Of a stretch of 38,343 nt of DNA, positions 1-38,343 are shown in pieces. Numbering within the stretch: the first letter of the stretch is position 1; each line of letters begins with the position of its first letter. The notes under the pieces are model-generated. The model did not search any database and had not been told where the DNA came from. It saw only the letters and a program-made list of their open reading frames with translations. This stretch comes from Terriglobia bacterium (GTDB taxonomy: Bacteria > Acidobacteriota > Terriglobia > Acidiferrales > UBA7541): contig JAIQGD010000018.1 in NCBI GenBank assembly GCA_020072765.1, positions 1 to 38,343 on the forward strand. The letters are read 5' to 3'. The position numbers and the translations under genes were made by a program.

Positions 1-1
1 T

Positions 2-427
2 GATTATGGGCGCAAGCGGATCGGCCTGGCGCTTTCCGACGAACTGGGGCTGACGGCGCAGCCGCTGGGGACGCTGGTGCGGACCAACCGCGCGAACGAC
101 CTGCGACGGCTCCGCGAGGTGTGCCGCCGGCACGGCGTGGGGCGGATCATCGTCGGCCATCCGCTGCACATGACCGGCGAGGCGGGGCCCATGGCGGAGG
201 AAGCGGCGCGTTTTGCGACGCGCGTGCGGAAGGAACTCGGCATCGGCGTGGAACTGGTGGACGAGCGGCTGACGAGCTGGGAGGCGGAGCAGACGATGGC
301 CGAAACGGGAGCGGGATCGCGGCGGAAGCACGGCCCGCTGGATGACGTGGCGGCGGCGGTTCTGCTGCGCGACTACCTCGAACGCGAGCGCCGCGGGGCC
401 GCGGGTCCCGGCGCGGAGAAGGACTAG
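2..427 (+). CDS. ruvX: RuvX/YqgF-family Holliday junction resolvase-like protein, 5'-truncated
   Basis: This RNase H-fold nuclease of the YqgF family is linked to Holliday-junction resolution and 16S rRNA 5'-end maturation. The reading frame is already open at base 2 with DYGRKRIGLALSD, the hallmark N-terminal motif holding the first catalytic Asp, so only a few residues and the start codon lie outside the window. A GTG at 77 is in frame but would remove this motif, so it is not the start. Further family signatures are GHPLHMTGEAG, the DERLTSWEAE segment with its acidic residue, and the C-terminal DDVAAAVLLRDYL with the last Asp. It stops 5 bases before mltG, and the ruvX-mltG pairing is common in bacteria. 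Family assignment is firm; the exact biochemical role is known from homologues only. Confidence 0.93.
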   Translation, partial: DYGRKRIGLALSDELGLTAQPLGTLVRTNRANDLRRLREVCRRHGVGRIIVGHPLHMTGEAGPMAEEAARFATRVRKELGIGVELVDERLTSWEAEQTMAETGAGSRRKHGPLDDVAAAVLLRDYLERERRGAAGPGAEKD

Positions 428-432
428 CCGGG

Positions 433-1530
433 ATGCGGCGACTCGGGTTATTGGCCCTAGTGGCCATTGCCGCGCTGGGCGCGGGGGCGGGCTGGCTGGA
501 GTCGCAAATCGGGCGTCCGTACCGCGGCCACCGGCCGGAGAAGGTTTTTGTGGACATTCCGCGCGGGACGTCGCGGTGGAAAATCGCGGGCATTCTGCGG
601 CGCAACAGCATTATCCGGAGCCGGGTGGCGTTTGCGCTGTTCAGCGAATGGCACTTCCGGCACGCGCTGGAGGCGGGCGAATATCTGTTCGACCGGCCCG
701 TGGATTCGCGCGAGGTCTTCTGGAAGATCACGAAGGGCCAGATTTTCGTCCGTACCGTGACGATTCCCGAGGGTTGGACGATGTACGACGTCGCCGGAGA
801 ACTGGAGAGGCAGGAACTGTGCAGCCGGGAGGAGTTTCTCGGCGTGGCGCAGGATCCCTCGCCGATCGCGGACTTGGCCCCGCAGGCCAAGAGCCTGGAG
901 GGATTCCTTTTTCCCTCGACCTATAAATTCACGCGGCACACGTCGTGCGCGCAGATTGCCAAGCGCATGGTGCAGGATTTCCGCACCGTCTGGGGAACGC
1001 TGGGCTCCGGGGGCCCTCCGGAACTGGCTGCCGGATGGACGCCGGAGCAGATGGTGACGCTGGCGTCGCTGGTTGAGCGCGAGACGCCGAAGCCGGAAGA
1101 GCGGCCGCTGGTGGCCGGAGTTTTCTGCAACCGGTTGCGGCGCGGCTACCCGCTGCAATGCGATCCGACGGTGCAGTACGCGATGGAACTAGCCGGGCAT
1201 GCGGAGAAAAACGTGCGGGCTGGAGATTTGCGCGTGGATTCGCCCTACAATACCTACCGGCACCGGGGGCTGCCGCCGGGTCCGATCGCGAACCCCGGCG
1301 AAGCATCGCTGCGGGCCGCTTTGGCGCCCGCGCAAACCGACTTTATGTATTTCGTCGCCAACGATCAGGGCGGGCACTTTTTCAGCCGGACGCTGGCCGA
1401 GCACAATCACAATGTGGCGCGGCTGCGCCGCCTGCTGGCCGGCGATGCGCCGCCTCCCGAGGCACCGAAGAAATCCACGACCAAACCGAAGCCGAAGACC
1501 AAGCCGAAGAAACAACGAGGACACTCGTGA
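433..1530 (+). CDS. mltG: Endolytic murein transglycosylase MltG
   Basis: MltG cleaves nascent peptidoglycan strands in the periplasm and is thought to end glycan chain growth. The 365-residue product has one N-terminal membrane anchor (about residues 3-22, LGLLALVAIAALGAGAGW), a LysM-like region around 35-110, and the YceG catalytic domain. The catalytic Glu is E215 in ASLVERET, followed by CNRLRRGYPLQCDPTVQYA and the SPYNTYRHRGLPPGPIANPG motif typical of the family. The C-terminus ends in a Lys/Pro/Thr-rich tail (about 345-365) that is not part of the domain and may contact the envelope. The start follows ruvX by 5 bases, and the stop overlaps the next gene's GTG by four bases (GTGA), which implies translational coupling. 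Confidence 0.95.
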   Translation: MRRLGLLALVAIAALGAGAGWLESQIGRPYRGHRPEKVFVDIPRGTSRWKIAGILRRNSIIRSRVAFALFSEWHFRHALEAGEYLFDRPVDSREVFWKITKGQIFVRTVTIPEGWTMYDVAGELERQELCSREEFLGVAQDPSPIADLAPQAKSLEGFLFPSTYKFTRHTSCAQIAKRMVQDFRTVWGTLGSGGPPELAAGWTPEQMVTLASLVERETPKPEERPLVAGVFCNRLRRGYPLQCDPTVQYAMELAGHAEKNVRAGDLRVDSPYNTYRHRGLPPGPIANPGEASLRAALAPAQTDFMYFVANDQGGHFFSRTLAEHNHNVARLRRLLAGDAPPPEAPKKSTTKPKPKTKPKKQRGHS

Positions 1531-2114
1531 GCAGCGAACATACCGGCGGGCAAGACGCGCACGAATCGGCCACCAAGAAGGCGCTGATTCTGGAAACGGC
1601 GCGGGGGCTGGGCAAGCCGCGGTTCACGCCCGCGGAGATCGAGCAGATTCGCCGGCAATTGATGGCGCATTTGGGGGCGCGCGGGAAGACGTCGCCGGAG
1701 TACATCGTCCGCGTGCTGCAGGAGGCGGGCCTGCGCGTGGCGTGGTCCACGCGCGCGGATGAAGAAGACCAGTACGAGGAAGAGTTCGCCGACCTGCTGC
1801 ACTTTTCCACGCTGGATGAAGCCGAGATGTGCCTGGTGCGGCTCGACGAGCTGCTGCGAAAGTTCCAGGCGGCGCGCGACCGGAACGAAATCGAGCGCGT
1901 GCGCGAGGTGGCGCTGCTGGGACGGCGCCGCGCCGAGATGATTGCGCGCAACCACAAAGTGGCGCCGGCCAAACGCGCGGAGAAAGAGGAAGTGGCGCGG
2001 TGGTTCGCGATCTGGCTGGAAACGCCGGACGCCTTTTTCGAATGGCTTGAAGTGCGCAAGCAATCTCCCGAATTTCAGGAAAAATTCGCGTCCGGCAGCG
2101 GCGAGGAAGCGTAG
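1527..2114 (+). CDS. Hypothetical protein, coupled to mltG
   Basis: I do not recognise a family. The GTG at 1527 overlaps the mltG stop as GTGA, which fixes the likely start and gives 195 residues; the frame is open further upstream, but that part is a shadow of mltG. The protein is soluble, highly charged and mostly predicted helical. Residues about 1-80 look like a small helical domain (FTPAEIEQIRRQLMAHLG, then SPEYIVRVLQEAGLRV). Residues 80-195 are Glu/Arg-rich with long amphipathic helices (TLDEAEMCLVRLDELLRKF). There is no signal peptide or membrane segment. The next gene's ATG directly follows this stop, so mltG and both unknown genes are probably made together. A role linked to cell-wall synthesis or DNA repair would be inferred from context only. 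Confidence 0.75.
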   Translation: MSSEHTGGQDAHESATKKALILETARGLGKPRFTPAEIEQIRRQLMAHLGARGKTSPEYIVRVLQEAGLRVAWSTRADEEDQYEEEFADLLHFSTLDEAEMCLVRLDELLRKFQAARDRNEIERVREVALLGRRRAEMIARNHKVAPAKRAEKEEVARWFAIWLETPDAFFEWLEVRKQSPEFQEKFASGSGEEA

Positions 2115-2669
2115 ATGTACCTGCTCGATATCGAGCCGCTGGATCTGGGCGAGGACGTGCGGGCGGTGGGGCTCGATCTGACCGAAGCGGATGAAAACCG
2201 CGAGCCGGTCCGCGGACCCGATGCCGCGCGCATCTGGAGCCGCGTGCTGCCGGCGGTAGCCGGGCCGGAGCCCTGGGTGCTCGATTTTTTCAGCCATCTG
2301 GAGCGCGTGCGCGATTTTTGCGACCGGCACGGAATCGCCTACCGCGTGGCCAGCCAACGGTCGATCGTGATCCCCGCGCCGGAAGCCTCCGCGCTGGAGT
2401 CCCTGCTGGAGCGCTTTCAGGGGGAGACCTTCGGAGCGCGCGCCGGAGCCCTGGCGTCGGCCGGCGATCCCGGGGTGGAGGGGGAGCTGGCGCGGCACGG
2501 CGTGGACGCTTACCATGCCGCCTTCGGGAACTATTTCTTCTGCGCGGTGTGCGGATTTGAAGATGGCTCGCTGGTCTTGCTGAGCCGGAAGCTCTGGGCC
2601 AGCGAAGTGATTCGCCGGGTGCGTCCGGTCCTGAAGGGATTGGACGTGGAGATCCGGCTGCCCTCCTAA
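2115..2669 (+). CDS. Hypothetical protein, last gene of the ruvX-mltG cluster
   Basis: This 184-residue soluble protein of unrecognised family has its ATG starting on the base after the preceding stop codon. It is acidic at the N-terminus (YLLDIEPLDLGEDVRAVGLDL). It has a central alternating helix/strand region (FFSHLERVRDFCDRHGIAYR, then RSIVIPAPEA) and a C-terminal half with two Cys in FFCAVCGF, followed by SLVLLSRKLWASEVIRRVRP. The two Cys form a single CxxC, which is insufficient for a zinc site alone. No signal peptide or membrane helix is visible. It is the last gene before the inverted-repeat element that begins one base after its stop. Function unknown; cotranslation with mltG is the only functional hint. 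Confidence 0.75.
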   Translation: MYLLDIEPLDLGEDVRAVGLDLTEADENREPVRGPDAARIWSRVLPAVAGPEPWVLDFFSHLERVRDFCDRHGIAYRVASQRSIVIPAPEASALESLLERFQGETFGARAGALASAGDPGVEGELARHGVDAYHAAFGNYFFCAVCGFEDGSLVLLSRKLWASEVIRRVRPVLKGLDVEIRLPS

Positions 2670-2865
2670 CAGGGTGTTGAAAAAGTCGAAATCGTGCCTC
2701 AGGGGTTTCCCGACACAAGACGTCGGGACGCAAAAACCGCGAAAACCCCTGATGAGAAGGCGTGGTTTATGTCGGAGCTAAAGCTCCGACCCCCTAAACT
2801 TCGCCCTTTTTCCGCATGCTGTAAAGGCGCGAGCCACAAAGCGTGCAGAGTTTTTCAGCAACCTG
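2670..2865. repeat. MITE-like element with terminal inverted repeats and internal hairpins
   Basis: The ends are imperfect inverted repeats: the left end CAGGGTGTTGAAAAAGTC (2670-2687) matches the reverse complement of the right end, CAGGTTGCTGAAAAACTC (2848-2865), at 15 of 18 positions. Inside are three further dyads: TCAGGGGTTT (2699-2708) with AAACCCCTGA (2743-2752), CCCGAC (2709-2714) with GTCGGG (2722-2727), and a perfect 9-bp hairpin with an AA loop at 2771-2790. No transposase fits in 196 bp, so a non-autonomous element is the natural reading. A target-site duplication is not clear (TAA on both flanks at best). It fills most of the 325-bp gap before the HEAT/PilZ gene and could also act as a terminator for the mltG cluster. 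Confidence 0.7.
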
Positions 2866-2994
2866 GTAAACCCCGTTTTTTTTCCTCTTGTTATTACGTG
2901 CGGCAAGCCGGTACGGAAGTACTATTTTCCCGTCCCAACGTTCTAGTACGCTTTAGGGAAGGTACTGCATGGCGTCCTTTCAAGGAAGGTGAGA

Positions 2995-5474
2995 ATGGCC
3001 AGCCAGGTCGTAAGTCCCATGGTTCCCAGTCCTCGGGTGTTTGTGCGCAGCTTGAATGTGCTGCTGAAATTCGCGCGTCTGTACGGGCTGGAGCACGCTC
3101 GCTCCGCCAGGCAATTCGAGTCCGCGTGGCAGGAACTGGAGGCGTCGGTGCAGGCCGCCGGGCAGACCGGAGTGGTGCTGGGCACCTCGGGTTCCCAGCT
3201 TCTGCTGGATGGCGAACCCATCGAATCGACGCCCGCCGAGCGCAGTTTTGCCGACCTTCTGAATGCCGCCGGGGTGGCCAGCATCTGCTTCTATCCCGAG
3301 ATGAAGCGGGATGGCTTTGCCCATTTGGTGAAGACGTTCACCGAGACCGGGTTGCGGGGCAGCGCGTTGACGGAGCGCCTGGAAAAGCATTTCGGCAAGG
3401 ACGGAGTTCCGGGAGTCCGCGTCAACGAGATTCATTTCGTTGCCCAGGGCGGGGAGGTTGGCGAAACGCCTTTGGCCGCGCAGTTGACGGTTCGGGGAAC
3501 GGAGGCCCGGGCGAGGCGCGGCCGCTGGGCGAAGCGGATCTGCAAAGCTTGCTGCGGTTGGTAGGGCAATGGGGCGAGTCTACCCAGGGGAAACAGGCGC
3601 ACGAATTCGACGGGGCGGCTTGGCAGGAGCAGTTCGCGGCCCTGCCCGGCAACGCGCAAGCGACGCTGCGGCAGGCCCTGGCGGCGGTGGCGGCGCAAAC
3701 GCCGTCGGCGAAAGTGGATGAGGCGATGCTGCTGCGGCTGGCCGAGAATCTGGCCATCGGGTTCGCGCTGGAGCGGTTTGAGCGCGGCGAAGTGAAGGTC
3801 AACGCCGTGCAGCAGATGCTGGAGCGCATGAACCAGGAACTGGGCGCGCTGCGCAAGATTCTCCGGGCGCGGGAAGAAAAGATGGCGAGCTCCGGAATCG
3901 CGGTGGAGTCCCATGAGGACGTGCTGGACCGCCAGTTCTGGGCCGCCGTGTCGGAATCAGGCAAGCGAGCGGTGCTGAGCTCGCCGGAAGCGTGGTGCAT
4001 CCCGCCGCGCAACGTCCAGCACTACGCCGAAGAATTGCTGGGGCGGGGCGAATCGCAAGCGGCCGGGACGATCCTGCGGAAGTATGCGGCGTGCGTGCGG
4101 CACAAGGATGCCGAGGCGCGCAAGAAAGCCTCGATCGGAGTGGCGCAACTGGCCGGACTTTTCAGCAAGGCCGGGAGCCAGGCGTTGCCGGAGGGGCTGG
4201 CGCTGGCCGGCCGGCAAATGACCGCGGAGCCGGAAGCGGAGGTGCAGACGCTGCTGGGCGCCGCGTTTGTGCGGTTGAGCCAGGAGTCCTGCGTGCACCG
4301 GTGCTACCCGGCGATGCGGCAGGCGCTGGATTCGCTGGCCGATCTGGAGGCGGTGCGCCCGAGCTGGGCGCAGGGCCTGCGCGCGCGCATCGGATTGGAA
4401 AATCGTTTGCCGGAGTGCATCGAGGAAGCGCTGGCCGGCGAGGCGATGCCGGAGGGACTGGCGGGCGTGCTGGTACGTCTGCCACAAGCGGCCGGGGAAC
4501 ATCTGGCGGCGCGGCTGGCGCGCGCGGTGCGGCGCAGCGAGCGCGAGAGGATCGTGGAGCTGGCGAAAGAGGCAGGCGGCAGTTGCGTCCGGCATTTGGA
4601 AGAGGTGCTGAAGTCGGATTCCTCGGCCAAGTCCGCGGGCGTGATGGGGTTGCTGAGCCGGCTGGATCCGGCGGTCCTGGAAGAACTGCTGCCGCTGCGG
4701 CTGCGCCAGGGCCGGAGGGGCTATCAGGACGCCGTGGTGCGCCAGTTGGCGATTGCCGGCGCGCCGGAGCGGGGCCGGTTGCTGGCCCATGCCATCGAAC
4801 AGTTCGACCCGTTGGTCCTGCCGCTGGCGCTGGATGAGATCGGGATGTGCGGAGACGCGGAAACCGCGCCGAAACTGCTGCAGCTGGCGGAGGGAGAAAT
4901 CCTGCCGGAGAGTTCCGAGTACGTGCGGGTGAAAGCGATTGATGCGCTGGGCCGGATGCGGGCGCCGGGCGTGGCGAGCCATCTGCGGAAGTTCGTCGAG
5001 GCGCGCAAGGCGCTCGGCTGGGTGTATCCCGAGGAGATGCGCACGGCGGCGGCCCAGGCGCTGATGAAGCTTGACCCAGACTGGATGAGCGCGTTCCTGC
5101 CGCAATCGGGCCTGAATTCCGAGGCGCTGGCGCTGGCGCCGCTGGACGCGATGCCCGAGCGGGATGTGGTGCGGCACCGGCGGTATCGGCGCGTGCGCCT
5201 GCCGCGGAATGTGCCGGCGGTGGTGGCCTCGGCGCGGGGAAAATCTGCGTCCACGATCAGCGTGCTCAGCCTCGACGGAGGGTTGCTGAGCGGGGACGTC
5301 CAACTGGCCGTGGGAACCGAGGCCACGCTGAAGATCAATGCGGGGCTTCGCTCGATCAGCGTGCAGGCGGTGGTGCGCTCGGTGCGTTCGCACCAGGCCA
5401 GCTTTGAAACGGTGGGCATGGGGCTGGACGATCGCGCGAAGCTGCGCCGTTTGCTGGTCGCGCTGGGCGGGTAA
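2995..5474 (+). CDS. HEAT-repeat and PilZ-domain protein, apparent frameshift near 3500-3525
   Basis: The gene reads across two frames. The first, from ATG 2995 with a Shine-Dalgarno AAGGAAGG at 2982-2989, gives a sensible sequence (FVRSLNVLLKFARLYGLEHA) up to about 3500, then degrades into RARRGRWAKRICKACCGW and stops at 3564. The second frame becomes sensible at about 3510 (GEARPLGEADLQSLLRLVG) and runs to 5474. Joining them needs one missing base (a -1 shift) in the GC-rich stretch around GGCCCGGGC. The central part has repeated amphipathic helices of HEAT type (about 4050-5100). The last ~100 residues form a PilZ-like domain (RYRRVRLPRNVPAVV, then VLSLDGGLLSG), a fold that often binds cyclic-di-GMP. 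No signal peptide is seen. The break may be an assembly error, a real mutation or, less likely, programmed frameshifting. Confidence 0.8.
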
Positions 5475-5565
5475 GATTCGGGCGCGTTTGGTGGCGTCGC
5501 ACGCCGCCGCCGCGATGGTTTCCGCAGCAGAACGCTTTCTCCAGGTACCAATCGAACTCCCGCCC

Positions 5566-5603
5566 AAAAAAAGAGCGGCCTTCCGTGTTGCGGAAGGCCG
5601 CTC
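5566..5603 (-). terminator. Rho-independent terminator of the porin gene
   Basis: A perfect 13-bp stem (GAGCGGCCTTCCG at 5573-5585 with CGGAAGGCCGCTC at 5591-5603, 5-base loop) is bordered on the left by seven A residues (5566-5572). Read on the minus strand this is a GC-rich hairpin followed by a U-run, 42 bases past the porin stop. It may also halt converging transcription from the HEAT/PilZ gene. Confidence 0.92.
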
Positions 5604-5644
5604 CCGAACGGCTGTTCTAAGGCCGGCTGCTGATCGAGAAAGCG

Positions 5645-7399
5645 TTAGAACTTGTAGGCCACGTCGAACTGCAACCGCTTGAGTGTGGGCTCCGTGCTGG
5701 CGAGGGGACGGCCGAACAGACCGGTGAAGCCCAGTTGGACGTTCTTATAGGCGTTGTAGAAGACCTCCACGCGGTTCTGGGCCACGTTGCTGCCCTGCCG
5801 CATGTCGCTGAAGTCGAACAGCGACATCACCGCTTCCCGTTCGATCAGCATGTGAGTGTAGGAGAACTGCCAGTCGCCCTTCTCCGCCTGGCGTCCGAAG
5901 CGAGCCTCGAGCCAGTTGCCGCGGCGGTAGCGTGGATTGCACGCGCCGTTGGTGGTGCTGGTGGAAACGGTTGCGTTGGCCGGCAACGTCGCCAGTTGAG
6001 CGGCGGTCAGCGGGCCGAGAGCCGGATGGTTGGCGCACGCCTCGGTATTCTGGACGTAGTCGGCGAGAAGCCGGATGGGCCACTTCGCCGAAGGCGTTTT
6101 GATGTCGAACTGTACGATCGTGTCCGACAGCGCGAACTTGGAGTTCAATTTCGCGCCGACGATTCCCGAGTTCACCGTGGTCGTCGTGCACGTACCGCCG
6201 GGGCCCACCGTGCAGGTGCCGGCACCGGGCGCGACCGGCACGGTAAAGGAGATCTTGGTGAGCTGGTAGGAGTTGGTGAGGGAGTTGTTGAGCTTCAGCA
6301 AACCCAGGTCGGGGCTGGAGGCGTTCTGGGCCTGGTTGGCCAGCGCGATGGGGTCGGCGTTGTGATAGTTGTAGAAGGCCGTGTCCGCCGTGAGCTTCAG
6401 CCAGCTGGTGAGCTGCCAGAGGGTCTGGATCTGCCCGCCGTAGACCACGCTCTGCTTGATGCTGCTGTTGGGGTAATTGAACAGGGCGTTGGTGCCCGGG
6501 GTGAAGGTGAGCGCGTTGGTCTTGGAGGTCTCGGCGAACGGCAGCTCGAATCCGATCAGGGCAAACTGCCGCAGCACTTTCCAGTTGTCCGACTTCCATT
6601 CGAGTTTCTGCGCCAACCCTTCCGGATTGATGTCGTTATCCCAGGTGAGCTCGGTGCGGTACCAGGGATAGGAAAACTTCCCGCCGACCAGCGTGAGAGG
6701 TTTGAACTGGTGCGGCGTGTAGGTGACCCAGGCCCGGTCGAGGTAGAACGGCTTGCGGGTGATGAACTGGTTGGTCGTCTGGTTCGAGGTGATGGGGTCG
6801 TGGATGTCGCCGGTGGCGAACGCCAGGCCGCCGCTGATGTCGTCGTTCAGCTTCGCGTTCATGTAGAGCCGGGCGCGGTAACGCTCGCGATTGCGGACTT
6901 GAGACTGATTCAGCGGTCCGCCGATGAAAGGCTCGTCGCGGAGGCGGAAGTCTCCGCTGAAGGAAAACGGGCCAAACCCGTTGATCTTCTTCTCCAGGCC
7001 CTCGATCTTCTTTCCGAGATCGGCGGGAGCTTGCTGCGCCGGTGCGTTGGCGGCCACGACGCCGGTCGTGGGGACCAGGGCCGCCACCGGTGCCGCCGCC
7101 AGATTGGCGGTGGCCGCGCTGGTGGCGCGGAGCTGCTCGGCGAGCGTCTGCATCTGCTGCTGTTGTTGCTTCAACTGTTCGTTCTGCTGCTGAATCTGCT
7201 TGGACTGCGCTTCCAGGAGATCCCGCATTTGCTGCAGCTCGTTTTCCATGCGCGCTTCGGCCGGGCTCGCCGGAGCCGCCGGGCTGGCGGCAGCGCTGGC
7301 CCTCGCCGTGCTGGCGGGCGCTTCTTTATCGGTGCCCGCAGCCATCGCCGGTGCTACGGCGACGCCCAGGGCCAAGATCCATGCTGCAAATACTCGCAT
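5645..7399 (-). CDS. Putative outer-membrane porin (Porin_5-like)
   Basis: The product is likely a beta-barrel channel in the outer membrane. Start ATG at 7399 follows a strong AGGAGGAA site; the frame is open further upstream, but that lacks a ribosome site and precedes the signal peptide. Of 584 residues, about 1-20 form a signal peptide (MRVFAAWILALGVAVAPAMA). Residues 40-100 are a Gln-rich coiled coil (QSKQIQQQNEQLKQQQQQMQ). The remainder is a barrel with alternating strands, for example FSFSGDFRLRDEP, RERYRARLYMNAKLNDDISGGLAFATGD and FYLDRAWVTYTP. It ends in FDVAYKF, with the terminal Phe typical of BAM-inserted proteins. Two Cys pairs in extracellular-type loops could form disulfides. 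The N-terminal coiled coil may trimerise or contact peptidoglycan. Substrate cannot be told from sequence. Confidence 0.88.
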   Translation of the reverse strand: MRVFAAWILALGVAVAPAMAAGTDKEAPASTARASAAASPAAPASPAEARMENELQQMRDLLEAQSKQIQQQNEQLKQQQQQMQTLAEQLRATSAATANLAAAPVAALVPTTGVVAANAPAQQAPADLGKKIEGLEKKINGFGPFSFSGDFRLRDEPFIGGPLNQSQVRNRERYRARLYMNAKLNDDISGGLAFATGDIHDPITSNQTTNQFITRKPFYLDRAWVTYTPHQFKPLTLVGGKFSYPWYRTELTWDNDINPEGLAQKLEWKSDNWKVLRQFALIGFELPFAETSKTNALTFTPGTNALFNYPNSSIKQSVVYGGQIQTLWQLTSWLKLTADTAFYNYHNADPIALANQAQNASSPDLGLLKLNNSLTNSYQLTKISFTVPVAPGAGTCTVGPGGTCTTTTVNSGIVGAKLNSKFALSDTIVQFDIKTPSAKWPIRLLADYVQNTEACANHPALGPLTAAQLATLPANATVSTSTTNGACNPRYRRGNWLEARFGRQAEKGDWQFSYTHMLIEREAVMSLFDFSDMRQGSNVAQNRVEVFYNAYKNVQLGFTGLFGRPLASTEPTLKRLQFDVAYKF

Positions 7400-7709
7400 T
7401 CTTTCCTCCTTAGAATTGAACTTCTGATGGGCCAAACGCATAGGCGCGGAGAGGCCGCAATTCTTTCGACACCCCGAAGAATTTGGTCGAAAACGGGAAC
7501 CGCTGCTAACCACCCACCGTATGCTGCACTTCTTTTGCGTTTCGCTGCAACGGAACCTTAATCGCCCCTCTTCAACCTTCTGTGACGGAATTGTTAATTC
7601 TGGGTTACAGGCCTAAGTCCCTTTTCCATTATCGGCCAAGCCGCTGGGGGCCTTGTGCGGGGCCATGGCTGGACGTAGTCCCGGGCGGGTGGGCAACTCC
7701 CTCGACCGG
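7400..7709. other. 310-bp intergenic gap upstream of the porin
   Basis: This lies between the stop of the zinc-ribbon gene and the porin start, both on the minus strand. It contains the porin ribosome site at about 7403-7411 and relatively AT-rich DNA at 7500-7630, which probably includes the porin promoter. I could not pick a convincing -35/-10 pair. No repeat, RNA gene or credible ORF was seen. Confidence 0.5.
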
Positions 7710-8078
7710 TCAGGAGTGCGGGCTTTTGGCGCCTGTTTCGGGAATCACGGAGGGAATAATGCGGTGAAAGGGCCGCACGCTGTAGAACTTTTCCCGGCAG
7801 GGGTCGCAGCGGTAGGCGGGGAATCCGACGGTACGTTTTAGGGCCAACAGGGTGCCGTTGTCGACGCGGTCATGCCCGATGCGATGGAGGTCGAAATTCC
7901 CGCACGTGGGGCAATGGGCGTACCGCGCAAAGGCCACGGCCACGCGCCAGGCGTAGAAGCGATAGTCGCAGGTGCGGCATCGCCAGGGGCGCAAGCCAAT
8001 GGCCGTGACGGCGCCGTCGAACAAGCCTCTGCGATGCGAGCGAAAACAGTGCGCGCTCCGGCACTGCGGGCAGATCAT
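7710..8078 (-). CDS. Small protein with two zinc ribbons
   Basis: This 122-residue protein has four CxxC knuckles: C3/C6 (MICPQC), C34/C37 (RCRTCDYRF), C56/C59 (HCPTCGNFD) and C91/C94 (RCDPCREKF). The spacing suggests two zinc ribbons of about 45 residues each, CPxC...WRCRxC and CPxCG...YRCDPC. The ATG at 8078 (MICPQCRS) is preferred because it sits directly before the first knuckle and follows a purine-rich GGGGGAGAGG; the open frame extends about 34 codons upstream without adding anything recognisable. Ribbons of this kind bind nucleic acids or proteins, but I do not recognise a named family. It is transcribed divergently from queF with a 119-bp spacer. Confidence 0.7.
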   Translation of the reverse strand: MICPQCRSAHCFRSHRRGLFDGAVTAIGLRPWRCRTCDYRFYAWRVAVAFARYAHCPTCGNFDLHRIGHDRVDNGTLLALKRTVGFPAYRCDPCREKFYSVRPFHRIIPSVIPETGAKSPHS

Positions 8079-8197
8079 GGCCACGCCTCTCCCCCGAGGA
8101 GCCAGCAGCATAGCCAAAGCCGGCCGTGCAGGCAAGACTCCCGGTGCCGCGCCAGCCCTCCGGCGGTGTAGAATAGCCACCGCGGAAAGGAATGCCC

Positions 8198-8608
8198 ATG
8201 CCGGACTACACCGCCAAGCACGCCCGCGCCGGAATCGACGCCAAGCTGCCGGAACTGGAAACCTGGCCGAATCATCTTTCCGGCTACGAGATCACCATCC
8301 GGTTTCCGGAGTACACGTCGGTGTGCCCCAAGACGGGCCTTCCGGACTACGGCGCGATCACCATCGCCTACCAGCCGAACAAACACTGCCTGGAACTGAA
8401 AGCCCTGAAGATGTACCTGCTGGCCTACCGCAATCTGGGCATTTTTTACGAGAACGCGGTGAACCGCATGCTGCGCGATATCGTGGCGGCGGTGCGGCCG
8501 GTGTGGTGTCGCGTGAGCGGGGAGTTCACGCCGCGCGGCGGATTGACCACCACCATCGAGGCCCGCTGGTCCCGGCAGCGGGGGCACCGGCCGGCGACGA
8601 AGGGATAG
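8198..8608 (+). CDS. queF: NADPH-dependent 7-cyano-7-deazaguanine reductase QueF
   Basis: QueF reduces preQ0 to preQ1 with NADPH in the cytoplasm, a late step of queuosine tRNA modification. The 136-residue product is of the short, unimodular type. Signatures are YTSVCPKTGLPDYGAI, with the active-site Cys C43 that forms the thioimide with the nitrile and the proton-donor Asp D50, and LELKALKMYLLAYRNLGIFYENAVNR, containing the family's E(S/L)K motif for NADPH and substrate binding. Two ATGs, 8192 and 8198, are in frame; 8198 has the better distance from GAAAGGA. No other queuosine gene is in the window and no preQ1 riboswitch was seen upstream. Confidence 0.95.
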   Translation: MPDYTAKHARAGIDAKLPELETWPNHLSGYEITIRFPEYTSVCPKTGLPDYGAITIAYQPNKHCLELKALKMYLLAYRNLGIFYENAVNRMLRDIVAAVRPVWCRVSGEFTPRGGLTTTIEARWSRQRGHRPATKG

Positions 8609-8675
8609 ACTTCGCCGTCCGGCTCGGCGATAATTCGGGCCATCAACGTGCGGCGCGGGCCGCCAAGGAGGCTAG

Positions 8676-9521
8676 ATGAGTTCGACCCCCAACATCCCAC
8701 CCCACACCGAGGCAGCGTCGCTGCCGCGCTGGGTGATGGCGCTTTTCGTGGTAGCGTTTGCCCTGGTGGCTTTCTTGTTGTACGCGAACTACGCGCAACG
8801 GCAAGCGTTGCGCCAGGCCGAGGAGGACGCCAAGACCAAGAATCAGGCGCTGGTCGCGGAACTGGAGAAGACGAATTCGCGCGTCGCCGATCTGAAGGGC
8901 CAGATGGACGTCACCACGCAGAAACTGGGCCTGACCGAGGACGAGCTGGCGCGCGCGCGCGGGCTGGCGCAAGCGGTGCGCAAGGACCAACAGCAGAGCG
9001 AGGTGCAGCTGCGGCAGCAGATCGGCGCGGTGCAGGCCGATACGGTGACCAAATTCGGACAGGTGACCACGCAATTGAGCGGCGCGCAGACCGACATCGC
9101 CGCTACCAAGGCCGACCTCGAGGCCACCAAGGGCAAGCTGCAGAGCACCATCGGCGACCTCGGAGTCCAGAGCGGCCTGATCGCGCGCAATCATGACGAG
9201 GTGGAAGAGCTCAAGCGGATCGGCCAGCGCGATATTTTCGAGTTCACGCTCACCATGAAGAGCAAGGGGCCCCAGCACGTCGGCCCCATCCAGCTCAGCT
9301 TGCGCAAAGTCGATCCGAAGCGCTTCCGCTACACCATGGGCGTGGTGGCCGACGACAAGAACATCGAGAAGAAGGACAAGACCGTCGGCGAGCCGATCCA
9401 GTTTTACGTTCACGGAGCGCGCGCGCCGTACGAGATCGTGGTCTTCGACGTGGCGAACAATCAGGCCAAGGGCTATCTGAGCACGCCCAAATCCGCCACG
9501 GCTGCGCCGCCGGGGCAGTGA
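8676..9521 (+). CDS. Membrane-anchored coiled-coil protein, unknown function
   Basis: The 281-residue product starts at ATG 8676 after an excellent AAGGAGG site. Residues 1-17 are a short cytoplasmic tail and about 18-40 form one membrane helix (WVMALFVVAFALVAFLLYANYA). Residues 42-190 are an almost uninterrupted coiled coil rich in Ala, Gln, Lys and Asp with heptad spacing (EELKR, ATKADLEATKGKL), probably giving a rod-like oligomer. Residues 190-265 are a small beta-rich domain (FEFTLTMKSKG, IQLSLRKVDPKRFRYTMGVVADD), and the tail is Pro/Ala-rich. There is no signal peptidase site, so it should stay as a type II membrane protein with the rod outside. I do not recognise a named family. The next gene encodes a secreted VWFA protein on the same strand. 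Confidence 0.78.
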   Translation: MSSTPNIPPHTEAASLPRWVMALFVVAFALVAFLLYANYAQRQALRQAEEDAKTKNQALVAELEKTNSRVADLKGQMDVTTQKLGLTEDELARARGLAQAVRKDQQQSEVQLRQQIGAVQADTVTKFGQVTTQLSGAQTDIAATKADLEATKGKLQSTIGDLGVQSGLIARNHDEVEELKRIGQRDIFEFTLTMKSKGPQHVGPIQLSLRKVDPKRFRYTMGVVADDKNIEKKDKTVGEPIQFYVHGARAPYEIVVFDVANNQAKGYLSTPKSATAAPPGQ

Positions 9522-9560
9522 TCCGAAATCCTCGGCATCAAAACAATCCGCGCTCGTGGT

Positions 9561-9582
9561 GCGAGGGCCGCAAGGCCCTCGC
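9561..9582. repeat. Perfect hairpin after the coiled-coil gene
   Basis: A 9-bp perfect stem, GCGAGGGCC (9561-9569) with GGCCCTCGC (9574-9582), has a GCAA tetraloop. There is no U-run, so it is not a classical terminator. It could be an RNA-stabilising hairpin or a short palindromic repeat. Confidence 0.55.
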
Positions 9583-9677
9583 CGCCGCGAGGCACGCCAG
9601 CAGCCCCGACATGGATTTCCCCGCCCTGTAAACCGCTGCGTTTCGGCAGGACCTTCTTTCTATTTCTGTCCGTTCCT

Positions 9678-10667
9678 TTGTTCCTGGGATTTCTCGCAGC
9701 GCTCTCCGGCCGGGCGCAGGAATCGGTGCGGCAGGCGCCGCAGCCGCTGGCCGTCGCGACCGAGATGGTCAAGGTGGAGGCGAGCGTTCTGGACCGGCAG
9801 GGGGAATTTGCCAGCGGCCTCGCCCAGAAAGATTTTCGCGTGCTGGATAACGGGGCCGAGCAGCCCATCGTGTTTTTTGCGCCCGTGGAAGCGCCGGCGC
9901 AGATCGTGGTGATGATCGAGACGAGCCCCGCCGTCTACTTGATCAGCAGCCAGCACCTCACCGCCGCGTACGCCTTGCTGGACGGCCTGGCGCCGGACGA
10001 CCGCGTGGGGCTGGTCACCTATTCCGACGTGCCGCGCGCCGTCCTGAACTTTACCGCGGACAAGGGCGCGCTGATTGCGGCGCTGAGCGGAATGCAGTAC
10101 ACCATCGGCATGGGGCAGCTGAACTTCTACGATTCGGTGTCGCACCTTCTCGACTGGCTCCCCGCGGGAACGGGCAAGACCGCGCTGGTGCTGTTGACCA
10201 CCGGGCTCGATTCCTCTTCCCCGGCGCGGTGGGAGGCCCTGGTCCAGAAACTGCGCGGGCGGGACGCGGTGATTTTTCCCGTGGCGCTGGGAGGCTCACT
10301 GCGCGGGCGCACGGTCAAGAAATCGAAGGGGAAGAAGCACGCGGCGGGCGCCGGCTCCGAGGGAAGCGAGGCGTCGCCGGAGGCGAACTTCGCGAAGGCC
10401 GATGAGACGCTCACGGCCCTGGCGACGATGACCGGCGGGCGCGTCTACTTTCCCGAGACGGAGCAGGATTTCGCGCCCGCCTACCGCGAGATCGCCGCCG
10501 CGCTGCGCCATCAGTACGTCCTGGGCATCGCGCCGTCGCACGACGGGCAATACCATGCGCTGACCGTCGAGCTGCGCGCAACCGCGGGCGGACCGCCCAA
10601 TGCTTCGGCGAAACGGGGCCCCTATCGCATCCTTGTTCGCCAGGGCTATCTCGCCCCCGCGCCCTAA
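9678..10667 (+). CDS. VWFA-related (acidobacterial type) secreted protein
   Basis: This belongs to the von Willebrand A-like proteins abundant in Acidobacteria. The N-terminal part (EMVKVEASVLDRQGEFASGLAQKDFRVLDNGAEQPI) is typical of that group. The VWA domain spans about 75-260, with IVVMIETSPAVYL at the metal site: the usual DxSxS appears as E-T-S, so metal binding is doubtful. A Lys/Gly-rich insertion follows, then VYFPETEQDFAPAYREIAAALRHQYVLGI, also typical. TTG 9678 is the first conventional start, but the upstream frame has no stop and encodes RFGRTFFLFLSVPLFLG (from 9639), a better signal peptide. The true start may be a rare CTG at 9636 or a damaged codon. It converges with the carotenoid oxygenase, 4 bases away. 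Confidence 0.85.
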   Translation: MFLGFLAALSGRAQESVRQAPQPLAVATEMVKVEASVLDRQGEFASGLAQKDFRVLDNGAEQPIVFFAPVEAPAQIVVMIETSPAVYLISSQHLTAAYALLDGLAPDDRVGLVTYSDVPRAVLNFTADKGALIAALSGMQYTIGMGQLNFYDSVSHLLDWLPAGTGKTALVLLTTGLDSSSPARWEALVQKLRGRDAVIFPVALGGSLRGRTVKKSKGKKHAAGAGSEGSEASPEANFAKADETLTALATMTGGRVYFPETEQDFAPAYREIAAALRHQYVLGIAPSHDGQYHALTVELRATAGGPPNASAKRGPYRILVRQGYLAPAP

Positions 10668-10671
10668 CGAG

Positions 10672-12180
10672 TCATCGCTTGGGCAGTTGGTCGCCGGGGA
10701 CCCAGGAGCCGTGGACTTGGCTGGGGCTGCGGAAGGGCAGCCGGACGGTGGCCACGGGGCCGTCCTCCATGTGCTGCGTATCCACGATGACGAGGTCCGC
10801 GCGGCCGCCTTCGAGCAGACGATTCGCTACGCCCACCAGATAGCCATCGCCTTCGGGCGCGCCGTTGCGGCGCGGGACGAAGCAGGCCTCCTGCAAGCCC
10901 GAGTCGTCGCCGATAAAGAACGACGAGGTGCGGCGCGTGGCGTGGTCGAAGTGGGTGTAGCAGTTGGTCGGCCGGAACGGAAGACCGCTCAGCTTGGGGT
11001 TGAGCGGCCGGCTGGCGTCGGTGGTGGCCATGTAGCCGTGCCGGTAGTGGACGGTCTGATAGCGGTCGTCCTGGCGCGGCAAAATCCCCACTTCCGGATA
11101 GAGCACTTCCATTTCATAGTCCGAGATATTTTTCTTCGAGAGATCTACGGACAGGCGCGTCACATGGCCGGTCAGGGATTTGGGATCGAACGGCTCGCCG
11201 TGGAGATTGGGGAAGAAGGGGAACTGGTTTTTCATGGCCATGTCCACGTCGACGAAAAGTTTGTCTCCGTCGGAGAACGCGCCCATGACGTGCGTGGCGC
11301 AGCGCTCCGGGCCCTTGAACCAGCGGATGTCCTTGCCGTCGCCGCCGCGCAGCATCACGCCGAACCAGGTGGGCAGGGTGGAGTCCCAGGCGTAGTGGAT
11401 GTGGCCCTGTTTCATGCGCTCGACGTTGGTGGCCATGGGAATGATGAGAAACGCGATGTATTTCTGGGTCACCGCGAAATCGTGCACCATGCCGACGTAA
11501 GGAACCTTCACCCAGGCCTCCCAGGTAATGTTTCCCTTGGCGTCCACGGCGTAGACGGCCATGTCGTCGGTGGCCAGGCCTTTGGCCTCGTAGCCGAAGG
11601 CGAGCATTTCGCCGGTCTGCGGGTCGAACTTGGGATGCGCCGTGAAAGTCTGGCTGGTGAGCTTGCCGTGGAAGGTGTGGTAGTCGTCCAGGGTCGCCAG
11701 CGTGAGCGGGTCCACGGCCACAGGCGGGCTGTCTTCCTTGAGGGCAAAGAGTTTTCCGGCGTGGAAGACGACGTGGGTGTTGGCGGTGCCGCGGCTGACG
11801 TTGACGACGCTGGGGTCGTCGCTGAAGGGATTGCGGTAGACGCCGAACAGCCGGCGATGCGCGGCCAGCTGCGCCTTGTATCGCTGGGTCTGCACGTAGC
11901 GGGACTTGAACGAGGCGCGGCCGTTGGCTATGCGGAACATGCACAGGTGGCCCTCGCCGTCGAAGGGGATGTTGCCGGGCGCCGGAGGATACTGGAAATC
12001 GGGCCCCACGCGGTAGAACGCGCCGTCAATTTCCTCAGGAATCAGGCCCTCGACTTCGCAGTCCTCGATGTCGCATTCGGCGCGGAAAGGCGGGAACCCT
12101 CGCAGCCCCCCGGCTTCGCCAAAATGGACGCGGCGCGCCCTGGCTTGGTCGTTCTCAGAATTGCTGGACTTGCTGCTCAT
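10672..12180 (-). CDS. Carotenoid oxygenase (RPE65/CCD family)
   Basis: This non-haem iron dioxygenase family cleaves C=C bonds of carotenoids, apocarotenoids or stilbenes. The 502-residue length is normal. Four His ligands of the seven-bladed propeller can be placed: H182 (TAHPKFDP), H233 (MVHDFAVT), H297 (ATHVMGAF) and H490 (VHGSWVPGD). Near the N-terminus FYRVGPDFQYPP and FDGEGHLCMFRI are family hallmarks. ATG 12180 follows GGAGGAAATCGG. No signal peptide, so it is likely cytoplasmic. It is monocistronic, ending 4 bases from the converging VWFA gene. The substrate could be a carotenoid, an apocarotenoid or a lignostilbene-like phenolic; there are no other pigment or aromatic genes nearby to decide. 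Confidence 0.93.
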   Translation of the reverse strand: MSSKSSNSENDQARARRVHFGEAGGLRGFPPFRAECDIEDCEVEGLIPEEIDGAFYRVGPDFQYPPAPGNIPFDGEGHLCMFRIANGRASFKSRYVQTQRYKAQLAAHRRLFGVYRNPFSDDPSVVNVSRGTANTHVVFHAGKLFALKEDSPPVAVDPLTLATLDDYHTFHGKLTSQTFTAHPKFDPQTGEMLAFGYEAKGLATDDMAVYAVDAKGNITWEAWVKVPYVGMVHDFAVTQKYIAFLIIPMATNVERMKQGHIHYAWDSTLPTWFGVMLRGGDGKDIRWFKGPERCATHVMGAFSDGDKLFVDVDMAMKNQFPFFPNLHGEPFDPKSLTGHVTRLSVDLSKKNISDYEMEVLYPEVGILPRQDDRYQTVHYRHGYMATTDASRPLNPKLSGLPFRPTNCYTHFDHATRRTSSFFIGDDSGLQEACFVPRRNGAPEGDGYLVGVANRLLEGGRADLVIVDTQHMEDGPVATVRLPFRSPSQVHGSWVPGDQLPKR

Positions 12181-12452
12181 CCGATTTCCTCCATCCGGCG
12201 GTGGTAGTAAGAAGTGCCGAATAAACTCTCACGAGATGCGCTTGAATGCAAGGACCTACAACTCGAAGGCGGTGGGTTAGTTTCCAATAATCCGACCTGG
12301 CAGGCGTGGAAGACGGCGCACGCGTCTTCGGAGAGAAAGCGGCGAAAAGGCTGCTGCACTCCGCAGAAGAAGGGTGGCGGGGCGAGGACCCCGGCCCGTG
12401 CGGTCAAACATACGGTTGCTGGCTCAGATTATTCAGACTGATGCTGCTGAGC

Positions 12453-13532
12453 CTAGGGTTGAGCCACGACGAGCTTCCAGGTCAGGTCGGGGTCGTATTC
12501 GGTAATGGCCGCGGCGAGTTTTGCCGTGTCCGGGCCAAGATTTTTCTGATAGACGCGCCCCTGCTGGTTGATGATGAAGGTCATCACGCCGGAGTTGCCC
12601 CACTTATCGGGATAAGCGATGAGAGCGTAACCGGCGATCATGTTGCCGTTAATGATATAGCCGTATTTTCCGCCGGGCGCGTGGGGTCCCTGGCTCTTCA
12701 GGATTTTGAAGTAGTAGCCATAGTACGGGGCACGCGGATGGGCGGGCGCTTCTTGTTCTGAGACGGGCTCCGGGGCGGGTTTGGCCGCCTGATCGGACGC
12801 GGCGGGTTTCCGCGGCATGGGGCCGTAGCCCTCCTCGCGCGCGGCCGCGACGAGTTTGCCCAGAGGACTGGGTTTTTCACCTTCGGCGGTCTCCCAATAG
12901 AGGCCATTGTGTTCGCCGGGAGTGCTGATGAACTTCTGAGCGTATTCGGCCACGCCGTCGTGGTCCCAATCGCCTTCGGTGAAGTACTCCCACTGCGCGA
13001 TGGCATAGGCACGGCACGTGTTGATGGCGGAAAGCTCATTTTCACCGATGCGGCGATTCAGAACTTCGTCGAGGCCGGCCTTGGTGTCGAAGAGCCATTT
13101 TCCGTCCTTCTGAACGATGGGGATGGGCATGGGGTAGTTGTTTTTGCCGACGACCATCGTGTGCTTCGAATCGCTAACCTTCTGAAGCTGCGCGGATTCG
13201 CTGACGGCCTCGGCGAAGTCGTCGAGATCGTTGGCGTCTTCAACATCGTCGCCGGAGAGCAACTGCTCGTAGTCCGGGCCGAAGATGGCGGCGAGCGCGG
13301 AACGGTCCTTGGCCTTTGCGGCAGTGACGAGAGCTTGCATGGCGTCGTCGGGAGAGGAGTAGGTCGACTGCGCCGGTGCCTGGGCGTGAGCGGGGGGAGT
13401 AACGCCCAAAAAGCTCACGGCCAGAAAGAAAATGAGGGTGAGGAGCGCGGCCAGATTGAACTTCAGCGCGGGTGCGTTCATTTTTCTATTCCCCTCTGCG
13501 TTTTGTGTGACCGTTCCCGTGATGATTTTCAT
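12453..13532 (-). CDS. DUF2950-family exported protein
   Basis: This 359-residue exported protein of unknown function belongs to DUF2950. ATG 13532 follows AAAGGAGGAGG and overlaps the upstream gene's stop as ATGA. A second ATG at 13481 directly starts a cleaner signal peptide (residues 18-51, NLAALLTLIFFLAVSFLGV, ending AHA), so either start is possible. After the signal there is a Ser/Ala region with TYSSPDDAMQALVTAAKAKD and a Gln/Asp-rich helix, as in the family. The C-terminal half holds DGVAEYAQKFISTPGEHNGLYW and a Pro/Glu linker, then APYYGYYFKILKSQGPHAPGG and GYALIAYPDKWGNSGVMTFIINQQG, the diagnostic block. It pairs with the DUF3300 gene upstream, an association often seen in bacterial genomes; both proteins are probably periplasmic or envelope-associated. 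Confidence 0.88.
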   Translation of the reverse strand: MKIITGTVTQNAEGNRKMNAPALKFNLAALLTLIFFLAVSFLGVTPPAHAQAPAQSTYSSPDDAMQALVTAAKAKDRSALAAIFGPDYEQLLSGDDVEDANDLDDFAEAVSESAQLQKVSDSKHTMVVGKNNYPMPIPIVQKDGKWLFDTKAGLDEVLNRRIGENELSAINTCRAYAIAQWEYFTEGDWDHDGVAEYAQKFISTPGEHNGLYWETAEGEKPSPLGKLVAAAREEGYGPMPRKPAASDQAAKPAPEPVSEQEAPAHPRAPYYGYYFKILKSQGPHAPGGKYGYIINGNMIAGYALIAYPDKWGNSGVMTFIINQQGRVYQKNLGPDTAKLAAAITEYDPDLTWKLVVAQP

Positions 13533-14869
13533 GGCCTCCTCCTTTCGCCGCCGCGCGGCGCGGGCGCGGGCGCAGGCTTGCTCTGTGCGGGAGCTTGCGG
13601 CGCGGGACGAGGGGCGGAGCGGGGCTGGCTCATCTGTTGCCGGCTGGACTGTCCCCGTTGACTCGACGCGCGCGGATCGAAATTGCCTTCCGTCCTGCCA
13701 AAGACGTGTGGCGCGGGCCGGGGAGCAGCGGCAGGGGCAGGGGCCGGGCGAGCGGCTGGCGGTGCAGGAGCAGGCCGAGATGGAGGCGCAGGAGCAGGCC
13801 GCATCGGTTGCGGTTGAGCCTGACGTCCGGCCGGAGGTTGCGCCTGCGGCGCCTGAGGAGCACGGCCGGGGCGAGGAGCAGCTTCGCGACCGCGGTACTG
13901 GTCGAGACGCGGATTGCCGGTATCGATGTTGCGATTGATGATCCTGTTGTTCACGGGCGGACGGGCGGGGCGCTCGTCGACGCGGACGTTGTTTCTGCGA
14001 TTGAGGCGCTCGTTGTTGTCGCGGATGTTGTTGTAGTTGACGTCGCGGTGGACGCCCCTGTAGCGGTCGATGTTATTGACGTTCACGTTGCGCTGCATGA
14101 CGTTGCGGTTGACGATGACATTGTCATAGCGATTGTCCACGTAGACGTTGGTGATGTGAACGCGAGGGCGGGAGCGGTCGATCCAGCCGGGCCCGTGCCA
14201 GCCGTGATAGTAAATCCGGTGATGGTGCCAATCGCAGTCGCGGTTGAGCCAGGCGCCGATGAGAAAGCCCACGCCAAAGGTGATGGCCAGTCCCCAGGTG
14301 GGCCGGCGGTAATAGCAGATATAGGGATCGTAGACCGGCACGTAGATGTACTCGGGCCCATACGGAACGATGCTGATGTAGTCATCCTCGATGAGGACCT
14401 GTTGCTGCGGCGTGGTGATGAGATTGCCCACGTTGCGCGCCATGTGACGCAGGCGCTGGACCGACATCATCACGTCGGTGGATTGATTGACGTAGGCCTG
14501 ACCCAGGGAAGTGGTCCAGTCGATTTTGTCGGCCATCATGGCGATCACCGTCGGATAGTGGGCGACGGACTTGACGCTGACATCCCAGGGCTGATCGTCG
14601 ATGCCGTTGGTGCCATAGGCACGAACCCAGCGAGCGGCTTCATCGACGTCATCCACGAAAGTGGCGGCCACGAGAACCTGAGAAAGAAGCGGATCGGGAT
14701 AGAGCGCGATGGGCGCGAGAAGATTGTCGAGTTGTTCGGGGGAAAACAGCGCGTAAGAGTAGTCTTCGGCTTGCGGCGGGGACGTTGCGGCGGAAGAGGC
14801 CGAAGCGGCTTCCAGCAGTGAAGGGTTCGCGAGGCAAAGGGTGAGTAGAAGTGCAAGGGCTCTACGCAT
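13529..14869 (-). CDS. DUF3300-family exported protein
   Basis: This exported protein has a DUF3300 domain. ATG 14869 starts MRRALALLLTLCLANPSLLEA, a signal peptide, and follows GGAAGGAG at a slightly long distance. Residues 40-175 are the domain (FSPEQLDNLLAPIALYPDPL, ATFVDDVDEAARWV, VIAMMADKIDWTTSLGQAY, YIYVPVYDPYICYY). A hydrophobic segment (TWGLAITFGVGFLIGAWL) follows at about 190-208. The second half is low-complexity: an Asn/Arg-rich stretch with VNRNVMQRNVNVNNIDRYRG, then a Pro/Ala/Gln-rich tail of about 120 residues ending in an Arg cluster. The 4-base overlap (ATGA) with DUF2950 shows coupling. Function is unknown; the basic, disordered tail suggests binding to polyanions or the cell wall, which is inference. 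Confidence 0.88.
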   Translation of the reverse strand: MRRALALLLTLCLANPSLLEAASASSAATSPPQAEDYSYALFSPEQLDNLLAPIALYPDPLLSQVLVAATFVDDVDEAARWVRAYGTNGIDDQPWDVSVKSVAHYPTVIAMMADKIDWTTSLGQAYVNQSTDVMMSVQRLRHMARNVGNLITTPQQQVLIEDDYISIVPYGPEYIYVPVYDPYICYYRRPTWGLAITFGVGFLIGAWLNRDCDWHHHRIYYHGWHGPGWIDRSRPRVHITNVYVDNRYDNVIVNRNVMQRNVNVNNIDRYRGVHRDVNYNNIRDNNERLNRRNNVRVDERPARPPVNNRIINRNIDTGNPRLDQYRGREAAPRPGRAPQAPQAQPPAGRQAQPQPMRPAPAPPSRPAPAPPAARPAPAPAAAPRPAPHVFGRTEGNFDPRASSQRGQSSRQQMSQPRSAPRPAPQAPAQSKPAPAPAPRGGERRRP

Positions 14870-15440
14870 AAGTACACTTTCTCCTTCCAGGCGAGCACGG
14901 AGCGGACATGGCGTTAGCGGCGCCCCCCGGCAGATTTCTTTTGCAACTGGCAAGCGACAAATCTCGTGGCATGTTCGTATTCGCCCGCGGAGAGGGTGTG
15001 GGCTCGTTCTTCAGCCTCGGCAGCTTCCTTGTGGGCCTCCGCCGTGTCCCGGCCGCCAGTTGGCAGACGGTTTGCCAGCCCGTGCCACGCTCGACCGTTT
15101 CGGGGCATGGGAGCCGATGGAAGTGCGACCAGCCCTTGCCGAGCATCTAGGCACTCCTTCATTGGATACGACAGATCATTCTGGAGTGCTGTGACCCGAA
15201 TCACCCATGGGTGTGATTCATGCAACATGACGTCGAGCTGCTGCGAGCACTAACCACGTTCCCGCCAAGCGGAGCGGCACGGTCCCGACTGGTGTCCAGG
15301 ACGCAAACGGCGCGCTGAACCCGTGCCCTGACGCAAAGCGGAGGTTGCCGCGCGGCGTGAGTTGGTTTCAAGATCCTGGCGCGAACATCGCGCTTGCAAA
15401 CGGTTTCGGGTCATGCCAGCTTGGTGGGCGGAGGTGCGGG
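14870..15440. other. 571-bp intergenic region between divergent genes
   Basis: This separates the DUF3300 operon (-) from the PDZ gene (+). It holds a dyad at 15198-15219 (listed separately) and is expected to contain both promoters, but I could not identify convincing -35/-10 hexamers. A minus-strand frame at 14914-15228 ends in AEEHAR-like text but has no ribosome site and no recognisable family, so it is not called. No repeats were seen apart from the dyad. Confidence 0.5.
15198..15219. promoter_or_regulatory. Operator-like dyad
   Basis: Perfect 7-bp arms, GAATCAC (15198-15204) and GTGATTC (15213-15219), flank the 8-base centre CCATGGGT, which itself contains a CCATGG palindrome. The size and symmetry resemble a site for a dimeric repressor. 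It lies 330 bp upstream of the DUF3300 start and 220 bp upstream of the PDZ gene, so the target is unclear. Confidence 0.4.
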
Positions 15441-16706
15441 GTGCCAACGGTGAGCCTGAACACATCGAGGAAGAGATTGCGAAAGCCCGGAGCGCCCTGG
15501 CGCGCGGGCTGGCGGACGGCGTTGCAAGCGGCCACGCTAGTGGTGCTGGCGCTGGCGGGAACGGCGCGCCCGACGCCCCGCGCGCAAGTCAACGTGCCCC
15601 CGCCGCCACCGGCTTCCTATGCGCGCTTCGCCTTCGGCGGCAACGCGGCGGAGATTCCCGCGCAATTCATCGGCAGTCTGGTGTTTCTTCCAGTGCGCGT
15701 GAACCAGAGCCAGCCGTCCCTGTACCAGCTCGATTCGACGGCGGCGGTTTCGTCCACCGACCCGGATCGCGCGGCGGAGCTGGGCCTGCCGAGTAACTCC
15801 CCGGTGGCACTGGAACTGGAGGGAGTGCAGGTGCAACTGCCCGCGCTGCCCGCCATCCCCAAGAAGAATTTCGCCGCGCAGGTGGGCCGGGCGTACGAGG
15901 GCACGCTCGGTCAGGACTTTTTCGCCAACGTGGTGGTCGAAGTGGACTACGCGAGGAAGACGGTCCGGCTGTACGATCCGGCCGATTACCAGTATTCCGG
16001 ACGCGGCCAGAGCCTCCCGCTCACGTTTTCCGGCGGCCGGCCGGTGGTGCCCGCGAAGTTCAGCCTGGGAGCCGGCAAGCCCGTGGAAGCCGGATTCGTG
16101 GTGAACACGGCGCTGGACGCCTCGCTTTCGATTTCCAGCCGCTACGCGAAGGCGCACAACCTGCACGCCGCGCATTCCAAGAAAGTTTCCGCGGCGGAAC
16201 AGCACATGGAAGGGGAGGGAGACACCGTGCTGGGGCGGCTGAAAGTTTTCGAGATCGGCCCGCACGCGGTGGACGCGCCGATCGCGGAGTTTTCGCAGGG
16301 CGGCGAGCCCGCGGAAGGCGACGCGCGGATCGCCGGGGAAATCGGGGGAGGGATCCTGCGGCGCTTCACGGTGATCTTCGATTTTCCGCACCAGCGGATC
16401 ATTTTCGAGGCCAACAGCAACATCCGCGAAGACGACCGCGGAGACATGAGCGGGATCTACGTGGTCGCCGGGGGGCCGGGATGGAAACGGTTGGAAGTCG
16501 CGTCGGTGCGGCCGGGCGGGCCGGGCGCCGACGCCGGCGTTCATCCGGGCGACGTCATTGCCGGCATTGACGACGAGCCCGCCGCCGACCTTTCGCTGGC
16601 CGAATTGCGCGCCCTGTTCCGCGAGCCCGGCCACGCGCACAAGCTTCTGCTGGAACGCAACGGCCAGACCATCACGGTGACGCTAAAGCTGCGTCGCCTC
16701 CTCTGA
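15441..16706 (+). CDS. PDZ protein with degenerate retropepsin-like region
   Basis: The 421-residue product most likely starts at GTG 15441, about five bases after GAGGT. A basic N-terminus (TSRKRLRKPGAPWRAGWR) precedes one hydrophobic stretch (LQAATLVVLALAG), so it is probably exported or anchored. Residues 60-330 resemble a pair of retropepsin-like aspartyl-protease units: YQLDSTAAVSSTDPDRAAELGL has the family layout, as do EGTLGQDFFANVVVEVDYARKTVRLYDP and GGGILRRFTVIFDFPHQRIIFE. The expected DTG motifs read D98-S-T and N222-T-A, so catalysis is doubtful. Residues 335-421 form a PDZ domain (LEVASVRPGGPGADAGVHPGDVIAGIDDEP). Active homologues of this architecture are probably envelope peptidases. 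It converges with the Lon-like gene, 22 bp away. Confidence 0.82.
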   Translation: MPTVSLNTSRKRLRKPGAPWRAGWRTALQAATLVVLALAGTARPTPRAQVNVPPPPPASYARFAFGGNAAEIPAQFIGSLVFLPVRVNQSQPSLYQLDSTAAVSSTDPDRAAELGLPSNSPVALELEGVQVQLPALPAIPKKNFAAQVGRAYEGTLGQDFFANVVVEVDYARKTVRLYDPADYQYSGRGQSLPLTFSGGRPVVPAKFSLGAGKPVEAGFVVNTALDASLSISSRYAKAHNLHAAHSKKVSAAEQHMEGEGDTVLGRLKVFEIGPHAVDAPIAEFSQGGEPAEGDARIAGEIGGGILRRFTVIFDFPHQRIIFEANSNIREDDRGDMSGIYVVAGGPGWKRLEVASVRPGGPGADAGVHPGDVIAGIDDEPAADLSLAELRALFREPGHAHKLLLERNGQTITVTLKLRRLL

Positions 16707-16728
16707 AGCGGGCGGATGCCGCGTGGGG

Positions 16729-19176
16729 CTAGTCGAAGCGGCGCAGGGTGGAGGCCATCTGGCGCAGGCGGGCGTCGACGCGGGCGAAGACGCTGCCGGT
16801 CTCGAATTTGGGCGAAGGATTGCGCCGGCCGGCGCGCACGCCGGTGAGGATTTCGATGCCCTGCTCGATGGTGGCCACGGGATAGATGTGGAAGCGGCCC
16901 TGGGCGACGGCGTCGATCACTTCATCGCGCAGCATGAGGTCCTCGGTGTTTTCGGCGGGGATGAGCACGCCCTGCGTTCCAGTGAGCCCCTTGATCTTGC
17001 AGACGTCGTAGAAGCCTTCGATTTTCTCGTTCACGCCGCCGATGGGCTGGATGTCTCCCTGCTGGTTGACCGAGCCGGTGACGGCGAGGTCCTGGCGGAT
17101 GGGGAGATCGGCGAGCGCGGAGAGCAGGGCGTAGATTTCGGTGGAGCTGGCGCTATCGCCGTCCACGCCGGAATAGGATTGCTCGAAGCAGAGGCTGGCG
17201 GATAGCGACAGCGGCTTATCCTGCGCGAAGGTGCGGCGGAGATAGCCGGAGATGATCTGCACGCCCTTGTCGTGGAAGCGGCCGCTGAGGTTGGATTCGC
17301 GCTCGACGTTGATGATGCCCACTTTGCCCAGCGCCGTGGACGCGGTGATGCGCACGGGCTTGCCGAAGGCGTAGCCGCCGATTTCCGCGACGCTCAGGCC
17401 GTTGACCTGGCCGGCGCGCCCGCCCGAGGTGTCGATGAAGATGACATTCTGCTCGATCATCTCGCGGATTTTTGTTTCCACCAGGTTATGCCGCTCGATC
17501 TTGGCGTCCAGGGCGCCACGCACGTGCGCCGAGGTGACCAGGCGATCCCCGGCGAGCCGCGCCGCGTAGGAAGCCTCGCGCGCCAGATCGGCCAAGCTGA
17601 AAAATCGCGCGGTGATCTTGCCGCGCCGTCCGGCCAGGCGGACGCCGTGTTCGAGCACGGCGGCGACGGCGGAGCGGTCGAAGTGCAGGAGCTTTTCGTC
17701 GTCGACCAGTTTGCGGAGGCGCCCGCCGTACTGGCGCAGCACGTCGTGGCTCCAGTTCATCTCCTCGTCGAACTCGACGCGCACCTTGAAAATCTTCTTG
17801 AAGTCGTCCTCGTAGTTGTAGAGCAGCTCGTACATGTCGCGGTCGCCGATCAGGATGATCTTCACGTGTATGTCGATCGGCTCGGGCTTGAGCGGCGAGG
17901 TGCTGAACGGGAAAAACATGTCGATGGGCTGGATTTCCAGCTTGCCGTGGTTGAGCGTGCGCTTCAGGGTGCGCCACACGCCGTTTTCGGTGAGCGTGTC
18001 GAGGCCGTACATCACCAGGAAGCCGCCGTCGGCGCGCAACAGCGAGCCGCCGCGCAGGTCCATGAAATCGGAGTTCCAGCCGCCGCGCGTATCGTAGCTG
18101 CGGTGCACCGTGCCGAACAGATTGGTGTAGCTGGGAATGGTCTCGAAGATCACCGGGCACTTGTCGTTTTCGCCGTGGGCCAGGATGACGTTGACGCCGT
18201 AGACGCGGAACGGATCGCGGTCGGGGCGGTCCAGGCGGGGTCCGCCGCCGCCCTCGGGCGGGGGCTGCTCTTCCTCGCCCTCGCGCTCCTTGAAAGCGTC
18301 GAGATTGTCGAGAATGTGGTGGCGCACTTCCTCGAGATATTCGGGGATCTGCGCGCCGGCGTATTTTTCCTTGAGCTCCTCGATCACGCCATCCACCAGC
18401 ACGGACGCGGCTTCCTGCTCGAGATAGCTCATCTCGCTGGCCAGCTCGCGCGACAGCGCCAGCGTGCGGCGGTAGACGACCGTGAATTCCTGCCGGAACT
18501 GGTCGTATTTCCGCTCGATTTCCTCGGCGGCGACGGTTTCCAGCTTGCCTTCCTGGACCATTTTGGGGACTTCCTCGATGGGCACCATCTGGCCCTCGAG
18601 CACGGGAAAAATTTCAGGCAGGGCCACGGCGCCCACCTGCATGCGGCCGAGCGCGAACTGTTCGCGGGCGATGCGCCGGGTGAAATCGTCCATCAGTTCC
18701 TTTTCGCGCTGCGTGAAGCGCTCGACGATGCGCGTTTTCTGGCGCTGGAAGGGATCGCCTTCGAACACCTGGGGAATGCGGCGGCGCAGGAAGTCGATGC
18801 CCGAATCGACTTCCTTCTTGAAGGCGTTGGCCATGCCGCGCGGGAGGGTGAGCAGGCGCGGCCGGTCAGTATTCTTGAAATTGTTGACGTAGCAGCGATC
18901 CGGCGCGGGCTCGATCTGCGGACGCATCTCCTCGATCATGCGCACGATCATGCCGCCGCGGCTGGTGCCGGACAGGCCGCAGACGAACAGGTTGTAGCCC
19001 GAGGCGGTCATCTCCACGCCCATGCGCAGCGCGCGCATGGCGCGCTCCTGCCCCAGGTCGCCCGAGACCGGCTCGGCCTCGGCCGTGGTGGCGAAGGGCA
19101 CGAGCGCGGGATCGCAGCTCCACCGGAGTTTTTCCGGCGGGAGGCCCGCGTGCTGCGGTTTGGAGTTTCTGGCCAT
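16729..19176 (-). CDS. Lon-like protease with AAA_32-type domain (COG1067 group)
   Basis: This 815-residue protein belongs to the Lon-related group that includes E. coli YcbZ, not classical Lon. ATG 19176 follows AGGAAAGGAACG. Residues 40-110 are the start of the ATPase core; the P-loop position (67-75) reads GLSGTSRGG, lacking the usual Lys/Arg-Thr/Ser end. A long charged coiled coil spans about 120-300, followed by a disordered EEEQPPPEGGGG linker. ADGGFLVMYGLDTL at about 380 resembles the Walker B region. The C-terminal Lon protease domain has the catalytic dyad S675 (GVDGDSASSTE) and K718 (GGVNEKIEGF). The gene lies 28 bp downstream of the AI-2E-family gene and probably shares its promoter. 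Peptidase activity is likely; ATP dependence is uncertain. Confidence 0.92.
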   Translation of the reverse strand: MARNSKPQHAGLPPEKLRWSCDPALVPFATTAEAEPVSGDLGQERAMRALRMGVEMTASGYNLFVCGLSGTSRGGMIVRMIEEMRPQIEPAPDRCYVNNFKNTDRPRLLTLPRGMANAFKKEVDSGIDFLRRRIPQVFEGDPFQRQKTRIVERFTQREKELMDDFTRRIAREQFALGRMQVGAVALPEIFPVLEGQMVPIEEVPKMVQEGKLETVAAEEIERKYDQFRQEFTVVYRRTLALSRELASEMSYLEQEAASVLVDGVIEELKEKYAGAQIPEYLEEVRHHILDNLDAFKEREGEEEQPPPEGGGGPRLDRPDRDPFRVYGVNVILAHGENDKCPVIFETIPSYTNLFGTVHRSYDTRGGWNSDFMDLRGGSLLRADGGFLVMYGLDTLTENGVWRTLKRTLNHGKLEIQPIDMFFPFSTSPLKPEPIDIHVKIILIGDRDMYELLYNYEDDFKKIFKVRVEFDEEMNWSHDVLRQYGGRLRKLVDDEKLLHFDRSAVAAVLEHGVRLAGRRGKITARFFSLADLAREASYAARLAGDRLVTSAHVRGALDAKIERHNLVETKIREMIEQNVIFIDTSGGRAGQVNGLSVAEIGGYAFGKPVRITASTALGKVGIINVERESNLSGRFHDKGVQIISGYLRRTFAQDKPLSLSASLCFEQSYSGVDGDSASSTEIYALLSALADLPIRQDLAVTGSVNQQGDIQPIGGVNEKIEGFYDVCKIKGLTGTQGVLIPAENTEDLMLRDEVIDAVAQGRFHIYPVATIEQGIEILTGVRAGRRNPSPKFETGSVFARVDARLRQMASTLRRFD

Positions 19177-19204
19177 CGTTCCTTTCCTGATGTGGCGCGG
19201 GCCG

Positions 19205-20296
19205 CTACTCTAGCACGGCTCCCGCATTCTTCCCACCCGCCGGGGGCGAGTTGTTTCCGCCGGACAGCGGGGGCTTATACAAATCCAGCAGCGTGGCCGC
19301 CATCGCTACGATAATCGGCCCCAGGACCACGCCCAGCAGCCCAAAGACGCTCAGCCCGCCCAGCAGGCCGATGAACACCAGCAGCCCGTTCATTTCGGAA
19401 CGCCCGCTGATGAACCACGGCCTCACGACATTATCCACCATCCCCACGATGATGGCGCAAAACGCGGCGAAAAGAATTCCGCGCACGATGTGGCCGCCCA
19501 GCATCAGCCCGATCGAAGCGGGAACCCAGATCAGGGCGGAGCCGAAAAACGGGACGAGCGAGAGGAAGCCCATCATCACGCCCCAGAAAATCGGCGCGGG
19601 GACGCCGGCCACCGCCAGGGCCAGTCCACCCAGCGCCCCGTGCGCGGCGCCCGCGACGAAACTCGAGGTGACGCCGGCGAAGATGAGTTCGCGCGAGTCT
19701 TCCAGCAAGCGGTCGCGCTGCGGCGCCTCGAAGGGCAGCAGTTGGCGCAGCCGCTCGATGATCGCGTGGCCGTCGCGAAACAGATAGTACATGGCCAGGA
19801 TGGTCACGGTGAGATCGAGCAGGAATTCGGCGGCATGCCGGACGATGGCTCCCAGGCGCCCGGCCAGGAACTGCGCGGCCTGTTCGCCGTAGCGCCGGAT
19901 GGATGCCGACAGCTCGGCCGGGCTCAGCTCCGGGAAATGAGCCTGGAGTTGCGTCCACAGGCGATTGACCCAGGCGAAGTGGCCGGCGGCCACCTGGAGT
20001 TGCAGGGACTGCGCGGCTTGCACGCCCTGGCGGGCGAACACGAAGCCGATGAAGAGGGCCGGCACGATCAGAATGAGCGTCACGCCCACGGTGCTGGCGA
20101 GCGCCGCCGTCGAGGGTCCCCAGCGCCGCGCCAGCCGCTCGTAGGCCGGATAGCAGACGACCACCAGCACGCCGGCCCACGCCAGCGCCGCCAGAAACGG
20201 CGCGAAGATTACGTAGACCAGATACACCAGCAGCAGGATGATGCCGTACAACAGCGCGCCGCCCAGCGGCGTCCGCGAATTTTGCCCGGTCGTCAT
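19205..20296 (-). CDS. AI-2E-family (PerM/YdiK-like) membrane transporter
   Basis: This polytopic inner-membrane protein of 363 residues belongs to the AI-2E exporter superfamily. Hydrophobic segments cluster near the N-terminus (ALLYGIILLLVYLVYVIFAPFLAAL, then TLILIVPALFIGFVFA) and in the C-terminal half (FVAGAAHGALGGLALAVAGV, PIFWGVMMGFLSLVPFFGSALIWVPASIGLML, GLLVFIGLLGGLSVFGLLGVVLGPIIVAM). A periplasmic or cytosolic helical region lies between (about 95-160). The motif FFGSALIWVPA and the GVLGxxxxLGPIxxA-type ending are typical. The family name does not prove autoinducer export; many members carry other substrates or ions. It is the first gene of an operon with the Lon-like protease, from a promoter at 20329-20357. 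Confidence 0.93.
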   Translation of the reverse strand: MTTGQNSRTPLGGALLYGIILLLVYLVYVIFAPFLAALAWAGVLVVVCYPAYERLARRWGPSTAALASTVGVTLILIVPALFIGFVFARQGVQAAQSLQLQVAAGHFAWVNRLWTQLQAHFPELSPAELSASIRRYGEQAAQFLAGRLGAIVRHAAEFLLDLTVTILAMYYLFRDGHAIIERLRQLLPFEAPQRDRLLEDSRELIFAGVTSSFVAGAAHGALGGLALAVAGVPAPIFWGVMMGFLSLVPFFGSALIWVPASIGLMLGGHIVRGILFAAFCAIIVGMVDNVVRPWFISGRSEMNGLLVFIGLLGGLSVFGLLGVVLGPIIVAMAATLLDLYKPPLSGGNNSPPAGGKNAGAVLE

Positions 20297-20328
20297 AGGG
20301 GCCTGCTTCCTCCATTCCAGCTAGGAGA

Positions 20329-20357
20329 CTGATAGTGGCAATTCGCGCTTTTGTCAA
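20329..20357 (-). promoter_or_regulatory. Sigma-70-type promoter for the AI-2E/Lon operon
   Basis: On the minus strand a consensus TTGACA (20352-20357) is separated by 17 bp from TATCAG (20329-20334), about 33-38 bases upstream of the AI-2E-family start at 20296. The -10 differs from TATAAT at two positions. Confidence 0.65.
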
Positions 20358-20396
20358 CTTCGGATGCGCACCACGAGGCCGGGCACGCCGCGCGAA

Positions 20397-20405
20397 TGTT
20401 ATACT
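20397..20405 (+). promoter_or_regulatory. Extended -10 promoter for the small CxxC gene
   Basis: TGTTATACT (20397-20405) fits an extended -10 (TGnTATAAT-like) with one mismatch in the hexamer. No good -35 lies 17 bp upstream, as is common for extended -10 promoters. It ends 29 bases before the ATG at 20434. Confidence 0.5.
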
Positions 20406-20433
20406 GGGCGCGGTTTTTGACCAGGGGAGGGCC

Positions 20434-20592
20434 ATGCCCGATCCAGCTTGCCGGCACGCGCGCACGCGCCTGATTGCTCGCGACGACGACGCGCAGTATG
20501 TGGAATGCCTCGACTGCGGCAAGATCCTCGAGGCGGGAGAACTGAAGAACAACGAAGGCCCCGGCTTCGGCGAATCCCTCTCCGACGCCTGA
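20434..20592 (+). CDS. Small CxxC protein, 52 residues
   Basis: This short gene starts at ATG 20434 after a good AGGGGAGG site and within range of the extended -10 at 20397. The product begins MPDPACRHARTRLIARDDDAQ and has a CLDCGK knuckle that, together with Cys6 and His8, makes a plausible four-ligand zinc site, as in other small Cx(1)H...CxxC proteins. The Asp-rich turn and YVECLDCGKILEAGEL resemble short ribosome- or enzyme-associated zinc proteins. I do not recognise a named family. The open frame extends upstream to 20335, but that part lies over the divergent promoters and is not believed to be coding. Confidence 0.65.
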   Translation: MPDPACRHARTRLIARDDDAQYVECLDCGKILEAGELKNNEGPGFGESLSDA

Positions 20593-20840
20593 CGGGTTGC
20601 GCAAGAAGCCAGTGCAGGGCCTCAGAAGCGGAAACCCCTCGCGACAGCGCCGGATTCGCGGCGGAGTTGAACCCCTCCCTTCCACCCCAAAGCATCCTGT
20701 CAGAAAACTGGATTGTCGCTTCATTCTGAATCCCCACTGGTCTGGCTGGCGAAGCCCCCCGCCGCCAGATGTGGAGTATCGCTAGCGTGAAGTGGCGTTT
20801 TGAGTTACGCTCGGCGACTCGGGCGGGAGCGTTTGCCAAA

Positions 20841-22382
20841 ATGCTCTTCAAAACCTACAGCGCCGCGGTGTTCGGGATCGACGCCTACCTCGTCGAAGTC
20901 GAGGTGGACGTGAGCCCGAGTTTTCAGGGCAGCTTCAACGTGGTGGGCCTGCCGGACCTGGCCGTCAAGGAAAGCCGCGAGCGCATCAAATCGGCGCTGC
21001 GCAACTGCGGGTTCGATTTTCCCTTGCAACAGGCGGTGACCGTCAATCTGGCGCCGGCCGACATCCGCAAGGAAGGTTCGGCGTTTGATCTGCCAATGGC
21101 GCTGGGCGTTCTGGGATGCCAGGGGACGTTCTTCGGGAAAATTCTCGGCGCCTACGTGTTTTTGGGCGAGCTGTCGCTGGACGGAGGCGTGCGGCCGGTG
21201 CGCGGGGCGCTTTCGGCGGCGCTGGCGGCGCGGGAGCGCGGCATCCGCAACGTGATCGTGCCGGAAGCCAACGCGCGGGAGGCCGCGGTGGTCGAAGGGA
21301 TTCAGGTGTTCGCGGTGAAATCGCTGCCGCAGGCCGCCGACCTGATCAACGCGCCCGAGTCGTTCCGGCCGGTGGAAGTGGACGCCTCCGAGATGCTGGC
21401 CGAGGCCAGCCAGTACGCCGTCGATCTGCGCGACGTGCGCGGGCAGATGTCCGCCAAGCGCGCGCTCGAAGTGGCCTGCGCGGGCAGCCACAACATCCTG
21501 CTCATCGGTCCGCCGGGCGCGGGCAAGACCATGCTGGCCAAGCGGATTCCCACGATTCTGCCGCCGATGTCGCTCGAGGAGGCCATCGAGACGACGCGCA
21601 TTCACAGCGTGGCGGGGCTGCTCGACGACGCGCGCGGGCTGATCGGCACCCGCCCCTTCCGCTCGCCGCACCACACCATCAGCGACGCCGGGCTGATCGG
21701 CGGGGGCGCCATCCCACGCCCAGGGGAAGTTTCGCTGGGGCACAACGGCGTGCTTTTCCTCGACGAACTCCCGGAATTCCAGCGCAACGTGCTCGAGGTG
21801 ATGCGCCAGCCGCTCGAGGACGGCTGCGTGACCATCGCCCGCGCGGCGCTCTCGGTCAGTTTTCCCTCGCGGTTCATGCTGGCGGCGGCCATGAATCCGT
21901 GTCCCTGCGGTTTTTTCGGCGATCCCACGCGCGAGTGCCACTGCTCGCCCACGCAGATCCAGCGCTACGTCTCGAAGATTTCCGGGCCGCTGCTGGACCG
22001 CATCGACATCCACATCGAAGTGCCGGCGGTGAAGTACAAGGAGTTGCGCGGCGAAGCCGAGGTGGAAAGTTCGGCCAGCGTGCGCACCCGCGTGTTGCGC
22101 GCCCGCCAGACTCAGCTGGCCCGCTACCGGGGGGAAAAGAGCCTCTACGCCAACGCCCAGATGCCCCCCAAGCTGCTCCGCAAGGAGTGCGCCATTTCTC
22201 CCGAGGGCGAAAAGCTGCTGGAGACCGCCATCCAGCGCCTGGGCCTTTCCGCGCGCGCCCACGACCGCATCCTCAAGGTTTCCCGCACCATTGCCGATCT
22301 GGAAGATGCAGCCACGATCGCGCCGAAGCACCTGAGCGAGGCCATCCAGTACCGCACGCTGGACCGCACCTACTGGGCGTGA
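20841..22382 (+). CDS. comM: ComM/YifB Mg-chelatase-like AAA+ ATPase
   Basis: ComM is a hexameric AAA+ helicase that promotes branch migration when transformed DNA integrates; many non-competent bacteria also carry it (YifB). ATG 20841 starts the conserved [25 protein letters not shown]. The 513 residues comprise an N-terminal Lon-like S5 fold domain (1-170; [20 protein letters not shown]), a P-loop GPPGAGKT (223-230), Walker B FLDELPEF (about 315), the Cys-rich [20 protein letters not shown] loop, and the C-terminal Mg_chelatase_C part ([22 protein letters not shown]). All expected motifs are intact. No other competence genes are in the window. Confidence 0.95.
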
Positions 22383-22584
22383 GCCGCCGGAAGACGTTTC
22401 GTGGAAGGCCGCAGGCCATGGAGGGAGGACAGCCGGAGCCGCATGAATTGCTTCAATCAGGCAAGTTGGCACGCGGACGGCCAGTGCTGGAAATTCGACG
22501 CGGGCAGACAAACATTGACGTTGAGGCCGGGGCTATGGTACCCCATTACGGGCAAAATCGTTCCCCGGAGCTCCTGCACCCGAG

Positions 22585-23043
22585 ATGGCGGCCGCAACGC
22601 AACGTATGGAAGTCACGCTGGCCACGGCGCTGGAAAGCGTGGACCTTGCCGAAAGCATTGTCACGCGGGTGGCCAAGACCGCGGGCTTTGACGAAGAGGA
22701 AGTGCACAAGCTGGGCATCGCGGTGCGCGAAGGCGTCGTCAACGCCTACAACTACGGCAACCAGCAGGACCCGCGCAAGAAGATCCACCTGGAGATCGAG
22801 TTCGAGCCGGAACGCATGATCGTGCACGTGGCCGACGAGGGCACGGGCTTCGAGCTGGGTGAAGTGCCCGACCCGCTGGCCGAGGAAAATCTGATGCGGA
22901 CGTCGGGCCGGGGGCTGTTCCTGATGCGCGCGTTCCTGGATGAACTCACGGTGCGGCGCGGGGCGGCCGGCGGCGCGGAATTGGTGATGTCGAAGAAGCT
23001 CCCGCGCAACGCCGCGGGCCACGGCCGGGCGCGGGACGAGTAG
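22585..23043 (+). CDS. Anti-sigma factor / RsbW-type serine kinase
   Basis: This 152-residue protein has a GHKL-type (HATPase_c_2) fold. The N-box has E and N in REGVVNAYNYG, the G1 box reads VADEGTGFEL, and the G2 box TSGRGLFLMRAFLDEL. In RsbW/SpoIIAB-like systems this kinase binds a sigma factor and phosphorylates its antagonist. ATG 22585 has only a weak ribosome site (GGAGCTCC region); downstream residues start directly with the fold (EVTLATALESVDLAESIV). The partner STAS gene follows after 26 bases. No sigma factor, RsbU-type phosphatase or RsbX is nearby, so the controlled regulator must be elsewhere. Kinase activity on the neighbour is inferred from family and order. Confidence 0.85.
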   Translation: MAAATQRMEVTLATALESVDLAESIVTRVAKTAGFDEEEVHKLGIAVREGVVNAYNYGNQQDPRKKIHLEIEFEPERMIVHVADEGTGFELGEVPDPLAEENLMRTSGRGLFLMRAFLDELTVRRGAAGGAELVMSKKLPRNAAGHGRARDE

Positions 23044-23069
23044 ACAAGATATGGCCGGGCGAGGATTCG

Positions 23070-23414
23070 ATGCTGCTACAGGGGACATGCCGCGAAGTGG
23101 GTGAGGTGGCCGTCGTCGACTTCAGCGGCAAGATCACCCTCGGTGAAGGCAGCGCCACGCTGCGGCACACCATCCGCGAACTGATCCAAGCAGGACGTCG
23201 CAAGATCCTTCTGAATCTCGAAGACGTCGACTACATCGACAGCGCCGGCCTGGGCGAGCTGGCGGGCGGCTGCATGGCGGCGCGCAAGGCCGGGGGTGAA
23301 CTCAAGCTGGTCAATCTCACCCGCAGAGTCAGTGACCTGCTGCAGATCGCCCGGCTGTTCAGCGTGTTTGACGTGCAGGCCGACGAGGCCGCCGCCCTCC
23401 GCAGTTTCCGCTGA
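23070..23414 (+). CDS. STAS-domain anti-sigma factor antagonist (RsbV/SpoIIAA-like)
   Basis: This single-domain STAS protein has 114 residues. The phosphorylatable Ser is S58 in the signature YIDSAGLGELAG. The preceding GRRKILLNLEDVDY and the following GGELKLVNLTRRVSDLLQIARLFSVFDV match the family throughout. In related systems the unphosphorylated form binds the kinase and frees the sigma factor. It lies 26 bases after the RsbW-like gene, so both form a partner-switching pair. ATG 23070 is preceded by AGGATTCG. The 325-bp gap that follows carries the candidate parS site and the cold-shock leader. Confidence 0.87.
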   Translation: MLLQGTCREVGEVAVVDFSGKITLGEGSATLRHTIRELIQAGRRKILLNLEDVDYIDSAGLGELAGGCMAARKAGGELKLVNLTRRVSDLLQIARLFSVFDVQADEAAALRSFR

Positions 23415-23739
23415 AGTTTCCCAGACATGCTGCCCGGCGCCGGGCTTCCGGGGCCAAAATCCCTAACGAAAACAGGGACTTACGGGCAGAGCCGCGCCTT
23501 TTGCCCATCGCGCGGTGGTCCGGCGTGTTCCACGTGAAACCGCCCGCGGACTGGCGCCCGGTGTTTACCGTCTCCGGCTCTGGACACCGAATATGGGTTT
23601 GTGATAACAATTCCGCCGCTGAGGCGGTGTTGTAATCCTGTGGGGGAGTGCGCGCCCTGCGTCCAACGGGGTGCGGTGTGCTACCGACCGGCGTTACAAC
23701 CACCTGAATCGGGAAATCACTTGCAGAGGAGTAGCACCG
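23415..23739. other. 325-bp intergenic region: parS candidate and cold-shock leader
   Basis: This gap lies between the STAS gene and the cold-shock gene. It contains a hairpin GCCCG-GCGC-CGGGC near 23430-23450, the parS-like 16-mer (23526-23541), a CCGCC/GGCGG hairpin around 23613-23627, and complementary segments 23626-23635 (GGTGTTGTAA) and 23694-23704 (TTACAACCACC), which pair with one bulge. A long structured 5' leader is usual for cold-shock mRNAs. The promoter was not identified with confidence. Confidence 0.6.
23526..23541. promoter_or_regulatory. Candidate parS (ParB/Spo0J binding site)
   Basis: TGTTCCACGTGAAACC matches the widely conserved bacterial parS consensus TGTTNCACGTGAAACA at all but the last base. 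The CACGTG core and the flanking GTT/AAC arms are intact. It lies in non-coding DNA between the STAS and cold-shock genes. parS sites cluster near the replication origin in most bacteria, so this hints at an origin-proximal location. No parA or parB gene is in the window and only one copy was seen. Confidence 0.72.
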
Positions 23740-23946
23740 TTGGCTCGAGAACAGGGTGTGGTGAAGTGGTTCAATGCGTCGAAGGGATATGGGTTCATTC
23801 AACGCCAGTCGGGAGAAGACGTTTTCGTTCACTTCTCGGCCATCCAGATGGATGGCTACAAGTCGCTGAACGAAGGCCAGCTGGTGGAATTTGAGGTCCG
23901 CCAGGGACCCAAAGGCTATCAGGCGGAAGGCGTCACCAAGGTCTAG
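23740..23946 (+). CDS. Cold-shock domain protein (CspA family)
   Basis: This 68-residue single cold-shock domain binds single-stranded RNA and DNA and acts as an RNA chaperone. TTG 23740 is the start: it follows AGAGGAG by 7 bases and gives [20 protein letters not shown], the standard N-terminus. The open frame to 23671 is part of the leader. RNP1 is KGYGFI and RNP2 is VFVHF. Two Gln-rich steps and ending EGVTKV are normal. A terminator lies 14 bases after the stop, so it is likely monocistronic with a long structured leader. It is not possible to say from sequence whether it is cold-inducible. Confidence 0.95.
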
Positions 23947-23960
23947 CACGCGGCAGGCGG

Positions 23961-23998
23961 GGCCCCGTTCCGCGGTTCCGGGACGGGGTCTTTTCTTC
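23961..23998 (+). terminator. Rho-independent terminator of the cold-shock gene
   Basis: CCCCGTTCC (23963-23971) pairs with GGGACGGGG (23980-23988, one G-U pair, 8-base loop), extended by an outer G-C at 23961/23990, and is followed by TTTTCTT. It begins 14 bases past the stop codon at 23946. Confidence 0.85.
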
Positions 23999-24118
23999 CG
24001 CGTTGCGGTGTTGGGCGCAGGCCCGGGGCGAGCGTTGGAAGTGTGTCCGCGCTGCGCTCGGGCGAGCTCTTTGTGGTAGCATCATGGTGATACGGTTATC
24101 TTTCCCCGAGGTGCATTC

Positions 24119-24832
24119 TTGACGCAGCATATTTCCCGCAAGGAACTGAAAACGGACGAGGTGCGCCAGACGCTGGCGCACGGCGCCGAGGCCGTCCTGT
24201 CGCATCAGCAACTCTTCCTGTACCTCGGGGTCGTGGCGGTGGTCGTCGCCCTGGGCGTTTTCGGGTGGGGGGCGTATATCCAGCGGCAGACGGTGAAGGC
24301 TTCGGCGGCCTTCGACAGCGCGATGAAGGTTTTCCAGACTCCCGTGGGCGCCCCGACGGCGCCGGGCGAGGTCACCTACACCGATCCCCAGAAGAAATTC
24401 GCCGAAGCGGAGAAGAAATTCGTGGAAGTCGCCGCGCAATATCCGCGCACGCGCCCCGGAGAGCTGGCGCGCTATTACGCCGCGCTGAGCGTCGAGGAAC
24501 TGGACAAGAACGACGACGCCAAGAAGTGGCTCCAGGGCCTGGTGGGCAGCAAGGACGAGGAAGTGGCGGCCCTGGCGCAATTCAAGCTCGCGCAGGTTGA
24601 GGAGCGCCTGGGCCACGGGGACGAGGCCGTCCGGCTCTACCAGCAGCTGATGGCCAAGCCCACCGCGCTGGTGCCCAAACCGATCGTGATGCTGGCGCTG
24701 GCGCAGCACTTCAGCGAGAAGAATCCCGCCGAGGCGGCCAAGCTGTACGGGCAGGTGAAGTCGGAATATCCCGATACGCCCAGCGCCGAACAGGCCGAAC
24801 AGGCACTCGCGCTGCTGCCCGGCAAGTCGTGA
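24119..24832 (+). CDS. Membrane-anchored TPR protein (YfgM-like)
   Basis: The 237-residue product starts at TTG 24119, six bases after GAGGTG. Residues 1-30 are a charged cytoplasmic tail (SRKELKTDEVRQTLAHG) and 31-54 form one membrane helix (LFLYLGVVAVVVALGVFGWGAYI). The rest is periplasmic with TPR-type helices: FAEAEKKFVEVAAQYPRTRPGELARYYAALS, EEVAALAQFKLAQVEERLG and the C-terminal AAKLYGQVKSEYPDTPSAEQAEQAL. This matches the tetratricopeptide proteins of the YfgM/BamD-like group that help secreted proteins mature. It is followed by the dGTPase-like gene after 9 bases, probably in one transcript. The specific partner is unknown. Confidence 0.85.
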   Translation: MTQHISRKELKTDEVRQTLAHGAEAVLSHQQLFLYLGVVAVVVALGVFGWGAYIQRQTVKASAAFDSAMKVFQTPVGAPTAPGEVTYTDPQKKFAEAEKKFVEVAAQYPRTRPGELARYYAALSVEELDKNDDAKKWLQGLVGSKDEEVAALAQFKLAQVEERLGHGDEAVRLYQQLMAKPTALVPKPIVMLALAQHFSEKNPAEAAKLYGQVKSEYPDTPSAEQAEQALALLPGKS

Positions 24833-24841
24833 GCGGCGCGC

Positions 24842-25987
24842 ATGGCGCCCGTTTCGCCGGCTTCCTGCGCCATGGATGTGCGGCGCTCGCGCGGCCGGCG
24901 CTATCCTGAACCGCCGCATCCCTACCGCAACGATTACGCGCGCGACCGCGACCGCGTCATTCATGCCCGGGCCTTCCGCCGGCTGGAAGCCAAGACGCAG
25001 GTTTTTACCTCGCGCTTTTCCGATCACTTTCGCAACCGGCTGACCCATACGCTGGAAGTCGCGCAGATCGCGCGCACCGTGGCCGGCGCTCTCGGGTTGA
25101 ATACGGACCTGGCGGAGGCGCTGGCGCTGGTGCACGACATCGGGCACCCGCCGTTCGGCCACGCCGGAGAGCGACGCCTGGACGCGAGCATGCGCGCCTA
25201 CGGCGAGCGCTTCGACCACAATCTTCACGCCCTGCGGATCGTCGAACAGTTCGAGCATCGTTATCCGGGTTTCCCGGGACTGAATCTCACCTTCGAGGTG
25301 CGCGAGGGAATCATCAAGCATTCGCGGGACTATGCGCCGGACGAATATCCCGCGCTGGCCGAATATCTGCTGGGCGAGCGGCCGCCGCTGGAAGCGCAGC
25401 TCATCGATCTGGTGGATGAGATTGCCTACAACACGGCCGACCTCGACGATGGATTCGAGGCGCATATCCTGGATTTCGAGCAGCTCCGCGCCGAAGTGGC
25501 GGTGTTCGACGCGGCCTACGCGAAAGTGGACCGCCGTTACCCGCAGGCCCCGCGCAAGCTCAAGTTCAACGAGGCGCTCAAGCACGTCCTGGACCGACTG
25601 GCCACCGACCTGATCGAGACCACGCGCCGGCGCGTGGAGGCCAGCGGCGTGCACACCGTGGAAGACGTGCGCCGCCATCGCGACCGCCTAGCCGGTTTTT
25701 CGCCCGAGGCGGCGGCCGACAATCTGTCGCTCAAGCGGTTCTTGAACGCGCGGCTGTATTCGCACGCCATCATTGCCGAAGAACGCGACCGCTCCATCGC
25801 CGCGCTCGATGCGCTGTTCCGTTTCTTCCTCGAGCACCCCGACCGCCTGCCGAAGTACTACGCCGAACTGGCGGCCAGCGAGCCGCCGCACCGCGTGGTC
25901 TGCGACTACATGGCCGGCATGACCGACCAGTTCCTGCTGCGTCAGTGTCGGGAACACCTGGGCGCTTCGGCCGGCCCGCTGCCCTGA
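24842..25987 (+). CDS. dgt: dGTPase-like deoxynucleoside triphosphate triphosphohydrolase
   Basis: This HD-domain enzyme releases triphosphate from dNTPs (dGTP in the best-known members), trimming nucleotide pools. The 381 residues match the shorter 'deoxyguanosinetriphosphate triphosphohydrolase-like' subgroup. The N-terminus has NDYARDRDRVIHARAFRRLEAKTQV. Metal ligands are H69 (RLTHTLEVAQ) and H98-D99 (ALVHDIGHPPFGHAGE), with the FDHNLHALRIVE motif following. DEIAYNTADLDDGF carries the last Asp. ATG 24842 lacks a good ribosome site; ATG 24872 (MDVRRSRGRR) is an alternative. It is 9 bases after the TPR gene. Substrate choice among dNTPs cannot be told from sequence. Confidence 0.93.
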   Translation: MAPVSPASCAMDVRRSRGRRYPEPPHPYRNDYARDRDRVIHARAFRRLEAKTQVFTSRFSDHFRNRLTHTLEVAQIARTVAGALGLNTDLAEALALVHDIGHPPFGHAGERRLDASMRAYGERFDHNLHALRIVEQFEHRYPGFPGLNLTFEVREGIIKHSRDYAPDEYPALAEYLLGERPPLEAQLIDLVDEIAYNTADLDDGFEAHILDFEQLRAEVAVFDAAYAKVDRRYPQAPRKLKFNEALKHVLDRLATDLIETTRRRVEASGVHTVEDVRRHRDRLAGFSPEAAADNLSLKRFLNARLYSHAIIAEERDRSIAALDALFRFFLEHPDRLPKYYAELAASEPPHRVVCDYMAGMTDQFLLRQCREHLGASAGPLP

Positions 25988-26046
25988 AGGGTGGTCCTCC
26001 GCGGCTTTCCTGATGGCGACTGCAACACCCCGGCCCGGGGGCTTCC

Positions 26047-26074
26047 TTGACATGCGGGAAGCGGGTCATATAAT
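26047..26074 (+). promoter_or_regulatory. Near-consensus sigma-70 promoter of yceD-rpmF-plsX-fabD
   Basis: TTGACA (26047-26052), a 16-bp spacer and TATAAT (26069-26074) are both perfect hexamers. The expected start of transcription is near 26081, about 30 bases before the yceD ATG at 26112. It is the strongest promoter match in the window, fitting a high-demand ribosomal and lipid-synthesis operon. Confidence 0.9.
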
Positions 26075-26111
26075 GAATTCCACGCCGTCATAGCAGGGGA
26101 AAGCGAACGCA

Positions 26112-26648
26112 ATGTTTCTCGACGTCACCGAACTGGCCCTCCAAAAGGCTCGCATCCGGAAGAGCTACGCGCCCGGAACGCTGGATTTCCATTCCAGCGA
26201 GTTTCGCCAGGTGGAACCCCTGGAAGTGCGCGCCACGGCGGAGCTTTTGGACAATCAGATCCGCATCTACGGGAACCTGCACACGCGGGTGGAAATGACC
26301 TGCGCGCGGTGCCTGGATACGGTGGTCGAGGAGATCAGCCGCGACTTCGATCTGTACTACCGCCCGGCGACCTCGCTGCCGCGGGAGGACGAAGAGGCCC
26401 GCCTGAACCTCGACGATACGCAGATCGCTTTCTTCGAGGGGGACGGCCTGTTTCTCGCCGACGTCCTGGCCGAGCAAGTCAACCTGGCCCTGCCGATGAA
26501 GGCCATTTGCTCCAGCGACTGCCGCGGGCTGTGCCCTCACTGCGGCGCCAACCTCAATAGCGAGGATTGCCGCTGCGAAAAGAGCGGCAGCGACACGCGC
26601 ATGGCCCCGCTGGCTCGCTTGAAGCAGGACTGGTTCAAAAAGCAATAA
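26112..26648 (+). CDS. yceD: YceD/DUF177 family protein (23S rRNA accumulation protein family)
   Basis: YceD-family proteins are needed for normal 23S rRNA accumulation and are almost always encoded next to rpmF, as here. The 178-residue product has LEVRATAELLDNQIRIYGNLHTRVEMTCARCLDTV with the first CxxC, an acidic central region (PREDEEARLNLDDTQIAFFEGD), and the C-terminal CSSDCRGLCPHCGANLNSEDCRC, which holds the conserved zinc-ligand set. The start at ATG 26112 follows AGGGGAAAGCG. It is the first gene downstream of the near-consensus promoter. The precise mechanism is unknown even in the best-studied members. Confidence 0.92.
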   Translation: MFLDVTELALQKARIRKSYAPGTLDFHSSEFRQVEPLEVRATAELLDNQIRIYGNLHTRVEMTCARCLDTVVEEISRDFDLYYRPATSLPREDEEARLNLDDTQIAFFEGDGLFLADVLAEQVNLALPMKAICSSDCRGLCPHCGANLNSEDCRCEKSGSDTRMAPLARLKQDWFKKQ

Positions 26649-26711
26649 GACGCTACACTAGATGTTTGAGTTCAGGCCGCCGGAAGCCGTGGCCTGCCAC
26701 GAGGAGCTTGC

Positions 26712-26900
26712 ATGCCCAATCCAAAGCGACGTCATTCCAAGAAGCGCACATCCACTCGCCGCGCTCACGACCATCTCCATACGCTGTCTCTGGCCGATTG
26801 CCCGAACTGCCATGAGAAGAAGCTGCCCCACCGGGCGTGCCGCAAGTGCGGCCACTACAAGGGCCGCGAAGTGATTGACACGGCCGCCAAGACGGCCTAA
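26712..26900 (+). CDS. rpmF: 50S ribosomal protein L32
   Basis: L32 is a small protein of the large ribosomal subunit near the tunnel exit. The 62 residues begin MPNPKRRHSKKRTSTRRAHD, the invariant basic N-terminus, and carry the four-Cys zinc version of the protein (C30, C33, C43, C46). ATG 26712 follows GAGGAG. The yceD gene is 63 bases upstream and plsX 36 bases downstream, the standard bacterial order, so translation demand and lipid synthesis are under one promoter. Confidence 0.97.
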   Translation: MPNPKRRHSKKRTSTRRAHDHLHTLSLADCPNCHEKKLPHRACRKCGHYKGREVIDTAAKTA

Positions 26901-26936
26901 GTTTCCCTCGCCTGCCCTTTCAAAGCCGGTGCTGAT

Positions 26937-27953
26937 ATGACCATCATTGCCCTGGATGCCATGGGGGGTGACCATGCGCCTCGCGCGGAAGTCGAAGGCG
27001 CGATTCTGGCCGCCCGCGAACTGGGTGTGCGCATCCTGCTCGTGGGTATCGAGGACGTGGTCCGGCAGGAGCTGGATCGCCACCGGCACCGCGGCCTGCC
27101 CATCGAGGTGGTGAACGCCACCGAAGTCATCACCATGACCGATTCGCCCTCGCAGGCCTTCCGGCGCAAAAAAGAGAGTTCCCTGCACGTGGCCGCGCGG
27201 CTGGTGCGCGATGGGAAGGCGGACGCGCTGGTGACCGCCGGCAATACGGGCGCGGCCATGACCGTGGCGCGCTTCGTGCTGGGCACGCTGCCTTCGGTGG
27301 ACCGCCCGGCGCTGGCCGCCGCGTTCCCCAACATGAAGGAAAAAGTTTCGGTGATCCTCGACGTGGGCGCCAACGTGGATTCCAAGGCCGCGCAGATCGA
27401 GCAATACGCGGTAATGGGCGAGATCTACTACCGCGCCATCTGGGGCGTCAAACGGCCGCGCGTGGCCCTGCTTTCGATCGGCGAGGAAGAAATGAAGGGC
27501 AACGAGGTCACCCGCGAGGCATTCAACCGGCTCAAGCATTTGCCGCTGAATTTCACGGGCAACGTCGAGGGCCGCGACGTCTTTCGCGGGAACGTGGACG
27601 TCATCGTCTGCGACGGCTTCATCGGCAATATCGCCCTGAAAATCAGCGAAGGGGTGGTCGAGCACCTGGGCGGCATGCTCAAGAAGGCGATCAAGAGCAG
27701 CCTCGCCTCGCAGCTCGGCTACGCCCTGTCCCGGCGCGCCTTCGGCGAGTTTCGCAAGCGCACCGATTATTCCGAATACGGCGGAGCGCCGCTGCTGGGC
27801 GTCCGCGGCATCACCGTGATCGGCCACGGCCGGTCCAATCCCAATGCCGTCAAGAACGCCATCCGCGTGGCGGCCGAACTCTGCCGCGCGCGCGTCAACG
27901 AGACGATCGAACAGGAGCTTTCCGCGGCCGCCGCAGTTCCCGCGCGCGGCTAA
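26937..27953 (+). CDS. plsX: Phosphate acyltransferase PlsX
   Basis: PlsX makes acyl-phosphate from acyl-ACP, the first step of phospholipid synthesis in most bacteria, acting at the membrane surface. The 338-residue length is typical. Family hallmarks include IALDAMGGDHAPRAEVEGA at the start, SPSQAFRRKKESSLHVAARLV, DALVTAGNTGAAMTVARFVLG, SVILDVGANVDSK, LLSIGEEEMKGNE, VIVCDGFIGNIALKISEG and the C-terminal GGAPLLGVRGITVIGHGRSNPNAVKNAIRVA. No signal or membrane segment is expected. It sits between rpmF and fabD; the fabH gene that often follows plsX is absent from this spot. Confidence 0.97.
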   Translation: MTIIALDAMGGDHAPRAEVEGAILAARELGVRILLVGIEDVVRQELDRHRHRGLPIEVVNATEVITMTDSPSQAFRRKKESSLHVAARLVRDGKADALVTAGNTGAAMTVARFVLGTLPSVDRPALAAAFPNMKEKVSVILDVGANVDSKAAQIEQYAVMGEIYYRAIWGVKRPRVALLSIGEEEMKGNEVTREAFNRLKHLPLNFTGNVEGRDVFRGNVDVIVCDGFIGNIALKISEGVVEHLGGMLKKAIKSSLASQLGYALSRRAFGEFRKRTDYSEYGGAPLLGVRGITVIGHGRSNPNAVKNAIRVAAELCRARVNETIEQELSAAAAVPARG

Positions 27954-27976
27954 GCCAGACGGGAATCGCACCCACC

Positions 27977-28936
27977 ATGAGCAAGCTTGCATTTCTCTTT
28001 CCGGGCCAGGCATCGCAGTATTCGGGCATGGGGCGGAATCTTGCCGAGAGCTTCCCGGAATCGCGGGCGGTGTTCGAGCAGGCCGACGCCGCGCTGGGCT
28101 TCTCGGTTTCCCAGCTCTGCTTCGAGGGCGGCGAGGACGCGCTCAAACTGACCGAAAACACCCAGCCGGCCATCCTCACGGTATCCGTGGCCGCCTATCG
28201 CGCCCTGGAAACGCACGGCGTGAAGCCCGATTTCACCGCCGGGCACAGCCTGGGCGAGTATTCCGCCCTAGTCGCGGCGGGCGCTCTGGAATTTTCCGAG
28301 GCCGTGAAGCTGGTCCGCCAGCGCGGCCGCTACATGCAGGAGGCCGTGCCCGCCGGAGAAGGCGCGATGGCGGCGATCCTGGGGCTTTCGCCGGCCGATG
28401 TCGCCGAGATCTGCAAAAAGGCCGCCGGCGGCGAGGTAGTCTCCCCGGCCAATCTGAATTCGCCCGAGCAGACCGTGATTTCGGGCAGCGCCGCGGCCGT
28501 CAAGCGCGCCGTCGAAATCGCTTCGCAAGCCGGGGCCAAGCGCGCCGTGATGCTGCCGGTTTCCGCGCCGTTCCACTGCGACCTGATGCTGCCGGCCCAG
28601 CAGCGGCTGGAGCCGGATCTGCGCGCCACGAACTTCCGCGCCCTGCGCTTCCCGCTGATCACCAATGTGGACGCCGAAGCCATCGAGGGCGGGGACGAAG
28701 CGCGCGAAGCGCTGATTCGCCAGGTAACGCGGCCGGTCCGCTGGCTCGACTCCATCCGCGAGATGATCGGCAGCGGCGTGAACATCTTCGTCGAAGTGGG
28801 GCCGGGGAAAGTTCTTTCGGGCCTGCTGCGGCAGATCGACCGTTCGGTGCGCTGCTTCAACGTCGAGGATGCCGCCAGCCTGCAAGCCACGCTCGACAAG
28901 ATCGCCCAGGCGCGCTCGGAAGCCTCCGAATCGTAA
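27977..28936 (+). CDS. fabD: Malonyl-CoA:ACP transacylase FabD
   Basis: FabD transfers malonyl from CoA to acyl carrier protein for fatty-acid elongation. In 319 residues, the active site Ser is S91 in GHSLGEYSAL, the catalytic His is H200 in SAPFHCDLM, and the GQ of FPGQASQYSGMG (residue 11) helps form the oxyanion hole. The Arg in RQRGRYMQ (about 117) binds the malonyl carboxylate. The C-terminus has FVEVGPGKVLSGLLRQI. The ATG lies 23 bases after plsX. Downstream the fatty-acid gene order is interrupted by a reverse-strand hydrolase before fabG. Confidence 0.96.
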   Translation: MSKLAFLFPGQASQYSGMGRNLAESFPESRAVFEQADAALGFSVSQLCFEGGEDALKLTENTQPAILTVSVAAYRALETHGVKPDFTAGHSLGEYSALVAAGALEFSEAVKLVRQRGRYMQEAVPAGEGAMAAILGLSPADVAEICKKAAGGEVVSPANLNSPEQTVISGSAAAVKRAVEIASQAGAKRAVMLPVSAPFHCDLMLPAQQRLEPDLRATNFRALRFPLITNVDAEAIEGGDEAREALIRQVTRPVRWLDSIREMIGSGVNIFVEVGPGKVLSGLLRQIDRSVRCFNVEDAASLQATLDKIAQARSEASES

Positions 28937-29056
28937 CCCTTTTTATGCTTTCTGGCGGCCCGTCCGTGGCCGCCGTGTGGCGCGAACCCGTATTCCAGCA
29001 GTGGATCAGTTTTCGAGTCGCCGACGACACGACCGGAATCCGCCGGCCGCAAACCA

Positions 29057-29073
29057 CGTTACTACGAGTAACG
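29057..29073. repeat. Perfect short hairpin downstream of fabD
   Basis: CGTTACT (29057-29063) pairs with AGTAACG (29067-29073) across an ACG loop; a second short hairpin, GGCGG/CCGCC, follows at about 29077-29090. No U-run follows. It lies between the ends of the converging fabD and hydrolase genes and could stop transcription from either side. Confidence 0.4.
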
Positions 29074-29174
29074 CCTGGCGGCACACCGCCGACTGCTTGC
29101 CATGGTGAGATCTGGCTGCACACCCAGATGAGGACTCTGCGGTTGGCCTATCGTTGCTCTTGCGCGGCGGCCAT

Positions 29175-30026
29175 TCATTGTCCGTCGAGGGCTCTTATGA
29201 ACTCGATGGACGCGGAGACCCAGCCTATTAGCGATTGGATGGTCAAGAGAGAGGCTTCGTGATTACTTCTGGGCAAACCGTACCCGATTGGCTCGCCCGT
29301 ACAATCTGCCAGCAGCACACATGAATAATCCCTGAACATCGCATCTCTCACTGTCGACTCCACGCATACGCTTGTGGTGCATCCCGTGACGACGAGATAT
29401 TTGACCCGGAGCTGTTTGAGGATCGCATCCAAGTCGGTGTGATAGAAGCCGCTGAATCGGTGCTTGTACACGACCACATCACCGGCCTGCGGCTTCAGTT
29501 CCGGGACAATATCCGTGTTCCAGGTGTCTCGGATGAGAATTCGGCCTTCCGCGCCGTTAGGGGCACGAACGGTCTCTCCGACGCCAAGCCGTAGGTGCCG
29601 CACTCGGTTCGGAGAGCCTTCAGAACCCAGGTCTGAGAGATCGGGATGAAAACCCATCTTGAGATACACAATCTTCATGCCTGCATGACGGGCCGAAGCC
29701 AGGACTTTCGCCGTAGGGCCGACGGCTCTTTGAATCATCGAAATATCAATTCCTGCACGATCGAACATGCCACCCTTGGTGCCGAAGTCGTTCTGCATAT
29801 CGCAGACAATCACCGCAGTCTTTACAGCATCGAGCTCGATGGGTTCGGGCTTCGCATCGACCCTGATAATCCGGCTTTTCATGTTCTGAATCGGCGCACT
29901 CGTCTGCTGTGCTGACACGGGTCGTTCACCTGCGACTCCAACAAGCGAGGCGGCTGCTGTTGCCCCAATGAGGCCGAGCACTTCGCGCCGGATGAGACGG
30001 CCGGCTTCCGGAGCTTCCTTCTTCAT
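29175..30026 (-). CDS. Tat-exported isochorismatase-like cysteine hydrolase
   Basis: This 283-residue cysteine hydrolase of the isochorismatase superfamily has the catalytic triad D76 (CDMQNDF), K188 (VYKHRFSGF) and C221 (TGCTTSVCVESTVRDA), with the cis-peptide region at G215-C216. The closest look is to the ureidoacrylate/biuret amidohydrolase type, but the substrate cannot be told. The N-terminus LIRREVLGLIGATAAASLVG has a twin-Arg (R13-R14) before a hydrophobic stretch and ends near VSAQQ, a Tat signal, so the enzyme is probably periplasmic. ATG 30026 follows GGGAGGAG. Flanking DNA is less GC-rich than neighbouring genes, and the gene reads against the fatty-acid block that surrounds it. 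Confidence 0.9.
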   Translation of the reverse strand: MKKEAPEAGRLIRREVLGLIGATAAASLVGVAGERPVSAQQTSAPIQNMKSRIIRVDAKPEPIELDAVKTAVIVCDMQNDFGTKGGMFDRAGIDISMIQRAVGPTAKVLASARHAGMKIVYLKMGFHPDLSDLGSEGSPNRVRHLRLGVGETVRAPNGAEGRILIRDTWNTDIVPELKPQAGDVVVYKHRFSGFYHTDLDAILKQLRVKYLVVTGCTTSVCVESTVRDAMFRDYSCVLLADCTGEPIGYGLPRSNHEASLLTIQSLIGWVSASIEFIRALDGQ

Positions 30027-30370
30027 TTCTCCTCCCAGGGCGCCTTCCTCCGAGTCATTCGTTCTCAGAGTCGTTGGCTCACAATTGCGAATGGGTTTGT
30101 AGAATATTTGCTGGCCAGCCTAAGACAAAGTCGCCGTCAGCGACCCCGAGCAGCAACCGCTGGAATTGTAACGACTTCTTTCAGTTTCCACCAACTCTTC
30201 TTGCAGTTTACAACCGAATCGGTTGGAGGCTCATTCTCAGTGGCAAACCCACATCTGGTCTGCCCCGTCACTTATGCGATTGCGCCCGAGTAACGGCGCA
30301 CTCGCAAACTAACCCAACTACCGCTATTCCCGCTTGCGCGCGTGCGCGTCCTGCGATAGTTTCAATTCCC
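30027..30370. other. 344-bp divergent intergenic region (hydrolase / fabG)
   Basis: This region contains the hydrolase ribosome site at its left edge and a perfect dyad CAACCGA-A-TCGGTTG (30211-30225) that could be an operator. It looks less GC-rich than the surrounding genes. The fabG promoter is expected here; no good -35/-10 pair was found, and fabG has a poor ribosome site. No RNA gene or other repeat was seen. Confidence 0.5.
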
Positions 30371-31117
30371 ATGTTCTCTCTCAAAGACAAAGTCGCACTC
30401 ATTACCGGCGCGTCGCAGGGAATCGGGCGCGCCACGGCGCTGGCGCTCGCGCAAGCAGGCGCCAAAGTGGCCGCCGCGGCGCGCAGCACGGATAAGCTCG
30501 CCGCGCTGGTGGCCGAAATCGAGCACGCGGGCGGCGAAGCCCTGGCGGTGCCCATGGACGTGGCCGACGCCGCGCAGGTGAAGGCCGGCTTCCAGCAGGT
30601 GCTGGCGAAGTTTGGCCGCCTGGATATTCTGGTGAACAACGCCGCCATCACGCGGGACACCCTGGCGCTGCGGATGAAGCTCGACGATTGGGACGCCGTG
30701 CTGCGCACCAATCTGACCGGGGCGCATCTGTGCATCCAGCAGGCGCTGGGCCCCATGCTCAAGCAGCGGTTGGGGCGCATCATCAACCTCAGTTCCGTGG
30801 TGGCCGAGTCCGGGAACGCCGGGCAGGCCAACTACGTCGCGTCGAAGGCCGGACTGATCGGCCTGACGCGCGCGATGGCCGTCGAAGTGGCCTCGCGGAG
30901 CATCACCGTCAACGCCGTCGCGCCCGGCTTCATCGAAACGCCGATGACCGACGTGCTGCCGCAGGAACTCAAGGACAAGATGAAGTCGCTGATTCCGCTG
31001 GGGAGGTTCGGGCAGGACCGCGACGTCGCCATGGCCATCGTGTTTCTGGCCAGCGACGAAGCCGGCTACATCACCGGGCAGGTCCTCGACGTGAACGGCG
31101 GCCTGCACATGGGCTAG
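30371..31117 (+). CDS. fabG: 3-oxoacyl-ACP reductase FabG
   Basis: FabG reduces 3-oxoacyl-ACP with NADPH in each elongation round. The 248 residues form a classical short-chain dehydrogenase: cofactor motif TGASQGIGRA (12-21), NNAAITRD at about 89-96, and catalytic S142, Y155 and K159 (NYVASKAG), with N114. The end, VAPGFIETPMTDVLP and GYITGQVLDVNGGLHMG, is typical of FabG rather than other SDRs. ATG 30371 gives the standard N-terminus MFSLKDKVALITG; an upstream open frame to 30074 is not part of the gene. The ribosome site is weak, and it is separated from fabD by the hydrolase insertion, so it needs its own promoter. Confidence 0.95.
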   Translation: MFSLKDKVALITGASQGIGRATALALAQAGAKVAAAARSTDKLAALVAEIEHAGGEALAVPMDVADAAQVKAGFQQVLAKFGRLDILVNNAAITRDTLALRMKLDDWDAVLRTNLTGAHLCIQQALGPMLKQRLGRIINLSSVVAESGNAGQANYVASKAGLIGLTRAMAVEVASRSITVNAVAPGFIETPMTDVLPQELKDKMKSLIPLGRFGQDRDVAMAIVFLASDEAGYITGQVLDVNGGLHMG

Positions 31118-31260
31118 GGGCCGTTTCGCCTTGCCGGTACGCCGCAGGGCGTGAGTGGCGGGCGTTCGAATCTGGTGCTGGGGACGAGTTGGCTGAAATG
31201 GTGGGCGCTGCTGCGGGAGCCCGCCAGTTCGACCGAGCGCCGCGGAGGCAGCGGGAATTG

Positions 31261-31289
31261 TTGACCCTGCCGTGCGGCGCGCATAGAAT
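31261..31289 (+). promoter_or_regulatory. Sigma-70-type promoter of acpP
   Basis: TTGACC (31261-31266) and TAGAAT (31284-31289) are separated by exactly 17 bp, one mismatch per hexamer. The predicted transcript starts near 31296 and gives a leader of about 78 bases before the acpP ATG at 31374. Confidence 0.8.
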
Positions 31290-31373
31290 GGGCAGGATAC
31301 ATACGGGGCGCGCATTCTGCCGGGCGCGCCGCCCCGAGGGTCTCAGATCGCCGAAAGCGGAGGAATAATCAGA

Positions 31374-31619
31374 ATGGCCAGCGTCGAAGAACGCGTAAAG
31401 CAAATTATCGTCGAGCAGCTCGGTGTGGATGAAGGGGAAGTGACGCCCAGCGCTTCGTTTGTGGACGACCTGGGGGCTGACTCGCTCGACACCGTCGAGC
31501 TGGTGATGGCCTTCGAGGAAGCGTTCGGCATTGAGATCCCCGATGAGGACGCCGAGAAGATTACCACGGTGAAGGACGCCACCGAGTACATCGACAAGCA
31601 CGCCAAGGGAAGTAAGTAG
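31374..31619 (+). CDS. acpP: Acyl carrier protein
   Basis: ACP carries growing acyl chains on phosphopantetheine. The 81-residue acidic, four-helix protein has the prosthetic-group Ser at S37 in [19 protein letters not shown], and the [19 protein letters not shown] ending. ATG 31374 follows GGAGG at 31359-31363. It has its own promoter at 31261-31289 within the fab block, as expected for one of the most abundant proteins, and is followed by fabF after 41 bases. Confidence 0.98.
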
Positions 31620-31660
31620 TTCACCGGCGGTCCCCGTACTGAACAGGAGAGATTCTTCCT

Positions 31661-32899
31661 TTGAGCCGCCGAGTCGTGGTGACGGGTGTTGGGCTGGTCT
31701 GCGGATGTGGCATCGGGACCGAGGAGGTCTGGCGCAATCTGCTGGCTGGCAAGAGCGGCATCGGGCCGGTCACGCATTTTGACACGACGGGCTTCGATTG
31801 CCGCATCGCGGGCGAAGTCCGCGGGTTCGATCCGCTGAACTGGGTCGACAAAAAAGAACTGAAGAAGATGGGCCGGTTCATTCAGGTCGCGCTGGCCGCG
31901 TCGGATTTCGCCATGCGCATGGCCGGCCTGACTATCACCCCGGAAGTCGCGAATGCCGCGGGCGTCTATATCGGGTCGGGCATCGGCGGCTTCGACGTGA
32001 TCGAGCGGGAGCACTCGAAGTATCTGCAGGGCGGTCCCGGCAAGATTTCTCCCTTTTTCATTCCCGCAGCCATCGTGAACCTGGCGTCGGGCCACGTTTC
32101 GATCCGCTACGGCGCCAAGGGTCCCAACTCCGCCACGGCAACCGCGTGCTCGGCTTCAGCGCACGCGGTGGGGGATGCGTTCAAGATCATCCAGCGCGGC
32201 GCCGCCGAGGTGATGATCGCGGGAGGCGCGGAAGCGGCGGTCACGCCCATGGGCATTGGCGGTTTTGCCGCCATGCGCGCGCTTTCCACGCGCAATGACG
32301 AACCCGAGCGCGCCAGCCGCCCGTTCGACGGGCAGCGCGACGGTTTTGTGGTCGGCGAGGGCGCCGGCGTGCTGATTCTGGAGTCGCTGGAATTTGCCGA
32401 GCGGCGCGGCGCCAACATCGTGGCCGAAATCGTCGGCTATGGAATGTCCGGCGACGCCCACCACATCACCCAGCCCGCCGAGGGCGGCGATGGCGGATAC
32501 CGCGTGACGCTGGCGGCCATCCAGGATGCGAAGATTACTCCCCAGGAAGTCGGCTACGTCAACGCGCACGGAACTTCGACCCCCATCGGCGACGCCATCG
32601 AAACCAGCGCGCTCAAGCGCGTCTTCGGCGACCACGCCAAGAAGGTGCCGGTCAGCTCGACGAAATCCATGACCGGCCATTTGTTGGGCGGCGCGGGTGG
32701 ACTCGAGGCCGGCATCAGCATCCTGGCGCTACGCGACCAGATTCTGCCGCCAACCATCAACTACGAGAACCCCGATCCGGCCTGCGACCTGGACTACATC
32801 CCCAACCAGGCGCGCAAGGCGGACGTGCGGTACGCGGTCTCGAATTCATTCGGCTTCGGCGGCACCAACGCGTCATTGCTGTTCAAGCGCTGGGGATGA
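31661..32899 (+). CDS. fabF: 3-oxoacyl-ACP synthase II (FabF)
   Basis: FabF condenses malonyl-ACP with acyl-ACP. TTG 31661 is the start (MSRRVVVTGVGLVCGCGIGT), preceded by AGGAGAG. In 412 residues the catalytic triad is C163 (TACSASAHAV), H303 (NAHGTSTPIGD) and H340 (MTGHLLGGAGG); the conserved Lys is in SSTKSMTG. The C-terminal NSFGFGGTNASLLFKRW is characteristic. It lies 41 bases after acpP and 46 before etfB, in the same direction. Confidence 0.97.
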   Translation: MSRRVVVTGVGLVCGCGIGTEEVWRNLLAGKSGIGPVTHFDTTGFDCRIAGEVRGFDPLNWVDKKELKKMGRFIQVALAASDFAMRMAGLTITPEVANAAGVYIGSGIGGFDVIEREHSKYLQGGPGKISPFFIPAAIVNLASGHVSIRYGAKGPNSATATACSASAHAVGDAFKIIQRGAAEVMIAGGAEAAVTPMGIGGFAAMRALSTRNDEPERASRPFDGQRDGFVVGEGAGVLILESLEFAERRGANIVAEIVGYGMSGDAHHITQPAEGGDGGYRVTLAAIQDAKITPQEVGYVNAHGTSTPIGDAIETSALKRVFGDHAKKVPVSSTKSMTGHLLGGAGGLEAGISILALRDQILPPTINYENPDPACDLDYIPNQARKADVRYAVSNSFGFGGTNASLLFKRWG

Positions 32900-32945
32900 G
32901 CATAGCGCGGCCAGCAGTCCCGGGGCCGCTTGCAGGGAGGGCATT

Positions 32946-38343: not shown

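Follow-up and report, generated by a model that had tools for sequence, protein, structure and literature searches.

A solitary parS-like sequence upstream of a cold-shock gene in a Terriglobia bacterium

Does a near-perfect parS sequence in intergenic DNA mark the neighbourhood of a replication origin, or can it be something more ordinary? The question was raised by a 16-mer in contig C39 of a Terriglobia bacterium, which is the window of this study (the whole analysed stretch of 38,343 nucleotides). The genome has a size of 3.78 Mb, is distributed over 152 contigs and is 96.6% complete. A literature search for parS in Acidobacteria returned no paper on the subject by title.

Sequence and position of the site

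The features around the site are listed in Table 1. As the original prediction had claimed, the 16-mer TGTTCCACGTGAAACC departed from the ParB/Spo0J consensus TGTTNCACGTGAAACA only in its last base, a C. Its score was 15/16 against TGTTNCACGTGAAACA, with N counted as matched, and 14/14 against the core GTTYCACGTGRAAC. The mirror pairs of the 16-mer were complementary in 6/8 cases, and its centre was the palindrome CACGTG, upstream of a gene. No second place in the window matched TGTTNCACGTGAAACA at up to three mismatches, the same place being listed on both strands. Further, the site was located in a gap of 325 bases, between the stop of the STAS reading frame at 23414 and the TTG start of the cold-shock gene at 23740. 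The predicted setting, non-coding DNA with a partner-switching pair on one side and a cold-shock gene on the other, was in agreement with the Pfam matches (HATPase_c_2, STAS and CSD).

Table 1. Features of the window around the parS-like site
Feature	Position	Strand	Evidence or remark
Anti-sigma/partner-switching kinase-like gene (HATPase_c_2)	22585..23043	+	Pfam PF13581, E 5e-25
STAS-domain gene (anti-sigma antagonist-like)	23070..23414	+	Pfam PF01740, E 1.9e-14
parS-like 16-mer TGTTCCACGTGAAACC	23526..23541	. (given as read on +)	14-base core 23527-23540; one of the three core matches of the genome
Half-sites of the core		+ and -	GTTCCAC on +, GTTTCAC on -
Conserved block upstream of the cold-shock gene	23579..23620	+	TGGACA 23581-23586, ~17 bases, AT-rich stretch
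Cold-shock (CSD) gene, TTG start	23740..23946	+	Pfam PF00313, E 1.9e-29
TPR-protein gene, locus finder for other genomes	24119..24832	+	Pfam PF09976

Four more half-parS heptamers (GTTCCAC or GTTTCAC) were found inside the window besides those of the core. According to the accessible part of one study, the ParB of Pseudomonas aeruginosa binds these heptamers genome-wide (PMC10419367). The window site holds one of each, and unlike single half-parS sites, which are common, its two halves form the full core. In the text available from PMC7383237, the Noc-binding site has A for G at core position 1 and C for A at core position 6; this signature was absent, as the window core possessed G and A at the two positions in both arms. 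With a complete 14-base core and both half-sites, the label parS-like is fair.

The parABS system of the same genome

The original prediction saw no parAB, which was correct for the window; it does not extend to the genome, in which parAB was located on contig C76. The parB profile matched C76:1011-1538 (E 7.5e-57, over the cut-off); the ParB reading frame is L073 765-1823 on the - strand. The genome does possess the parB whose presence the prediction had made a test of itself. The order on C76 was parB, parA, two clean parS and gidB, which is the standard arrangement; parA and gidB were named by reading their translations, without a family search. The clean parS were at C76:2490 and C76:2526, between parA and gidB. 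The core GTTYCACGTGRAAC was found three times in the genome, twice on C76 and once in the window, the latter being the only one away from parAB. At up to two mismatches, the genome gave 8 forward and 9 reverse matches, and the backwards control gave 3 in each direction. The predicted clustering of clean sites was thus obtained at gidB-parA-parB, on another contig, with the window site outside the cluster. The dnaA gene was on a further contig, C31, so that the window site was off both the parAB contig and the dnaA contig of its own genome. The best reading is that the gidB-parS-parS-parA-parB locus on C76 serves as the working centromere, and that the window site is no part thereof.

Like the chromosomal parS of ParABS systems (Spo0J/ParB class), the window site possessed the full core, was intergenic, and had a cognate ParB with R173 and G201 in the same genome. 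Unlike them, it was alone, off the gidB-parA-parB contig, ended in C, and was unconserved at its locus.

Possible recognition by ParB

The ParB of this genome matched the solved ParB/Spo0J, Noc and KorB chains (13 distinct sequences, E <=0.001), with ParB first. In the alignment with Caulobacter ParB, R173, N178 and G201 were kept, and positions 179 and 184 were S and K. The three kept residues make up the RxxG set that parS-specific proteins have. The K at Caulobacter position 184 was a separate observation, and the protein might have a wider site range; according to the accessible text of PMC7383237, an RTKG variant showed promiscuity in its sites.

The base at the end of the site was compared with real parS. 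In the 14 genus genomes for which the parS stretch was examined, own included, all 31 core sites of those stretches were between gidB and parA, and nine of the 31 had an end other than T/A. For instance, the parS beside parB in G108 was TGTTTCACGTGGAACC, which ends in C, and both parS in G140 had C at both ends. In the parts of PMC5098823 available, the parS of P. aeruginosa is written TGTTCCACGTGGAACM, with which the final C of the window site agrees, as that consensus permits it; the window site differs from it by A for G at position 12. The same text describes two-mismatch sites as unbound in vivo, and the four strongly bound parS as grouped near oriC, whereas the window site was solitary. 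Since the terminal C is outside the 14-base core, and such ends are tolerated in real parS, binding of ParB at the window site is plausible on the evidence of the bases.

Conservation of the site among relatives

The same locus was located in other genomes via the TPR gene, which was matched in 36/41 genomes and in 293/299 genomes, and 30 loci were scanned, own included. The 16-mer was absent at up to two mismatches from all 29 relatives' loci, the eight with the cold-shock gene included; the G001 locus had one match at three mismatches, at a different position. The cold-shock gene preceded the TPR gene in eight relatives; in the examined stretch of the remaining 12 of 20 family loci it was not seen. 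In the 330 bases upstream of the gene, the site was missing in all eight (8/8), with best matches of 3-8 mismatches. Accordingly, the 16-mer was not conserved at this locus (0/8 and 0/29), an outcome that the original prediction had named as speaking against it. Moreover, the core GTTYCACGTGRAAC was absent from the whole 223-kb contig C18 of G001, which carries the locus, and from a total of ~130 kb of surrounding sequence in eight more genomes of the genus. The nearest relatives found had a TPR protein ~70-73% identical, and a young functional site could therefore also look unconserved.

Chance level of the match

In the whole window, two matches at up to three mismatches (one place, both strands) were obtained compared with 0.36 expected, and 8/100 shuffles reached two. 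For the 89 family genomes, the core GTTYCACGTGRAAC gave 298 matches and the backwards control six, one of the six being in the genome under study. The control rate was ~0.067 core matches per genome, which is about one in 15 genomes or 0.0007 per 38-kb window; the reversed control is without the CG step of CACGTG, so this rate is approximate and may misjudge. The estimate from base composition was 0.033 per genome. On the assumption that a tenth of the DNA is non-coding, a chance core match outside genes is expected ~0.007 times per genome, and this lower likelihood counts against the stray reading. The predicted small chance in 38 kb was right for any one window, but such a match is expected about once in 15 genomes and the window was chosen because the site was present. 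A single stray can be accounted for by a chance rate of ~0.07 per genome.

Among 20 genus genomes, the 41 core matches were composed of 31 gidB-parA sites (14 genomes), five single extras and five in G006 and G018; four genomes were without any. The single extras beyond the gidB-parA stretch belonged to our genome, G001, G007, G009 and G015, and were placed for our genome and G015; that of G001 was neither elsewhere on C12, its parS contig, nor on C18. At the control rate, 1.35 strays were expected in the 20 genomes, with P for at least five of 0.012. The five extras speak against pure chance for all of them and hint that some solitary sites are non-random.

The explanation that we favour, and hold to be reasonably probable, is that a parS-core sequence arose recently, and alone, in intergenic DNA that changes fast, and that the window site is an unselected stray that may still bind ParB. 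The extra copy of the ParB word beside the cold-shock gene of this soil bacterium is thus probably an ordinary stray. On contact with ParB, a dimer could nucleate on the two half-sites, be loaded in the form of a CTP clamp and slide along the flanking DNA, as at any parS; we would expect no selected role for such loading here. If bound, the site would be useful for studying how additional sites of ParB loading arise in these bacteria and how they are tolerated.

Comparison with distal parS of other genomes

A working satellite parS, that is, a lineage-specific extra loading site for ParB/SMC away from the main cluster, is an unlikely alternative, for which the intergenic position and the intact core can be put forward. 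The perfect distal parS of some complete genomes of the class seem to be of this type. Perfect TGTTCCACGTGGAACA sites far from the best parB were found in one-contig genomes of the class: at ~0.33, 0.65 and 3.72 Mb in G119 (parB at 4.01 Mb), at 2.18 Mb in G204 (parB at 2.53 Mb), at 3.16 Mb in G271 (parB at 3.34 Mb), and at several places in G221 (together loci L163-L167 and L169-L173). The distal site of G204 and G271 was common to apparently the same gap between two conserved genes. Against this, the distal class sites were 16/16 palindromes and one was common to two species, whereas the window site was neither, and it was absent in 8/8 relatives and from the surrounding region. In addition, a second parS cluster in Caulobacter was tolerated best within ~500 kb around ori and disfavoured in mid-arm, as stated in the accessible part of PMC5815017.

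A more doubtful version is a newborn satellite centromere: a point mutation in a drifting promoter gap would have made the full core far from the main cluster, where ParB, perhaps with SMC, would load and touch the expression of the cold-shock and STAS genes. If true, the site would catch in the act the gain of distal parS, which are perfect palindromes elsewhere in the class.

One perfect distal parS of G221 (L171, ~4001-4016) lay close to the 5' end of a gene related to the window gene 32697-33716, with 61% identity over 258 aa. A neighbourhood shared with the window was rejected, as the window had no site at 32697-33716.

Solitary core matches in genomes of the sister genus g5 were also considered as proof of satellite parS, and were rejected in this role. 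Of 23 fetched loci (L136-L153 and L156-L160, from g5 genomes among the matches listed and picked for having the site), 16 had the core in frame in two conserved ORFs. It encoded F-H-V-E-L at 11 loci (L136, L137, L138, L141, L145, L146, L149, L150, L153, L157 and L160; ORF ~900 aa) and F-H-V-K-H at five (L143, L144, L151, L156 and L159; ORF ~1100 aa). The g5 solitary matches are at least partly explained by protein sequence, and the in-frame cores may be either codon chance or parS within coding sequence. Unlike them, the window site was not in a conserved gene.

Neighbouring genes and possible regulation

The cold-shock protein had an identity of 91-98.5% in the eight relatives with the gene in the same place, and the STAS gene adjoined it in three of these (G001, G010 and G018). 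The alignment of nine upstream regions showed a conserved block, which starts with TGGACA at a distance of 40 bases downstream from the window site. Its conservation suggests a promoter, and a generic sigma-70 scan found no site.

It is very unlikely that the window site is a ParB-operated cold-shock switch, in which ParB would nucleate 40 bases upstream of the conserved block, spread and repress. The position relative to the putative promoter is suitable, and in P. aeruginosa the genes next to parS3 and parS4 are repressed by ParB bound there, according to the available text of a review (PMC7022226); the site, by contrast, was not conserved along with the cold-shock gene or the block.

Distance to the replication origin

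The original prediction placed the window, if the site was real, near the replication origin. A genuine origin-proximal parS, with C39 adjoining the parAB/dnaA region in its own genome, is extremely unlikely. Besides the sequence match, it can appeal to the separation of C39, C76 and C31 into short contigs, which leaves room for adjacency. Against it are the relatives with longer contigs. In G001, parS and dnaA were together on C12 (262,846 bases) and the locus was on C18 (223,384 bases), which put the locus at a least possible distance of ~86 kb from parS and of 206 kb from dnaA. The corresponding values for G023 were 216 and 239 kb, and G076 had a least possible distance to dnaA of 177 kb. 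Furthermore, the TPR gene and dnaA were on different contigs in 25/25 fragmented genomes with both located, a count that is weak alone because many contigs were short, and the TPR gene and parB were on different contigs in 12/12 genomes, many contigs again being short.

For the one-contig class genomes (11 of 21 listed), the best TPR match lay 216-1990 kb away from dnaA, and its distance to the best parB was 563-2008 kb; these matches had 30-34% identity, so orthology is less certain, and 7/11 genome lengths were rounded. In 10 of the 11, the best parB was 9-143 kb from dnaA, and in G221 it was 413 kb away. GC skew gave no usable origin signal in the window or in C12 and C18 of G001. The claim of origin proximity was thus unsupported, with the locus at least 177-239 kb from dnaA in G001, G023 and G076 and 216-1990 kb from it in the 11 listed one-contig genomes. 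The window site as an origin marker or a centromere element is likewise not supported, and a near-perfect parS on one contig does not put that contig at the origin.

A separate observation concerned G251 and G283, also one-contig genomes, in which ~1.1 and 1.5 Mb separated the best parB from dnaA. This set them apart from the rest of the one-contig genomes of the class that were compared, and means that dnaA lies away from the origin in these two or else that the par locus has moved.

Other parS-like sequences

Least probable of all is an operator of another reader of CACGTG palindromes, unrelated to ParB; the palindromic centre upstream of a gene would suit it, but no conservation was found upstream of the cold-shock gene in relatives.

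A second parS-like sequence, TGTTCCACGGGAAACA (one mismatch, CGGG centre), recurred at C44:23702 of our genome and in eight relatives. It was kept exactly in alike surroundings in our genome, G001, G007, G009, G010 and G018 (L081 for our genome, and L075, L078, L079, L082 and L083). As a second conserved parS it was rejected in these six genomes, as it was located in an aminotransferase-like frame, which was read from the letters without a family search. TGTTCCACGGGAAACA also occurred in another stretch common to G003 and G015 (L084 and L080), and in a third place in G023.
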